Positions 1 through 64,000 of a stretch of 64,000 bases of DNA are shown one piece after another. Each line of letters begins with the position of its first letter. The stretch's first letter is position 1. Under the pieces are notes generated by a model that was not told the origin of the DNA, made no database searches, and was given only the letters and a program-made list of their open reading frames with translations. Location of the stretch: NCBI GenBank assembly GCA_947503575.1, contig CANNDZ010000001.1, positions 1,984,001 to 2,048,000 on the forward strand, written 5' to 3'. The translations under genes were made by a program, and so were the position numbers. The DNA is from an uncultured Kordiimonas sp. (lineage in GTDB: Bacteria > Pseudomonadota > Alphaproteobacteria > Sphingomonadales > Kordiimonadaceae).

Positions 1-898
1 ATTATCCGCCGTTTCCACGACCTTGCCACAAACTCTTGCGGGTCTCCGGCCCTGGCTCAACGACATGCTCTCTAACCTTATGCAGAATTATGGAGTTGAT
101 ATCGGGTCAGATGTTGACAGCTTGCTGACCACTTTTTCTGACGATTTGATAGCGCAGGCTAAAGTTGCGCTAACTGGCGCTGTCAAAGGCGGCCTTGCGG
201 TGTTCAACTTGTTGACACTGGTGCTTATTTCGCCGGTTGTGGCGTTCTATTTGCTGAGAGACTGGGACCTTCTGGTCGCAAAAGTCGATAGTTGGTTACC
301 TACCGATGGTGGGGCAATTATTCGCCAGCAAATGAAGAAAATTGATGAAGTGCTGGCGGGGTTTGTTCGTGGGCAACTCCTGGTCAGCACAACGATGGGG
401 GTCCTGTATGGGCTCGGTTGGTCCCTCGCTGGGCTTAATTTTGGTCTGATACTCGGCGTTCTTGCTGGGGTCATGTCATTTGTGCCGTTTGTCGGCGCTT
501 TGTTTGCTGCAATTGTTGCCGTTGCAATGGCCGTTGGCCAGTGGGGTCTCGATCCAATGCAAATAGCAATGGTTGCTGCGGTATTCTTTGTTGTTCAGAC
601 GATTGAGGGCGCGTTTCTTACACCACGATTGGTGGGTGAGAGAGTTGGCTTACATCCAGTATGGGTGCTGTTTGCCGTGTTTGCTGGCGGCGAGGTGATG
701 GGTTTCGTTGGCGTGTTGATCGCTGTTCCTGTTGCGGCAGCGGCAGCGGTTCTTGTTCGTTTCTGGATTGATAATTACCTTCAGCACTATCAAGTTCCCG
801 TACCACAGCCCGACAGTATTTCTGATGACGTCGAAGATGCGGTCGCCGATAATGAGAATAATAATAATTCGGGAGCGGCTGAACGTGGCCAAGATTAG
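1..898 (+). CDS. AI-2E family transporter / PerM-like permease (5' end outside window)
   Basis: Frame is open to the window start; multi-TM protein with the AI-2E transporter-type C-terminal half (PFVGALFAAIVAV, GVLIAVPVAAAAAVLVRFW); located upstream of hda as is usual in alphaproteobacteria. Confidence 0.85.
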   Translation, partial: LSAVSTTLPQTLAGLRPWLNDMLSNLMQNYGVDIGSDVDSLLTTFSDDLIAQAKVALTGAVKGGLAVFNLLTLVLISPVVAFYLLRDWDLLVAKVDSWLPTDGGAIIRQQMKKIDEVLAGFVRGQLLVSTTMGVLYGLGWSLAGLNFGLILGVLAGVMSFVPFVGALFAAIVAVAMAVGQWGLDPMQIAMVAAVFFVVQTIEGAFLTPRLVGERVGLHPVWVLFAVFAGGEVMGFVGVLIAVPVAAAAAVLVRFWIDNYLQHYQVPVPQPDSISDDVEDAVADNENNNNSGAAERGQD

Positions 899-1568
899 CC
901 AAATACCTCTGGAGCTTGGGCATCCTGTTAGCTTTGACCTTGGCGACTATGTCGTATCGTCATCAAATTCAGAAGCCTATAAGTTTGTCGAAGAATGGGT
1001 AAATATGGATGCTCATTTTGGTGCCATTGTTGGGCCATCAGGCTCGGGAAAGTCCCATCTTCTCCGTGGATGGGCCGCTGCCAATAAGGCTGAAGAACTA
1101 TTGCCTGACATGGATTTGTCAGGCTTGAAAAGTGGACGGCTGTATTTCCTGGATGATGTGAACCAGCGTTCGGAAGGGGACAGTCTGACTTATGACGACC
1201 TGTTCCTGTTTCACGCCTTCAATTGGGCTAAGGAAAAGTCCTCAAAAATTCTTGTTTCTGCTATGGTGCCACCAACAAAATGGCCGCGGGCGTTACCAGA
1301 TTTAAAGTCAAGATTAAGCCTTATTCCCGTGGCAACAATCTATCAGCCAGATGATGACTTGTTGAAGTTTGTTTTAATTAAACTTTTTTCTGATAGGCAG
1401 TTACACGTCAATATTGAAGTAATAGATTATATTCTTAAACATATGCCTCGGTCTTTTTCCTCTGCGGTCGAATTGGCAAACTCTATGGATAGACTGGCAT
1501 TGGCGGAACAGCGCAGGATCACTATTCCTTTGGCAAAACGCTGCCTTAAGACCCTGACCATAGTCTGA
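885..1568 (+). CDS. hdaA: HdaA/DnaA-like regulatory inactivator (AAA+)
   Basis: Walker A GPSGSGKSHL, Walker B LYFLDDVN; N-terminal QIPLELG resembles a beta-clamp binding motif; GTG start at 885 gives the natural N-terminus; followed by ppk. Confidence 0.8.
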   Translation: MAKISQIPLELGHPVSFDLGDYVVSSSNSEAYKFVEEWVNMDAHFGAIVGPSGSGKSHLLRGWAAANKAEELLPDMDLSGLKSGRLYFLDDVNQRSEGDSLTYDDLFLFHAFNWAKEKSSKILVSAMVPPTKWPRALPDLKSRLSLIPVATIYQPDDDLLKFVLIKLFSDRQLHVNIEVIDYILKHMPRSFSSAVELANSMDRLALAEQRRITIPLAKRCLKTLTIV

Positions 1569-1714
1569 TGAGTTGTGATATATTTCGTTTTTGAGTATAT
1601 CGCATGTAGCAAAAAGTCGCTTTTATTTAAACGTTTTAGATACGCCAAAGCGTAACAATAGCCTTGTAATTCAAGACATATTTACGTCAAATATGACCTG
1701 AACCGGAGTGTGAT

Positions 1715-3925
1715 ATGCCTGACGGAAGCAAGAGCAACAAAAGCAAGGATGCGCCTGAGATAAGCGACACCCGCAAAGAAATTCGTCATTCGATTGCGAA
1801 CAGGCCTAATACTGATCGTTACCTCAATCGGGAATTAAGCTGGTTACAGTTTAATATGCGCGTTTTGGAGGAGGCCGAAAACAAGAGGCACCCCCTACTG
1901 GAGCGTGTTCGATTTTTGTCGATTTCAGGCAATAATCTGGATGAATTCTACATGGTTCGTGTTGCAGGGTTGCGAGGGCAATGTGACGCCGGGATAGAGG
2001 TATTGTCTGATGATGCCCTGACACCCTTGCAGCAGCTCAAGCAAGTTAATCTTCTTGCTGAAAAGCTCATGGCGAAGCAACAGGAGATATGGGCTACCCT
2101 TACTGCAGAAATGCGCGAAGAGGGTATCGCCGTTGTTAATAGTAAAGAAGTTAGCGGTGGTGATTTTGATTGGATCAAGTCCTACTTTCTAGAAAATGTG
2201 CTGCCGGTGTTGACCCCTATCGCTGTTGATCCTGCTCACCCTTTTCCTTTTATTCCCAATCTTGGCTTCACCATGGCCCTTTCTTTAAAGCGCGAGAGTG
2301 ATGGAGAAGCTATGGTGGCGCTGTTGCCGGTACCAAGCCACCTCAAGCGCTTTATTCGCCTGCCCGATAGTGAAGGCATTCGTTTTATTTCGCTCGAGCG
2401 AGTGATTGGAATGTTTCTTGATATCTTGTTCCCAGGCTACAAAATCAAGGGTAGCGGTGTTTTCCGCACCATACGGGATAGCGACATCGAAATTGAGGAA
2501 GAAGCGGAAGATCTGGTGCGCGTCTTTGAAAGCGCGCTAAAGCGGCGCAAAAGAGGCAGGGTGATCCGCTTAAAAGTAGAGGCTGCGATGCCTAAAAGTC
2601 TCCGCAAAAACATAGTTGCTCGTTTGGGGGCAGATGATGACGCGGTCTTGATCCTTGATGGCATTCTGGGAGTGAACGAAACGAATCAACTGATCGTTGA
2701 TGATCGACCAGACCTTGTTTTTAGCCCCTATAATCCAAGATATCCCGAGCGTGTAAAAGACTTCAGCGGTGATATCTTTAAGGCAATTGGGGCAAAAGAT
2801 TTTGTTGTTCACCACCCCTACGAGTCCTTTGAAGTAGTGCATCTGTTTTTGCGCCAAGCTGCCCGGGACCCCAATGTTGTGGCGATTAAACAGACTCTGT
2901 ACCGCGCTGGGTCGCAATCTTTGATAATCGGGGCTTTGATAGAAGCGGCAGAAGCTGGCAAGTCTGTCACAGCGGTTGTTGAGCTGAAAGCACGATTTGA
3001 CGAAGAACAAAATATTAAATGGGCGCGTGACCTGGAGCGGGCGGGCGTACATGTGGTCTTCGGCTCCATTGAACTGAAAACCCATGGCAAAGTGTCTATG
3101 GTGGTGCGCCGTGAAAAGGGCAAGCTAACCAGTTATATGCACTTTGGAACGGGAAACTATCATCCGATTACAGCCCGTATATACACAGACCTGTCATTTT
3201 TTACGGCCGACCAGGCTCTGGCGCGCGACGCCAACAAGATGTTTAATTATCTGACAGGCTACGTAGAACCGGTTGGGCTTGAGAAACTGGTGCTGTCCCC
3301 CTTCAACTTGCGCGCTCACTTGATGGAATTGATCGAAAAAGAAATAGAGTTTGCGCAGGAGGGTAAGCCCGCCGCCATATGGGTTAAGTTGAACTCGCTT
3401 CTTGACAGCAAGATCATCGATAAACTGTATGAAGCGTCTCAAAACGGTGTGCAGATAGACCTGATTATCCGTGGCATTTGCACGCTGCGCCCCGGCATCA
3501 CGGGATTGAGCGAAAATATTCGTGTTCGCTCCATTGTAGGACGCTTTCTTGAACATGCCCGTATTTGCTGTTTTGGTAACGGACACGGTTTACCCTCGCG
3601 TCAGGCGAAAGTGTTTATTTCTTCAGCCGACTGGATGCCCCGTAATTTTGATCGGCGGGTAGAAACGCTGGTCCCCATCGAAAACCCGACTGTGCATGAC
3701 CAGATAATGGGGCAGGTAATGGCTGCCAACCTGAAAGACACAGAGCAAACCTGGACAATGCAGTCTGATGGTTCGTTCGAGAAAATCACCAGAGCTGAAA
3801 CCGATGATGCCTTCATCGCGCATCACTATTTCATGAACAACTCTTCGCTTTCTGGGCGTGGCACCGCTCTGGGAGACAGCGCGCCGGTTGTTCCGCTGAT
3901 GGATTACGGGCAGGGTACCGACTAG
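1715..3925 (+). CDS. ppk1: polyphosphate kinase 1
   Basis: 736 aa; [18 protein letters not shown]-terminus and catalytic His region [23 protein letters not shown]. Confidence 0.97.
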
Positions 3926-5452
3926 ATGCCATTTGACCGTCAGTCCGAGCAAAAAGGGTATCTTGCGGTTATAGATATCGGGTCCAATTCTGTTCGCCTT
4001 GTTGTTTTTTCTGGCCGTACACGGGTTCCATCACCAGTTTTTAATGAAAAACTGATGTGCGGGCTCGGTGCCGATGTAGGACGCACGGGTAAAATGGGTG
4101 CTGATGCCATCGAAATGGCATTATCGACACTTCGCCGCTTCAAATCCCTGTGTGAGCAAATGCAGGTTCGCGAAATCAGGATAGTAGCGACGGCTGCAGT
4201 GCGGGACGCTAAAAACGGCGACAAATTTGTTAGCCGCGTCAAGCAAGAAACCGGGTTTGACATACAGGTTATCGACGGCGAAGAAGAAGGGCGCTTGTCA
4301 GCGCTTGGGGTTTTGTCCGGACAACCCGATGCAAGGGGCCTTGTTGGTGACCTTGGGGGTGGTTCACTTGAGCTTGCCCGTGTCTGTGATGGGCAGGTCA
4401 CCAATACGCTCAGCCTTCCGCTTGGTCCGCTTCGTCTGATCAGCAAGTTCGGCGATAAACACAGGCACATACGTCGTTATTTGCAGGATCAGTTCCGGTC
4501 GATTGATTGGCTTTCTAAAACGAATGGTGAAAACCTCTATATGGTGGGGGGATCCTGGCGCAATATCGCAAAACTAATGATGCGTGAAAAATCTAATCCT
4601 CTGCCGATTTTGCATGGGTATGCGTGTCGACGGGGTGAATTGGTAAACTACTGCAAACGATTGAGCCACCTGGACCCCAGTAATATCCCTTTTGGCGGAA
4701 GTCTGCCCCAAAAACGATTACAAGTAATGCCGGTGGCGGCTATTATTTTGCAGGAACTGCTGTCTGTTATTCAGGCAAAAAACGGGGTGTTGTCCAGCTA
4801 TGGGCTGCGCGAAGGATTGATTTTTGACACGTTGGCAGCTGATGAGCGGCGCGAAGACCCATTTTTGTATAGCTGCCGCGTCCTGGCGGATGAACGATGC
4901 CGTTTTGCTGAACATGCCGATGTTATTTACCACTGGACACGACCGCTTTTTAAGCCATCCGCTCAAAGGTCACCCAAGCGACAGCAAATGCATATGGCAA
5001 TATGCCTGCTGGGGGACATTGCCTGGCGCGGTCATCCTGATTTTCGGGCAGAAAAAGCTGTAGAATCTATTTTACATGGCAACTTTGTGGGTATCACGCA
5101 TACCGAACGCGCCTATATCGCGGTGGCGCTAAATCAAGCTTATGGTGCGCCAATTGATGCTCCGCATATCGCTCATATCCTGACTTTTTTGAAGATCAAT
5201 GACATTATCGAGGCACGCATGATGGGAGCGGCCCTGCGGCTTGCGCAAAGGCTGTCTGGTGGCACGGTTAGCGGGCTAATGGTATCGCGCCTGAGGGTGA
5301 CCAAAACCAAGCTGTGGTTGGGTGTACCATCCAGTTACCGGGATATCGCGAACGAGGTGGTGGACAAGCGTCTTGCACAGTTGGCGCAACTGATGGGCCG
5401 CACATCATCCATAGAGTTTCCATCGGATCTTGATGAAACATCAGTTGGATGA
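3926..5452 (+). CDS. ppx: Ppx/GppA family exopolyphosphatase
   Basis: IDIGSNSVRLVVF and GDLGGGSLELA motifs; directly follows ppk. Confidence 0.93.
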   Translation: MPFDRQSEQKGYLAVIDIGSNSVRLVVFSGRTRVPSPVFNEKLMCGLGADVGRTGKMGADAIEMALSTLRRFKSLCEQMQVREIRIVATAAVRDAKNGDKFVSRVKQETGFDIQVIDGEEEGRLSALGVLSGQPDARGLVGDLGGGSLELARVCDGQVTNTLSLPLGPLRLISKFGDKHRHIRRYLQDQFRSIDWLSKTNGENLYMVGGSWRNIAKLMMREKSNPLPILHGYACRRGELVNYCKRLSHLDPSNIPFGGSLPQKRLQVMPVAAIILQELLSVIQAKNGVLSSYGLREGLIFDTLAADERREDPFLYSCRVLADERCRFAEHADVIYHWTRPLFKPSAQRSPKRQQMHMAICLLGDIAWRGHPDFRAEKAVESILHGNFVGITHTERAYIAVALNQAYGAPIDAPHIAHILTFLKINDIIEARMMGAALRLAQRLSGGTVSGLMVSRLRVTKTKLWLGVPSSYRDIANEVVDKRLAQLAQLMGRTSSIEFPSDLDETSVG

Positions 5453-5475
5453 TCGCGAACGATCTGAAGCGCTAA

Positions 5476-6633
5476 CTATTCTTCCTCAAGCTCTACAACT
5501 TCGATGCTGCCACGGTTTGCCGTCAATGCAAGGTTGCCATGCATAAGTTTGTATGCGTCCTTACCAAAAATATCGTTGCGCCAGCCATGGAAGGCGCGCA
5601 AGTCAGTTTTGTTTGGCTCTGCGGCCCATGCTTCCAGTTCCTGCGCACTCGCGACCATACGCGTGGCAACCTTTGCTTGCTCACATTTGATTTTTAGCAA
5701 GACCTTCAACAAATCTGCCATTGGCGGTGTTGCAGGTCTTGGTTTGGCCTTGGCAAGTTTTGGCAAGTCACTTTCAGGTAACTTCAAGCCTTTGTGCAAA
5801 GCATCCATAAGGCTCTTGCCCGCCCGAGAGCGACTGAACCCATTGGGTACGCCGCGAATGCGGTCCAACTGCTTGGTATCCTTCGGCGGGTGTGCCGCAA
5901 TCTCGAACAGAGTTTCATCTTTCGCGACACGGTTGCGAGGTATATCTCTGTTTTGAGCTTCGATTTCTCGCCATTCAGCCAAACACTTCAAAATACCCAG
6001 AAAGCGTGGCTTGTTTGTCCTAACCTTTAGCCTCAACCAAGCATTTTCAGGCACAACGGTATAAAGCGCTGTGTCTTTCAGCGGTGCCAGTTCTTCCTCG
6101 ACCCAGCTTTCGCGTCCGGTTTTTTCCAACTCGTGCTTTAGTTTTCGGTAAATGGTCCGCAAAAATGTGACGTCACCAAGCGCATAGGAAAGCTGAGCAT
6201 CAGAAAGCGGACGATTTGACCAGTCAGTATAACGAGCGGACTTGTCCAACTGGCCACCAGCCAGTTTGTTTACAAGCGTTTCGTAACCGACCGAGTCGCC
6301 AAAACCGCATACCATTGCTGCTACCTGGGTATCGAAAATGGGCGTCGGCAACGTGCCAACCATATTAACAAATATTTCCAGATCCTGCCGACACGCATGC
6401 AGCACCTTCATGACCTTCTCGTTTGCCATCAGGTCAAAGAAAGGGCTGAGATCAATGCCTTCGGCCAGTGGGTCAATAGCTGCTGCGCCATCGTCATCCG
6501 CGATCTGGATCAGACAAAGCTTTGAGTAATAGCTGTTGTCGCGGAGAAACTCTGTGTCGACTGTGACAAATTCGGCGGATTTAAGTCGGTCACATAATGC
6601 GACCAGGTCTTGCGTGGTTGTGATAGGCTTCAT
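5476..6633 (-). CDS. rnd: ribonuclease D
   Basis: DEDD exonuclease motifs (VDTEFLRD, HACRQDLEIF) and HRDC-like C-terminus. Confidence 0.95.
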   Translation of the reverse strand: MKPITTTQDLVALCDRLKSAEFVTVDTEFLRDNSYYSKLCLIQIADDDGAAAIDPLAEGIDLSPFFDLMANEKVMKVLHACRQDLEIFVNMVGTLPTPIFDTQVAAMVCGFGDSVGYETLVNKLAGGQLDKSARYTDWSNRPLSDAQLSYALGDVTFLRTIYRKLKHELEKTGRESWVEEELAPLKDTALYTVVPENAWLRLKVRTNKPRFLGILKCLAEWREIEAQNRDIPRNRVAKDETLFEIAAHPPKDTKQLDRIRGVPNGFSRSRAGKSLMDALHKGLKLPESDLPKLAKAKPRPATPPMADLLKVLLKIKCEQAKVATRMVASAQELEAWAAEPNKTDLRAFHGWRNDIFGKDAYKLMHGNLALTANRGSIEVVELEEE

Positions 6634-6806
6634 GCCGTCTTCCGTTATTGTGTTTGGCGCTTCTGATACACGGTTAGGGGCGCGACGTCACGCATTCTGT
6701 TCAGAAGGGCGTGTGCGGTCTTGACAAGCGACGGTTTTCATGCGCTTTTCCGGCCAAAATTTGTGAGTATTTCACACCTCAATATCGTCAAGAAACGTAG
6801 GGCATC

Positions 6807-8597
6807 ATGCATCAGTATCGGTCACACACTTGTTCAGGTCTGCGCGGCGCAGACGTCGGCGAAACTGTTCGCCTTTCTGGTTGGGTACATAGAAAACGCG
6901 ACCATGGCGGTCTATTGTTTATTGACCTGCGGGACAATTTTGGCGTGACTCAACTTGTTTTTGACGTCGATAGCGCATGTTTCACAGAAGCAGAAAATGT
7001 CCGCGCCGAGAGCGTGATACGCATTGATGGTCGTGTAAAAGCCCGCAGCGAAGAAACCGTTAACCGTGATTTGGCCACAGGCGAAGTCGAAGTCTATGTT
7101 GACGATATGGAAGTCCTGTCTGCGGCTGGCGAACTGCCATTGCCCGTTTTCGGCGATACAGAGTACCCCGAAGACATCCGCCTGACATATCGCTTCCTTG
7201 ATTTGCGTAGGGAACGCATTCACAACAATATTCTATTGCGCTCAAAAGTAATTTCTGAGTTGCGAGCGGAAATGACAGCTCAGGGCTTCAACGAATTTCA
7301 AACACCGATCCTGACGGCTTCAAGCCCCGAGGGCGCGCGGGACTTTTTGGTGCCAGCGCGTCAACATCCTGGCAAATTTTATGCGCTGCCGCAGGCGCCC
7401 CAGCAGTTCAAACAGCTGATTATGGTGTCGGGTTTTGATCGTTATTTCCAGATTGCACCGTGTTTCCGCGATGAGGATGCGCGCGCAGATCGCAGCCCAG
7501 GCGAGTTTTATCAGCTTGATGTGGAAATGAGCTTCGTTACGCAAGAAGACGTTTTTGCAGCGATCGAGCCTGTATTGGTACATGTTTTCAAGAAGTTCTC
7601 TGATAAAAAGGTAACAGAAGCGCCGTTCCCCCGTATTCCCTTCAAAGAGTCGATGTTGAAATACGGTAATGATAAACCAGACCTAAGAAACCCAATCGAA
7701 ATTAAAGATGTTACGGAACATTTTCGTGGCTCGGGTTTTGGCATTTTTGCCAGCATGGTTGAAAATGGTTCTGTGGTACGGGCGATCCCGGCACCTGGCG
7801 CTGGGCTAAAATCACGCCGTTTCTTTGACGGCACAAATGACTGGGCCAAAAGAGAAGGCTTCGCGGGCCTTGGCTACATTAACATCAAAGAAGGTGTGCC
7901 TGGAGGGCCCATTGCCAAAAACCTGGGTGAAGACGCGACCAAAGCTCTGCTTGATGATTTGGGGCTCGGTGACAACGACGGTGTTTTCTTTGCCTGTGAC
8001 AAAGAAGCCGGTGCAGCAAAGCTGGCTGGTGTGGCGCGCACTAAAGTCGGTGAGGACCTTGAACTAATTTCCGGAGATGAGTTCAAGTTCTGCTGGATCG
8101 TTGACTATCCAATGTTCGAGTATGACGAGGACGAAAAGCGTGTAGATTTCTCTCACAACCCATTTTCAATGCCGCAGGGCGGTATGGAAGCGTTGGAGAC
8201 AATGGACCCGCTGGATGTGCTGGCCTACCAATATGATATTGTTTGCAACGGTATTGAGCTGTCTTCTGGTGCAATCCGGAACCACCGCCCTGACATTATG
8301 ATCAAGGCGTTTGGTATTGCCGGGTATGATGAAGCGACTGTAGAGGCAGAGTTTGGTGGCATGTTGAACGCCTTTAAATACGGCGCACCCCCGCACGGCG
8401 GGCTTGCACCCGGCGTGGACCGGATGGTGATGTTGCTGGCTGACGAGCCGAACATTCGCGAAGTCATTCTGTTCCCCATGAACCAGAAGGCCGAAGACCT
8501 GATGATGGGTGCGCCGAGTGAGGTTCAGCCAAAGCAACTCAGGGAACTGCACATCCGTACAGTGGAACCACCGAAAAAAGACGACGGTGAAGCCTAA
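6807..8597 (+). CDS. aspS: aspartyl-tRNA synthetase
   Basis: 596 aa class II aa[40 protein letters not shown]. Confidence 0.98.
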
Positions 8598-8601
8598 AAG
8601 A

Positions 8602-8626
8602 ATGGAGCCGCTTGGCTCCATTTTGC
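8602..8626 (+). terminator. Rho-independent terminator after aspS
   Basis: ATGGAGCC-GCTT-GGCTCCAT followed by TTTGCTTT. Confidence 0.75.
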
Positions 8627-8662
8627 TTTCAGACCCAAACTTAAATTCGAGGAAACTCGCTT

Positions 8663-10210
8663 ATGAGTGACAACATTCTTATCATCGATTTTGGCTCTCA
8701 AGTGACGCAACTGATAGCCCGCCGCGTCCGCGAAGCGGGTGTTTATTGCGAAATCGTTCCGTTCAATGCAGTTGATGACGTGTTGGACAGTTTCGGGGCA
8801 GCCGGCGTTATCCTATCCGGTGGTCCTGCAAGCGTAACCCACTCTGACACTCCGCGTGCGCCAGATCGGGTTTATGACATGGGAATACCGGTTTTGGGTA
8901 TCTGCTATGGCCAGCAGACCATGGTGCAACAACTGGGTGGCAATGTCACAACATCTGACCATCAAGAATTCGGACGCGCTTTTATTGATGTCAAACAGGA
9001 TTGCGGTTTGTTTGACGGTGTATGGGCTACGGGTGACCGGGAACAGGTTTGGATGAGCCACGGTGACCATGTGGACGCCTTACCAGAAGAGTTTTCTGTG
9101 GTGGCGACCAGCGAGGGTGCCCCATTTGCAGCAATAGCTAATGATCAAAAGCACTTTTACGGCGTACAGTTCCATCCAGAAGTTGTTCACACGCCTCACG
9201 GTGTTCAGTTGCTGGAAAATTTTGTCCTGAAGATATGCGGTTGCAAGGGCGACTGGACGATGGCGAGTTTCCGTGAAACCAAGATTCGCGAAATCCGTGA
9301 GCAGGTAGGTCAAGGCAGGGTGATATGCGGCCTGTCTGGTGGCGTAGACAGTTCAGTGGTTGCGGTGTTGTTGCATGAAGCGATTGGTGACCAATTGACA
9401 TGCGTTTTCGTTGACCATGGACTAATGCGTATGAATGAGGCGGAACAGGTGGTCACCCTGTTCAAAGAGCATTACCACATCAATCTGGTGCACCGGGACG
9501 CAAGTGACCTGTTCCTGGGCGAATTGGCGGGCGTAACTGACCCCGAGGTAAAACGCAAAACCATCGGCAAATTGTTCATCGATGTATTTGAAGAAGAAGC
9601 CAAAAATGTTGGTGGTGCAGACTTTTTGGCGCAGGGCACGCTATATCCCGACGTTATTGAAAGCGTATCTTTCATCGGCGGGCCGTCTGTTACCATCAAA
9701 TCCCATCACAATGTTGGTGGTTTGCCTGCGCGCATGAATATGCAGCTTGTGGAACCGCTTCGGGAGCTTTTTAAAGACGAAGTGCGTGACTTGGGCCGTG
9801 AACTGGGCCTGCCGGACGAATTTGTGGGACGTCATCCGTTTCCGGGTCCTGGTCTTGCCATTCGTATCCCCGGCGAAATTACCCGTGAAAAATGCGACAT
9901 TCTGCGAAAAGCAGATGCCATTTATCTGGAAGAAATCCGCAGCGCTGGCTTGTATGACAGTATCTGGCAGGCCTTTGCCGTTTTATTGCCCGTGAAAACC
10001 GTTGGCGTTATGGGGGACGCGCGCACCTATGATCATGTGTGTGCAATCAGGGCGGTTAACTCAACTGATGGCATGACCGCAGACTATTATCCGTTTCCGC
10101 ATGAATTCTTGGGCCGCGTCGCCACCCGAATCATCAATGAAGTGCGCGGCATCAACAGGGTTGTTTATGATGTGACGTCCAAACCGCCCGGAACAATCGA
10201 GTGGGAATAG
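8663..10210 (+). CDS. guaA: GMP synthase (glutamine-hydrolysing)
   Basis: GATase Cys motif GICYGQQ, PP-loop [11 protein letters not shown]-terminal KPPGTIEWE. Confidence 0.98.
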
Positions 10211-10245
10211 GGCTCCGTCAGGTTTCCGTGTGAGGTAACAGCATC

Positions 10246-10536
10246 ATGATTATTCGCCTGTTTCGCGTCCGCATATTTGACAATATGGCAGATGAATTTG
10301 AGGAGAAGTTTGCCACGGTGTCTGTGGGCGCCGTCGAAAAGGCTTCAGGCCTTCAGTCCGTTGCAATATATCGTCCAACCAAATGGAACCAAGGCGAATA
10401 TGCCATGATATCTGTATGGGATAGTGAAGCTGACCTTGAACGGTTTGCAGGGGAGAATTGGAACAAAGCATTCATTCCGGAAGGGATGGACCGGTATATT
10501 GATGAATGCTGGATCGACCATTTCCAGGAATGGTAA
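10246..10536 (+). CDS. small protein resembling the antibiotic biosynthesis monooxygenase (ABM) fold
   Basis: 96 aa ferredoxin-like pattern (AIYRPTKWNQGEYAMISVWDSEADLERFAG). Confidence 0.6.
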   Translation: MIIRLFRVRIFDNMADEFEEKFATVSVGAVEKASGLQSVAIYRPTKWNQGEYAMISVWDSEADLERFAGENWNKAFIPEGMDRYIDECWIDHFQEW

Positions 10537-10569
10537 ATGATAGAAATCTGAGTTGACTATGAGGTATAG

Positions 10570-10612
10570 GCTGGCCCGACTGTAAATATCCGTTCAGGCC
10601 AGCATTTGTTTG
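10570..10612. terminator. terminator-like hairpin between convergent genes
   Basis: GCTGGCC...GGCCAGC followed by ATTTGTTT. Confidence 0.55.
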
Positions 10613-10615
10613 CCC

Positions 10616-11131
10616 TTAGGCGGGTTGTTTGCGAAGCCACAGAATCTGAAGCAGCAAGCCGACCACATACGTAATCAAAAACGCCAGATAGAACCCACGC
10701 AGCAGCGGGTCTTCAATGTTCGTAACAATTGGGTCATCGGTTGGTAGGCGCATCAGCCCATCGGTGATGGCCGGTATCATGTGAAACAGGAATGTTGCCG
10801 AATAAGCAATTGTTTGCAGATATTTGCCCAGGCCGCCGAATATATTGGTGGCTTCCGCGATACGACCGCCGATAAGCGCAACAAGCGTTAAAATAGCCAA
10901 ATGGTGCGCAGGGTTCATGCTGCCCAGAATATCGTCTGGGTTGAAGCCGTCACCCTGATGATAAATGCCCAATGCTGAAACCGCAGCAACCAGCGTACAG
11001 CCAAGGTATATTTTGCTCGAAAAATCCTGAAAACGAATGATTTTAAATTTGATCAGCGAATATACGCCCGAGAGGATCGCAATAATCCCCATAATGGTGT
11101 GAAACCATCCAAATAATGTAATTTCTGGCAT
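10616..11131 (-). CDS. hypothetical multi-TM membrane protein
   Basis: 171 aa, several hydrophobic segments; no family confidently recognised. Confidence 0.7.
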   Translation of the reverse strand: MPEITLFGWFHTIMGIIAILSGVYSLIKFKIIRFQDFSSKIYLGCTLVAAVSALGIYHQGDGFNPDDILGSMNPAHHLAILTLVALIGGRIAEATNIFGGLGKYLQTIAYSATFLFHMIPAITDGLMRLPTDDPIVTNIEDPLLRGFYLAFLITYVVGLLLQILWLRKQPA

Positions 11132-11221
11132 CTTTTACCCCTTTTTAAACGCCGTCCCAGCGTTACAGTAGCGTTATATGGTTCAAGAAGACAGCGGGGC
11201 CAGTTTTCAATTTTCCAGTTT

Positions 11222-12283
11222 TCACTCTCGGTTGCGGATTTTAGTTCGAACTGCTTTCAGGGGCTCTTCAATCAGCCTGTTGATCAGCAAGGCAATCAGT
11301 ATCGAAGACCCGTACACAGCAACAACGGCAAACCAGCCATTCTTGACGATGCCGAGACCAAGAGCGCTGAGCAGGATAGCAACCTGCCAATGCACCAGAA
11401 ACAAAGGATAAGACAAATCTGCGAAAAATCGAGTGGGTAAATTGACTTCTCGGTCGCCTGCGTGCAGCAAGAAAACGGCGACGGCTAGACATTCAGCGTA
11501 ATGCACAAGCATAATTGGTGTGTCACCGGCGATAATGTACCGCCAGGGAATGAGCGGAAGCACAAGCGCCACCGCGAAACTCGTTGTTCCGATAAATGAA
11601 CTTTTGCCTTCAGCTTTTTGCCTAGACCAATAGTAAGCCCAACTGCCTAAAGCAAAACATATAGAGACGCCGAAAACGTTGCTGTAGAAAAGCTTTTCTG
11701 TGTTCAGCCATTCAGTTGGCAGTAGGTCCGGCACCCCCAGCAACACCATAGTGATAGCAAGGACAAGCGCGATAGAGATGCCCACCCAGCGTTTCACACC
11801 CAACGCAGACCGCGCACCCACAAAAAACAGGAAAATATAGAAATATATCTCTATGGCAGTTGTCCAGCTTGGTGGTGAGAAACGGATCGGACTGGATATC
11901 GGTAGGCCAAAATGAAGCCCTGCAATGGTCAGGTTCGGTATCATCCACAACCATTCCAGCGCTGAGCCTGTGCCATCCTGGTTGGGTAGATGTATTGCAG
12001 GATTCCAGTAGTTTGCCTCGTTGGCTGCAAAAATCGCCATCAGCAGCCCCAGTGCGGCCGCCGCGAAATACGGCGGGTATAGCCGCCAAAACCTGTTAAT
12101 GAAGAAATCCCGGGCAGGGTGTTGTTTTTGATAATAAACTTCGTTTAGTACCCGGGTGATAAGATAGCCGGAAAGCGTATAAAACCCGAAAACAGCAAAT
12201 GGCCCCGCGTTGGGAAAATAATAATTCCCGATGTGGAAGAAAACAACGTATGAGGCCAAGGCGAAACGAAGTATATTTTGCAT
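11222..12283 (-). CDS. acyltransferase 3 family (OafA/YrhL-like) membrane protein
   Basis: Multi-TM with RFWRLYPPYF and C-terminal SYPLFLVHWQV motifs. Confidence 0.88.
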   Translation of the reverse strand: MQNILRFALASYVVFFHIGNYYFPNAGPFAVFGFYTLSGYLITRVLNEVYYQKQHPARDFFINRFWRLYPPYFAAAALGLLMAIFAANEANYWNPAIHLPNQDGTGSALEWLWMIPNLTIAGLHFGLPISSPIRFSPPSWTTAIEIYFYIFLFFVGARSALGVKRWVGISIALVLAITMVLLGVPDLLPTEWLNTEKLFYSNVFGVSICFALGSWAYYWSRQKAEGKSSFIGTTSFAVALVLPLIPWRYIIAGDTPIMLVHYAECLAVAVFLLHAGDREVNLPTRFFADLSYPLFLVHWQVAILLSALGLGIVKNGWFAVVAVYGSSILIALLINRLIEEPLKAVRTKIRNRE

Positions 12284-12445
12284 CTGAGCAACTTTTGACT
12301 ATTGCGATAGAACTCGCCCCGTTACCTCCAGTAGGCAACGCCAGCACCGAATGCAAATGGAAAACTGTTAACGATCACAGGAAAGCGAGTTGTAATCCGG
12401 CCTAAACTGTCAGATACAGGCGCAATAGCTTCAAGGAGACGGCAT

Positions 12446-13294
12446 ATGTCGACAACCGATAAAACAGTAATTGATGCCCGGCCAAAACGGCAGGCCACAG
12501 CAAAAAATATTGCCGCCATGAAAGGCGAAACGCCGATTGTATGCCTGACTGCTTATATTACGCCGATGGCGGCGCGGCTGGACCAACACTGTGACCTGCT
12601 GCTGGTTGGGGACAGTGTTGGTATGGTGCTGTATGGCATGGAGTCGACACTGGGCGTTGACCTGGAAACCATGATACGCCACGGCCGCGCAGTGTGCCGC
12701 GGCGCAAAGCAGGCCTTGGTGGTTATTGATATGCCGTTCGGCACCTATGAAGAATCGAAGGAACAAGCATTCCGCAATGCTGCACGAGTTTTGTCGGAAA
12801 CCGGGGCAGGCGCCGTGAAGCTCGAAGGTGGTCTTGAAATGGCAGAAACCGTTGCGTTCCTGTCAAACAGGGGTATTCCGGTGCTGGGCCATGTCGGGCT
12901 CATGCCACAAAGTGTTCATGCTCATGGTGGCTATGCGGCGCGCGGGCGGTCGCAGGACGAATGGCAACCCATTATTGACGATGCCAAAGCGATTGCAGAG
13001 GCCGGGGCATTTGCTGTGGTGCTGGAAGGTGTTGCTGAACCTCTGGCGCGCCAGGTAACCGACGCTGTGGCGTGCCCGGTAATTGGAATTGGTGCTTCTA
13101 ACGCCTGTGACGGTCAAATCCTTGTGACCGAGGACATGCTTGGTCTTTTTGCGATTAATCCTAAGTTTGTGAAGCGGTTCGCCGAAATTGGGCGCGATAT
13201 TGAAGGCGCGATTGAAGACTATTCGCGTGAGGTACGAAGCCGTGCGTTCCCCTCTGAGGAGCATACCTACAAAATGCGTAAAGTCAGTGGTTAA
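12446..13294 (+). CDS. panB: 3-methyl-2-oxobutanoate hydroxymethyltransferase
   Basis: [63 protein letters not shown]. Confidence 0.97.
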
Positions 13295-13517
13295 ACGAAA
13301 GAATACTGCCCAACTGTTACCATAATTCAGCGTCAAAGCTGTCGTTTGGTCCGGTGGCAGACTAGGTCACCGAAAAAGCCGCGTAGGGAATTGCTTATCA
13401 AGCAAGCTTTGGCTATGGTGTGCGCGAATTTGCGAAATTAAAGAATTTTCGCTGCTAAACTAGGTTTTCAGCCGCCTTACGGGCATTGCCCAGGCGGTTT
13501 TTTCTAAGGAGTAGAGT
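13295..13517 (+). promoter_or_regulatory. structured intergenic/leader region with several hairpins
   Basis: Hairpins at 13352-13372, 13391-13405 and 13432-13452 preceding the terminator at 13472. Confidence 0.4.
13472..13503 (+). terminator. Rho-independent terminator-like hairpin 14 nt upstream of the next start codon
   Basis: CCGCCT-tac-GGGC-att-GCCC-AGGCGG followed by TTTTTT. Confidence 0.75.
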
Positions 13518-14312
13518 GTGTCAGACATCAATTCCGATCTGATCACGCAGGAAGTTGACGATGAGGTACGCCGCGAGCGTATGCGCCAACTTTGGGGTGC
13601 TTACGGTAAATACCTTATCGGGCTTGCTGTTGGTGTTGTTCTTCTGGTTGGTGGCCGCGAAGGCTACACCGCTTTTGTTGAAAGCCGTGAAGAAGCCAGT
13701 TCCGCTGCGTTTGAAGCGGCAAGCAAATCTGCGGCTTTGGATACTGCCAACGCTGTGCAGGTATGGCAGGATACGCTTGCTGGTCTTGAGGGCGGATACA
13801 AAGCGCTTGCGCGGTTGCGCCTAGCTGCTGCCGCTGCTGCCAACGGAAACACGGCTGAAGCTGTAGCCGCCTACGATGAGATCGCGGCAGACAGTGCGTC
13901 TGACGAAAGCCTGAGAAGCCTGGCGCAACTGTTTGCAGGCATGTTGATCGCACGTGACGGCCAAGATCTGGATGATGCTCGTGCCCGCTTGTCAGTTGTC
14001 GCTATCTCTGGCGAACCCTGGTATTATTCAGCCCTCGAACAGCTGGCATTGGTCGACCTCATGAAGGGCGATAAAAACGTTGCTTTGCAAGGGTTTAACC
14101 AGCTGGTCAGCGACGCTCAAACACCGGCGGGCATTCGGGGGCGGGCGACGCAGTTGAAAGCATCCCTTGAAGCGAAGCTGGGAATTGACCCGCTGGCTGG
14201 TACGTTTGCCGACACTCCGGTTCAAACTCCGGCCGACACTCCTGATGACGCTCCGGCAGACCCTCTGGCCACCCCTCCGGCCGAGACAGACGCACCGACC
14301 GGAGAGCAGTGA
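13518..14312 (+). CDS. YfgM-like tetratricopeptide/ancillary SecYEG protein
   Basis: N-terminal cytoplasmic segment, one TM (YLIGLAVGVVLLVGG), TPR-like periplasmic part; directly upstream of bamB-der. Confidence 0.8.
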   Translation: MSDINSDLITQEVDDEVRRERMRQLWGAYGKYLIGLAVGVVLLVGGREGYTAFVESREEASSAAFEAASKSAALDTANAVQVWQDTLAGLEGGYKALARLRLAAAAAANGNTAEAVAAYDEIAADSASDESLRSLAQLFAGMLIARDGQDLDDARARLSVVAISGEPWYYSALEQLALVDLMKGDKNVALQGFNQLVSDAQTPAGIRGRATQLKASLEAKLGIDPLAGTFADTPVQTPADTPDDAPADPLATPPAETDAPTGEQ

Positions 14313-15667
14313 TGGATATGCAGGCTGGAACGTTTGCTTTTGGCCGTTTGGCACTGACGGCGGCATTAACTGTTATGCTCGGCGCATGCAGTTGGTTTGA
14401 TGGGAGCAACAAACCGAAACGAGGCTATGACGATGAAGGCCGGGAGCGGATTTCCATCCTGACGTCTACTCAAACACTGGACGCAGACGGCGGCATTGCG
14501 GATTTGGCGATTGTATTGCCCCGGCCTTATACCAACAAAAATTGGGCGTTACCTGGCGGTAATGCGGCCCACAGCGTTCAGCATCTGGCAATTGACGAAA
14601 CACTTTCGCCCGTGTGGCAAACCAAAATTGGTCGTGGTAACGGCAAGTATGAACGCGTCATCTCTGGCCCGGTGGCGGCTGACGGGAAAGTTTTTGTCGT
14701 GGACATCAACGGCGATGTTTATGCCGTTTCCCTTCGATCTGGCTCGATTATCTGGTCCCAGGAATTTCGCAACGAAGATGAACGCAGCGATGTTGGGTTT
14801 GGCGGCGGCGTTGCTTATGCAGACGGTATTGTTTATGCCACATCGGGATATGGTTTTCTGGCGGCTTTTGACGCAGATACCGGCAACGAACTGTGGCGGT
14901 TCAATGCAACCGTGCCCTTCCGTGGTGCCCCAACGGTGGATGCCGGACGCATTTTTGCCGTGACGCACGATAACCAAATGCTTGCCCTCAACGCTGCAGA
15001 CGGCAGTTTGATTTGGGATCAGGTCGGTATCGCAGAAAACGCCGGTATGCTGGGCGCAGCAACCCCTGCATTTGATAACGGAACAGTTGTTATCGCTTTA
15101 TCTTCCGGTGAACTGTTGGCGCTTCTGGCCAGTAATGGCCGAATTTTGTGGCAGGATACGTTGTCCAGCTCCCGGCGGTTAACACCTTTGGCAACCTTGG
15201 CTGATATTGACGGTGACCCGGTGATTGATCGGGGCAAAGTCTATGCGCTTAGTCATGCGGGCAGTATGGTTGCCATTGATATGCGCAGCGGCGAGCGGTC
15301 GTGGGAAGCAGACATTGCTGGCGTTAACACACCCTGGGTAGCTGGCAATTTTGCCTTTCTTACCACAATTGACGGCCAGGTTGTTTGTGTCACTTTGGGT
15401 GACGGCCGTGTGCGGTGGGTAACCCAGCTTCAGCGGTTTCTTGACCAGGAGAAGCGCCGTAACTTGATTAAATGGAACGGGCCTGTCCTTGCCGGAGATC
15501 GATTGCTCGTGACCAGTACGCACGGATATACGCTTTCGCTATCTCCATACACCGGAGATGTGCTGAGCGGCATTGAAATGCCTTCTGGCAGCAGTACGCC
15601 GCCAATCGTCGTTGACGGCACGTTTATTGTTCTTACCGATGCGGGAGAACTAATTGCTTACCGGTAA
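14312..15667 (+). CDS. bamB: BamB-like PQQ beta-propeller outer membrane assembly lipoprotein
   Basis: Lipobox-like LGACSWF; repeated GSIIWSQ/GNELWRF/GSLIWDQ/GRILWQD propeller repeats. Confidence 0.85.
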   Translation: MDMQAGTFAFGRLALTAALTVMLGACSWFDGSNKPKRGYDDEGRERISILTSTQTLDADGGIADLAIVLPRPYTNKNWALPGGNAAHSVQHLAIDETLSPVWQTKIGRGNGKYERVISGPVAADGKVFVVDINGDVYAVSLRSGSIIWSQEFRNEDERSDVGFGGGVAYADGIVYATSGYGFLAAFDADTGNELWRFNATVPFRGAPTVDAGRIFAVTHDNQMLALNAADGSLIWDQVGIAENAGMLGAATPAFDNGTVVIALSSGELLALLASNGRILWQDTLSSSRRLTPLATLADIDGDPVIDRGKVYALSHAGSMVAIDMRSGERSWEADIAGVNTPWVAGNFAFLTTIDGQVVCVTLGDGRVRWVTQLQRFLDQEKRRNLIKWNGPVLAGDRLLVTSTHGYTLSLSPYTGDVLSGIEMPSGSSTPPIVVDGTFIVLTDAGELIAYR

Positions 15668-15686
15668 GCGATTGGCAGGAAAACCA

Positions 15687-17141
15687 ATGACGTTCACGCT
15701 AGCCATTGTTGGTCGGCCCAATGTGGGAAAATCGACCCTCTTCAATCGCCTTGTCGGCAAGAAAATTGCGATCGTTGACGATACGCCTGGCGTGACGCGC
15801 GACCGTCGTCTGGGCGAAGGGCGCATTGCAGACCTTGAATTCATTTTAATGGATACCGCAGGGTTAGAGCAGGGCGAAGCGGGCTCATTACCTGATCGTA
15901 TGCGCCAACAAACAGAAATGGCTTTGGCGGACGCGGATATTGCCTTGATGCTATATGATGCGCGCGCGGGTGTAACGCCAACGGATGAGCATTTTGCGGA
16001 TTGGCTTCGTAAAATGGGGAAGCCGGTCATCATCGGGGCCAACAAGTGCGAAGGTAACGCCGTTATTGATGGCATATACGAAGCCTACAGCTTGGGCTTG
16101 GGCGAACCCATTGGCTTGTCAGCCGAGCATGGTGAAGGACTTGGTGAATTATACCAGGCAATCATTGAAGGCCTGAAAGAAGTGGGTATCGACCCATACG
16201 CTGCGGAAGAAGACGAAGAAGACAAAGATACTGACCGCGATGCAGACACAGGACCTGTGGAAGGCGATCTGGACTATGAATTTGTCGACCACGAAGACAC
16301 CGCCGGTGATGATAAACCGCTGCGTCTTGCCATTGTCGGACGTCCTAATGCAGGAAAATCGACGCTGATTAACTATCTGGTAGGCGAGGATCGTCTGATC
16401 ACCGGGCCAGAGGCTGGTCTGACGCGCGACTCAATTGCGGTTGACTGGGAATGGGATGGCATGCCCGTAAAACTTTTCGATACTGCAGGGCTGCGTAAAC
16501 GCGCCCGCGTGACAGAAAAGCTGGAACGACTGTCGGTTGCAGACACTATGAGGGCAGTACAGTTTGCCGAAGTCGTTGTGCTTTTGCTGGACTCAGAAGT
16601 TGGTATTGAAAAACAGGACCTCAAGATTGCTGAAAAGGTGGTTCAGGAAGGTCGGGCCATGGTGATCGCTCTCAATAAATGGGATGCAGTTGATGACCGC
16701 CTGCAGGTTCACCGCCAGCTAAAGGATGCGCTAACCAAAAGCCTGCCGCAGCTTAAAGGCGTTAAAATTGTCAATTTCTCTGCCTTAACAGGCAAAGGAA
16801 CGCAAAAGCTGATGCCAACTGTTGCCGAAGCATATGAACTTTGGAATGCGCGGATCGCCACTTCTGGATTTAATCAGTGGTTGGCGGATACGCTGGAAAA
16901 ACACCCAGCACCCTCAGTTGCCGGTCGCCGGATCAAAATACGGTACGGCGCGCAAATCAAAACACGCCCGCCAACTTTTGCCTTGTTTTGCAATCGCCCC
17001 GACGATTTGCCTGACAGCTATAAACGGTACCTTGAAAATGAGCTGCGGCGTGATTTTGACCTGCCAGGGGTACCCCTTCGCCTCTATATGCGCAAAGGCG
17101 CAAACCCTTATGAAGGTCGTCGCAAGAAAACAAAAAAATAG
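15687..17141 (+). CDS. der: GTPase Der (EngA)
   Basis: Two G domains (GRPNVGKSTLFN and GRPNAGKSTLIN) plus KH-like C-terminus. Confidence 0.97.
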   Translation: MTFTLAIVGRPNVGKSTLFNRLVGKKIAIVDDTPGVTRDRRLGEGRIADLEFILMDTAGLEQGEAGSLPDRMRQQTEMALADADIALMLYDARAGVTPTDEHFADWLRKMGKPVIIGANKCEGNAVIDGIYEAYSLGLGEPIGLSAEHGEGLGELYQAIIEGLKEVGIDPYAAEEDEEDKDTDRDADTGPVEGDLDYEFVDHEDTAGDDKPLRLAIVGRPNAGKSTLINYLVGEDRLITGPEAGLTRDSIAVDWEWDGMPVKLFDTAGLRKRARVTEKLERLSVADTMRAVQFAEVVVLLLDSEVGIEKQDLKIAEKVVQEGRAMVIALNKWDAVDDRLQVHRQLKDALTKSLPQLKGVKIVNFSALTGKGTQKLMPTVAEAYELWNARIATSGFNQWLADTLEKHPAPSVAGRRIKIRYGAQIKTRPPTFALFCNRPDDLPDSYKRYLENELRRDFDLPGVPLRLYMRKGANPYEGRRKKTKK

Positions 17142-17151
17142 GGTTTTTTTG

Positions 17152-17180
17152 GCGAAAGCAGCAACAAGGCGCCATTTTTT
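17152..17180 (+). terminator. weak terminator after der
   Basis: TGGCG...CGCCA followed by TTTTTTA. Confidence 0.45.
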
Positions 17181-17217
17181 ATCCCAAATCTGCGACAATA
17201 TTTTACATCCTGATCCG

Positions 17218-17245
17218 TTGACCTGTATGTCCCGTCACCTATAGT
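17218..17245 (+). promoter_or_regulatory. sigma70-like promoter TTGACC-N16-TATAGT
   Basis: -35 at 17218-17223, -10 at 17240-17245; predicted +1 near the ATG at 17252. Confidence 0.55.
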
Positions 17246-17251
17246 GATGAC

Positions 17252-18244
17252 ATGAAAATACTTACAAATATTCTGGCATGTGCGGCGCTGTTAATGGCCG
17301 GCTTTGCATCTGTTTCAGCGCAACAGAGTGCTGACATTGTATTTGCCACCGACTGGAAAGCCCAAGCGGAGCATGGTGGCTTTTATCAGGCGGTAGCGAG
17401 AGGGTTTTACAAAAAACGAGGGTTAAATGTACGCATCAGGCCAGGTGGGCCCGGTAGCGACAACCCTCGTTTGATAGCCGCGGGTGCCCTAGATATTGCC
17501 ATGGCCTCCAACAGCTTTCAGCCAATTAATCTGATTGCAGCCGGGGCCGATGTAAAAGTTGTGATGGCCTCTTTTCAAAAAGACCCGCAGGTCCTGATGG
17601 TTCATCCACAAGTAGCCGCCCAGTCTATCGCAGACCTTAAAGGAATGCCGGTTTTCATATCTGATGCGGCAAGGGCTGCTTTTTGGCCATGGCTTCAGTC
17701 GCAGTTCGGTTTTGATGCACGCCAGGTTAGGAAATATAATTATTCACTCGCGCCTTGGCTGGTAAACAAGGAAACGGTGCAGGAAGGCTACCTGTCATCT
17801 GAGCCATACACCGCCGCGCAGCAGGGTGTGGAGCCAAAAGTATTCCTTTTTGCTGATGCCGGGTACACAGGATATGCAGGTATGGTGATGGTGCGCGGTA
17901 CATTCATCCGCGAAAACCCCCGTACAGTTCGTGAGTTTGTGGCTGCCAGTATCGAAGGCTGGCAGGACTATCTGTGGGGTGACCCGTCGCCGGGTAATGA
18001 ATTGATCCTGAAAGATAATAGCGAAATGACCGAAGATCTTTTGGCGTTTGCAATCGGTTCCATGAAGGCCAACAACATGGTGGGTGATAGAGAACAGGTT
18101 GGCGTTATGGATGCGGAACGGTGGCGCAGTTTTTACCGGGAAATGAGCGCCCTTGGTGCTGCACCGAAAGGGGTGGAGGTTGATAAAGCCTTCACACTGG
18201 AGTTCCTGCCGGGTGGCCCGTCAGGAAGCCCTGTGTCCAGGTGA
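17252..18244 (+). CDS. ABC transporter substrate-binding protein, NMT1/THI5-like
   Basis: Signal peptide; FATDWKAQAEHGGFYQAVARGFYKKRGLNVRIRPGGPG typical of NMT1-like SBPs. Confidence 0.88.
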   Translation: MKILTNILACAALLMAGFASVSAQQSADIVFATDWKAQAEHGGFYQAVARGFYKKRGLNVRIRPGGPGSDNPRLIAAGALDIAMASNSFQPINLIAAGADVKVVMASFQKDPQVLMVHPQVAAQSIADLKGMPVFISDAARAAFWPWLQSQFGFDARQVRKYNYSLAPWLVNKETVQEGYLSSEPYTAAQQGVEPKVFLFADAGYTGYAGMVMVRGTFIRENPRTVREFVAASIEGWQDYLWGDPSPGNELILKDNSEMTEDLLAFAIGSMKANNMVGDREQVGVMDAERWRSFYREMSALGAAPKGVEVDKAFTLEFLPGGPSGSPVSR

Positions 18245-18960
18245 TGCTGACGCTGCGGGACGTTTCTTTTGCCTATCAAGGTGGTCCAAAAATTTTGGAC
18301 GGCTTTTCCATGGATTTGCAGGAAAATCAGATTGTTTCCTTGTTGGGGCCAAGTGGCTGCGGCAAATCAACCGTATTACGCATAGTTGCAGACTTGTTGG
18401 TGCCCGATGCCGGAACAGTTGATTGGCGTGAGGAACAGAATTTGGCTTTTGTTTTTCAGGACCATGCGTTGATGCCCTGGTCATCGGTTGACGACAATGT
18501 TGCGTTACCGGGCCGACTGAAAGGTATGATTGACCAAGCTGCTGTTGCTTCGGCCATTGAAGCGGTTGGATTAGATGGGCTGGCGGCCAGATTTCCTGCA
18601 GCCCTGTCTGGTGGGCAGCGCATGCGGGCATCGGTTGCGCGTGCATTGGCTGCCAAGCCTAGTCTTCTACTGATGGACGAACCCTTTGCTGCTTTGGATG
18701 AAATCCTTAGATTTCAGATGAATGAACTATTGCTTGATTTGCGCGCAGAGCGCGGGTTTGGAGTTTTGTTTGTAACGCACAGTCTTTATGAAGCCGCCTA
18801 TTTGTCAGATCTGGTGTTAGTGATGGGTGAAGGGCGCGTAGAAGGCAGTATTGCCCCAAAATTGGACCGTGCACTGACGGCGGAACAACAAAGGACGTCG
18901 CCGGAGTTTTTAAGTGCGGTTCAGGAAATTGGTGCCGTGATGGCCAGAGAAACGCTGTGA
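18244..18960 (+). CDS. ABC transporter ATP-binding protein
   Basis: Walker A GPSGCGKSTV, signature LSGGQRMRASVARAL, Walker B LLLMDEPFAALD. Confidence 0.93.
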   Translation: MLTLRDVSFAYQGGPKILDGFSMDLQENQIVSLLGPSGCGKSTVLRIVADLLVPDAGTVDWREEQNLAFVFQDHALMPWSSVDDNVALPGRLKGMIDQAAVASAIEAVGLDGLAARFPAALSGGQRMRASVARALAAKPSLLLMDEPFAALDEILRFQMNELLLDLRAERGFGVLFVTHSLYEAAYLSDLVLVMGEGRVEGSIAPKLDRALTAEQQRTSPEFLSAVQEIGAVMARETL

Positions 18961-18977
18961 CCAGAGAAACGCTGTGA
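18944..18977 (+). repeat. exact 17-bp tandem duplication (ccagagaaacgctgtga x2)
   Basis: Read directly: ...GGccagagaaacgctgtgaccagagaaacgctgtgaCTG... Confidence 0.98.
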
Positions 18978-19759
18978 CTGAAGATAAGCATAACCTGAGG
19001 AATACCATGAAGCGTGTTCTTTTGCCTGCTTTGGCGCTCTTTGCTGTGCTGTCGTTTTGGCAATATTATGTTGTTGCTTATGACGTACCCAAGTTTGTAC
19101 TCCCAACCCCCACTGCCATATGGCAGGCATTGGTCAACGATATGCCGCTTTGGGGTGAGGCGGCACTATCTACATTGGAAGTGACGCTGTTGGCGTTGAT
19201 CGCCGCGACCATAAGTGGTGTTTTGTTTGCGCTTGGCTTCAGCCTTAGCCGCACGTTTGAAGCCACGCTCTACCCATTTGCTGTGGTGCTACAAGTAACG
19301 CCGGTTATTGCGGTTGCGCCGCTGGTGCTGATTTGGGTGGGTATCGACAATGTGGAACGGGCGCAGGTTATTATCGCGTGGCTTGTGGCGTTTTTCCCTA
19401 TCCTTGCCAATATGTCAGCTGGGTTGAAGTCAGTTGACGCAAACCTGTCCGAGCTTTTTACCCTTTACGGCGCAACACCGTTGCAGCGCTTCAGGCTATT
19501 GTTGTGGCCAACTGCGTTGCCGTATTTGCTCGCCAGCCTCAAAATTAGTGGTGGCTTGGCGCTAATCGGCGGTGTGGTTGCGGAGTTTGTCGCAGGGTCG
19601 GGGACTGCGACAGGTCTTGCCTGGCGAATTATTGAGGCGGGTAATCGTTTACAGATAGAAAAGATGTTTGCGGGCCTTATGATGCTGTCTGCGATGGGCT
19701 TGGTCATTTTTTACGGATTTTCCGCAATAGAACGTCTTGTCGTCAGGCACAGAACCTAA
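18974..19759 (+). CDS. ABC transporter permease (SsuC/TauC type)
   Basis: Multi-TM permease with LFTLYGATPLQRFRLLLWPTALPYLLASLKISGGLALIG EAA-like loop. Confidence 0.88.
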   Translation: MTEDKHNLRNTMKRVLLPALALFAVLSFWQYYVVAYDVPKFVLPTPTAIWQALVNDMPLWGEAALSTLEVTLLALIAATISGVLFALGFSLSRTFEATLYPFAVVLQVTPVIAVAPLVLIWVGIDNVERAQVIIAWLVAFFPILANMSAGLKSVDANLSELFTLYGATPLQRFRLLLWPTALPYLLASLKISGGLALIGGVVAEFVAGSGTATGLAWRIIEAGNRLQIEKMFAGLMMLSAMGLVIFYGFSAIERLVVRHRT

Positions 19760-19822
19760 CTGCAACTCGCCTGCGACCGTTTGTAGCTTGCGTGGCACCG
19801 AAGAGCCCGCTACCAAAGCACC

Positions 19823-20854
19823 ATGTTGATTCAGACGCATGATAATGACCGCAAAGCGGTTGGCTATTGGCTGTTGTTCATGACGGCTGTAGTGCTGTTA
19901 ATGTTGATGGTGGGTGGTGCCACGCGCCTGACAGAGTCTGGCTTATCGATGGTGGACTGGCGGCCTGTGACCGGCACATTGCCGCCCATGACCGACCAAG
20001 CGTGGCAAGACGAGTTCGCCAAATATCAAACGAGCCCTGAGTATCGGTTGCGCAATAGCGATATGACCGTGGAAGACTTCAAGGGCATTTTCTATTGGGA
20101 ATGGGGCCATCGTCTGTTGGGGCGGTTAATCGGTGTGTTCTTTTTTGTACCCCTTGTGTGGTTTTGGCTGAAGAACAGAATTCCTGAGGGATACAAACCC
20201 AGACTTTTGATGCTTTTTGTTCTTGGGGGAAGCCAGGGCTTATTGGGTTGGTATATGGTGATGTCTGGTTTGGTGGACGAACCAGCGGTTAGCCATTATC
20301 GGCTTACAGCTCACCTTAGTTTGGCACTATTTATAATGGCAGCGCTTTTCTGGACTGCTCTTTCCTTGCTGCGCCCGGAGCCGGTTGCTGCAGACCGACC
20401 CGTAAAAATGCTGACCCATAGTTTGATGTTTGTTTTGGTTCTTCAGATTGTGATGGGGGCGTTGGTCGCAGGGCTGAAAGCCGGATTGATTTTCAACACT
20501 TGGCCAATGATGGGTGAGGGTTTTGTGCCGCCCGGGTTGTTTGATTTGGCGCCGATGTGGCAGAATTTCATTGATAACGCTGTGACAGTTCAATTTGATC
20601 ACCGGATTGGTGCTTATGTTTTGTTTGCGCTCGCCATATTGCTCGCTGTATTTGCGTGGCGGGCAGGGGGGCTATTGCGTATTGCGGGGAGTTTATTACT
20701 CCTTGCGGTAACCTTGCAAATGCTATTGGGGATTACAACATTGGTTCTTGAGGTTCCCGTAGTATGGGGAACCTTACACCAAGGCGGCGGCGCGATTGTG
20801 CTGCTGGTGACGGTGTATTTGATGCATCTGCAGCGCAAGGAGAACGCAGCATGA
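19823..20854 (+). CDS. ctaA: heme A synthase
   Basis: GGATRLTESGLSMVDWRPVTG, FYWEWGHRLLGR, FDHRIGAYVL, HQGGGAIVL. Confidence 0.95.
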   Translation: MLIQTHDNDRKAVGYWLLFMTAVVLLMLMVGGATRLTESGLSMVDWRPVTGTLPPMTDQAWQDEFAKYQTSPEYRLRNSDMTVEDFKGIFYWEWGHRLLGRLIGVFFFVPLVWFWLKNRIPEGYKPRLLMLFVLGGSQGLLGWYMVMSGLVDEPAVSHYRLTAHLSLALFIMAALFWTALSLLRPEPVAADRPVKMLTHSLMFVLVLQIVMGALVAGLKAGLIFNTWPMMGEGFVPPGLFDLAPMWQNFIDNAVTVQFDHRIGAYVLFALAILLAVFAWRAGGLLRIAGSLLLLAVTLQMLLGITTLVLEVPVVWGTLHQGGGAIVLLVTVYLMHLQRKENAA

Positions 20855-21189
20855 CGAACGAGCAGAGCAATAGCGAGTATGTTACCATCTTTTTAACAGC
20901 GGAAAGCGAGGACGTTGCTGTTCATATGGCGACGGCATTGGTTAAAAAACGCCTTATCGCTTGTGCCAATGTATGCCCTGGCAACCGCTCTATCTATGAA
21001 TATGAAGGCATTATTCAGCTGGAACGCGAAGTGATTTTGTTTTTGAAGACCGCGCGTAGGCATGTGCAAAATGTCATCGACCTGGTCAAGGAAATGCATA
21101 GCTATGATGTGCCGTGTATTACCGTATTGCCGATTACCGACGGGAACCCGGACTATCTGGCATGGGTGGACCAGCAGGTGGACGCTTAG
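20851..21189 (+). CDS. cutA: CutA divalent-cation tolerance protein
   Basis: ANVCPGNRSIYEYEG and CITVLPITDGNPDYLAWVDQQ; ATG at 20851 overlaps ctaA stop. Confidence 0.93.
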   Translation: MTNEQSNSEYVTIFLTAESEDVAVHMATALVKKRLIACANVCPGNRSIYEYEGIIQLEREVILFLKTARRHVQNVIDLVKEMHSYDVPCITVLPITDGNPDYLAWVDQQVDA

Positions 21190-21215
21190 GGCCTGAAAAG
21201 CGGTGAGCTAGGCTG

Positions 21216-22262
21216 CTATTTTAGCCACAAATTGTAAATTGCTGCCGCGTTTTCACCCGTTTTAGCGGTGTGGACGGTGCCGTCCTCAAGAATTTGAGCT
21301 TGGCCCGTTAGGTTTATGCCCCACAAATTACCTTTCAGGAAGACGGTCATGCCCCAGCGAGTAATATGCTCAGTTGAGCGCGCGGGCAGGGCGGCCCCCG
21401 GCTCTTTGCTATAGTGAACAGCAGGCACCAGCAAAAGGTCTATGCTTTGGTTTTTCATAAATTCTGTGGTGTCGTCTTCGTGGCTGTCAGCGCCGATAAG
21501 AACACCAAGTTTGTGAATACCTACCTGAAAAACGGGTAGGAAATCTGGCCATGCTTGTTTGGTAAAGCCTTGTTCAAATGGCTCTAGGTGGACCTTCCTT
21601 ATGGCATCAACCTGTGCTGTACCGTCAGGTGCGAATACGAAGCCTGCATTAAAAATGGGACCATGACCGTAGCTAAGGCTGTCCGGGTAGGCACCCGGCG
21701 TCATCAAGGCTGATGAACCAGCCATAAGCGTAATGCCGTATTTTTGCGCAAGGCTGGAATAGGCCGCGAGTTGAGCATCGGCTGATGCGCGGGTGCGGGC
21801 GCGCACAAGGGCAGCAGTTGTTTTATCTGTGTCATCGAAGATGAACAGGTTCTTGAAATAGTCAACCAGGGAGTGGGTAATGATAGGCAGTTTGGCGTTT
21901 GACAGGCTGTTTGTATCGTACACGCGCGATCCCTGGTCAACTGCGGCCAATCCTGTGCCGATATGTTCTGGTAGAAGAACGATTGTATTCTCGCCAATCC
22001 AGCCTTCGTCTCTCGCGCGGTCCAGATAGCCCTCTAGTTTGGCCTGAAACCGTCCAACAGTCGCATAGTCCAGTGGCTCCATAAAAGGCTCAACGCCAAT
22101 TACGTTGCCGGCACCCGTATCTGTGCCAAAACTGTCGATAGTTGAAAGGTAAAGACGCGGCGGATTGGACAGGTCTGGCGACAGGCCAGGCCAAAACAGA
22201 TAGAAGGCGGCCCCCAAAAGGGCCACCAGTGCGATTAGTTTTTTGAAGTGTCGTTTGAACAA
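21216..22262 (-). CDS. membrane-anchored nitrilase-superfamily (carbon-nitrogen hydrolase) homologue, probable pseudoenzyme
   Basis: N-terminal TM; LLPEHIG (Glu), IRKVHLEPFEQ (Lys), but GVLIGADSHEDD at the nucleophile position. Confidence 0.75.
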   Translation of the reverse strand: MFKRHFKKLIALVALLGAAFYLFWPGLSPDLSNPPRLYLSTIDSFGTDTGAGNVIGVEPFMEPLDYATVGRFQAKLEGYLDRARDEGWIGENTIVLLPEHIGTGLAAVDQGSRVYDTNSLSNAKLPIITHSLVDYFKNLFIFDDTDKTTAALVRARTRASADAQLAAYSSLAQKYGITLMAGSSALMTPGAYPDSLSYGHGPIFNAGFVFAPDGTAQVDAIRKVHLEPFEQGFTKQAWPDFLPVFQVGIHKLGVLIGADSHEDDTTEFMKNQSIDLLLVPAVHYSKEPGAALPARSTEHITRWGMTVFLKGNLWGINLTGQAQILEDGTVHTAKTGENAAAIYNLWLK

Positions 22263-22265
22263 GGC

Positions 22266-23276
22266 CTATGCGTCCGACAATTTAACCACTTGTTTGCCAA
22301 AGTTCTTGCCGCCCAGCATATCAATGAAGGCTTGTGGTGCGTTTTCGATGCCTTCGGCAACGCTTTCGCGGTATTTGAGTTTGCCTTCTTTCAGCCATTT
22401 GGCGCCGGTTCCAACCCACTCGCGGCATAAGTCTGGGTAATTAGACACGATAAAGCCCTGCATTTTAACGCTGCGCCCCACCAAAACAGCCATATTGCGC
22501 GGGCCAGGCGGCATATCGTCCAGCGTTGCGTTATACATGGAAATCATACCGCACAGCGCAATGCGCGCGTTAAAGTTCAGGTTATTGATAACCGCTTCCA
22601 GAACTGGCCCGCCAACATTTTCAAAATACACATCAATGCCGTTGGGGTTTGTGGTCCGCACGGCCTTGTAAACATCATCTGTTTTGTAATTGAAGGCAGC
22701 ATCAAACCCCAGTTCGTCGGTTAGGTAAGCTATTTTGTCGTCTGAGCCTGCGCTGCCCGCGACATGGCAGCCCATGTTTTTGCCAATTTGGCCCACAACC
22801 TGCCCAACAGCCCCCGATGCAGCGGAAACGAACAGGTTTTCTCCGTCTTTCATGTCGGCCACGCCCTTCAGGCCAACATAGGCCGTCATACCGGGCATGC
22901 CCAAAACGCCCAGATAATAGGACAGCGGCGCCAATGACGGGTCAACAGGTGTATAGCCCGCACCATCTGTTACGGTGTAATTGGCCCAGTTGCCCATGCC
23001 CACGACATACATGCCTTCTTCAAATGGCCCTCCGTTGGAGGCGATAACCTTGCCGACAATGCCCCCTTGCAGTGGTGCACCAATTTGAAAAGGCGGCACG
23101 TAGCTTTTTGCATCATTCATACGGCCACGCATATACGGATCAACAGACATATAGCTGGTTTGAACAACAATCTGACCAGCGCCTGGTTCAGGGATATTCG
23201 TTTCCGACAGTTCGAAGTTCTGTTCCGTAGGCCATCCGTTTGGCCGGCTTGCTAGCAGAATTTGCTTATTTGACAT
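22266..23276 (-). CDS. NADP-dependent oxidoreductase, MDR/CurA-like
   Basis: VDPYMRGRM, FVSAASGAVGQVVGQIGKNMGC, VDVYFENVGG motifs. Confidence 0.92.
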   Translation of the reverse strand: MSNKQILLASRPNGWPTEQNFELSETNIPEPGAGQIVVQTSYMSVDPYMRGRMNDAKSYVPPFQIGAPLQGGIVGKVIASNGGPFEEGMYVVGMGNWANYTVTDGAGYTPVDPSLAPLSYYLGVLGMPGMTAYVGLKGVADMKDGENLFVSAASGAVGQVVGQIGKNMGCHVAGSAGSDDKIAYLTDELGFDAAFNYKTDDVYKAVRTTNPNGIDVYFENVGGPVLEAVINNLNFNARIALCGMISMYNATLDDMPPGPRNMAVLVGRSVKMQGFIVSNYPDLCREWVGTGAKWLKEGKLKYRESVAEGIENAPQAFIDMLGGKNFGKQVVKLSDA

Positions 23277-23461
23277 GGGGGCTCCTCGTCACTCTGAAGT
23301 TGTCGTGAACGACTGATCACGCGTTATAAATCATGATATGGCGCTGCAGTGCGGGCAGGCAAGCACTGAAAATTAGGCCATTTTTATGGGGTAAATAAAT
23401 ACCGTTATTTTAAATATATGATTTTATTAGCAAAAATTCAGTTTTCACCGAAATATAGGCA

Positions 23462-23489
23462 TTGACAGGGATGAAAACTTCCCTATATT
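23462..23489 (+). promoter_or_regulatory. sigma70 promoter for rplM-rpsI: TTGACA-N16-TATATT
   Basis: TTGACA 23462-23467, TATATT 23484-23489, AT-rich UP-element-like stretch upstream. Confidence 0.8.
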
Positions 23490-23590
23490 CCGCGCCTTAA
23501 CGAGAGGCACTTGCATCCATCGGGGGTGCGTATGCCGTGTGAAGCAGAAGCCGGCGCACAATGTTGGCTCTAACCTGAGGTATCCTTGCG

Positions 23591-24049
23591 ATGAAAACTT
23601 ATTCCGCAAAACCTTCGGAGATCGAAAAGAAATGGCTGATTGTCGATGCCGAGGACGTTGTCCTTGGTCGCCTGGCGCAAGCTGTTGCTGTTGTTCTTCG
23701 TGGTAAACACAAGCCAACATACACACCGCACATGGATTGCGGCGATAATGTTATCGTTGTTAACGCTGAAAAAATTAAACTCACAGGCAAAAAGCTGTCT
23801 GACAAAGTTTATTACCGCCACACAGGTCACCCGGGTGGTATCAAGTCTACCACTGCCGGTGAAATTCTGGGCGGCAAATTCCCGGAGCGTGTTGTTCAAA
23901 AAGCTATTGAGCGCATGATCCCAAAAGGACCACTTGGTCGCCAACAGCTTCGTAACCTGCGTGTTTACGCTGGTACGGATCACCCCCATGCCGCGCAAGA
24001 GCCAACTGTGCTTGATGTTGCCGCAATGAACCCAAAGAATAAGAGGTAA
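23591..24049 (+). CDS. rplM: 50S ribosomal protein L13
   Basis: [39 protein letters not shown]-like [10 protein letters not shown]. Confidence 0.98.
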
Positions 24050-24054
24050 GCGAC

Positions 24055-24534
24055 ATGGCCGACCTTCAAGACCTTAAAGAATTGACCGGCGAAGCCACTG
24101 CTGTTGCAGAAGCTGCCCCGGCTGAGCGCGTTGCCGTTGTTGATGACCAGGGCCGCTCATACGCAACCGGCAAGCGTAAAGACGCTGTTGCCCGCGTTTG
24201 GATTAAGCCAGGTTCTGGCAAAATCACCGTTAATGGTCGTGATCAAGAAGTTTACTTCGCACGCCCAACCCTGCGCCTTATCGTGAACCAACCGTTTCAG
24301 GTTGCTGGTCGCGAAAACCAGTATGACGTCGTTGCCACTGTAAAAGGCGGCGGCTTGTCTGGCCAGGCTGGTGCGGTAAAGCATGGTATTTCTCAGGCTA
24401 TCCAGCTTGCAGAACCTACGCTTCGCGGTGCGTTGAAAGCTGCTGGCTTCCTGACGCGCGATAGCCGTGTTGTTGAACGGAAGAAATACGGTAAAGCAAA
24501 AGCTCGTCGTTCGTTCCAGTTCTCAAAGCGCTAA
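24055..24534 (+). CDS. rpsI: 30S ribosomal protein S9
   Basis: [27 protein letters not shown] ... [18 protein letters not shown]. Confidence 0.98.
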
Positions 24535-24598
24535 ACTGCTTCAAAGAATTCTGTTCCGAGTATCTGTTTCGAGTACCAACAATTTTTGTTCAGAGTTC

Positions 24599-24627
24599 AA
24601 AAGGCCGCCTGCTAGGGCGGCCTTTTT
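24599..24627 (+). terminator. Rho-independent terminator after rpsI (bidirectional appearance)
   Basis: AAAAGGCCGCC-tgctag-GGCGGCCTTTTTT. Confidence 0.85.
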
Positions 24628-24688
24628 TGTTTGGTTAAAATGGAGCTGAAATAGCGGCAAAACATGCTACGCAGGGGTTACACGGTCT

Positions 24689-25225
24689 TTAGGGGCAACA
24701 GCTTCGATCATTGCATTTACGCTCATGTGCCATATCCTTGACCATTTTTTTAATTAAGCGGTCGCGCTTTAGCTTTGACACGTTGTCCAGAAATGTTCTG
24801 CCATCAAGATATTCCATTTCGTGCTGGATCACGGTCGCTAGCCAATCTTCTGCTGCCAATTTGTGTCTTTTGCCGTCGACGTCCTGATACGTAATTTCTA
24901 CACGCGCTGGTCGTTCAATCTCTACCCTGATACCTGGAAAGCATAAAGAAGCCTCCTCTCGGCTTATGGTCTCGCTTGATTGGGACACGATCTCAGGGTT
25001 AATGCAGACTAGGGGCATGCGCTCACCGTTTTCCTGAAGGTCAATGGCAATAACCCGTTTCAGGACACCCACCATATTTGCACCAATACCAAGGCCTCGT
25101 TTCCGGTAGACCACCTCCAGCATGGCATCCGCAAGTTCTTTAAGCTCATCATCGAACGAAGTAACGGGTGCTGCTTTCATCCTGAAGATCGGATTAGGGG
25201 CAGGTACCAACTCTAGATTTGTCAT
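24689..25225 (-). CDS. peptide deformylase-like protein with altered catalytic motifs
   Basis: Whole-length PDF similarity; motif 1 GLGIGANM, motif 2 EASLCFPG, motif 3 QHEMEYLDG instead of GLAAxQ / EGCLS / HExDH. Confidence 0.85.
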   Translation of the reverse strand: MTNLELVPAPNPIFRMKAAPVTSFDDELKELADAMLEVVYRKRGLGIGANMVGVLKRVIAIDLQENGERMPLVCINPEIVSQSSETISREEASLCFPGIRVEIERPARVEITYQDVDGKRHKLAAEDWLATVIQHEMEYLDGRTFLDNVSKLKRDRLIKKMVKDMAHERKCNDRSCCP

Positions 25226-25281
25226 TATGACATTCCTTCTTAGACCAATGCTTATGACGAGCGTGCGTCCACCGCCAACAG

Positions 25282-25737
25282 CTACGACAAAAAGCGCTCG
25301 ATTATAAGGTCGTGGGCAGCCGGTATATCAACATTCATTCTGGGCGGCGGCGCTGCTTTTGCCTGCGTGTATAATGAACCGAGTTCGGTCCAGTCTCTGG
25401 TCCAGAAAATCGGCACAACAGTTGCCATTTGTTCCAGAAACAACGCCTGATGATCTTCTGTTGCCCTAGGGTTGGCAACAGCAACGAACCTTTTACCCAG
25501 ACGGATCGCTTCAATCACGGTTGCACCGCCATGAGTGATCAGGAAATCACAGTTTTGCAAATCGTCTTCAATACTTGGCTTTGCGTGATAGTGCGTAACA
25601 TGTTGAGGTGAAACTTTGGCTTGGCCGGTTTGGCAGACGACCTCTTCATCGCCGAACAGCCCTTCACCGGCCAACCGGTCAATTTCTTCAATCAACTCGG
25701 CGAACGGTTGCGTCGTGCCGGTGGTTACAAAGATCAT
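25282..25737 (-). CDS. Alg13/PssE-like glycosyltransferase C-terminal (UDP-sugar-binding) subunit
   Basis: MIFVTTGTTQPFAELIEEIDRL; DFLITHGGATVIEAIRLGKRFVAVANP. Confidence 0.85.
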   Translation of the reverse strand: MIFVTTGTTQPFAELIEEIDRLAGEGLFGDEEVVCQTGQAKVSPQHVTHYHAKPSIEDDLQNCDFLITHGGATVIEAIRLGKRFVAVANPRATEDHQALFLEQMATVVPIFWTRDWTELGSLYTQAKAAPPPRMNVDIPAAHDLIIERFLS

Positions 25738-25784
25738 ACAGATGCTCGATTTCTTAAGTTAGATCAGGTCTTAAATCAGGTGGC

Positions 25785-26306
25785 CTATTTGCTGACAGCG
25801 CCTTGAATGCTGCCAATAGTAACTTTGGGGTGGTCTATCTTCACTGTCGGCCATTGCACTATCCATGACGACCCCAGGTTAAACCGTTGAAGCAATCGCA
25901 GGGTCAGGGACGCCATAGTACTGCGCGTGATGCTTTCCACAAACACGGAGTTGCGGCGAAACAGCGTTGCTGCAAACAGCATTGGAATGGCATGCCGGTT
26001 GCCAACGACAACAGTAAGCTGTGGCTTATGGCGTATGTGGGCATAGAGGGTGGTTGCCAATGTTGCTATCATTGGCCAGATGTTGCGCCACCATTCAGGC
26101 TTAACCATATTGGCAAATTCTGGGACGATATATACAGGCCCCTCGGTCAAGCCCTTTTCTGGCGGTACAGGGCCCCACTTGGTATTCAAATAAACAAATT
26201 TGAGATCAGGGCGGGCTGCGACAAGGTCTGACAGCAGGGTAACTGTCTCAAACACATAGCCACCGCCGCCAAGCATCACCAGTATAGTCTGCCCAGTTTT
26301 GTTCAT
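25785..26306 (-). CDS. Alg14/PssD-like membrane-anchoring glycosyltransferase subunit
   Basis: ILVMLGGGGYVFETVTLL; VVVGNRHAIPMLFAATLF; VFVESITRS. Confidence 0.85.
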   Translation of the reverse strand: MNKTGQTILVMLGGGGYVFETVTLLSDLVAARPDLKFVYLNTKWGPVPPEKGLTEGPVYIVPEFANMVKPEWWRNIWPMIATLATTLYAHIRHKPQLTVVVGNRHAIPMLFAATLFRRNSVFVESITRSTMASLTLRLLQRFNLGSSWIVQWPTVKIDHPKVTIGSIQGAVSK

Positions 26307-26552
26307 GACACATCATTCCTGCTGACCCCGGTTTTTATGATAGATAAGCGGGTATGGTGCGTCAACAGCCCGGCAAATGCCTAGACGACTTCAGTGGTGG
26401 TGTTTGGTGTTTACTGAGTTCTCAGGTCCAGAGTTTCTGGGGTGTTGCGTAATTTCTTGAATTGAACCATCTGCTACCTCGGCTTGGTTATTAAGGGTAT
26501 CTCAACGATTTCTAACATATCTTCCGCAGCGAGCAGAGGATAGCAACAGACC

Positions 26553-27410
26553 ATGACACAAGGATACCTGACGCTGGCGACAGGTGATCGCCAATACTAT
26601 GATGCGGCTGTAAGCCTTGCATTAAGTGTGCGCCTGAATGATGCAGCACGCCCCATAAGCCTCCTGTGTGATGATGCTGGCAAACTATCCGAGGAAGAAA
26701 AATCTTGTTTTGATCGCGTTATTGTCGCTTTGCCAGGGACGTTAGGGGTCGGGTGCGCAGGCAAGCTGGATGTTCCCGGTTTTCTGCCATACGACGAAAC
26801 TATATTCCTCGATTCTGATTGCCTAATCATCAAGAAAGATATGGATCGCCATTGGGCGTTACTGTCAGCGCAATATTTTAATGTATCTGGTGAAAAAAGA
26901 ACGTCAGGTTATTGGTATAATTTCAATATTTCTGATGTATGCAAAGCGTTGAACATTCCTTATATGGTATATATGAACAGTGGTGTGATGTACATGCGCA
27001 AGGGTAAAGAACTTGATCGCTTTCTGGCTGTAGCGCAGGACCTGCGTGACACTGCTCAGGATATCCTCTCTGTGCAGCACCGCGATATGAATGCACAGAT
27101 TGCTGATGAACCCATTTGGGGTGCTGCGATGGGACGCGTGGGTATTCAGCCGGTAACTTATTCGGTGCAAGATCAGGTGCTTATGGTCACTACTTATATG
27201 TCAAAGCGTATCAAGTATGACCCAATGACCAACCTTAGTACGCAGCATAAAAGTGAAGGTTATCTTATCCTGGGCCGTTTCTTGTCTAAGGGGTGGACCC
27301 GATATTCTCCATCAATCGCTCATTTTATACGGTTTAAGCCACGCGGTGTGTACCGGCAGTGTGTTCATCAATTGCGCACTTGGGCGGGTATTAAAAAAAG
27401 CCAAATCTGA
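26553..27410 (+). CDS. GT-A fold glycosyltransferase-like protein
   Basis: DETIFLDSDCLIIKK (DxD motif) in a nucleotide-sugar transferase-like context. Confidence 0.65.
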   Translation: MTQGYLTLATGDRQYYDAAVSLALSVRLNDAARPISLLCDDAGKLSEEEKSCFDRVIVALPGTLGVGCAGKLDVPGFLPYDETIFLDSDCLIIKKDMDRHWALLSAQYFNVSGEKRTSGYWYNFNISDVCKALNIPYMVYMNSGVMYMRKGKELDRFLAVAQDLRDTAQDILSVQHRDMNAQIADEPIWGAAMGRVGIQPVTYSVQDQVLMVTTYMSKRIKYDPMTNLSTQHKSEGYLILGRFLSKGWTRYSPSIAHFIRFKPRGVYRQCVHQLRTWAGIKKSQI

Positions 27411-27517
27411 TAACCAATTGTACCGTATAGATTTTACTGTATAAGGTCGTAAAGCATGGTGCCAAGCTTCTGGCTTATGCCAAGACCATGGCAATGACGT
27501 ATGGATGGAGAGAACTG

Positions 27518-27961
27518 ATGATCAGTCTTAAACACCTCAGGCTTTGTCTTTTTCTCGCCTTACCTTTGGTGGTTGTTCCAACCAGCACGGCGCAGGATTA
27601 CAAAACGCCGTCTGTTGCCGGCACAGAATTATATTTTATTGCGCCGCAAGACGGCGAACAGCTAACAAGCCCCGTGCGGGTTCAGTTTGGATTGCGGGGC
27701 ATGGGTGTTGCACCGGCCGGGACAGAAAAACCGGGCACTGGCCACCATCATTTGCTGATTGACGTACCGTTGCCGCCTCTCGATGAGAATATTGTCGCAG
27801 ATGAGAACCACATACATTTTGGTGGTGGCCAGACCGAAACACTGATTGACTTGCCTGCCGGGACACATACATTGCAGCTGTTGCTGGGGGACCAGAATCA
27901 CTTGCCGCACAATCCGCCGGTATATTCCAAGCAAATTACCATTGTCGTCATGGGCAAATAG
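27518..27961 (+). CDS. DUF4399-type secreted protein
   Basis: Signal peptide; FIAPQDGEQLTSPVRVQFGLRGMGVAPAG...GHHHLLIDVPLP...HIHFGGGQTET. Confidence 0.8.
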   Translation: MISLKHLRLCLFLALPLVVVPTSTAQDYKTPSVAGTELYFIAPQDGEQLTSPVRVQFGLRGMGVAPAGTEKPGTGHHHLLIDVPLPPLDENIVADENHIHFGGGQTETLIDLPAGTHTLQLLLGDQNHLPHNPPVYSKQITIVVMGK

Positions 27962-27974
27962 CGGTTAGCAAACT

Positions 27975-28316
27975 ATGCCTCATTTTATTGTCGAATGCAG
28001 CGACGGGGCCCGGCCAGAGGTTGATACACAAGCATTTGCCCAGGAAATGCATAAGGTCGCTGTCGACAGCGGTTTGTTCAACGAAAAAGCCATAAAAGTT
28101 CGGGTCGTGCCGTGCGTCACCAGTTTGGTTGCAGGAGAGCCACAAGAGTTCGTGCATGTCACAATTTATTTAATTGACGGTCGTGATAAAGCGACCAAAA
28201 AGCAGTTAGCGACCAGCGTTCATGACATGATCCGAGACAAAGGGTTATCGCTTGCTTCGGTCAGCGTTGATGTGCGCGATCTTGATCGGGAAATTTATAC
28301 AAAAAGTCAGATATAG
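27975..28316 (+). CDS. 5-carboxymethyl-2-hydroxymuconate isomerase (CHMI) family protein
   Basis: MPHFIVECSDG with N-terminal catalytic Pro; HVTIYLIDGRDKATKKQL. Confidence 0.85.
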   Translation: MPHFIVECSDGARPEVDTQAFAQEMHKVAVDSGLFNEKAIKVRVVPCVTSLVAGEPQEFVHVTIYLIDGRDKATKKQLATSVHDMIRDKGLSLASVSVDVRDLDREIYTKSQI

Positions 28317-28351
28317 GCTGATCTGACTGCAAATTGGGGAGGGGAACTATC

Positions 28352-29755
28352 ATGACTGGAAAGAACTGGTTACTAACTATTGGCGCTGTTGGGCTTTTTG
28401 CAATGCCTGTCGCGGCTTCCGATCACGAAAATCCGCCGACAGAAGTCGAGAGACTTCATGGGTTTGTGGCGGATGTGTCTGCCGACCGGATAGAGACTGA
28501 TATCCACAAATTGGCCGGGTTTGGTACGCGTCATACAATGTCGGATACGACCTCTGAAACCCGTGGTATCGGGGCTGCACGTCGATGGATTGAAGCAGAA
28601 TTTAAACGGATTGCGCAAACCTGTACTGCCCAACTGGATGTATACACAATTTCTGACACCGTGACGGGTCGTCGCATTCCAGAGCCGACAGAAATTGTGA
28701 ATGTGATTGCTGTACAGCGCGGCATTTTGGACCCTGACCGCGTGGTTGTGATGTCTGGTGACATCGACAGCCGTGTTTCAGACGTGATGAATTTTACCGA
28801 CGACTCACCTGGCGCCAATGACAACGCTTCTGGCATGGCAGGTACCATTGAGGCGGCACGCGTGCTGTGCAAAACCAAATTTCCCGGAACAATTGTGTAT
28901 GCAGGCCTGTCCGGCGAAGAACAGGGTCTGTACGGCGGCGAGGTTTTGACCGCTCACGCCAAAGAGCAAGGCTGGCGTGTCATGGGTGTGTTGAACAACG
29001 ACATGATCGGCAACATTCAGGGCATTAACGGCGTAATTGACAACACCACAGCCCGCGTTTTTTCCGAAGGTACGCGTGTTACAGAAACTGACCGCGAAGC
29101 CCGCATGCGGCGCTTTATGGGCGGGGAAGTGGACAGCCCTAGCCGCAATATTGCCCGTCTGGTGGACCGGCTCGCAGATGAATATATCCCGAACCTTGAT
29201 GTTATGATGATTTACCGGCTGGACCGGTTTGGTCGCGGCGGTCACCACAGGCCGTTCAATGAAGCGGGCATGCCTGGTGTTCGCATCATGGAAACCAACG
29301 AAAATTATTACCGGCAACATCAGGATTTGCGCACAGAAGATGGCATTGAATACGGCGATGTGATTGAGGGTGTTGACTTTGACTATGCCCGCAAGCTGAC
29401 AGCGCTTAATGTTGTGACGCTGGCGTCTATGGCGGGGGCACCACCGTTTCCGGCGGATGTGACGCTGCAGGGTGCCGTTCGTCCGTCGACTACCATTAAA
29501 TGGCAGGTACGCGGTGATGAGCGCGAAATGGCAAATCTGCGTGCTTTCAAGGTTTATTGGCGCCTGACCACAGATGCGCAGTGGCAATGGAGCCGCACGG
29601 TTGGCAAAGATGCACGGGAGCTGATACTGGATAATATCGTCATCGATAATTACTTCTTTGGTGTTGCGTCTGTCGCAAACGATGGTCTTGAAAGTCCGGT
29701 GGTTTTCCCTGGGCCGATGGGCGCGTTTGAAGCACCACTGCCTGAATCCGAGTAG
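28352..29755 (+). CDS. M28 family metallopeptidase-like protein with Fn3-like C-terminus
   Basis: Signal peptide; SPGANDNASGMAGTIEAARVL, GLSGEEQGLYGG, LNNDMIGN. Confidence 0.85.
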   Translation: MTGKNWLLTIGAVGLFAMPVAASDHENPPTEVERLHGFVADVSADRIETDIHKLAGFGTRHTMSDTTSETRGIGAARRWIEAEFKRIAQTCTAQLDVYTISDTVTGRRIPEPTEIVNVIAVQRGILDPDRVVVMSGDIDSRVSDVMNFTDDSPGANDNASGMAGTIEAARVLCKTKFPGTIVYAGLSGEEQGLYGGEVLTAHAKEQGWRVMGVLNNDMIGNIQGINGVIDNTTARVFSEGTRVTETDREARMRRFMGGEVDSPSRNIARLVDRLADEYIPNLDVMMIYRLDRFGRGGHHRPFNEAGMPGVRIMETNENYYRQHQDLRTEDGIEYGDVIEGVDFDYARKLTALNVVTLASMAGAPPFPADVTLQGAVRPSTTIKWQVRGDEREMANLRAFKVYWRLTTDAQWQWSRTVGKDARELILDNIVIDNYFFGVASVANDGLESPVVFPGPMGAFEAPLPESE

Positions 29756-29833
29756 GGCAAACGCGTTTTCAGCCCTCACTAACAGACATGTGATGTGCGT
29801 TTTCGCGCTGTTTACGTTACGAGAGCAGCATTT

Positions 29834-29868
29834 CCCGCCCGGTGGCGATCCGCCGGGTGGGGCCTTTT
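29834..29868 (+). terminator. long GC-rich hairpin, probable terminator
   Basis: CCCGCCCGGTGG-CGAT-CCGCCGGGTGGG (12-bp stem with two G.U) followed by GCCTTTT. Confidence 0.6.
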
Positions 29869-29906
29869 GTAAGGGTATGGTTGATTTCGATGAGTAGGGG
29901 TTTGGT

Positions 29907-32039
29907 TTGAACAATCCAACATCATGGGCTGGCAAGGCTGTATTATCTGCTATTTGCGCGGTGTTTCTGGCGGTTACATCGCTGGGTGGACAGCAGGTTC
30001 AAGCAACTGACCTAGGCGTCGTAGAAGGCAGCCACAGCACAGCGACATTATACTCTGAATATGAGGTTTACGAGCGGGGTGAGACCTTCTGGCTCGGCCT
30101 TAAGCTTGTACCGCGTGAGGGGTGGCATTCCTATTGGAAAAATTATGGTGACAGTGGTGCTGCGCCGATTTTTAACTGGACTTTGCCGGACGGCGTGACC
30201 GCAGGGGAGCCGCTGTACCCAACCCCGCACCGCATGCCCATTGGCCCTTTGATGAACTATGGCTATGAAGCCGCCTCAACACTTTTGGTCCCGCTTGTTG
30301 TTAGTGATGGCTATCAAGGCTCTTCGGTATCTTTTTCAGTAGGTGTTGAATGGCTTGTCTGCGAAATTGAATGTGTGCCGCAAGACGGCAGCTGGACAGC
30401 ATCCATCCCGGTGGGCGCAATGCAGGCTAGCAATCAGTCTGCCCCCATCTTTTCTGCCGCACGGGCGGCATTGCCGGACCTACCCATCTGGAGCGCCGCG
30501 CTCGAAGTCTATGCTGCGCAGTCACGCCTGAAGGTATATGTGGAGGAGGCAGAGGTACCAAACCTGGCCGAAGCATACTTCTTCCCTGAAGACGAAGGTG
30601 TCACCGAATATGCGGCAGCGCAACAATGGGCCCTGACAGATGAAGGCCTGTTTGTTGACATGAAGCGCACAGAGGGCGGCCTTGAAGCATCAGGCGGTAA
30701 GGGTGTTCTGGTGCTGTCATTCACAGATGGCACCGAACGCGCCGTCGAGGTGGATGCAGACCTGCAAATAGTGGCAGCCTCTCAGGGGGGTAGCGATCAG
30801 GCTCAAACCGCCGGGTCGTCGCCGCTTATTGAGGCTACACTTCCCTTGTGGCAAGCCGTGATTTTTGCTCTGCTGGGCGGCATGGTCCTCAATCTGATGC
30901 CGTGTGTGTTTCCGGTTTTGTCCTTGAAAGCCTTTTCCTTCATTGCTGCCAACGCCAAAACGGCGTCTGAACGCAAGCAGGAGGGTTGGGCTTACACGGC
31001 TGGCATCTGGATCAGCTTTATGGTCATTGTCGCGGTGCTCCTGATCATCAAGTCGGGCGGTGCTGCCATCGGCTGGGGTTTCCAGTTGCAGGAACCAGCT
31101 TTCGTCGGCTCGCTTGTGCTGTTGATGGTGTTGGTGGCGTTGTCTTTGTCGGGCATGTTCAATATCACCATCGGTGTTGAAGGTGCAGGGCAGGGCTTAG
31201 CGGCTCAAAGCGGCAACAAAGGTGCCTTTTTCCAGGGTGTTTTGGCGGCTTTGGTCGCAACACCCTGTACGGCACCCTTGATGGCCCCTGCAATTGGATT
31301 TGCCTTAACTCAACCAGCGCCGACCGTGTTCCTTGTTTTCAGTCTGTTGGCGCTGGGGCTTGCATTGCCTTTCCTTGCCTTGTCATATAGCCCGGCGTTG
31401 GCGCGCATGATGCCGAGACCTGGTCCCTGGATGGAAACGCTAAAACAAGCCCTTGCATTCCCGATGTATCTAACGGCGGCGTGGCTTCTGTATGTATTTA
31501 ACCTGCAGGCAGGAGCAACAGCGACACTGGCGCTGCTGGTGGGTGTTATTGTGGCCATCTTCGGTGTTTGGCTGTGGCAGACATTCAAGGGCATTGTTGG
31601 GCGTGCTATTGCGGTTCTCGCCATGGCTGGCGCTTTGGCTGGTATTATTTACCAACCCTTTGGCGGCACAGGTACCAGCCAACCACCAACAAACGGCGAG
31701 ATACAGGCCTATTCAGAACAAAACTTACAAGCTTTGTTGGATGACGGCGAAACGGTGTTTGCCTACTTCACGGCAGAGTGGTGCATCACCTGTAAGGTAA
31801 ACGAGCAGGTTGCTTTGTTCACAGACGATACGCAGGCTTTATTTGCCGATAAAGGCATCCGCATGCTGAAGGGCGACTGGACCAACCGTAACGCCGAAAT
31901 CGCAAATTTGCTCGCGGATTATGGCCGCGCTGGTGTGCCCTTGTATCTTTTGTTTTCAAAGGGTAGCAGCGAAGCACAAATTTTGCCTGAAATCCTGACC
32001 AACGGTATCATTGCCGATGCAGTCAATGCTATCGAGTAA
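29907..32039 (+). CDS. DsbD/ScsB-like thiol:disulfide interchange protein
   Basis: MPCVFPVLSLK and TPCTAPLMAPAIG membrane Cys, C-terminal thioredoxin-like WCITCK, N-terminal CEIEC. Confidence 0.92.
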   Translation: MNNPTSWAGKAVLSAICAVFLAVTSLGGQQVQATDLGVVEGSHSTATLYSEYEVYERGETFWLGLKLVPREGWHSYWKNYGDSGAAPIFNWTLPDGVTAGEPLYPTPHRMPIGPLMNYGYEAASTLLVPLVVSDGYQGSSVSFSVGVEWLVCEIECVPQDGSWTASIPVGAMQASNQSAPIFSAARAALPDLPIWSAALEVYAAQSRLKVYVEEAEVPNLAEAYFFPEDEGVTEYAAAQQWALTDEGLFVDMKRTEGGLEASGGKGVLVLSFTDGTERAVEVDADLQIVAASQGGSDQAQTAGSSPLIEATLPLWQAVIFALLGGMVLNLMPCVFPVLSLKAFSFIAANAKTASERKQEGWAYTAGIWISFMVIVAVLLIIKSGGAAIGWGFQLQEPAFVGSLVLLMVLVALSLSGMFNITIGVEGAGQGLAAQSGNKGAFFQGVLAALVATPCTAPLMAPAIGFALTQPAPTVFLVFSLLALGLALPFLALSYSPALARMMPRPGPWMETLKQALAFPMYLTAAWLLYVFNLQAGATATLALLVGVIVAIFGVWLWQTFKGIVGRAIAVLAMAGALAGIIYQPFGGTGTSQPPTNGEIQAYSEQNLQALLDDGETVFAYFTAEWCITCKVNEQVALFTDDTQALFADKGIRMLKGDWTNRNAEIANLLADYGRAGVPLYLLFSKGSSEAQILPEILTNGIIADAVNAIE

Positions 32040-32060
32040 GCAGTACAAGGGGTATTAAGG

Positions 32061-32678
32061 ATGCGTTTCATTTCAATCCTGTTCGTTTTCTGGCTGTTCG
32101 GTGGCGGCGCCTCGGCTGTTCCGGTGAATGATCAACCCGCACCAGTGTTCACTGGCATCACCATGACTGGCGAGCCAATCAGCTTGGCTGATTTCATCGG
32201 CACGCCTGTGGTTTTGGAATGGACAAATCATGAATGTCCTTATGTCAGGAAACATTACACCAGCGGCAATATGCAAAAGACTCAGCGCGCTCTTACAGAA
32301 GACGGCGCTATTTGGATTTCGATCATATCGTCAGCCCCGGGTCAGCAAGGGTATGTTGAGGCAGCGCAAGCACAAGAGTTAACAACATCTCGCGGCGTTT
32401 ATGCCGATCATGTCATCCTTGACCCAACCGGTGAAATTGGCCGGTTGTATGCCGCAAAAACCACCCCTCATATGTTTCTGATCGATGCAAATGGTGTACT
32501 AAAATACCAGGGCGCGATAGATGACAAACCGTCGTCAAATATCCGCAGCCTAGATGGCGCAACCAACCATGTCCTGGCTGCTTGGCAGCAGTTGCGCAGC
32601 CAACAAGCCATCACTGTGCCCCGCACAAAAGCTTATGGCTGCAGCGTAAAATATGGCGCGGTCTCCAGCCAAGACTAA
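32061..32678 (+). CDS. secreted redoxin/AhpC-TSA family thioredoxin-fold protein
   Basis: Signal peptide; LEWTNHECPYVRKHY; TPHMFLIDANGVLKYQGAIDD. Confidence 0.88.
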   Translation: MRFISILFVFWLFGGGASAVPVNDQPAPVFTGITMTGEPISLADFIGTPVVLEWTNHECPYVRKHYTSGNMQKTQRALTEDGAIWISIISSAPGQQGYVEAAQAQELTTSRGVYADHVILDPTGEIGRLYAAKTTPHMFLIDANGVLKYQGAIDDKPSSNIRSLDGATNHVLAAWQQLRSQQAITVPRTKAYGCSVKYGAVSSQD

Positions 32679-32847
32679 TTTATGTCCTGTAAAAATGGTT
32701 ATTTCGACGGCGATGGGAATTTTTCTCAACAGTCTTAATAGCTTGTTAAGGCTATTGCCCGACACTCTGCCTCAATCAATCTGGATCACCTGATATGGAA
32801 ATGGGTGCGCCAGAAAGGACTGAGCCAAGAGTAGGCGAGAACAAAGC

Positions 32848-33717
32848 ATGTTTCTTATTATCGGGTTAGTCGTTGTCCTTGTGATGGTGTTTGGGGGCTT
32901 TGCGCTTGCGGGCGGAAGCTTTGACATCATTCTGTACGCCTTGCCGTACGAGTTGATGATTATTTTCGGTGGCTCCCTTGGTGCCTTTATCAGCGCAAAT
33001 TCCACCGGTGTTATGGTCGGCGCGCTTGGTGGCATTGGCAAAGTAATGAAGGGGCCGAAATGGAAGGCGGATGACTACCGTGATCTTCTTTGCCTGATGT
33101 TCTTGCTAATAAAAACCATTCGGTCAAAGGGCGTTGTGGCGATTGAGGCCCATATTGAAACGCCGGAAGAATCTAAAATTTTTCAGCAATTCCCCCGCAT
33201 TGTGGAAGACCATCACGTTGTTGAATTTATCTGCGATTACATCCGGATGCTGACAATGAATTTTGATGATCCAAACCAGATGGAAGACGCAATGAATGCG
33301 GATCTGGAAAAACATCATGCTGAAGAACACGAACCACAGCATGCGTTGCAGACGATGGCTGACGGCCTGCCGGCGGTTGGTATTGTTGCTGCAGTATTGG
33401 GTATTGTAAAAACTATGGGTGCTATCGCTGAACCTGTAGAAGTCCTGGGCGGTATGGTTGGCGGCGCGTTGGTTGGTACGTTCCTGGGTATTTTCCTTTC
33501 GTACCTGATGGTTGCACCCATTGCTGGGCGCTTTGATCAAATCCTTACGGAAGAAGGCCGATTCTTCGAGATTATCAAAGTTGTTCTTGTCTCACATTTG
33601 CAAGGCAACGCTCCTCAAATTTCCGTCGAGTTGGGACGGCGAAATGTTCCGGGGCCTCTGATGCCCACTTTTCTAGAGCTCGAAGAAGCCATCGCTGAGT
33701 TACCGCCTGACGTTTAG
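32848..33717 (+). CDS. motA: flagellar motor stator protein MotA
   Basis: YELMIIFGGSLGAFI, GLPAVGIVAAVLGIVKTMG, VGTFLGIFLSYLMVAPIA. Confidence 0.95.
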   Translation: MFLIIGLVVVLVMVFGGFALAGGSFDIILYALPYELMIIFGGSLGAFISANSTGVMVGALGGIGKVMKGPKWKADDYRDLLCLMFLLIKTIRSKGVVAIEAHIETPEESKIFQQFPRIVEDHHVVEFICDYIRMLTMNFDDPNQMEDAMNADLEKHHAEEHEPQHALQTMADGLPAVGIVAAVLGIVKTMGAIAEPVEVLGGMVGGALVGTFLGIFLSYLMVAPIAGRFDQILTEEGRFFEIIKVVLVSHLQGNAPQISVELGRRNVPGPLMPTFLELEEAIAELPPDV

Positions 33718-33747
33718 GTGATGCCCAAAATTTAATAAAGATTTTCG

Positions 33748-33779
33748 CGCAGCTTATGGCATCATGAGCTGCGTTTTTT
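33748..33779 (+). terminator. Rho-independent terminator after motA
   Basis: CGCAGCTTATG-gcat-CATGAGCTGCG then TTTTTT. Confidence 0.85.
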
Positions 33780-33809
33780 ATTGGACTGAAGTAATGAAAG
33801 CCGAACACT

Positions 33810-34937
33810 ATGGAAACTGATCAAAAATTCAGGGTCGGGATATTGGGAGCAAGCGGATACACGGGTGCCGATCTTGTGCGTTTGCTGGTTCGGCATCCAA
33901 ATGTCAAAATTGAACTGATGACGGCGGAGCGTAAGGCTGGGCAGCCGATAAGTGCAGTTTTTCCCCATCTGCATGGGCTTGATCTGCCTGACATGATCAG
34001 CATTGATGATGTGGAATGGCCAGCAATTGACCTCGATCTTGTATTTTGTGCATTGCCGCACGCGACAAGCCAGCAGGTCATCATGGGCATGATGCACGCG
34101 ACACGACACAGCCTGCTTGAAGAACTTGTGGTGGAAACCACGGCAGACCTGGCGTCCCAAATTCGCGGCAAGACCAAAGTAGTGGATCTGAGCGCCGATT
34201 TCCGGCTGCGCGATACAGCGACCTATGCCGAATGGTATGGCAGAGAGCATTCTGCCCAAGACCTTCAACCCAAAGCAGTTTATGGCCTGACAGAGTGGTA
34301 TAGAGACAGCGTTAGCACTGCTGATCTTGTGGCATGTCCAGGGTGTTACCCAACGGCAGCTCTGTTGGCGCTTATTCCGCTGCTCAAAGGTCAGCATATT
34401 CAGGCGCAAGACATTATCATTGATGCAAAATCCGGCGTGTCTGGGGCAGGGCGCTCGCTGAAAGAACAAAACCTGTTTGTTGAGGTGGCCGAGGCAATGC
34501 ATCCCTACGGTCTTGGCGCGCATCGGCATATGCCGGAGATTGAGCAGGAACTGTCCCTCTGCGCCGAGGAAAACGTAACCATCAGCTTTACACCTCATTT
34601 GGTGCCAATGAACCGGGGCGAATTGGAAACCATCTATGTGCGTTGTGCGGAAGGGCAATCCGCTGCGACACTGAAAGAAGCCTTGGAAGCAGCCTACGCC
34701 AGTGAGCCTTTCGTGACTGTTTTGCCGGAGGCAACATCGCCCTCAACCCGCATGGTTCGCGGCTCTAACATGTGCGTTTTGAACGTCTTTGAAGACAGGG
34801 TGCTGGGGCGTGCGATTGTTGTTGCCGCAATTGATAACCTGGTTAAAGGGTCCTCTGGTCAGGCGATTCAGAATATGAACCTGATGCTGGGGCTTGAAGA
34901 AACCACGGGCTTGATGCAGGCTCCGCTCTTTCCCTGA
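33810..34937 (+). CDS. argC: N-acetyl-gamma-glutamyl-phosphate reductase
   Basis: GILGASGYTGADLVRLL; VACPGCYPTAALLAL; GVSGAGR. Confidence 0.97.
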   Translation: METDQKFRVGILGASGYTGADLVRLLVRHPNVKIELMTAERKAGQPISAVFPHLHGLDLPDMISIDDVEWPAIDLDLVFCALPHATSQQVIMGMMHATRHSLLEELVVETTADLASQIRGKTKVVDLSADFRLRDTATYAEWYGREHSAQDLQPKAVYGLTEWYRDSVSTADLVACPGCYPTAALLALIPLLKGQHIQAQDIIIDAKSGVSGAGRSLKEQNLFVEVAEAMHPYGLGAHRHMPEIEQELSLCAEENVTISFTPHLVPMNRGELETIYVRCAEGQSAATLKEALEAAYASEPFVTVLPEATSPSTRMVRGSNMCVLNVFEDRVLGRAIVVAAIDNLVKGSSGQAIQNMNLMLGLEETTGLMQAPLFP

Positions 34938-34953
34938 TATTAACAGAGTAACA

Positions 34954-35556
34954 ATGACTGATTATCCGCTTTCCAAGACCGCCCGTCATGGCGGCACCCT
35001 GACACCGTTTCAGCAGATTTGGCCCACTGTTCCGCAGTCAGCCTTCGTTTTTCATGGGGCACAGCTTATTGGGTCTGTGACGTTGGGCGAAAGGGTTAGC
35101 ATTTGGCACAACTGCGTTTTACGCGGTGATGTGAATCATATAGTCGTTGGCGATCGAAGTAACATCCAGGATGGCACTGTCATTCACGTCAGCACCCGCA
35201 CGCATCCAACCATCATTGATAAAGATGTTCTGGTAGCTCACAAGGCCATGCTGCATGGCTGTCATCTGCATGACAACAGCTTTGTGGGGATGGCAGGCAT
35301 CGTTATGGACAATGCCGTTATTGAAAGTGATGGCATGCTGGCTGCGGGGGGTATGCTGACACCTGGCAAGCGTATCAAACGTGGTGAACTGTGGGCGGGG
35401 AGCCCGGCAAAGTTTGTCCGTCATGTTAAAGACAGCGAACTGGAGAAAAACCGCGGCATGGCGGAGCACTACCGATTGCTGGCGGTCCAGCATGATGCCG
35501 ATAGTCGGGGCGAAACGATTGATCCCCCTTATCCCTTTAGCCTTGCTGAAAAATAA
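34954..35556 (+). CDS. gamma-carbonic anhydrase family protein
   Basis: Left-handed beta-helix repeats; NIQDGTVIHV, VAHKAMLHGCHL, LWAGSPAKFVR. Confidence 0.92.
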   Translation: MTDYPLSKTARHGGTLTPFQQIWPTVPQSAFVFHGAQLIGSVTLGERVSIWHNCVLRGDVNHIVVGDRSNIQDGTVIHVSTRTHPTIIDKDVLVAHKAMLHGCHLHDNSFVGMAGIVMDNAVIESDGMLAAGGMLTPGKRIKRGELWAGSPAKFVRHVKDSELEKNRGMAEHYRLLAVQHDADSRGETIDPPYPFSLAEK

Positions 35557-35679
35557 ACCCCGGGTGTGGGTAGTGCGTCCAGCGCATAAAGAACACATAA
35601 AATCGCTTGAAAAACAAACATCTGGCCTCACTTCTGGTGCGTAACCTATAGACCACGCAAACCAGACAAGGATGACAGT

Positions 35680-36273
35680 ATGCCAGTGAAAATTCCCGAA
35701 CTTCCTTATGACCAAGATGCCCTTGCGCCGCATATCTCCGAGAAGACAATGGCGTATCATTATGGCAAGCATCATCTTGGGTATTTCAACAAACTGAGTG
35801 CGGCCACCGACGGTACCGACCTAGAGGGGCTGAGCTTGGAGGAATTGATCCACCGGTCGTCAGGCGACCCGGAGTTGAAGGGTATTTTCAATAACGCGGC
35901 TCAGGTGTGGAACCACAGTTTTTATTGGCATTCGATGGCGCCGTCGGGAGGCGGTATGCCAGGTGGTGGTCTTGCAACGCTGATAAAGCGTGATTTCGGT
36001 AGTTTTGACGCGTTCCTTGAAGAGTTTAAATCTAAAGCAGCAAGCCAGTTTGGGTCCGGTTGGGCCTGGTTGGTAGTTGATGCGGGAACCCTGAAAATTG
36101 TAACCACGTCCAACGCTGACACACCCATTACGCAAGGTGTTACGCCTCTTTTGTGTGTTGATGTGTGGGAACATGCCTATTATTTGGATTACCAGAATGG
36201 GCGCGCTGACTATCTTGATGTCTTTTTTGCGGATCTTGTCGACTGGTCATTTGCTGAGAAGAACCTGCCTTAA
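35680..36273 (+). CDS. sodB: superoxide dismutase (Fe type)
   Basis: NNAAQVWNHSFYWHSM, FGSGWAWLV, DVWEHAYYLDYQN. Confidence 0.96.
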   Translation: MPVKIPELPYDQDALAPHISEKTMAYHYGKHHLGYFNKLSAATDGTDLEGLSLEELIHRSSGDPELKGIFNNAAQVWNHSFYWHSMAPSGGGMPGGGLATLIKRDFGSFDAFLEEFKSKAASQFGSGWAWLVVDAGTLKIVTTSNADTPITQGVTPLLCVDVWEHAYYLDYQNGRADYLDVFFADLVDWSFAEKNLP

Positions 36274-36283
36274 CAGAACAATA

Positions 36284-36311
36284 AAAAAGGGCTGGATAAC
36301 CAGCCCTTTTT
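36284..36311. terminator. bidirectional terminator between convergent sodB and puuD-like gene
   Basis: AAAAAGGGCTGG-ATAA-CCAGCCCTTTTT perfect 12-bp stem. Confidence 0.9.
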
Positions 36312-36353
36312 CTTTATTCGGATGCCTATCGTTTCAAGGCTATCTGTGCGGTC

Positions 36354-36941
36354 CTAAAAGCCCATCGCGCCATTTTGAGCGCTTACCATGCTGTAAAGCA
36401 TAGGGATCGACAGCAGCGTGTTGGTGCGGCTGAAAAGCATGGCTTTTCGGGCTGCTGCTGGTTTGGCGTCTGCATCGGCCTCTACAATACCGAGCGCGAT
36501 TTTTTGGTTTGGCCAGATGATGAACCAAACGTTGAACCACATGATAATGGCGAACCACATACCAATGCCGATAAGGCGTGTGCTGCTGTCCAGTGTTAGC
36601 GCATCAACAAGGTAACCGTTGGCATGCGCCAGAACAACGCCGCTCGCCAGTGTAAACATGGCACCCCAGCGGAACCACCAAAGGGCACGCGGTGCGATAT
36701 GCTTGCCGATTGCCGGCTTCATTTCATCAGGAATTTGCGGCATTGTCGGAATTTGGACGAAGTTGAAGTACCACAGCAGGCCAATCCACATTACACCTGA
36801 CAGGACGTGAATGTAGCGTGCGTAAAAGCTCAAGTCGTACGGATAAGCGCCGCTACCCTGAACTGTTAAAAACAGCAGGATCAGCATCACCACAACGCCG
36901 ACGATTACAGTGTTTTGAAGTGACTCTAGAATTTTACCCAT
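36354..36941 (-). CDS. urate hydroxylase PuuD-like membrane protein
   Basis: RYIHVLSGVMWIGLLWYFNFVQ; MWFAIIMWFNVWFIIWPNQ; RBS GGGAG before ATG at 36941. Confidence 0.75.
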   Translation of the reverse strand: MGKILESLQNTVIVGVVVMLILLFLTVQGSGAYPYDLSFYARYIHVLSGVMWIGLLWYFNFVQIPTMPQIPDEMKPAIGKHIAPRALWWFRWGAMFTLASGVVLAHANGYLVDALTLDSSTRLIGIGMWFAIIMWFNVWFIIWPNQKIALGIVEADADAKPAAARKAMLFSRTNTLLSIPMLYSMVSAQNGAMGF

Positions 36942-37136
36942 AACGTGCTCCCTAAGAATCGGTTGGTCCCTTGTGGCGCACATTAGTCCCGTTAGTTTTG
37001 ACACACAAGAAAAACCGGATTTTTATCAGGCTTCCCAATGAGATGACGGAAATTCCGTAGTGCTCGAGCAGGCAGATAGGATGCAGTGTTCAAAAGGTCT
37101 TGTAAATCGGCTGGTACCGGGGCAGGTTGCCGCCCG

Positions 37137-37994
37137 ATGAGCCAAGACACAACACATATCGATCAAAAGCATATCGTCTACTGCCGTGAAATGGTGCGTA
37201 GCGATGACAGAGAGCGCTATGAATGTGCCTTGTTCGCGCCAAAGCATGTCCAGCGGCGCCTGTGGGCCCTTTATGCGTTCAACCAGGAAATTGCCAAAAC
37301 ACGGGAAAATGTATCTGAGCCTGCCTTGGGCGAAATCAGGTTGCAGTGGTGGCGCGATGTGTTGGTTGAAGTTCAGGAAGGGCAGGTGCGGGACCATCCG
37401 GTTGTGCAGGCGATGGCTTGGACATTGAACGATGCTGATATTCTCAAGCGGCTTGAAGCGTTGATTGAAGCGCGTGAGCAGGATTTGTACGATGAAGGCC
37501 CTGCGGACCAGCCCGCCCTGGAAGCGTATGCCCGTGCTGTTGGTGGCATGCTGGCACAAACAGCCCTTGCCGTTAGTTTAAAAAACGCGCCGGATCAGGC
37601 ACTGTTGGATCGCGCAGAAAAGCTTGGTGGTGCATGGGCCATGCTGGGGCTGGTGCGGGCAATCCCATTTCATTGGGCGAGTAACCGCAATTATGTGCCG
37701 GGGGACAAGGGGTTGGCATCCCTGGCGACAACCGATGCCGACAAAATGTTCGAGCTTGCGGCACCGTCAATTGAAAAAATGGTGGCTTATAGTCATGAGG
37801 CGCTGCAGGACTTGCGGTCTGACAAGGTGGCTATACCGGGGGATGCGCGGCATGTGTTTTTGTGTAGTGCGCAACTAAGCCTGCATTTGAAGGCGCTTAA
37901 AGCTGCGGGCAACAATCCCTTTAAGGCACTCGCCCCCAACAGTTTTCAGCGATTGAAAGCACTATTTGGGGCGATGCTTTTTGGCCGCTATTAG
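37137..37994 (+). CDS. squalene/phytoene synthase fold protein, NDUFAF6-like
   Basis: RRLWALYAFNQEIAKTRENVSEPALGEIRLQWWRD; both Asp-rich prenyl synthase motifs are absent. Confidence 0.8.
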   Translation: MSQDTTHIDQKHIVYCREMVRSDDRERYECALFAPKHVQRRLWALYAFNQEIAKTRENVSEPALGEIRLQWWRDVLVEVQEGQVRDHPVVQAMAWTLNDADILKRLEALIEAREQDLYDEGPADQPALEAYARAVGGMLAQTALAVSLKNAPDQALLDRAEKLGGAWAMLGLVRAIPFHWASNRNYVPGDKGLASLATTDADKMFELAAPSIEKMVAYSHEALQDLRSDKVAIPGDARHVFLCSAQLSLHLKALKAAGNNPFKALAPNSFQRLKALFGAMLFGRY

Positions 37995-38140
37995 GCTCAG
38001 TATTTTTTGGGCCACTGTCAGCTGAAACATACTGATCAACCGATAATATCTTTCCAGTCTCACAACTTTTTCAGCCTCAATTGATAACTTTGATACATCT
38101 GAACTGTGCGATGGTCAGGATCAATGCCTGCCTAAAACAT

Positions 38141-38169
38141 AAAAAGCCCGTCCTTCTGCCCACGGGGCT
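38141..38169 (-). terminator. Rho-independent terminator on minus strand
   Basis: minus strand AGCCCCGT...ACGGGCT followed by TTTTT. Confidence 0.6.
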
Positions 38170-38248
38170 ATGAAAAGACAGGCTCTTCGAAATTTTTATG
38201 TCAGGTACTTACAGGAAAAACCTGATGTTCTGTGCCAGATAGAAAAAG

Positions 38249-38431
38249 TCAGGCTTGAATATCAACACGCTCGCCCACACCGGGGCCAGTTGCAGATGGT
38301 TCAACTTCTTTACGTTCCACATCACTATCATTGGCTGCTTTGCGTTCTTCAGCAGCAGACTCAAGTGACCCAGAGCGACCTGATGCACCGATTGATTCCG
38401 CTGTCGCGGCAGTCGAGCTTTGAATATCCAC
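38249..38431 (-). CDS. putative ~60-aa hydrophilic small protein
   Basis: GTG start preceded by GGAG with 7-nt spacing; protein (V)DIQSSTAATAESIGASGRSGSLESAAEERKAANDSDVERKEVEPSATGPGVGERVDIQA; terminator downstream. Confidence 0.55.
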   Translation of the reverse strand: MDIQSSTAATAESIGASGRSGSLESAAEERKAANDSDVERKEVEPSATGPGVGERVDIQA

Positions 38432-38529
38432 TTTACTTCTCCAACATCGTGCATTCACCCATGACGCACGATTTCTCTCAGCAATTGATAATATAGATGA
38501 TCCGTGTCTAAACTTCCATGGAAAGCATA

Positions 38530-38618
38530 TTTTTTCTTTGTTTTTCAGGCGTTTCCGGCAATTTTTGCCTAGTTTTCGTACTTTTTTGATGGATTTTCGT
38601 AATTTTTTTGGCGGGTTT
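38530..38618. promoter_or_regulatory. phased T-tract array, predicted intrinsically curved DNA
   Basis: T-tract centres at about 38532.5, 38543, 38553, 38564, 38574.5, 38584.5, 38595.5, 38606 and 38617 (mean spacing ~10.6 bp). Confidence 0.75.
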
Positions 38619-38620
38619 GT

Positions 38621-39499
38621 GTGCAGAAAATAGATAAAATTTTACCAATCCGAATCATTTTGGCTCTTGTTCCAATCGGTCTTGCGGCGTGTGCAGCCCC
38701 GGCGGGGCAGCAAGCCAAAGACGATATTGGTCCGGTCACAGCGTATGCCCGCAACAGCCTTGCCGCCAAAAATCCTGAGGGGTTACTGCGTTTGGGCGAG
38801 GGATTCGAGCGCTCGGGTGATTTCATGGGCGCGCGAAAACTGTATGCTCAGGCAAAGCTTGCGGCCCCCGACTTGATTGACGCCCGAATAGCCTACGCCC
38901 GCGCCACCGCCAAGGCTGGTTTTGATGATGAGGCAGTCGCCGAACTGACCCTTGTTTTGGCTGATGCGCCCGACAATGCCGCTGCCATGGGCGTTCTCGC
39001 TCAGATACACGCAGACGCGGCGCGCTACGCCTCGGCCTATAAGTTATTGGAAAACCTATCGTCTCCAACACCTGATGAGGTAAACCTGAAAGGTAAGATT
39101 GCTCATGTGTTGGGGCAGCCTGCAGACGGGCACGGACTTCTGTTATCCGCGCTGGAGGAATCACCCGATGACGCTAGGGTGCTGGAGGCTGCAGCGCTTT
39201 CCTTTGCACTAAGTGGCGAGTATGCGGGCGCCGTCAGCTTGCTACGCCGCAGCATGGACCGCCCGACGGCGCGTAATGATGCGCAGAAAAGCCTTGCGCT
39301 TGTTTATGCGCTGTCAGGACAGCGGCAACTGGCGCTCCGTCTGGCCAGAGACGTGGTGCCTGCGCCAGAAATGCAAAGACTGGATGTTTATTTTCGGATA
39401 TTACCCCGTTTCAGTCCAGTAGAGCAGGCAGCAGCAGTGTTTTTCGACCGTTTGCCCGCGGACAGTGCTAGTCGATTATCCGGTCGTGCGACCAATTGA
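38621..39499 (+). CDS. TPR-containing lipoprotein (TadD-like)
   Basis: Lipobox GLAACA; repeated TPR helices. Confidence 0.75.
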   Translation: MQKIDKILPIRIILALVPIGLAACAAPAGQQAKDDIGPVTAYARNSLAAKNPEGLLRLGEGFERSGDFMGARKLYAQAKLAAPDLIDARIAYARATAKAGFDDEAVAELTLVLADAPDNAAAMGVLAQIHADAARYASAYKLLENLSSPTPDEVNLKGKIAHVLGQPADGHGLLLSALEESPDDARVLEAAALSFALSGEYAGAVSLLRRSMDRPTARNDAQKSLALVYALSGQRQLALRLARDVVPAPEMQRLDVYFRILPRFSPVEQAAAVFFDRLPADSASRLSGRATN

Positions 39500-39591
39500 C
39501 TCTTGAATGCCGCACCCTTGCAGTTTAATCAGACATACAAGTCGGCGGTTTGGCGTCTCTGGAGTTTGGTGTCTTGAAGCAATGTGAAAAT

Positions 39592-39885
39592 ATGAAAGAG
39601 GTACGCGAGGAGATCGATCGTGTTGATCGGCTTATCGTGCCATTGCTGTTGGAACGACTGGAATATATTGCTCAGGCCGGACAGATTAAACTTGACCGGG
39701 ACACGGTCCGGGATGAATGGCGTGTGGAAGATGTTGTTGCAAAAGTGAAAGCCGAGGCTGCCAAAAATAATGGTGATATTGCTTATATTGAAATGGTTTA
39801 TCGCTTTCTTATAGAGTATAGCATTAACCACGAATTTGACGTATGGGACGCAGCATACGGCGAAGGCGAAAAACGAAAAGCCTAA
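39592..39885 (+). CDS. chorismate mutase (AroQ-type) family protein
   Basis: MKEVREEIDRVDRLIVPLLLERLEYIAQAGQIK; start uncertain. Confidence 0.82.
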   Translation: MKEVREEIDRVDRLIVPLLLERLEYIAQAGQIKLDRDTVRDEWRVEDVVAKVKAEAAKNNGDIAYIEMVYRFLIEYSINHEFDVWDAAYGEGEKRKA

Positions 39886-40208
39886 CCATTGCAGTGCGCG
39901 CACGTCGCTGCCGTCGGGTCCAGTTCCAGCCGTTTGAGCGGAATTTCGTTGCCGCATTTAACGCAATAACCGAACTCATCATCGTCTAATCTGCTTAATG
40001 CAGCTTCAATGGACAGCAGTTTTTGCTGCCTACGCGCCGCGATCGCTTTGTTCATCGCCTGACCCTGCAGCGCGTCCATGCGCGAAAGTCTTCCCACCCG
40101 CGTTTGGTCCAGTTCTACGGCCTTTTGGGCATCCTGAGCGTCGCTGCTCAAAGTTTCCAACTCGTGTTTAAGCTCAAGTAGCTTTGTATGCCATCGCTTT
40201 TGCCCCAT
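39882..40208 (-). CDS. DksA/TraR family zinc-finger protein
   Basis: FGYCVKCGNEIPLKRLELDPTAATCAHC. Confidence 0.92.
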   Translation of the reverse strand: MGQKRWHTKLLELKHELETLSSDAQDAQKAVELDQTRVGRLSRMDALQGQAMNKAIAARRQQKLLSIEAALSRLDDDEFGYCVKCGNEIPLKRLELDPTAATCAHCNG

Positions 40209-40337
40209 AAGGAAACTGTGTCATGATAGGTGGACTCAATGCAATCATTGATGAAACCTGCAGCAAATAAGGCTCTTCAAAACTCTGAGAACGATTGGCC
40301 TAGACAGCATGTTTGATACCGAGGTGGGGGAAACCGG

Positions 40338-41510
40338 ATGAACAGAATTCCTGTAGCACTAGTGGTGCTCATTTTGCCAATGGTGTTGATGGTGCCTGGA
40401 TTGCCAGTGCTTGCTAGCGCCCAACCTGACCGCGGTTGGGACAAACTCATCACCCAAGTATCTGAGGAAGACAGGCAGCGTTTGTCTCGCATGACCTCAT
40501 TTGAAGTGCCGGAGGTCTATGAGTTGGCAATGGTCGTTATCTCTTTAACAGAGGCTGGGCCTGACTTGACCGTGGACAGTCAGTATGCGCGGGAAGTCAA
40601 AGAGCATTTTGCCCAGTTTAAAGAGCACGGAATAGTCAAGGCAATTGATATCCAGTCACGTGATGAAGACTGGTATTCAGCTTATGAGTTTCGCGAAAAC
40701 GCTTCTGTAAATTGCTTTGACGATGACAATCCAAACCTGATTGTGCACTGCAGGCCTTATTCACATGCCTGGGGGCGGCAAGCAAACCTCTTGACCCGCA
40801 ATATGGATTTGCTCAGTGATTTTGCTGAAAAGAGCGGGTTTCGCCAATTCTATGCAGATCATCAGGCTTTCTACAAAGCGGAGGTTCAAGCCTGGAAAGA
40901 CCGGGTTAATGTTACCAGCATGAAGTCTTGGTTAGAGCAGCGCTTCCCGGTCTCGGAAGATCACTACACTATCATATTTTCGCCCCTGACAGACGGTTGG
41001 CATTCAACGCAGGGCTTCGTGGACGACGATTTTAAAATCCGGGTAATGTACCTGCAATCGGTCTCAAAAGAGCCAATAGAAAAGGCTTTTCACGCTGCCA
41101 GGATAATATTTACAGAAATAGATCACAGCCATGTCGATACGGTGGCACTGACCTATTCAGATCGCCTGAATTCACATGACTCTTTCGGGGGTGAGTTTTG
41201 GTTTGTGAGCGAAAACGGCACCTACGACAACGGTTTCAGGGTCTTTACGGAATATATGACCTGGGCTGTCTTTGAGCTTTGGGCGCGAGAGACGTACCCT
41301 CAGGACATGCATGCTGTGATTGCTGAACAAGTGGCCACCAAGATGACAGAAGGCCGCAAGTTCGTTCATTACCCAATGTTCCGGGATGCTTTAGTCGCTT
41401 TATATGCCGGGCAGGCGGGCGATTCCCCCGACATAGCAGCGCTTTATCCCGCCATTCTTGATTGGGCGGAGGAGTTCAGAGCACAAGCGAACGCCCAGCC
41501 AATAGAGTAG
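40338..41510 (+). CDS. secreted protein, DUF4932-like
   Basis: Signal peptide; YTIIFSPLTDGWHSTQGF and FTEIDHSHV region. Confidence 0.5.
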   Translation: MNRIPVALVVLILPMVLMVPGLPVLASAQPDRGWDKLITQVSEEDRQRLSRMTSFEVPEVYELAMVVISLTEAGPDLTVDSQYAREVKEHFAQFKEHGIVKAIDIQSRDEDWYSAYEFRENASVNCFDDDNPNLIVHCRPYSHAWGRQANLLTRNMDLLSDFAEKSGFRQFYADHQAFYKAEVQAWKDRVNVTSMKSWLEQRFPVSEDHYTIIFSPLTDGWHSTQGFVDDDFKIRVMYLQSVSKEPIEKAFHAARIIFTEIDHSHVDTVALTYSDRLNSHDSFGGEFWFVSENGTYDNGFRVFTEYMTWAVFELWARETYPQDMHAVIAEQVATKMTEGRKFVHYPMFRDALVALYAGQAGDSPDIAALYPAILDWAEEFRAQANAQPIE

Positions 41511-41511
41511 A

Positions 41512-41530
41512 GAAGCGTCGCTGACGCTTC
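41512..41530. terminator. perfect hairpin between convergent genes
   Basis: GAAGCGTC-GCT-GACGCTTC; no strong T-run. Confidence 0.35.
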
Positions 41531-41550
41531 CCCATTTCAAAGGTTGTTGG

Positions 41551-42861
41551 TCAGAACTTTTGTGACCCTTTGCCAAATTCGGGGTAGGCTTCCATACCGA
41601 GTTCAGAAATATCAGCACCAACCGCTTCATCCTCTGGTGTTAGCCTAATACCAACAGTTATCTTCAAGACGTACCAAACAATAGCACTGGTAATAGTGAC
41701 GAAAGCGCCAATGGAGACGACGCCGATAAGCTGCGTTAGGAAAGAAATAGACGCATCATGGTTAGTGAGCGGCACCGCCATTGTTCCCCATATGCCACAG
41801 ACCAGATGTACGGATATGGCACCAACTACATCATCAACTTTGAACTTGTCGAAGAAAGGCACGGCAAAAACCACCAGCGTGCCACCAACGCCGCCAATAA
41901 GTGTCGCAATGATCGGGCTGGGTGTAAGGGGTTCTGCGGTAATCGACACAAGCCCAGCCAGCGCACCGTTCAACACCATCGTCAGATCAATTTTGGTGTA
42001 CACCAGCCGTGTAGTGATAAAGGCTGCAATGGCCCCGCCAGCGGCGGCCATATTGGTGTTCACAAATATATTGGCGACCGAAACAGCGTCATTGATGGTG
42101 CCAAGCGCCAGTTGAGACGCACCGTTGAAGCCAAACCAACCCAGCCACAGGATAAACATGCCAAGCGTTGCCAGGGGCATGCTTGAGCCTGGCATTGGGC
42201 GCACCCTGCCATCAATGTAGCGGCCCGCGCGTGGCCCGATGATAATTGCACCAACAAGGGCGGCCCATCCACCTGTTGAATGCACAAGCGTTGAGCCTGC
42301 AAAGTCAGAAAACCCCATTTGATCCAGCCAGCCAGCGCCCCATTCCCAGGAGCCTTGAATTGGATAAATGATGCCCGCGAGAACAACCGTAAACATGAGA
42401 AACGGAACGAGCTTAACGCGTTCTGCCACCGTACCGGAAACAATGGAGGCGGTTGTGGCGACAAAGACCATCTGGAAAAAGAAATCGGAACCTGACCCAT
42501 AACCGGTTTCCAAAACGCCCGTGTCGTCGGGTGCCCAGAGATGAAAAAAGGTGCCGAAGTAACTGCCCACATCTTCATACATCAAATTATAGCCCATCAG
42601 CATCCACATAATGCACGCGACAGAAAACAGCGAGACGTTTTTCAAGCAAATGTCTGCCACATTTTTGGACCGAACCAATCCCGCTTCCAGCATGGCAAAC
42701 CCTGCGGCCATCCACATCACCAGAAAACCACCAATCAGAAACAATAGGGTATTAAAAACCAATGATGTTTCAGCATCTGGCGCTGCTGCGGCCGGTGCGG
42801 AAAATACCAGGCTCATGATGGCAGCTATGACACTTCCAGAAATAGTTTTGTTTTTAAGCAT
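41551..42861 (-). CDS. amtB: ammonium transporter
   Basis: 11-TM Amt family; GFAMLEAGLVRSKNV, DFAGSTLVHSTGGWAALVGA. Confidence 0.97.
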   Translation of the reverse strand: MLKNKTISGSVIAAIMSLVFSAPAAAAPDAETSLVFNTLLFLIGGFLVMWMAAGFAMLEAGLVRSKNVADICLKNVSLFSVACIMWMLMGYNLMYEDVGSYFGTFFHLWAPDDTGVLETGYGSGSDFFFQMVFVATTASIVSGTVAERVKLVPFLMFTVVLAGIIYPIQGSWEWGAGWLDQMGFSDFAGSTLVHSTGGWAALVGAIIIGPRAGRYIDGRVRPMPGSSMPLATLGMFILWLGWFGFNGASQLALGTINDAVSVANIFVNTNMAAAGGAIAAFITTRLVYTKIDLTMVLNGALAGLVSITAEPLTPSPIIATLIGGVGGTLVVFAVPFFDKFKVDDVVGAISVHLVCGIWGTMAVPLTNHDASISFLTQLIGVVSIGAFVTITSAIVWYVLKITVGIRLTPEDEAVGADISELGMEAYPEFGKGSQKF

Positions 42862-42888
42862 CGCGGAGTATTCCCTTGAAAAGTTTGC

Positions 42889-43227
42889 TTAAAGCGCATC
42901 CGTATTTGTTTCGCCTGTTCGGATACGGATCACTTGCCCCAAGTCCAAAACAAACACTTTACCGTCGCCGATCTGACCTGTTTTTGCGGTTGTCTGAAGC
43001 GTTTCAATTGCCTGTTCGGCCAAATCGTCTTCTGTCGCGATTTCAAGCTTCACTTTTGGTAGAAAATGAATTTCATATTCTGCGCCACGATAGATTTCTT
43101 TTTGGCCGCGCTGACGACCGTAGCCCTGCACCTCGGATACGGTCATGCCTGTGATACCAATTTCTGCCAGCGCTTCGCGCACTGGATCAAGGCGGTGAGG
43201 CTTTATAATCGCTATTATGTACTTCAT
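42889..43227 (-). CDS. glnK: P-II nitrogen regulatory protein
   Basis: MKYIIAIIKPHRLDPVREAL; GYGRQRGQKEIYRGAEY T-loop; upstream of amtB. Confidence 0.97.
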   Translation of the reverse strand: MKYIIAIIKPHRLDPVREALAEIGITGMTVSEVQGYGRQRGQKEIYRGAEYEIHFLPKVKLEIATEDDLAEQAIETLQTTAKTGQIGDGKVFVLDLGQVIRIRTGETNTDAL

Positions 43228-43367
43228 GCCGTTTCCTGACTGACGTTTTTATGCGGTGATCTGATCACCAAGCGTGACGGTAGTAACAGCAGCATCTATG
43301 CCAACAGGAAAAACGTAATTAAATTAATGTGTTAATTGCTCTTTTGCGGTAAAGCGGGCGACTTTTC

Positions 43368-43402
43368 TGCCTATTTATTGCCAAATGCCCAATAATTAGG
43401 CA
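43368..43402. repeat. near-perfect 13-bp inverted repeat in the divergent glnK / TVP38 intergenic region
   Basis: TGCCTATTTATTG-ccaaatgcc-CAATAATTAGGCA (12 of 13 positions complementary). Confidence 0.9.
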
Positions 43403-43526
43403 TCTCTGCAGCAAGATAATTACACTTTCGGTTGGCAACAAAAATTCGCTGTTACGTTGCTGCAAAGGTGCGCTAGTTGTTCAACGCTGTGCCACGTGCC
43501 AACTGTTTGGAAATGCTTAATCTGTT

Positions 43527-44189
43527 ATGCACCCGCTTCTTAAAGTTGTTCTTATATTGCTTGCTGGCTTTGCGGTTCTTTTTTTCGCAATAAAGCTTGC
43601 TACCGGGCTATCGTTTGCCGACGCGGACGTGTGGTTGCGCACCGCACAGCGCGTATCAACGGTGTATCTGGTTGCACTGATTATCGGATTGTTGATTCTT
43701 GATTTGCTGGTATCTGTTCCGACGCTGACGATTACCATGCTTTCCGGTTACTTACTCGGTCATGGTGTGGGGGCATTTGCGGCGTTGGCGGGATTATATA
43801 GTGCTGGCATCATTGGGTATGGCATTAGCATTTATTTTGGCCCGGCAATTCTTCGATTTGTGATCCGTGACGATAAGGAAAGGTTGCAAGCGGCCGAGGC
43901 TTTTGAAACCCATGGGTTTGGTATGATTATTCTGGCTCGTGCCGTGCCCATTTTGCCTGAGGTTACCGCCTGCTTAGCCGGTGCGACGAGCATGCCGTTT
44001 GGCAGGTTTCTGCTTGCATGGTCGTGCAATTCTGTTCCTTACGTGCTGGCGGCAACATACGCAGGCTCTATCAGCTCAATGGACGACCCAACCCCATCGC
44101 TTTTCACAGCAATCGGAATCGCCTCCGCCTTGTGGATTGGATGGTTTCTGTTCCGTCGTCATATTGTTGCGAAACGCCGTCCGACCTGA
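43527..44189 (+). CDS. TVP38/TMEM64 (DedA-like) membrane protein
   Basis: LTITMLSGYLLGHGVGAFAA; ILARAVPILPEVTACLAGATSMPFGRFL. Confidence 0.88.
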   Translation: MHPLLKVVLILLAGFAVLFFAIKLATGLSFADADVWLRTAQRVSTVYLVALIIGLLILDLLVSVPTLTITMLSGYLLGHGVGAFAALAGLYSAGIIGYGISIYFGPAILRFVIRDDKERLQAAEAFETHGFGMIILARAVPILPEVTACLAGATSMPFGRFLLAWSCNSVPYVLAATYAGSISSMDDPTPSLFTAIGIASALWIGWFLFRRHIVAKRRPT

Positions 44190-44290
44190 CCCTTTTCACT
44201 AATTGCAGGAAAACTTTCCGACATGGTCAGATAATCTGCCGCGACACAGATACCAGGTTTGATATCTTTGGTGTGCGAAGGGACAGGCGC

Positions 44291-44872
44291 ATGAAGATTT
44301 ATGGCGATGAAATTTCTGGTAATTGTTTGAAGGTCAAATATGTCGCTGACTATCTTGGCAAACCCTATGAATGGGTGGCTGTAGATGTGGTTGCCGGGGG
44401 CGCAAGGCTGCCGCATATGCTGGCAAAAAACCCGGCAGGGCAGGTTCCGTTCGTTGAGTTTGATAATGACAGAAGGCTGGCGCAATCCAACGCCATTATG
44501 CTGTATTTGGCCGAAGGCTCTTCCTTGATTCCCCGTGATGCTTTTGAGCGGGCAAAAATGTATGAGTGGATGTTCTGGGAACAATACAGCCACGAAACCG
44601 CCATCGCGGTTGCACGATTTCGGGTGATATTTGAAGGTCAGCCTGTTGAAGACCTGGACCCGGCATTGGTTGCCAAGGGCAATGTGGCGCTTGATCTAAT
44701 GGAACGGCATCTTGCCAATAAAACCTGGTTTGTCGGCGAAGCCTTGTCTTTGGCGGACATTGCGCTTGTTGCTTACACCCAGTTTGCCCATGAGCCTGGA
44801 TTTTCACTGGAACATAGACCCGGCATTGCACAATGGGTGGTGCGGGTCAGGCGGGAACTTGGTGTTATCTAG
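44291..44872 (+). CDS. glutathione S-transferase family protein
   Basis: GST N-domain YLGKPYEWVAVDV...NPAGQVPFVEFDN, C-domain AKGNVALDLMERHLANKTWFVGEALSLADIAL. Confidence 0.93.
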   Translation: MKIYGDEISGNCLKVKYVADYLGKPYEWVAVDVVAGGARLPHMLAKNPAGQVPFVEFDNDRRLAQSNAIMLYLAEGSSLIPRDAFERAKMYEWMFWEQYSHETAIAVARFRVIFEGQPVEDLDPALVAKGNVALDLMERHLANKTWFVGEALSLADIALVAYTQFAHEPGFSLEHRPGIAQWVVRVRRELGVI

Positions 44873-45264
44873 CCCTTAGAGAGCGCGATGAGGGCTGCCA
44901 TGGCGTCTTCCGCGCGGTCAGCCGGAATAAAAAGGTGGTCGTGGTAAAAGCCCGATACTGGATTGACACCCATGCCAAGGCTCGCCAGTCGAGATGTTAT
45001 CGTGGCCAAAAAGCCCACCGCATCCAAGGCTGAATGTACGTTGAGCGTGATCATCCGGCAGGGAAATTCATAGTCAATGCCTTTTTGCTCGGCGACTGAT
45101 TGTTCGAGTATAAGCGTTAGGCCTTCCGCTTCCTGAAAGGTCATACGGGGGTTTAACGTTGCGGAGTCAAAGTTATCCGGCACCGTTGCAAACACATAAG
45201 TGTTTGGGGCCAGGGACGGCTGCATAGAGCCAATGAGGGTCGCAATGTCATGTTCACCAGCCAT
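44869..45264 (-). CDS. ACT-domain protein
   Basis: DIATLIGSMQPSLAPNTYVFATV; ITLNVHSALDAVGFLATITSRLASLGMGVNPVSGFYHDHLFIP. Confidence 0.8.
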   Translation of the reverse strand: MAGEHDIATLIGSMQPSLAPNTYVFATVPDNFDSATLNPRMTFQEAEGLTLILEQSVAEQKGIDYEFPCRMITLNVHSALDAVGFLATITSRLASLGMGVNPVSGFYHDHLFIPADRAEDAMAALIALSKG

Positions 45265-45416
45265 GCAAATATCCTTGTCTGGGGTTGGGCCATTCACTTA
45301 AGGATAGATTACGGAAGATGTAAAGATTGCCGCTGTGATCCATTCGGTTCTATTTTGGGGAGAGGGCTTCCAGAGCGGGCTAGGCAAAGCCCGCTCCGCG
45401 CAGTTAGAAAAATCGC

Positions 45417-46205
45417 TTAGAAGCTCATTCCGACATTAAGCTTGTAGAAATCGCCTTCGCCGCCCTCTGAAATATCGGCACCAGCGGTGAAGCGCGCGAA
45501 GAAGCCCTTTGGCAAGCCGAACTGAACATAGCCGCCAAGCCATTCATAAGTCGTGCTGCTGTTGGCACCAGGATAGGTGTTTCTCGTATTTTCCAGCAGT
45601 TCATAATGCGGACCAGCTGACACTGTATCGTTAAACTTGTATCCAGCATTTGCCCAGAGGTGCAGGAAATCGAGTGCGGCATCGCCGTTGCGCTGCCGTA
45701 GTGCAGCATAATATCCGCTATACCACTCTGCCTCGAACTTATCGTCCGAATAGTTGATCGTGAGGCTGGGTACGATGCCGTCAGCGAAGTTTGCTCCCGT
45801 TACTGTTCCGTCTGGGGCGATATCCCCGCCGGAAAGCAATGAGCCGCTGGTAATTCCAAGTTGTGGCTTAACGGTCATTCTGCCGTCCAGCATGTGAATG
45901 TTGACCCCGGCACCAAACTCCGTCCAGAGGTCGTCGCCGCTATTAAATTGCCCCAAACCAAAAGCAGGCTTGGTCCACATAATTCCATAAAATGAGAAAT
46001 CAACATTATCCGATACCGGCGCCAAGCCGTTGAAGGCCGGATAAAACCCGAAAAATGAGTCTTGATTGAGGGTGACCGTGTAGCTGGAGTCACGATCTTT
46101 GACGGTTGTTATGTCGTCATCGGCGTGTGTCGCGGACGCCAGTATCATCAGTGTTGAGGCGAGTAATGCGCCGGAAAATAGCTGGTTTTTGATTGTGTCT
46201 TTCAT
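45417..46205 (-). CDS. outer-membrane beta-barrel-like protein (DUF6733-like)
   Basis: Signal peptide; alternating amphipathic strands; terminal Phe (NVGMSF). Confidence 0.7.
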   Translation of the reverse strand: MKDTIKNQLFSGALLASTLMILASATHADDDITTVKDRDSSYTVTLNQDSFFGFYPAFNGLAPVSDNVDFSFYGIMWTKPAFGLGQFNSGDDLWTEFGAGVNIHMLDGRMTVKPQLGITSGSLLSGGDIAPDGTVTGANFADGIVPSLTINYSDDKFEAEWYSGYYAALRQRNGDAALDFLHLWANAGYKFNDTVSAGPHYELLENTRNTYPGANSSTTYEWLGGYVQFGLPKGFFARFTAGADISEGGEGDFYKLNVGMSF

Positions 46206-46686
46206 GATTCACTCCCTTTTTTGAGGACTTGTAATTTTGTAATACGCAGTAATAACGACTACAGATTAAACAGTGCAACAAAAATAGGCATAACGAGTAA
46301 TAATATTTTAAGTATGATGTAAAAAATAGTCATATAGTTTCCAATGAAACCAAAATATTGTATTTAAGAGAAATAATGGACCGGATACGGGTTTGCTTGC
46401 TGTTTGCCCAAATGCGTGCTTTTTGGGGTGGGTTTTCCGTATCACAGTTGGCGGTGGTGCGGTGTTGCACCCGTTGCAGGGAAAGCTGGAAACACTCAGG
46501 ATGTAATTGGATGTACCTGATCGGTAAGCTTATGACCCACCAAACTCAGCAAAGTACATATTAAGATAACTATTGCCGAAGTGCGCGGCCACTTGAGGTC
46601 ACCGGCAATACGGACGGCGAAAAACTGCTACAACGCCGACATATGCAGAGATATATGTCTGAGGGTGGTTTTACATAAAAGGAAAG

Positions 46687-46776
46687 TGGCGGGCAGGGTG
46701 GGATTCGAACCCACGAAGGGCTTGCACCCTTGCCGGTTTTCAAGACCGGTGCATTCAACCGCTCTGCCACCTGCCC
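46687..46776 (-). tRNA. tRNA-Ser (TGA), CCA encoded
   Basis: GGGCAGG...CCTGCCC acceptor, anticodon loop CTTGAAA, long variable arm, GTTCGAATC T-loop. Confidence 0.97.
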
Positions 46777-47052
46777 TTGAGGTGCTTACGTTGAAGCTGC
46801 GGAGGGTTTTAACGACAGAATCCGACGGCGTCTAGTTCAAAATTCGTCTCCAGCGTAAATACCGATGGTTTGGTCGTTCAGGCAGTAACAGCATTTGGTT
46901 AGAACTCGTAGTTTTCGATACTATTTAGCCATATTTTGGAATGCTTTATGATAATCTTGTCTCTCGATTATAGCTTGGTGGAGTACCATAGGTGCCTGGC
47001 AATCTCAAGTATTGAAAACCCTCGCTTTCTCGCCAAATTTTGATACGGTTCG

Positions 47053-48405
47053 ATGTGCAGCAAGAAACCGGAAAGCGCTACAATGCTTGAGAAAACTCAA
47101 CATCTCTTTGCCAATGTTAATCCTGCCAAGATACTGCTGCTTGGCTATTTGTCTTATGTTTTGATTGGATGGTTCCTGCTGTCCTTGCCGGTGTCCCAAA
47201 CTGTGCCAATAAGTGATTTGGACAATCTGTTTATCGCGACATCGGCAGTATCTACAACCGGGCTGGTCACCCTTAACCCGGCAGAAAGTTATAGTTTCTT
47301 CGGTGAGTTTGTATTGCTGGTGCTTATTCAACTTGGCGGCATCGGGTATATGACGTTTGGCTCATTCATTATTATTTCTACGCGCCACAAGATGTCATCT
47401 TTTCGGCGTGACATATGCCGGAAAACTTTCGCACTGCCGGAGGACTTCAGTGTTATGCGCTTTATCCGGCTGGTGGTTGTTTTCACTCTTGTTACTGAAC
47501 TATTCGGGGCTCTAATTCTTTACAGCATTTTTTCATTACACGATGAACCGAACGCGTTGTGGTCCGCGATTTTTCATAGCATTTCGGCATTCTGTACTGC
47601 TGGTTTCAGTTTAAATGCCAACAGCTTTGAGGGCTACGCCAACAATGTCTATCTGAATCTAACAATTGCTGCATTGAGTTATCTTGGTGCTATCGGTTTT
47701 ATTGTGATGGTGGATGTATGGCACTTGCTGAGCGGTAAACGCCGTCATCTGCATTTTGCCAGTAAAGTTATAATAGAAATAACACTGTGGTTCTCACTAA
47801 TTGGCATCGCATTATTTTACGTTATGGAACCCAGCATACAGCCACTTACGAACTGGGAGAGGTTGCTGGCGTCCTTCTTTCAGGTGATGACTGCGACGAC
47901 GACGGTCGGGTTCAATACTGTCCCGATTGGCGGTTTGTCCATGTCTGTGATCATGCTTGTGTATTTCCTTATGATTTTTGGGGCCTCGCCATCCGGGACA
48001 GGTGGCGGTTTAAAGTCTACCACGCTTGCTGCGCTGTGGGGTTTGATGCGCAGCACCTTGAAGGGCCGGGATGCAGTTCGCTACCAGAAGCGGGAAATTT
48101 CCCCTGAAAGGCTTCAGATGGCGACAGCAAGTTTCGTTTTTTACATGGGGGTTTTGCTCGTTTCCATGCTGATCTTGCTGTCCACAGAGGTTGCTCCCTT
48201 TGAGGCTATATTCTTTGAGGCTATTTCTGCTCTCGGGACTGTAGGATTAACGATGGGCCTGACGGACGACCTGAGTGTGATGGGTAAGTTCATTATTATC
48301 ATCCTGATGTTCATGGGGCGGGTTGGTATTCTGACCTTTGGAATTGCCGTTTCTACGCATGATGAAACCCGGGAGGAAGAGCAAGACGACGAGCTTGTTC
48401 TATAG
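47053..48405 (+). CDS. TrkH/KtrB family potassium uptake protein
   Basis: TSAVSTTGLVTL, SAFCTAGFSLN, TATTTVGFNTVPIG, SALGTVGLTMGLT selectivity repeats; alternative start 47083. Confidence 0.92.
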   Translation: MCSKKPESATMLEKTQHLFANVNPAKILLLGYLSYVLIGWFLLSLPVSQTVPISDLDNLFIATSAVSTTGLVTLNPAESYSFFGEFVLLVLIQLGGIGYMTFGSFIIISTRHKMSSFRRDICRKTFALPEDFSVMRFIRLVVVFTLVTELFGALILYSIFSLHDEPNALWSAIFHSISAFCTAGFSLNANSFEGYANNVYLNLTIAALSYLGAIGFIVMVDVWHLLSGKRRHLHFASKVIIEITLWFSLIGIALFYVMEPSIQPLTNWERLLASFFQVMTATTTVGFNTVPIGGLSMSVIMLVYFLMIFGASPSGTGGGLKSTTLAALWGLMRSTLKGRDAVRYQKREISPERLQMATASFVFYMGVLLVSMLILLSTEVAPFEAIFFEAISALGTVGLTMGLTDDLSVMGKFIIIILMFMGRVGILTFGIAVSTHDETREEEQDDELVL

Positions 48406-48688
48406 CCACGCCCTGCAGGACCAATTGGTAAAGAACCTGCTGTACTAGGCACATGCTGAATGGGGCACTAAACATATTGCATAGGTCTGGCATGCATCAC
48501 AATGTGGGCCTTAACTGAGGTGGTTTTTTAGCGCCTCCAAGCATTCAATCGGCTTGCTATGACTACTTGGACTTGCTAGAAACTTAAAGAAGTAGACACA
48601 ACATCTCGGGGGTAAGCAGGGGTGTTGGGACTATATCTTTGTTTTAGCGTAAGCGGGATAACCCGCCGACTTGAAGGGGCCATAGCTG

Positions 48689-51415
48689 GTGAGCGACAAC
48701 ACACCTATTCCGCCGGAAGAGCGAGACATCCAGCCAATTAAAATTGAAGACGAGATGAAGGCATCGTACCTCGATTACGCCATGAGCGTGATCGTGTCGC
48801 GGGCGCTGCCGGACGTGCGGGACGGCCTGAAGCCGGTACACCGCCGTATTCTCTATTCGATGCATGAAAATGGCTATGAGTGGAACAAGCCATTCCGCAA
48901 GTCTGCGCGTATTGTTGGGGACGTGATGGGTAAATACCATCCACACGGTGATAGCGCGATCTATGATGCCCTGGTGCGGATGGCGCAGGACTTTTCCATG
49001 CGGGCACCCCTTGTGGACGGGCAGGGTAACTTTGGCTCTATGGACGGTGATAACGCTGCCGCCATGCGGTATACCGAAGCGCGAATGGACAAGGTTGCTT
49101 CTGTACTGCTGGCGGATATTGAAAAAGATACGGTTGCGTTCCGTCCTAACTACGACGAAAGCGAGCATGAGCCAGTAGTGCTACCCGCCCGGTTCCCGAA
49201 CCTGTTGGTCAATGGTGGCACCGGTATTGCCGTTGGTATGGCGACCAACATTCCGCCGCATAACCTGACGGAGGTGATCGACGGTGTATTTGCACTGATT
49301 GATAATCCGGATATCGACACGCTTGGCCTCATGGAGCACGTTAAGGGCCCGGACCTGCCAACTGGCGCAAGCATTCTGGGTGCTGCGGGTATCCGCCAGG
49401 CTTATGAGACCGGCAAAGGCTCCATCACCATTCGTAGTAAGACGCACATTGAAGAAGTGCGTAAAGACCGCGAAGCTATCATCATCACAGAAGTGCCATT
49501 TCAGGTGAACAAGTCTTCGATGATTGAGAAGATTGCTGAATGTGTGCAAACCAAGCGCATTGAGGGCATTTCTGACATTCGCGACGAAAGTGACCGTGAC
49601 GGTGTACGGGTTGTTATTGAGCTCAAGCGTGACGGCGTGCCGGATGTTGTTCTTAATCAATTGTATCGCTTCACGCAGTTACAAACCAGCTTTGGCATCA
49701 ACATGCTTGCGATCAATGGTGGCAAGCCAGAGCAACTGACCCTAAAGGCGGTATTGCAGGCGTTTATAAACTTCCGCGAGGAAGTGATTACGCGCCGCAC
49801 CAAGTTTGAATTGAACAAAGCGCGGGACCGCGCCCACTTGATGGTGGGTTTGGTCACCGCAGTCGCCAACATTGACGAAGTGGTTGCGATTATTCGGGGT
49901 GCCAATTCCCCCGCAGCGGCACGCGAAGCGTTGGCGGCCAAAAAATGGGAAACAGGCGATATCCTGCCGTACCTTGAACTGATCAATGAAGCAGGGCGCA
50001 TCAATGATGATGGGACTTACCAACTTTCCGAGCTTCAGATTAAAGCGATTCTTGATCTGCGCCTGCACCGCCTGACGGCTCTTGGTCGGGATGAAATTGG
50101 CGGCGAGTTGGAAACGCTGGCGCAGAAAATTCGGGAGTATCTTGAAATTCTGCAATCCCGTGATCGCCTGTTTGAAGTGCTGCGCGAGGAACTGGAACAG
50201 GTACGTGAAGAATTTGGCAATGAACGCCGCACCGTGATTGATATGAACGCGGTTGGTGCGTTTGATGACGAGGACCTTATCGCCCGCGAGGATATGGTCG
50301 TCACTGTTACGCATTCTGGGTACATCAAACGGGTGCCGCTATCGACGTATCGTGCCCAGCGGCGCGGCGGCAAGGGCCGCTCTGGCATGCAGACCAAGGA
50401 TGAAGATTTTCTCTCTACGCTGTTTGTGGCCGACACGCACACGCCAGTGCTGTTCTTCTCAAACCTTGGCCAAGTCTACAAGATGAAGGTATGGAAATTG
50501 CCATTGGGGACACCGCAATCCAAGGGCAAAGCAGTGATTAACATGCTGCCCCTTGAGCAAGGTGAAACCATCGCAACCATTTTGCCGTTACCTGAAGACG
50601 AGGATACCTGGGAAGATTTTCACGTTATGTTCGCCACAGCAAAAGGCAATGTGCGACGTAACAAACTGTCTGATTTCTCTAACGTTATGGCGAATGGCAA
50701 GATTGCAATCCGTTTTTCTGACGATGATGACAAGCTGATTGGTGTTGAGGTTTGCACCGAAGACGATGATGTGTTGCTGGCTGCCAGCGGTGGCCGGGCA
50801 ATTCGCTTCAAATCAACAGATGTGCGGTTGTTTGTCGGTCGAACCTCTACCGGTGTTCGGGGCATGAAGTTCGGCAAGGACGAATCTGTTGTTTCCATGT
50901 GCGTGATCAACGGAACAGACGCTTTTGCCGATGAAAGAACGGCGTATCTGAAGGCCGCTCCTTGGAAATCAGAGCCTGGGGAGCAGACCCTAACGGATGA
51001 CCGTATGCAGGAGTTGGCCGAAACAGAACAGTTTATTTTGACAGTTACCTCCAACGGATTTGGCAAACGCACCAGTAGTCACGAGTATCGTTTGACGGGT
51101 CGTGGTGGGCAGGGCATCTGGAATGTGCCTTCAAGCGAAGATTTGCGCACGGAAATTGGCTCTGTGGTTGGTGTATTCCCAATTACGGAAAGTGAGCAAC
51201 TGATGATGGTGACCGATCAGGGTAAACTGATCCGCACACCAGTTCATGATGTCAGAATTGCCAGCCGCAACACCAAAGGTGTCACGCTGTTTAAGGTGGC
51301 TGATCAGGAGTCTATTGTTTCTGTCGCGAAGTTGCAGGAAACGGAAGACGATGAAGATGATGCAGAAAATGTTGATGCACCGGACGAGGAAGCAGCAATA
51401 GAAGATTCTGAATAA
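48689..51415 (+). CDS. gyrA: DNA gyrase subunit A
   Basis: [34 protein letters not shown]; active Tyr region [11 protein letters not shown]; GyrA box QRRGGKG. Confidence 0.98.
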
Positions 51416-51459
51416 TCATATATTACAAATAATTAGTGAAATAAACTTCACAATATACA

Positions 51460-52083
51460 TTAATTAAATATCAGCAAAAATGTAGCGCCGGTGGCCAGCA
51501 CGACACCGGCTATTTTATTGGCCATTGCCACCTTGTCTTTTTGTGCCAGCCATACCCTCGCCTTGGCTGCCAGTAGCAGCCACATGTTGTCCATCATGAA
51601 GGCGATAAGCAAAAAGGTTACCGATAAGGTCAGCAGCTGAGGCTTAATGGGCAGTTCTTGATCCACAAACTGTGGAAAAAACGCAGCAAAAAACAAAATG
51701 GTCTTCGGGCTTGTGAAACAAATAGCGATTGCTTTGGCAAAGCTTGCCCAAACCTGTTGCTGTGCGGGGGGCAAATCCAGGTCTGATTGAAATGCTGGTT
51801 TCCGGAACGACTGAAACGCCAAAACATACAGGTAAGCTGCACCCGCGTAACGGATTAGGTTCAGGACGTTGACCGGCAGTGCAGCAACAGTTGCAAATCC
51901 GAAAAAGCTGATAGTTAAATACAAACCACCAACCAATGTTGCGCCCATGACGACGGCAAAACCATGCCTTGGGCCGTCCCGCAGTGTTTCTGCGACAATG
52001 AGACTAACAATAGGGCCGGGCGTAAAGATGAAGCCTGCTGTTGCCAGCACGAACAAAACGAACATGGTTATGTCGACTGGCAT
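51460..52083 (-). CDS. LysE family translocator
   Basis: FIFTPGPIVSLIVAETLRDGPRHGFAVVMG; FTSPKTILFFAAFFPQFVD. Confidence 0.9.
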   Translation of the reverse strand: MPVDITMFVLFVLATAGFIFTPGPIVSLIVAETLRDGPRHGFAVVMGATLVGGLYLTISFFGFATVAALPVNVLNLIRYAGAAYLYVLAFQSFRKPAFQSDLDLPPAQQQVWASFAKAIAICFTSPKTILFFAAFFPQFVDQELPIKPQLLTLSVTFLLIAFMMDNMWLLLAAKARVWLAQKDKVAMANKIAGVVLATGATFLLIFN

Positions 52084-52204
52084 TCTGTTTGGGCTTCCTG
52101 TTGGTGGATGTGATAGCGAATGATTTGGCTTGTTTTTTCCCACATATTCAGGAATGTTGCCGCATAGCAATTTAAAAAATTGCACAATTCAGAAGAGGCA
52201 AGCC

Positions 52205-52714
52205 ATGGCTAGAGATCGCGTCGGCGTTTATCCTGGTACATTTGATCCGGTGACAAACGGGCATCTGGATATTATCAAGCGTGGTCTAGGCCTTGTAGAC
52301 AAACTGGTCATCGGTGTTGCAACCAACCCAAGCAAGGACCCGTTGTTTTCGCTGGAAGAACGCGTTGCCGTTGTTGAGCGTGAAACCCGCACGTTGGGTG
52401 AAAATGCGGGTGTAACCATCGAGGTGGTTCAGTTTGATGAACTTCTGATGAAATTTGCAGAGCGCGTCGGTGCAGATATTATTATCCGGGGCTTGCGCGC
52501 GGTTGCTGACTTTGAATATGAATTCCAGATGACAGGTATGAATTATCAGATCAACCCTGACATCGAGACAGTCTTTTTGATGGCAGACCCGAAATATCAA
52601 ACGATTGCATCCCGCCTTGTTAAAGAGGTTGCGATGTACGGTGGCAACATCGCGCCGTTTGTCCCAGGGCGCGTGGCTGAAGAGGTTGTCACCAAAGTGC
52701 AATCTCGTACCTGA
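52205..52714 (+). CDS. coaD: phosphopantetheine adenylyltransferase
   Basis: YPGTFDPVTNGHLDII; RGLRAVADFEYEFQM. Confidence 0.97.
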   Translation: MARDRVGVYPGTFDPVTNGHLDIIKRGLGLVDKLVIGVATNPSKDPLFSLEERVAVVERETRTLGENAGVTIEVVQFDELLMKFAERVGADIIIRGLRAVADFEYEFQMTGMNYQINPDIETVFLMADPKYQTIASRLVKEVAMYGGNIAPFVPGRVAEEVVTKVQSRT

Positions 52715-52740
52715 ATTACCAACGATAGCTAGTGAATGTG

Positions 52741-53277
52741 ATGATCAGACTTTTAGCAATTCTCTCCCTTATGATTGGATTTGGCATGACCGATGAAACA
52801 GAAGCCCAGGACCTCGATCTTGAAAATGCGCTTTATATGGACCTTGAATTTGGCCGTGTGGTTATTGCCATGCGCCCGGATGTGGCCCCAAATCATGTAG
52901 AACGGATTAAGGAACTGGCTCGCGAAGGTTTTTATGACGGGCTAATTTTTCACCGGGTTATCCCAGGTTTTATGGCGCAGGGCGGGGACCCTGTCGGCAA
53001 TGGCACAGGTGGTTCTGGGCAAATGCTTAAGGCGGAGTTTAACCGCTTACCCCATGTTCGGGGAACATTGTCTATGGCGCGGGCCACAGACCCAGATAGT
53101 GCAGACAGTCAGTTCTTCATCTGCTTCACGCGTTGCTCTGCCCTGGATTATGAATACACCGTTTGGGGCCGTGTCGTTGAGGGAATGGAATTTGTTGACC
53201 AAATCGCTGTTGGTGAACCACCACGTAATCCATCCAAAATTGTAAAGATGCAGGTTGCGGCTGACGCTAAAGACTGA
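52741..53277 (+). CDS. cyclophilin-type peptidyl-prolyl isomerase
   Basis: FHRVIPGFMAQGGDP, GTLSMARATDPDSADSQFFI. Confidence 0.95.
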   Translation: MIRLLAILSLMIGFGMTDETEAQDLDLENALYMDLEFGRVVIAMRPDVAPNHVERIKELAREGFYDGLIFHRVIPGFMAQGGDPVGNGTGGSGQMLKAEFNRLPHVRGTLSMARATDPDSADSQFFICFTRCSALDYEYTVWGRVVEGMEFVDQIAVGEPPRNPSKIVKMQVAADAKD

Positions 53278-53286
53278 TGGGGTTTC

Positions 53287-53601
53287 ATGGCGGGAAAATA
53301 CCCTAAAAGAATAAAGACTCTGCCAGTTTATGATGGGCGGTTTGACGCGCACAAATTGGAAGCCGAGGGCGCAGACGTCTTGTTTGCGTCCTATCCTGCA
53401 AACACAGAAATTCCCTCTCATAGTCACGATACAGATAATTACGGCGTTATCACGCGGGGGGAGTTGATCCTGACGATTAATGGCCGTGTAACCCGCAATA
53501 AGCCGGGCGATTGGTACCATGTTCCCGCCGGTCAGGACCATAGCGCCCGGTTCGAAGTGGAAACCGACGAAATAGAATTCTGGTTTGGGTCAGATGAATG
53601 A
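53287..53601 (+). CDS. cupin domain protein
   Basis: TEIPSHSHDTDNYGVITRGELILTINGRVTRNKPGDWYHVPAGQDHSARFE. Confidence 0.88.
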   Translation: MAGKYPKRIKTLPVYDGRFDAHKLEAEGADVLFASYPANTEIPSHSHDTDNYGVITRGELILTINGRVTRNKPGDWYHVPAGQDHSARFEVETDEIEFWFGSDE

Positions 53602-53685
53602 CGATGGATTGTTCGGTAATAAGATCTGATCATTGACCAAGAATGGCGCTTGTTCTCTGTCGCTGTATCCATTAAAAGCCGCGCC

Positions 53686-54723
53686 ATGGATGTAGAACTT
53701 TTTGATTTTGAATTGCCTAGTGACCGCATCGCGCTTCGGCCAGCAACGCCGCGCGATAGCGCGCAAATGCTGATGGTCGAAGGTCCGGTGCTGACTGATA
53801 AACGGGTCTCTGATTTGCCATCATGTCTGCGCAAAGGTGACATATTGGTGTTTAACAATACACGCGTTATTCCTGGGCGTTTAACGGGTAAACGCGGCGA
53901 GGCAACCATACAGGTCACGTTGCATAAACGCGAAGATGCGCGCACATGGCGTGTTTTTGCCAAACCCGCTAAAAAGGCACGGTTGGGTGACACTATTGAT
54001 TTTGCTGGCCTAAAGGCTGAAGTTGTCGAAGTCGGTGAAGACGGCGAGCGAACGCTTGTTTTTGAAGTTGATTCCGGTGAGATGACATCGGCGTTGGAAA
54101 CTCACGGCGAAATGCCGCTTCCACCCTATATTGCTTCGCAGCGGGCAGTAGACGAACAAGATAAATCTGATTATCAGACGATTTATGCGGAAGAAGACGG
54201 CGCAGTCGCTGCACCGACAGCAGGTCTTCACTTTACACCTGAACTGCTTGAGCGTCTGTCTGAACAGGGCATCCAGTCTGCTTACGTGACCTTGCATGTT
54301 GGGGCAGGGACGTTTCTGCCCGTGAAAGCAGAAGATACAGACGATCATAAAATGCACAGCGAATGGGGTGAAATTTCGCCTGAAACGGCGGTACAGTTGA
54401 ATGAGACGCGGCGCAACGGTGGTCGGATTATTTCAGTGGGCACGACCTCTTTACGCCTGTTGGAAAGTGCTGTTGATAGCGACGGTATTATCCACCCCTT
54501 CAAAAGCGACACAGATATTTTCATAACGCCGGGTTATCAGTTCAAGGCAATTGATATGCTGATGACTAATTTCCACTTACCGAAATCAACTTTATTCATG
54601 TTGGTGTCTGCTTTTGCCGGAATGCCGGAAATGCGCGCCGCATACGAGCATGCGATCAATACCGGATACCGGTTTTATTCATATGGCGACAGTAGTTTAC
54701 TTCATTTGAAAAGATCTGCCTGA
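53686..54723 (+). CDS. queA: S-adenosylmethionine:tRNA ribosyltransferase-isomerase
   Basis: [45 protein letters not shown]. Confidence 0.97.
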
Positions 54724-55865
54724 TGGCCAAGCGTTTCGCCTTTGATATTGATGCAACGGACGGTTCTGCCCGTACCGGCCGCATTTCAATGATGCGCGGT
54801 GAAATAAAAACTCCGGCTTTTATGCCGGTTGGAACGGCTGGTACCGTCAAGGCCATGTTGCCGGAAAATGTGCGGGAAACCGGTGCCGATATTCTGTTGG
54901 GCAACACCTATCATTTAATGCTGCGGCCAACTGCTGAACGGGTAAACCATTTGGGTGGTCTTCATAAATTTATGAACTGGGACCGTCCTATCCTCACTGA
55001 CTCCGGTGGTTTTCAGGTTATGTCACTAACTGAGTTGCGCAAAATGAGTGAAGAAGGCGTGGCCTTTCGCTCTCATATTGACGGCCGCAAGATTATGCTG
55101 ACACCCGAACGTTCGATGGAAATTCAGCGCCTGTTAGGGTCCGATATCGTGATGTGTTTTGATGAATGCACACCATTTCCGGCGACCCATGACGAGGCCG
55201 CGAAGTCTATGCAATTGTCGATGCGCTGGGCACAGCGTTCAAGGCAAGGCTTTGATTCTGGTGAGGAGCACGCCGGCCGCTCAGCACTATTTGGTATTGT
55301 CCAGGGCGGTATCTACGATGACTTACGCTTCCAGTCCATTGATGCGCTGACAGACATTGGTTTTGACGGCTTTGCGGTTGGTGGCTTGGCTGTTGGCGAA
55401 GGTCAGGAAACCATGTTTGACGTGCTAGACTTTACCATGCCTAAAATGCCGGTTAACGCGCCGCGCTATTTGATGGGTGTGGGGAAACCCGATGATATTG
55501 TTGGCGCCGTAGAGCGCGGCATAGACATGTTTGATTGTGTCATGCCCACGCGGTCCGGCAGAACGGGGCAGGGGTTCACACGGCGGGGACCGATCAACCT
55601 GAAAAATGCGCGGCATAAGGATGATACCCGGCCAGTTGATGAAGCCTGCAAGTGCCCGGCTTGTACGCAGTATAGCCGCGCTTATCTCAATCATCTGATC
55701 AGAGCAGGTGAGATTTTGGGCGCTATGTTGCTGACATGGCATAATCTACAGTTCTACCAGGATTTGATGACGGGACTGCGGGGTGCAATTGCGGATGGCA
55801 ACCTGAAACAGTTTGCCAACAGCTTCCGTTCAACATATGCGCTTGGCGACATCGATCCCCTGTAA
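54723..55865 (+). CDS. tgt: tRNA-guanine transglycosylase
   Basis: [29 protein letters not shown] zinc site. Confidence 0.98.
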
Positions 55866-56008
55866 TCCTTGTATCCCCAGTGTTTTCGTGCAAGCGACTG
55901 AGCGCGACACATTTTTTTGCTCTGCTCATGCGACTTTTGCTTGACCGACTGTCATGATGCACCTATGTTCCGCCGCGTTCATGGGCAAGCCCTTGAACAC
56001 CCTTTTTG

Positions 56009-56084
56009 GGGCCCGTAGCTCAGCTGGTAGAGCAACTGACTTTTAATCAGTAGGTCACAGGTTCGAACCCTGTCGGGCTCACCA
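56009..56084 (+). tRNA. tRNA-Lys (TTT), CCA encoded
   Basis: GGGCCCG acceptor, D-loop AGCTCAGCTGGTAGAGC, anticodon loop CTTTTAA, GTTCGAACC T-loop. Confidence 0.97.
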
Positions 56085-56093
56085 TTTTCAAAA

Positions 56094-56120
56094 AGCCGAC
56101 GTTTCTGCGTCGGCTTTTTT
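56094..56120 (+). terminator. terminator after tRNA-Lys
   Basis: AAGCCGACG-tttctg-CGTCGGCTTTTTT. Confidence 0.85.
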
Positions 56121-56263
56121 AGTCCCTCAGCTTTGTTCGTTACACTCTGCTCGTTGTATCCATTCAACCTGTCGCTTTTGCCTTTAAAATGACGTGATTG
56201 CAGGCTTGTTTCATCAGCATGCACAGCCTAGTCTACATATAGAAACCGGGGAGATATCTGACC

Positions 56264-57337
56264 ATGAATTTTGCCGCCGTTATTCGCACAATGTCAGTGT
56301 TGCTGGCTGTTTTTCTTCCGTCGCAGGTGCTTGCAGCACAGGATGAAGCTGAGCCACAAGTTGACCCAGCGTTTGAAGCATGGCTGGAAGAGGTTCGGTT
56401 TGAGGCACGGGAACGCGGCATCTCAGAAGGTACGATTGAGACAGCCTTAACGGATGTAACGCCAATTGTGCGGGTTATTCAGCGGGACAGAAACCAGCCA
56501 GAGGTCAAACAAACTTATGCGCGCTATTTAAAATCACGTGTAAGCGACTGGCGAAAGTCAAAAGGCGCTCAGGCGCTTGTCGACAATGCCGACACACTTG
56601 CTGCGGCTGCTGACAGATTTGGTGTGCAGGAGCGGTTCATTGCTGCGATCTGGGGTGTTGAAACCAATTACGGTACTGTGCCGCTGTCCTATTCCGTTTT
56701 TGATGCTGTGGCCACGCTTGCGTATGATAAGCGGCGCGGGAAGCGGTTCCGCCGGGAACTATTCGCGGCATTGGAAATTCTTGATCGTGGCATGACCACG
56801 TTTGACAAGTTGAAAGGCTCGTGGGCGGGGGCTATGGGGCAGCCACAATTTATGCCTGAAAATTACCTGAAATTCGCAGTTGATATGGATAACGATGGTG
56901 AACGGGATATCTGGGAAAACAAAGCTGATGTTCAGGGCTCTATCGCTAACTATTTGAAATCATTTGGTTGGCGCAATGATCAGACATGGGGCCGGAAAGT
57001 GAAATTACCGGAAGGCGGTGAAACCAGTTTGGTTGCCGCGCAGGAAGCGGGTCTTGCGCCTGACCGGCAGTGCAAGGCCTATAAATCCATGGGTGTTTGG
57101 CGCGACCTGAGCGAGTGGCAGGCACTGGGTGTTCGCCGTCTTAATGGGGCAGATTTGCCAGATCGGTCGTTACCAGCCGCTTTGATTGTCGGCGACGAAG
57201 GCGACGATGAAGGCTATTTGGTGTACCGCAATTTCTGCTCACTGATGAGGTATAATCCGTCCTTCAAGTATGCACTATCCGTTGGTTTGCTGTCTGATGC
57301 GATACAGGCCGGGGCGGCAACAATTGCGTCAAGGTAA
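56264..57337 (+). CDS. lytic murein transglycosylase B family
   Basis: IAAIWGVETNYGTVPLSYSVFDAVATLAYD; GSWAGAMGQPQFMPENYLKFAVD. Confidence 0.93.
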   Translation: MNFAAVIRTMSVLLAVFLPSQVLAAQDEAEPQVDPAFEAWLEEVRFEARERGISEGTIETALTDVTPIVRVIQRDRNQPEVKQTYARYLKSRVSDWRKSKGAQALVDNADTLAAAADRFGVQERFIAAIWGVETNYGTVPLSYSVFDAVATLAYDKRRGKRFRRELFAALEILDRGMTTFDKLKGSWAGAMGQPQFMPENYLKFAVDMDNDGERDIWENKADVQGSIANYLKSFGWRNDQTWGRKVKLPEGGETSLVAAQEAGLAPDRQCKAYKSMGVWRDLSEWQALGVRRLNGADLPDRSLPAALIVGDEGDDEGYLVYRNFCSLMRYNPSFKYALSVGLLSDAIQAGAATIASR

Positions 57338-57344
57338 ACCCAAT

Positions 57345-58181
57345 ATGCAGGTGCTAAGGCTATTTTTGGCAGTGACGCTGGTAACCGCAGTTGCAGCGTG
57401 TTCGTCTGCGCCAACACGGACTGTAGCGCGTATGCCGAAAAATGACGAAATGCCAACGGGCACGCAGGGCGTTAAGCGAAAAGTTGGCACACCTTATAAG
57501 GTTGCAGGTGTTTGGTATCATCCTAAGGAAGACCCGTATTACGACCAAACCGGTTACGCCTCCTGGTATGGCAAAGACTTTCACGGCAAAGCAACGGCTA
57601 ACGGCGAAGTCTACAATATGAACGCGTTAACGGCGGCCCACAAAACACTGCCGATGCCGTCTTATGTTAAGGTTACCAACCTGGAGAACAATCGGTCTTT
57701 GGTACTGAGAGTTAATGATCGTGGGCCATTTGTCGCTGGTCGCTTAATCGATATATCGCGTCGGGGTGCGCAATTGTTGGGTTTCCAGAAACAGGGTGTC
57801 ACGCGGGTTCGCATTCAGGCTTCTGATGAAAAAGGGCGGGTGATGCGTGCCTCAGGTGGTCGAAAAACCGATGTTGCTGAAACCAACCCGGCCCCGACGG
57901 CGTCGCAGGGTGGCAACACTGAGCCCGCCACGGTTTCTAGTGAAACACATTTTGTGCAAATCGGTTCGTTCACCGATCAAGATAATGCCACAGCGCAGGC
58001 AAATATGCTCAGACGGTCCGGCCATCCGGCGCGTGTGCAGAGACAATTGAAGAACGGTCAGGCTTTCTGGCGGGTTCGGATCGGCCCATTCGCACGCCGG
58101 GTTTTGGCGCAGGACAGGCTTGACCAAGTGGTGGCTGATGGGTTTTATGATGCACGAATTTTCACAGAAAAAGCGCGGTAG
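57345..58181 (+). CDS. rlpA: septal ring lytic transglycosylase RlpA (DPBB + SPOR)
   Basis: ASWYGKDFHGKATANGEVYNMNALTAAHKTLPMPSYVKVTN; C-terminal SPOR domain. Confidence 0.93.
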   Translation: MQVLRLFLAVTLVTAVAACSSAPTRTVARMPKNDEMPTGTQGVKRKVGTPYKVAGVWYHPKEDPYYDQTGYASWYGKDFHGKATANGEVYNMNALTAAHKTLPMPSYVKVTNLENNRSLVLRVNDRGPFVAGRLIDISRRGAQLLGFQKQGVTRVRIQASDEKGRVMRASGGRKTDVAETNPAPTASQGGNTEPATVSSETHFVQIGSFTDQDNATAQANMLRRSGHPARVQRQLKNGQAFWRVRIGPFARRVLAQDRLDQVVADGFYDARIFTEKAR

Positions 58182-58190
58182 TTTTGTTTA

Positions 58191-59402
58191 ATGAGACGTC
58201 AGTTTAAGGGTAAAATGATGAATAAGTTTCTAGTGGCCGTTAAACGGGCCGGTGTCGCCATCTTGGCTTTGCTGACGATTGGTGTTTTGCCTGCGGCGGC
58301 GCAAACCATGGCCACCCCAGCCCGTCAGGCAGTGCTACTTGATGCCAGTACCGGCAGTGTCTTGTTTGAAAAGGATGCTGATACGCCGTTTCCTCCGGCT
58401 TCGATGAGTAAACTAATGACTGTTTACCTTGCTTTTGACGCTATCAAACAAGGTGAATTGGCACTTGATGATGAAGTTGTGGTTTCAGACGAAACATGGC
58501 GCGAGTGGAACAATCGCGGGTCTACAATGTTTTTGCGTGCGCGTGATGTTGTCACTGTTGCTGATCTGTTGCGCGGTATTATTGTCTTGTCGGGCAATGA
58601 TGCCTGCGTCGTGCTTGCTGAGCATATGGCAGGGTCGCATGAGCTGTTTGTTGATTGGCTGAACGCCAAAGCTGTTGAGATTGGCCTTACGGGTAGCGTG
58701 TTCAAAAATGCCAACGGTTGGCCCGCCGAAGGTCATGTTATGTCGGCGCGCGATTTGGCGACCTTATCACACCGGTTGTCGACCGATTTTGAGGACCTGT
58801 ATCCCATGTTTGGCGAGCGGGAGTTTTTGTACAAAAACTTCGAGTCCAACCGCTACAACAGAAATCCGCTGCTGGGCCGTTTCCCAGGAGCGGATGGTTT
58901 GAAAACTGGGCACACCGAAGAATCCGGGTATGGACTTGCTGCATCTGCAGAACGAGACGGCCGTCGTTTGATCCTTGTTGTTGGCGGATTGTCGTCAACC
59001 AGCGAGCGCACGCGTGAAAGTCAGCGTTTGCTGCAGTACGGCTTTCGGAATTTCAGCCATTATCCTTTATTCAGAGCAGGTGAAACCGTCGACTATGCCG
59101 AGGTTTGGCTCGGGGAAGCGCTCACGGTGCCAATGGTTATCGGCGAAGACCTCGCAATTACCATGTCTCGTAGGCAACGCGCGGAAATGAAGGTTTCCGT
59201 AGAGTATATGAACCCCGTTCCCGCCCCGATAGCGCGCGGCCAGCGAGTTGGTGATATTGTTGTTGAATTGCGGGGCAGGGAGCCTATGCGTTTGCCGCTG
59301 GTTGCAGGACAGGCTGTTGAAGAAGTTGGCGGGTTTGGGAAAATTGGCGCAGCTTTTGAATATTTATTGTTTGGCTCCGCTGGCGCTGACATTCCAAACT
59401 GA
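58191..59402 (+). CDS. D-alanyl-D-alanine carboxypeptidase (DacA/DacF type)
   Basis: SxxK SMSKLM, SGN, KTG in DGLKTGHTEESG; start may be internal (58215/58218). Confidence 0.94.
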   Translation: MRRQFKGKMMNKFLVAVKRAGVAILALLTIGVLPAAAQTMATPARQAVLLDASTGSVLFEKDADTPFPPASMSKLMTVYLAFDAIKQGELALDDEVVVSDETWREWNNRGSTMFLRARDVVTVADLLRGIIVLSGNDACVVLAEHMAGSHELFVDWLNAKAVEIGLTGSVFKNANGWPAEGHVMSARDLATLSHRLSTDFEDLYPMFGEREFLYKNFESNRYNRNPLLGRFPGADGLKTGHTEESGYGLAASAERDGRRLILVVGGLSSTSERTRESQRLLQYGFRNFSHYPLFRAGETVDYAEVWLGEALTVPMVIGEDLAITMSRRQRAEMKVSVEYMNPVPAPIARGQRVGDIVVELRGREPMRLPLVAGQAVEEVGGFGKIGAAFEYLLFGSAGADIPN

Positions 59403-60064
59403 TGCATGGAAGCGGAAAAAATGCCCCCTTCATTACGCTTGAAGGTGGTGAAGGGTCTGGCAAATCAACACAGATAAAATTGCTGTCTAAGTGGTTGTCG
59501 ACTGAAGGTGTTGATCATGTCTGTACGCGTGAGCCTGGGGGCGCGCCGGGTGCAGAAGAAATCAGGGAACTTGTTCTGACGGGCGATGTGGACCGCTGGA
59601 CCCCCATGACAGAGGTTTTGCTGTATACGGCAGCGCGCTCTGATCATGTGGAGCGCGTTATCCTGCCAGCCGTGCGGTCGGGCCAATGGGTTTTGTGTGA
59701 TCGGTTTTTTGATTCCAGCATTGCTTACCAGGGGGCAGGTCGCGGCGTTGGGGTAGATAAGGTCAAGGACCTTCAAACGCTTGTGCTCGGTGACCTGAAA
59801 CCCGACCTGACCCTTATACTTGACCTGCCTATCGACGTGGGGCTGTCGCGTGCCGTTTCCCGGGAAACAGACCGGGAGAAAAAGGAAGACAGGTTTGAGC
59901 GTATGGATAAAAGCTTGCACGAACAGTCGCGCGCTGTGTTTTTGCAAATTGCCAAAAACGAGCCAGATCGCTGTGTTGTTATTGATGCCGCTCAGAGCAT
60001 AGAGGCTTTGCAACAAACACTGCGCACCGTTATCTCAGACCGATATGGTGCTTTGTTGAAGTGA
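59402..60064 (+). CDS. tmk: thymidylate kinase
   Basis: LEGGEGSGKSTQIKLL; REPGGAPGAEEIRELVL; ATGA overlap with upstream gene. Confidence 0.97.
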   Translation: MHGSGKNAPFITLEGGEGSGKSTQIKLLSKWLSTEGVDHVCTREPGGAPGAEEIRELVLTGDVDRWTPMTEVLLYTAARSDHVERVILPAVRSGQWVLCDRFFDSSIAYQGAGRGVGVDKVKDLQTLVLGDLKPDLTLILDLPIDVGLSRAVSRETDREKKEDRFERMDKSLHEQSRAVFLQIAKNEPDRCVVIDAAQSIEALQQTLRTVISDRYGALLK

Positions 60065-61182
60065 TGGCCGAAGACCCCGAAAATACTGATCAAATTCCTC
60101 CAACTCGCAATGTGGTAGGGCACGATGCGGCAGAGGGCTTGTTCCTGGATGCAGTGAACCAACAACGTATTCACCATGGGTGGCTGATTACAGGCCCAAA
60201 AGGTATCGGCAAAGCTACATTTGCCATGCGGATTGCAAGGTTTTTGTTGTCCAGAAACCCAGGGATAGCAACGACAGCGGATCAAGGCTTGTTTGGCGAC
60301 GACTTGCCTGCTCTAGACTATGAAACGCTTAGCCTTGATGAAGATGACCCCGTTGCCCGGCGTATTGAATCTGGCGGGCACGGTGGGCTATCAGTGGTTC
60401 AGCGAAGCGTCAACGACACGACGGGCAAGCTGCGAAAAGACATTGTTATCAGTGATATCAGGAAACTTTCCAGTTTCTTCAGTCAGACGGCGAGCGAAGG
60501 TGGCTGGCGTGTGGCGATTATTGATGCCGCAGACGAAATGAACACAAGTGCTGCCAACGCTCTTCTAAAGCTGTTGGAAGAACCCCCAGAAAAATCAATT
60601 CTGCTTCTGGTCGCACATTCGCCGGGGCGGTTGTTACCGACACTAAAAAGCCGGTGTCGTCAGTTACCGCTTTTGCCGCTTCCGTCAGAAAGTCTGCGTG
60701 CTGTACTGTCTGCAAGATACCCCGACCTGCCGGCAGACGACCTGGCAGCCGCCGCCGCCATGGCCGCGGGTGCCCCCGGTAAGGCTGTTGAGTTGATTGG
60801 CCGATCAGGGTTGGACATATACCGTCAGCTTGCCACTGTTCTGGCGTCGACCCCAACTTTTGATATGCCGCAGATACATGCCCTTGCTGCCAAGCTTGGC
60901 TCCGTCAAGGCGGATGCTGATTATCGTATTTTCATTGAAATGTTTTTAGGGTGGCTCCAACGATTGATCCGCCAACAAGTTTCAGGCGATGTGGCCCCAG
61001 ACATCATGGCTGGCGAAAGCGACCAAATTTCCCGTATTTCAGCGTTAGCGAGGGTTGATCAGTGGCTGGACCTGTGGGACAAGGTGAGCCATTTAATTGC
61101 GCGCGCTGATGCGGTTAACCTTGATCGGAAGCAAGTGATTGTTTCCCTGTTTGCCTCGTTGAAAGCAACGGTCAAGGCTTGA
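60064..61182 (+). CDS. holB: DNA polymerase III subunit delta'
   Basis: ITGPKGIGKATFAMRIARFLL; ALLKLLEEPPEKSILLLVAHSPGRLLPTLKSRCRQL. Confidence 0.92.
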   Translation: MAEDPENTDQIPPTRNVVGHDAAEGLFLDAVNQQRIHHGWLITGPKGIGKATFAMRIARFLLSRNPGIATTADQGLFGDDLPALDYETLSLDEDDPVARRIESGGHGGLSVVQRSVNDTTGKLRKDIVISDIRKLSSFFSQTASEGGWRVAIIDAADEMNTSAANALLKLLEEPPEKSILLLVAHSPGRLLPTLKSRCRQLPLLPLPSESLRAVLSARYPDLPADDLAAAAAMAAGAPGKAVELIGRSGLDIYRQLATVLASTPTFDMPQIHALAAKLGSVKADADYRIFIEMFLGWLQRLIRQQVSGDVAPDIMAGESDQISRISALARVDQWLDLWDKVSHLIARADAVNLDRKQVIVSLFASLKATVKA

Positions 61183-61223
61183 ACCAGCTATTGTGCGCTT
61201 CAGTCCTATAAAAAGAGACGCGT

Positions 61224-62774
61224 ATGACGAAGCGGCCAGCTTACTACATCACTACTCCGATTTATTATGTGAATGATGTTCCCCATATTGGGCATGCCTA
61301 CACAACATTGGCTTGTGATGTTTTGGCGCGCTTTAAGCGCCTTGATGGCTATAACGTCATGTTCCTGACCGGCACGGACGAGCATGGCCAGAAAATTGAA
61401 CAGTCGGCAGAAAAGGCGGGCGTCGCAACCCAGGCCTATTGCGATCAGGTTTCTGAGCGGTTTCAGGAGCTGGCAAAGGCAATGAATTTCTCAAATGATC
61501 AATTCATTCGCACCACGGAAGAACGGCACAAAAAATCTGTTCAGCATTTTTGGAACGTGCTTCAAGATAAAGGCTTTATCTACGAGGATACATATGCTGG
61601 TTGGTATTCGGTACGGGACGAAGCCTTCTATGCCGAAAAGGAACTGCTTGAAGGCGAGGGCGGAGAAAAGCTTGCGCCGACCGGCGCCCCTGTTGAATGG
61701 GTTGAGGAACCGAGCTTTTTCTTTAAGCTGTCAAACTTTGAAGACCAGCTATTGAAGCTGTATGAAACTCAGCCAGATTTTGTGATGCCAAAATCGCGCA
61801 TGAACGAGGTTCGCAGCTTTGTCAAAGGTGGTCTTGAAGACCTGTCGATATCCCGATCTAGTTTTCAGTGGGGTGTGCCGGTTCCGGGGCAAGACGGGCA
61901 CGTTATGTATGTTTGGATAGACGCGCTGGCGAACTATCTGACAGCGATTGGTTATCCAGATCAGGCAGATGAATTGTATCAGAAATTCTGGCCAGCCAAC
62001 ATCCATATGGTTGGAAAAGATATTTTGCGGTTCCATGCGGTTTATTGGCCTGCTTTTTTAATGGCTGCTGGCCTGCCGTTGCCCGAGCGCGTTTTTGCCC
62101 ATGGCTGGTGGACCAATGAAGGGCAAAAAATATCCAAGTCTCTTGGCAATGTAATTGATCCGTTTGAATTAATCGAAACATATGGCCTGGATGCAGTGCG
62201 CTTTTTCCTGATGCGCGAAGTGCCTTTTGGCAATGACGGTGACTTTTCCCGGCGTGGGTTTGTGCTGACATGCAATGCGAACCTGGCGAAGGGCCTTGGC
62301 AATTTGGCGCAGCGTACACTCTCCATGGTGTATAAAAACTGTGATGCGCAAATACCTAATCCGGGTGAATTATCTAATGAAGACAAGAAAATACTGGTCT
62401 CTATTGATAATTTAGGTGACGTGGTTCGTGGCCATATGGATCGACAGGAATTTCATCTGGCTATTGAAGCGATTTTTGCACAGGCTGCTGCAGGCGATAA
62501 ATATATTACTGTGCAAGAGCCCTGGAAGCTTAGGAAGACTGATCCTGCACGCATGAACACAGTGCTATACACACTGTGTGAAGTTATCCGACAGCTTGCT
62601 ATCCTGATACAGCCCATTATGCCTGATGCAGCAGCAAAATTGCTGGATATGCTAAAAATTAAAAATCGAACTTTCGATGCACTGGGTCCCGAGCAGCGGC
62701 TGCAACCAGGCACGTCAATTGATAAGCCTGAAGGTATATTTCCGCAGTTCGAACTGCCTGCGGAGGAGGCCTGA
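61224..62774 (+). CDS. metG: methionyl-tRNA synthetase
   Basis: TTPIYYVNDVPHIGHAYTTL; KISKSLGN. Confidence 0.98.
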   Translation: MTKRPAYYITTPIYYVNDVPHIGHAYTTLACDVLARFKRLDGYNVMFLTGTDEHGQKIEQSAEKAGVATQAYCDQVSERFQELAKAMNFSNDQFIRTTEERHKKSVQHFWNVLQDKGFIYEDTYAGWYSVRDEAFYAEKELLEGEGGEKLAPTGAPVEWVEEPSFFFKLSNFEDQLLKLYETQPDFVMPKSRMNEVRSFVKGGLEDLSISRSSFQWGVPVPGQDGHVMYVWIDALANYLTAIGYPDQADELYQKFWPANIHMVGKDILRFHAVYWPAFLMAAGLPLPERVFAHGWWTNEGQKISKSLGNVIDPFELIETYGLDAVRFFLMREVPFGNDGDFSRRGFVLTCNANLAKGLGNLAQRTLSMVYKNCDAQIPNPGELSNEDKKILVSIDNLGDVVRGHMDRQEFHLAIEAIFAQAAAGDKYITVQEPWKLRKTDPARMNTVLYTLCEVIRQLAILIQPIMPDAAAKLLDMLKIKNRTFDALGPEQRLQPGTSIDKPEGIFPQFELPAEEA

Positions 62775-63586
62775 TGCCTGGGTTTGACTATATCGTCGAT
62801 AGTCATTGCCATTTGAATTACAAAGGCTTGGTAGAAGACCAAGCTGCTGTCGTCAGCCGGGCACGCGCATCTGGTGTCGGGTGTATGCTGGCAATCAATA
62901 CGAAGTTGACAGAGTATCAGGAGATCGTTGCGATCATTGATCAATACGATGATATTTATGGCAGTGTTGGGATACACCCGCATGAAGCTGAAAATGAGCC
63001 TGATGTCGCACTGGATGCACTGATCTCTCGGTCGGCTCATCCCAAAATCGTCGGTATCGGTGAAACCGGACTTGATTATTACTATGATAATGCGCCACGC
63101 GACATGCAGCAGGTCAATTTTCTGGCGCATATTGCAGCGGCGAGAGATACGGGTTTGCCCGTGATTGTGCACACGCGGGATGCAGATGACGATTGCATCA
63201 ATATCTTGGCCAGCGAAATGAAAAAGGGTGGCTTTACCGGCGTTATTCATTGTTTCACGGCCAGTCAGTATCTTGCTGATGCTGTCCTCGAACTGGGGTT
63301 TTACATATCGATATCGGGTATCGCGACATTCAAGAATGCACGTGACCTGCAGAACACCGTCAAAACTATCCCGATGGAACGCTTGCTGGTAGAGACAGAC
63401 GCGCCTTTTCTGGCGCCTGTGCCACACCGGGGCAAAACCTGTGAACCAGCGTTTGTGATGGATACGGCTCGGTTTGTGGCAGACTTGAAAGGTGTCACCT
63501 TTGACGAGTTGCAGGATCATACAACCCGGAATTTTTTCAGCCTGTTTAATAAGGCTGTTCCGCCAAAACGGACACTAGCAGCGTGA
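62774..63586 (+). CDS. TatD family hydrolase
   Basis: DSHCHLNY, GETGLDYYY, VIVHTRDA, LVETDAPFLAP. Confidence 0.95.
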   Translation: MPGFDYIVDSHCHLNYKGLVEDQAAVVSRARASGVGCMLAINTKLTEYQEIVAIIDQYDDIYGSVGIHPHEAENEPDVALDALISRSAHPKIVGIGETGLDYYYDNAPRDMQQVNFLAHIAAARDTGLPVIVHTRDADDDCINILASEMKKGGFTGVIHCFTASQYLADAVLELGFYISISGIATFKNARDLQNTVKTIPMERLLVETDAPFLAPVPHRGKTCEPAFVMDTARFVADLKGVTFDELQDHTTRNFFSLFNKAVPPKRTLAA

Positions 63587-64000
63587 AACTGACAATCCTT
63601 GGGTGCGGGACATCAGGCGGTGTTCCCAAAATGCCGGAATACTGGGGCGCGTGCGATCCAACTAACCCGAAAAACCGCCGCCGCCGCGCAAGTGTGCTGG
63701 TGGAAGAGGGGGATACGCGCGTCCTTATCGACACAACGCCTGACCTAAGGGAGCAAATGCTGTCTGCTCAGGTGACGTCCCTGGATGCTGTTTTCTATAC
63801 GCATGATCATGCCGATCATGTGCACGGCATTGATGACCTTCGGGGATTCTTTCATATTGCGCGCGAAAAAATGCCGGTTTACGGCGACGCCCAAACGCTT
63901 AACACGCTAAAGCAGCGCTTTAGTTATGTTTTTGAAACACAGGATGGTTACCCCGCGATCTGCCAAGCCAACCAGCTTGATGGCGTCCAAAAAGTTGGAT
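63583..64000 (+). CDS. PhnP-like MBL-fold metallohydrolase (3' truncated by window)
   Basis: My translation from GTG 63583: MKLTILGCGTSGGVPKMPEYWGACDPTNPKNRRRRASVLVEEG...FYTHDHADHVHGIDDLR; GTGA overlap with tatD. Confidence 0.9.
   Translation, partial: MKLTILGCGTSGGVPKMPEYWGACDPTNPKNRRRRASVLVEEGDTRVLIDTTPDLREQMLSAQVTSLDAVFYTHDHADHVHGIDDLRGFFHIAREKMPVYGDAQTLNTLKQRFSYVFETQDGYPAICQANQLDGVQKVG

Follow-up and report, generated by a model that had tools for sequence, protein, structure and literature searches.

Helically phased T-tract arrays as a dispersed, strand-specific sequence family in a lineage of Kordiimonas

The stretch of 64,000 nucleotides of Kordiimonas DNA analysed here (the window) contains, at positions 38530-38618 of the plus strand, a helically phased T-tract array that is, judging by its sequence, one copy of a strand-specific, sequence-specific and lineage-specific dispersed family. 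As read from the genomes compared, the members of this family lie mostly between genes and are blind to gene orientation; their place and strand are kept between species, and the separators between their T-runs shift from lineage to lineage while the phasing is retained. The arrays are very probably a real element under selection, and the best overall explanation, held with slightly better than even confidence, is that they serve as chromosomal platforms for a putative nucleoid-associated protein.

The focal array is composed of nine T-runs, all of them with T on the plus strand, at 38530-535, 541-545, 552-554, 562-566, 573-576, 582-587, 594-597, 603-609 and 616-618, with a minor extra TTT at 537-539 (38,5xx numbering). 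The centres of the runs, from 38532.5 to 38617, follow each other at a mean step of 10.56 bp. A sequence-only reading of the window had given these nine centres and their 10-11 bp spacing exactly, and had correctly described both the 21-bp-period repeat TTTTCGTA(C/A)TTTTTT, which is present at 38573-587 and 38594-608, and the location of the site between a small minus-strand gene and the start of a TPR lipoprotein gene at 38621. Scored over 90 bp, the phasing of the array (20.6) is the strongest in the window; the maximum averages 15.0 in 60 Markov shuffles of the full 64 kb, the largest of which reaches 19.7, and permutation of the T-run blocks within the segment yields P ~5e-5. The repetition of runs at 10-11 bp, which characterizes curved phased A/T-tract DNA, is therefore beyond chance. 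The region with the next-best helical phasing of A/T runs, at 43310-43400 of the window (score 19.3), lacks the family motif and may be ordinary curved DNA.

Curvature was predicted with two wedge models, one based on the Bolshoy parameters and one on AA/TT wedges only, and in both of them no other 90 bp of the window is as curved as the focal array. Its predicted curvature is far over background and is higher than at any of 273,740 positions sampled from the rest of its own genome (~274 kb). For 30 arrays of this genome the median predicted bend is 156 degrees, versus 83 degrees at the 99th percentile of the sample, from which we infer that the arrays of the family would be intrinsically curved. 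The classic intrinsic bend proposed earlier thus agrees with the predictions, but it is not a lone one, since about 40 copies in the genome rule out a single local bend.

The TPR lipoprotein gene downstream of the array (38621..39499, plus strand, GTG start) is present in all close congeners. The small divergent gene on its other side (~38249-38431, minus strand) encodes 60 amino acids starting with (M/V)DIQ; its start region is conserved in the genus, and a Pfam search with its product gave no match. Genes were called by a simple codon-usage script. In the leader of this small gene there is a conserved hairpin (38446-38472, minus strand, approximately CGTGCGTCATGGGTGAATGCACG) with an 8-bp stem that covaries over 19 congeners, with 91.9% of cells paired and 19 two-sided changes versus 6.8 in shuffles. 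Neither the hairpin nor the surroundings of the focal array have a match in Rfam. Within the array, upstream of the TPR lipoprotein gene, lies the palindrome GGCAA-TTT-TTGCC (38557..38569), whose middle varies. It is kept in seven of the eight genomes of the subclade described below, including those without an array at this locus, and is probably a regulator site that predates the array.

A search of the same genome with 231 bp around the focal site matches three more places, all of which bear like arrays. The core TTTTCGTNNTTTTTT occurs there in 25 exact copies, versus 3 for a reversed control, and in 0-4 copies in each of 60 relatives. In copies aligned on this core, T peaks recur at intervals of 10.5 bp between -33 and +57, on one strand only, and strong (CCTTTTTTG) and weak (WWWWCGT) tracts alternate, which means that the true unit is 21 bp long, or two helical turns. 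The unit, approximately TTTTTTGGCGATTTTCGTCC, is strand-asymmetric and recurs in about 40 arrays of the genome. A sequence model of the family, built from 14 copies, detects 39 arrays at E<0.01 in 3.6 Mb, spread over all four large contigs, and matches the focal array at 38540-38611; the counts for this genome come from model searches and ~275 kb of sampled stretches. A wide taxonomic spread is ruled out by a search with the two-unit pattern over 84,980 species, which returned 49 single matches, mostly in unrelated or AT-rich genomes, and in one congener.

Most arrays are found between genes. Among the 26 best, 19 (approximately three quarters) overlap predicted genes by less than one quarter, an excess with a binomial P of ~1e-12 against 12% non-coding DNA, although intergenic DNA would be expected to hold more T-rich stretches in any case. 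By manual reading, the 20 intergenic arrays that were scored lie between divergent (7), convergent (4) and codirectional (9) gene pairs, and in the last group the T strand is the sense strand in six cases and the opposite one in three. Several arrays are located inside coding tails, for example that of tatB, where codon use could contribute to a few of them, and some directly behind stop codons. This mixture lends no support to promoter wrapping in a divergent intergenic region, which had been offered as a reason for the focal bend; of the architectural roles suggested with it, binding by a nucleoid-associated protein and a nucleoid landmark are, on the sequence evidence, among the readings that appear best supported. 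The tatB array (L066) occupies coding sequence for the protein's variable C-terminal tail; seven of the eight subclade genomes show phasing there at p<=0.02, and the tatB tail of G010 has adjoining 18-bp and 21-bp in-frame repeats. The genes that flank the arrays are a mixture of housekeeping and metabolic ones, such as CoA-transferase, lysA, tatB, infC, ybaB, aldehyde dehydrogenase and LysR, among others (tatB and dnaX were identified from their own sequences and neighbours). No common function was found among them, which excludes a regulon defined by shared function. In only 17 of 39 arrays is the T strand also the G-rich one, and a marker of replication strand, which should track GC skew, is likewise excluded. 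Along the 2.3-Mb main contig the arrays are spaced more evenly than random (CV 0.60 vs 0.94, P=0.006, for this one contig). Landmark-type sites would be expected in tens of copies, neutral towards gene context and non-randomly spread along the chromosome, and for the arrays this is a candidate role.

The family can be followed between species. Orthologous flanks were located with a chimeric protein query, and in 75 slots taken from G006, G003 and G018 the array score is above 10 on the expected strand in 25 and on the opposite strand in none, compared with 1 of 1292 and 1 of 376 background windows; the species are related, so the conserved slots are not fully independent. Six shared slots were extended to 11 further congeners and scored on T-run phasing alone, without the model. 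Phasing at p<=0.01 is observed in 22 of 24 cases in the array clade, in 11 of 21 in the sister group (G010, G014, G015 and G017, the last of which has almost no phased arrays at these slots) and in 4 of 40 in other congeners. Congeners outside the subclade are devoid of arrays at the slots compared, and in the tree of the TPR protein the species that carry arrays group as one clade (support 85/89). Where the lengths of the anchored slots change, the steps are mostly close to multiples of 10.5 bp (21 at the focal locus; -31, -52, -30, -1 and -13; -21, -20, -18, -20, 0 and -20), although those of L069 fit this rule poorly. At the focal locus itself, the array is kept only in the closest relative, G006, where it is shorter by exactly 21 bp. 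The unit at 38573..38593 (TTTTCGTACTTTTTTGATGGA) is common to both genomes, and the focal array equals its G006 ortholog plus exactly one 21-bp unit, at 38594..38614 (TTTTCGTAATTTTTTTGGCGG), both on the plus strand. More distant congeners have just the upstream T-runs and the GGCAA/TTGCC palindrome at this place, and the focal array itself is therefore young. Phasing in close relatives, on which the sequence-only reading had staked its bend, is thus lost at the focal locus except in G006, but family-wide it persists at many orthologous sites despite divergence of the sequence. In any one sister species, many arrays of the focal genome lack a partner, which indicates that single sites are dispensable.

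The separators distinguish two lineage dialects of the element. In the sister group they differ, with a unit near AGTTTGGTTCTGATTTTCGGC, while the phasing of the T-runs is kept at shared sites. A clade-A model matches G000 (40), G006 (16), G018 (14) and G003 (13), and a clade-B model matches G015 (15), G014 (13), G010 (10) and G018 (5) and no other genome, including G000; the models score in the clades that supplied their training copies, so that counts elsewhere are minimum values where other dialects are concerned. When each locus was left out in turn, the lineage of 32 of 33 arrays was assigned correctly from arrays at other loci. G018, the basal species of the array clade, matches both models and is apparently an intermediate between the dialects, to judge from these matches. 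That two dialects of one element occupy the same places implies selection, for which a co-evolving DNA-binding protein is the simplest agent, and a concerted shift of separators at kept sites is what one would expect if a single evolving protein read many sites. Neutrality or curvature alone can hardly account for separators that move together while place, strand and helical phase are kept. Probably, then, the arrays are read by a trans-acting binder, which for now is putative.

Two known proteins of this type are excluded as the binder. MucR is an H-NS-like nucleoid protein of alphaproteobacteria (PMC10746212, PMC11662661), and the Ros/MucR silencers resemble the putative binder of the arrays in that they occupy AT-rich DNA cooperatively and thereby structure the nucleoid. 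However, none of the eight genomes of the subclade into which all arrays fall (G000, G003, G006, G010, G014, G015, G017 and G018) has MucR/Ros (PF05443), whereas the 12 other congeners, which are the arrayless ones, all have it, mostly twice. H-NS was not found in any of the 20 genomes of the genus examined, and G000, G003, G006 and G018 gave no match to the cognate protein of either silencer. The loss of MucR is a single event in the tree, and its coincidence with the arrays is a lead rather than a correlation.

The main rival of an architectural role is a regulatory one, in which the arrays would be operators bound by a global regulator or silencer of transcription that substitutes functionally for the lost MucR and controls adjacent genes. 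The absence of MucR from the subclade suits this proposal, as do the mostly intergenic position of the arrays, several of which flank LysR, Rrf2 and LytTR-type regulators or divergent promoters, and the dialect shift, which again fits a co-evolving DNA-binding protein. We nevertheless consider it unlikely, though worth serious attention, because gene starts lie at no fixed distance or orientation, four sites are convergent, several are behind stop codons or in tatB, and the flanking genes lack a common theme. The position of the focal array within 90 bp before a start codon could also suggest a promoter UP-element, a transcription terminator or a U-rich RNA leader of the TPR gene. Such a role deserves practically no credence and is ruled out by the relatives of the array, which occur in every gene orientation without the fixed place relative to gene starts that a promoter element has, and by the lack of an Rfam match around the focal array. 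Curvature alone, with protein-free bends that pin the tips of plectonemes or aid packing, is quite improbable. Helically phased A-tracts have been proposed to aid nucleoid packing (Tolstorukov et al. 2005, cited in PMC3940949), while their physiological role in bacterial chromosomes has been called unclear (PMC3940949), and in vitro a supercoil tip is held in place by ~75 bp of highly curved DNA alone (Kim et al. 2018, PMC6301789). The strong predicted curvature of the arrays and the length changes by which their helical phase is mostly kept are in line with these proposals. The E. coli A-tract clusters, as summarized in PMC3940949, are similar in their dispersed A/T runs at 10-11 bp over ~100 bp and in their strong predicted curvature but have no strand or sequence consensus, unlike the roughly 40 arrays here, with T on one strand, a 21-bp consensus unit, conserved place and strand, and dialects. 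The pinning sites, for their part, share with the arrays a single strongly curved stretch of ~75 bp, but unlike the arrays they are promoter-linked, and they need neither dialect nor strand asymmetry. Bending does not require one-stranded T-runs, CGT/GGC separators or lineage-wide dialects.

A neutral or selfish origin, as 21-bp minisatellites or a short dispersed repeat propagated by slippage, gene conversion or transposition, would explain the exact 21-bp difference at the focal locus and the peak of copy number in one species. It is very unlikely, as the copies do not have the likeness of recent ones and are strongly diverged in sequence while retaining their phasing, orthologous sites keep strand and place, and the two dialects have moved in concert at shared loci. 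Spread by phages or plasmids is excluded as well, for the focal array has no match in a plasmid search and the two-unit pattern is matched in only 14 scattered viral contigs. DUS and USS uptake sequences show lineage dialects, and the core of the Pasteurellaceae USS is also trailed by phased T-tracts. Uptake of kin DNA by means of species dialects is still a far-fetched reading of the arrays, of which there are just 10-40 per genome, one to two orders fewer than the hundreds or more of short-core copies in those systems, and which are long, tandem and mostly outside genes.

An architectural rather than a regulatory role, which has about even odds, best accommodates gene-neutral placement and even spacing. 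SlmA, Noc and matS sites are short palindromes, present in tens of sequence-specific copies that are scattered irrespective of genes. The arrays are comparable to such landmark sites in number and in their independence of genes, but differ in being long, asymmetric and phased. Each copy is an array of 60-100 bp whose one-strand T-runs, one helical turn apart, make up 21-bp units of a strong and a weak tract. In the platform explanation, one trans-acting, sequence-specific protein would cover a single face of the helix every two turns, and the bend would assist wrapping or oligomerization of this putative binder. The job of the arrays would be chromosome organization, as a platform for a nucleoid-associated protein, an anchor of supercoil tips or domains, or a landmark, rather than the control of single genes. 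Somewhat more tentatively, they may represent a previously undescribed landmark system of the Kordiimonadaceae, which would have arisen in the MucR-less subclade, with 10-40 oriented phased arrays per genome and a lineage-specific putative nucleoid protein that has come to recognize a different dialect in each of the sister lineages.

For the biology of this group, a subclade without H-NS and MucR is a place to seek a replacement nucleoid protein, and sister species that are array-free at the same sites provide natural controls. With phasing, strand and place conserved while the separators drift in concert, a direct test of the function of phased A-tracts would be possible.
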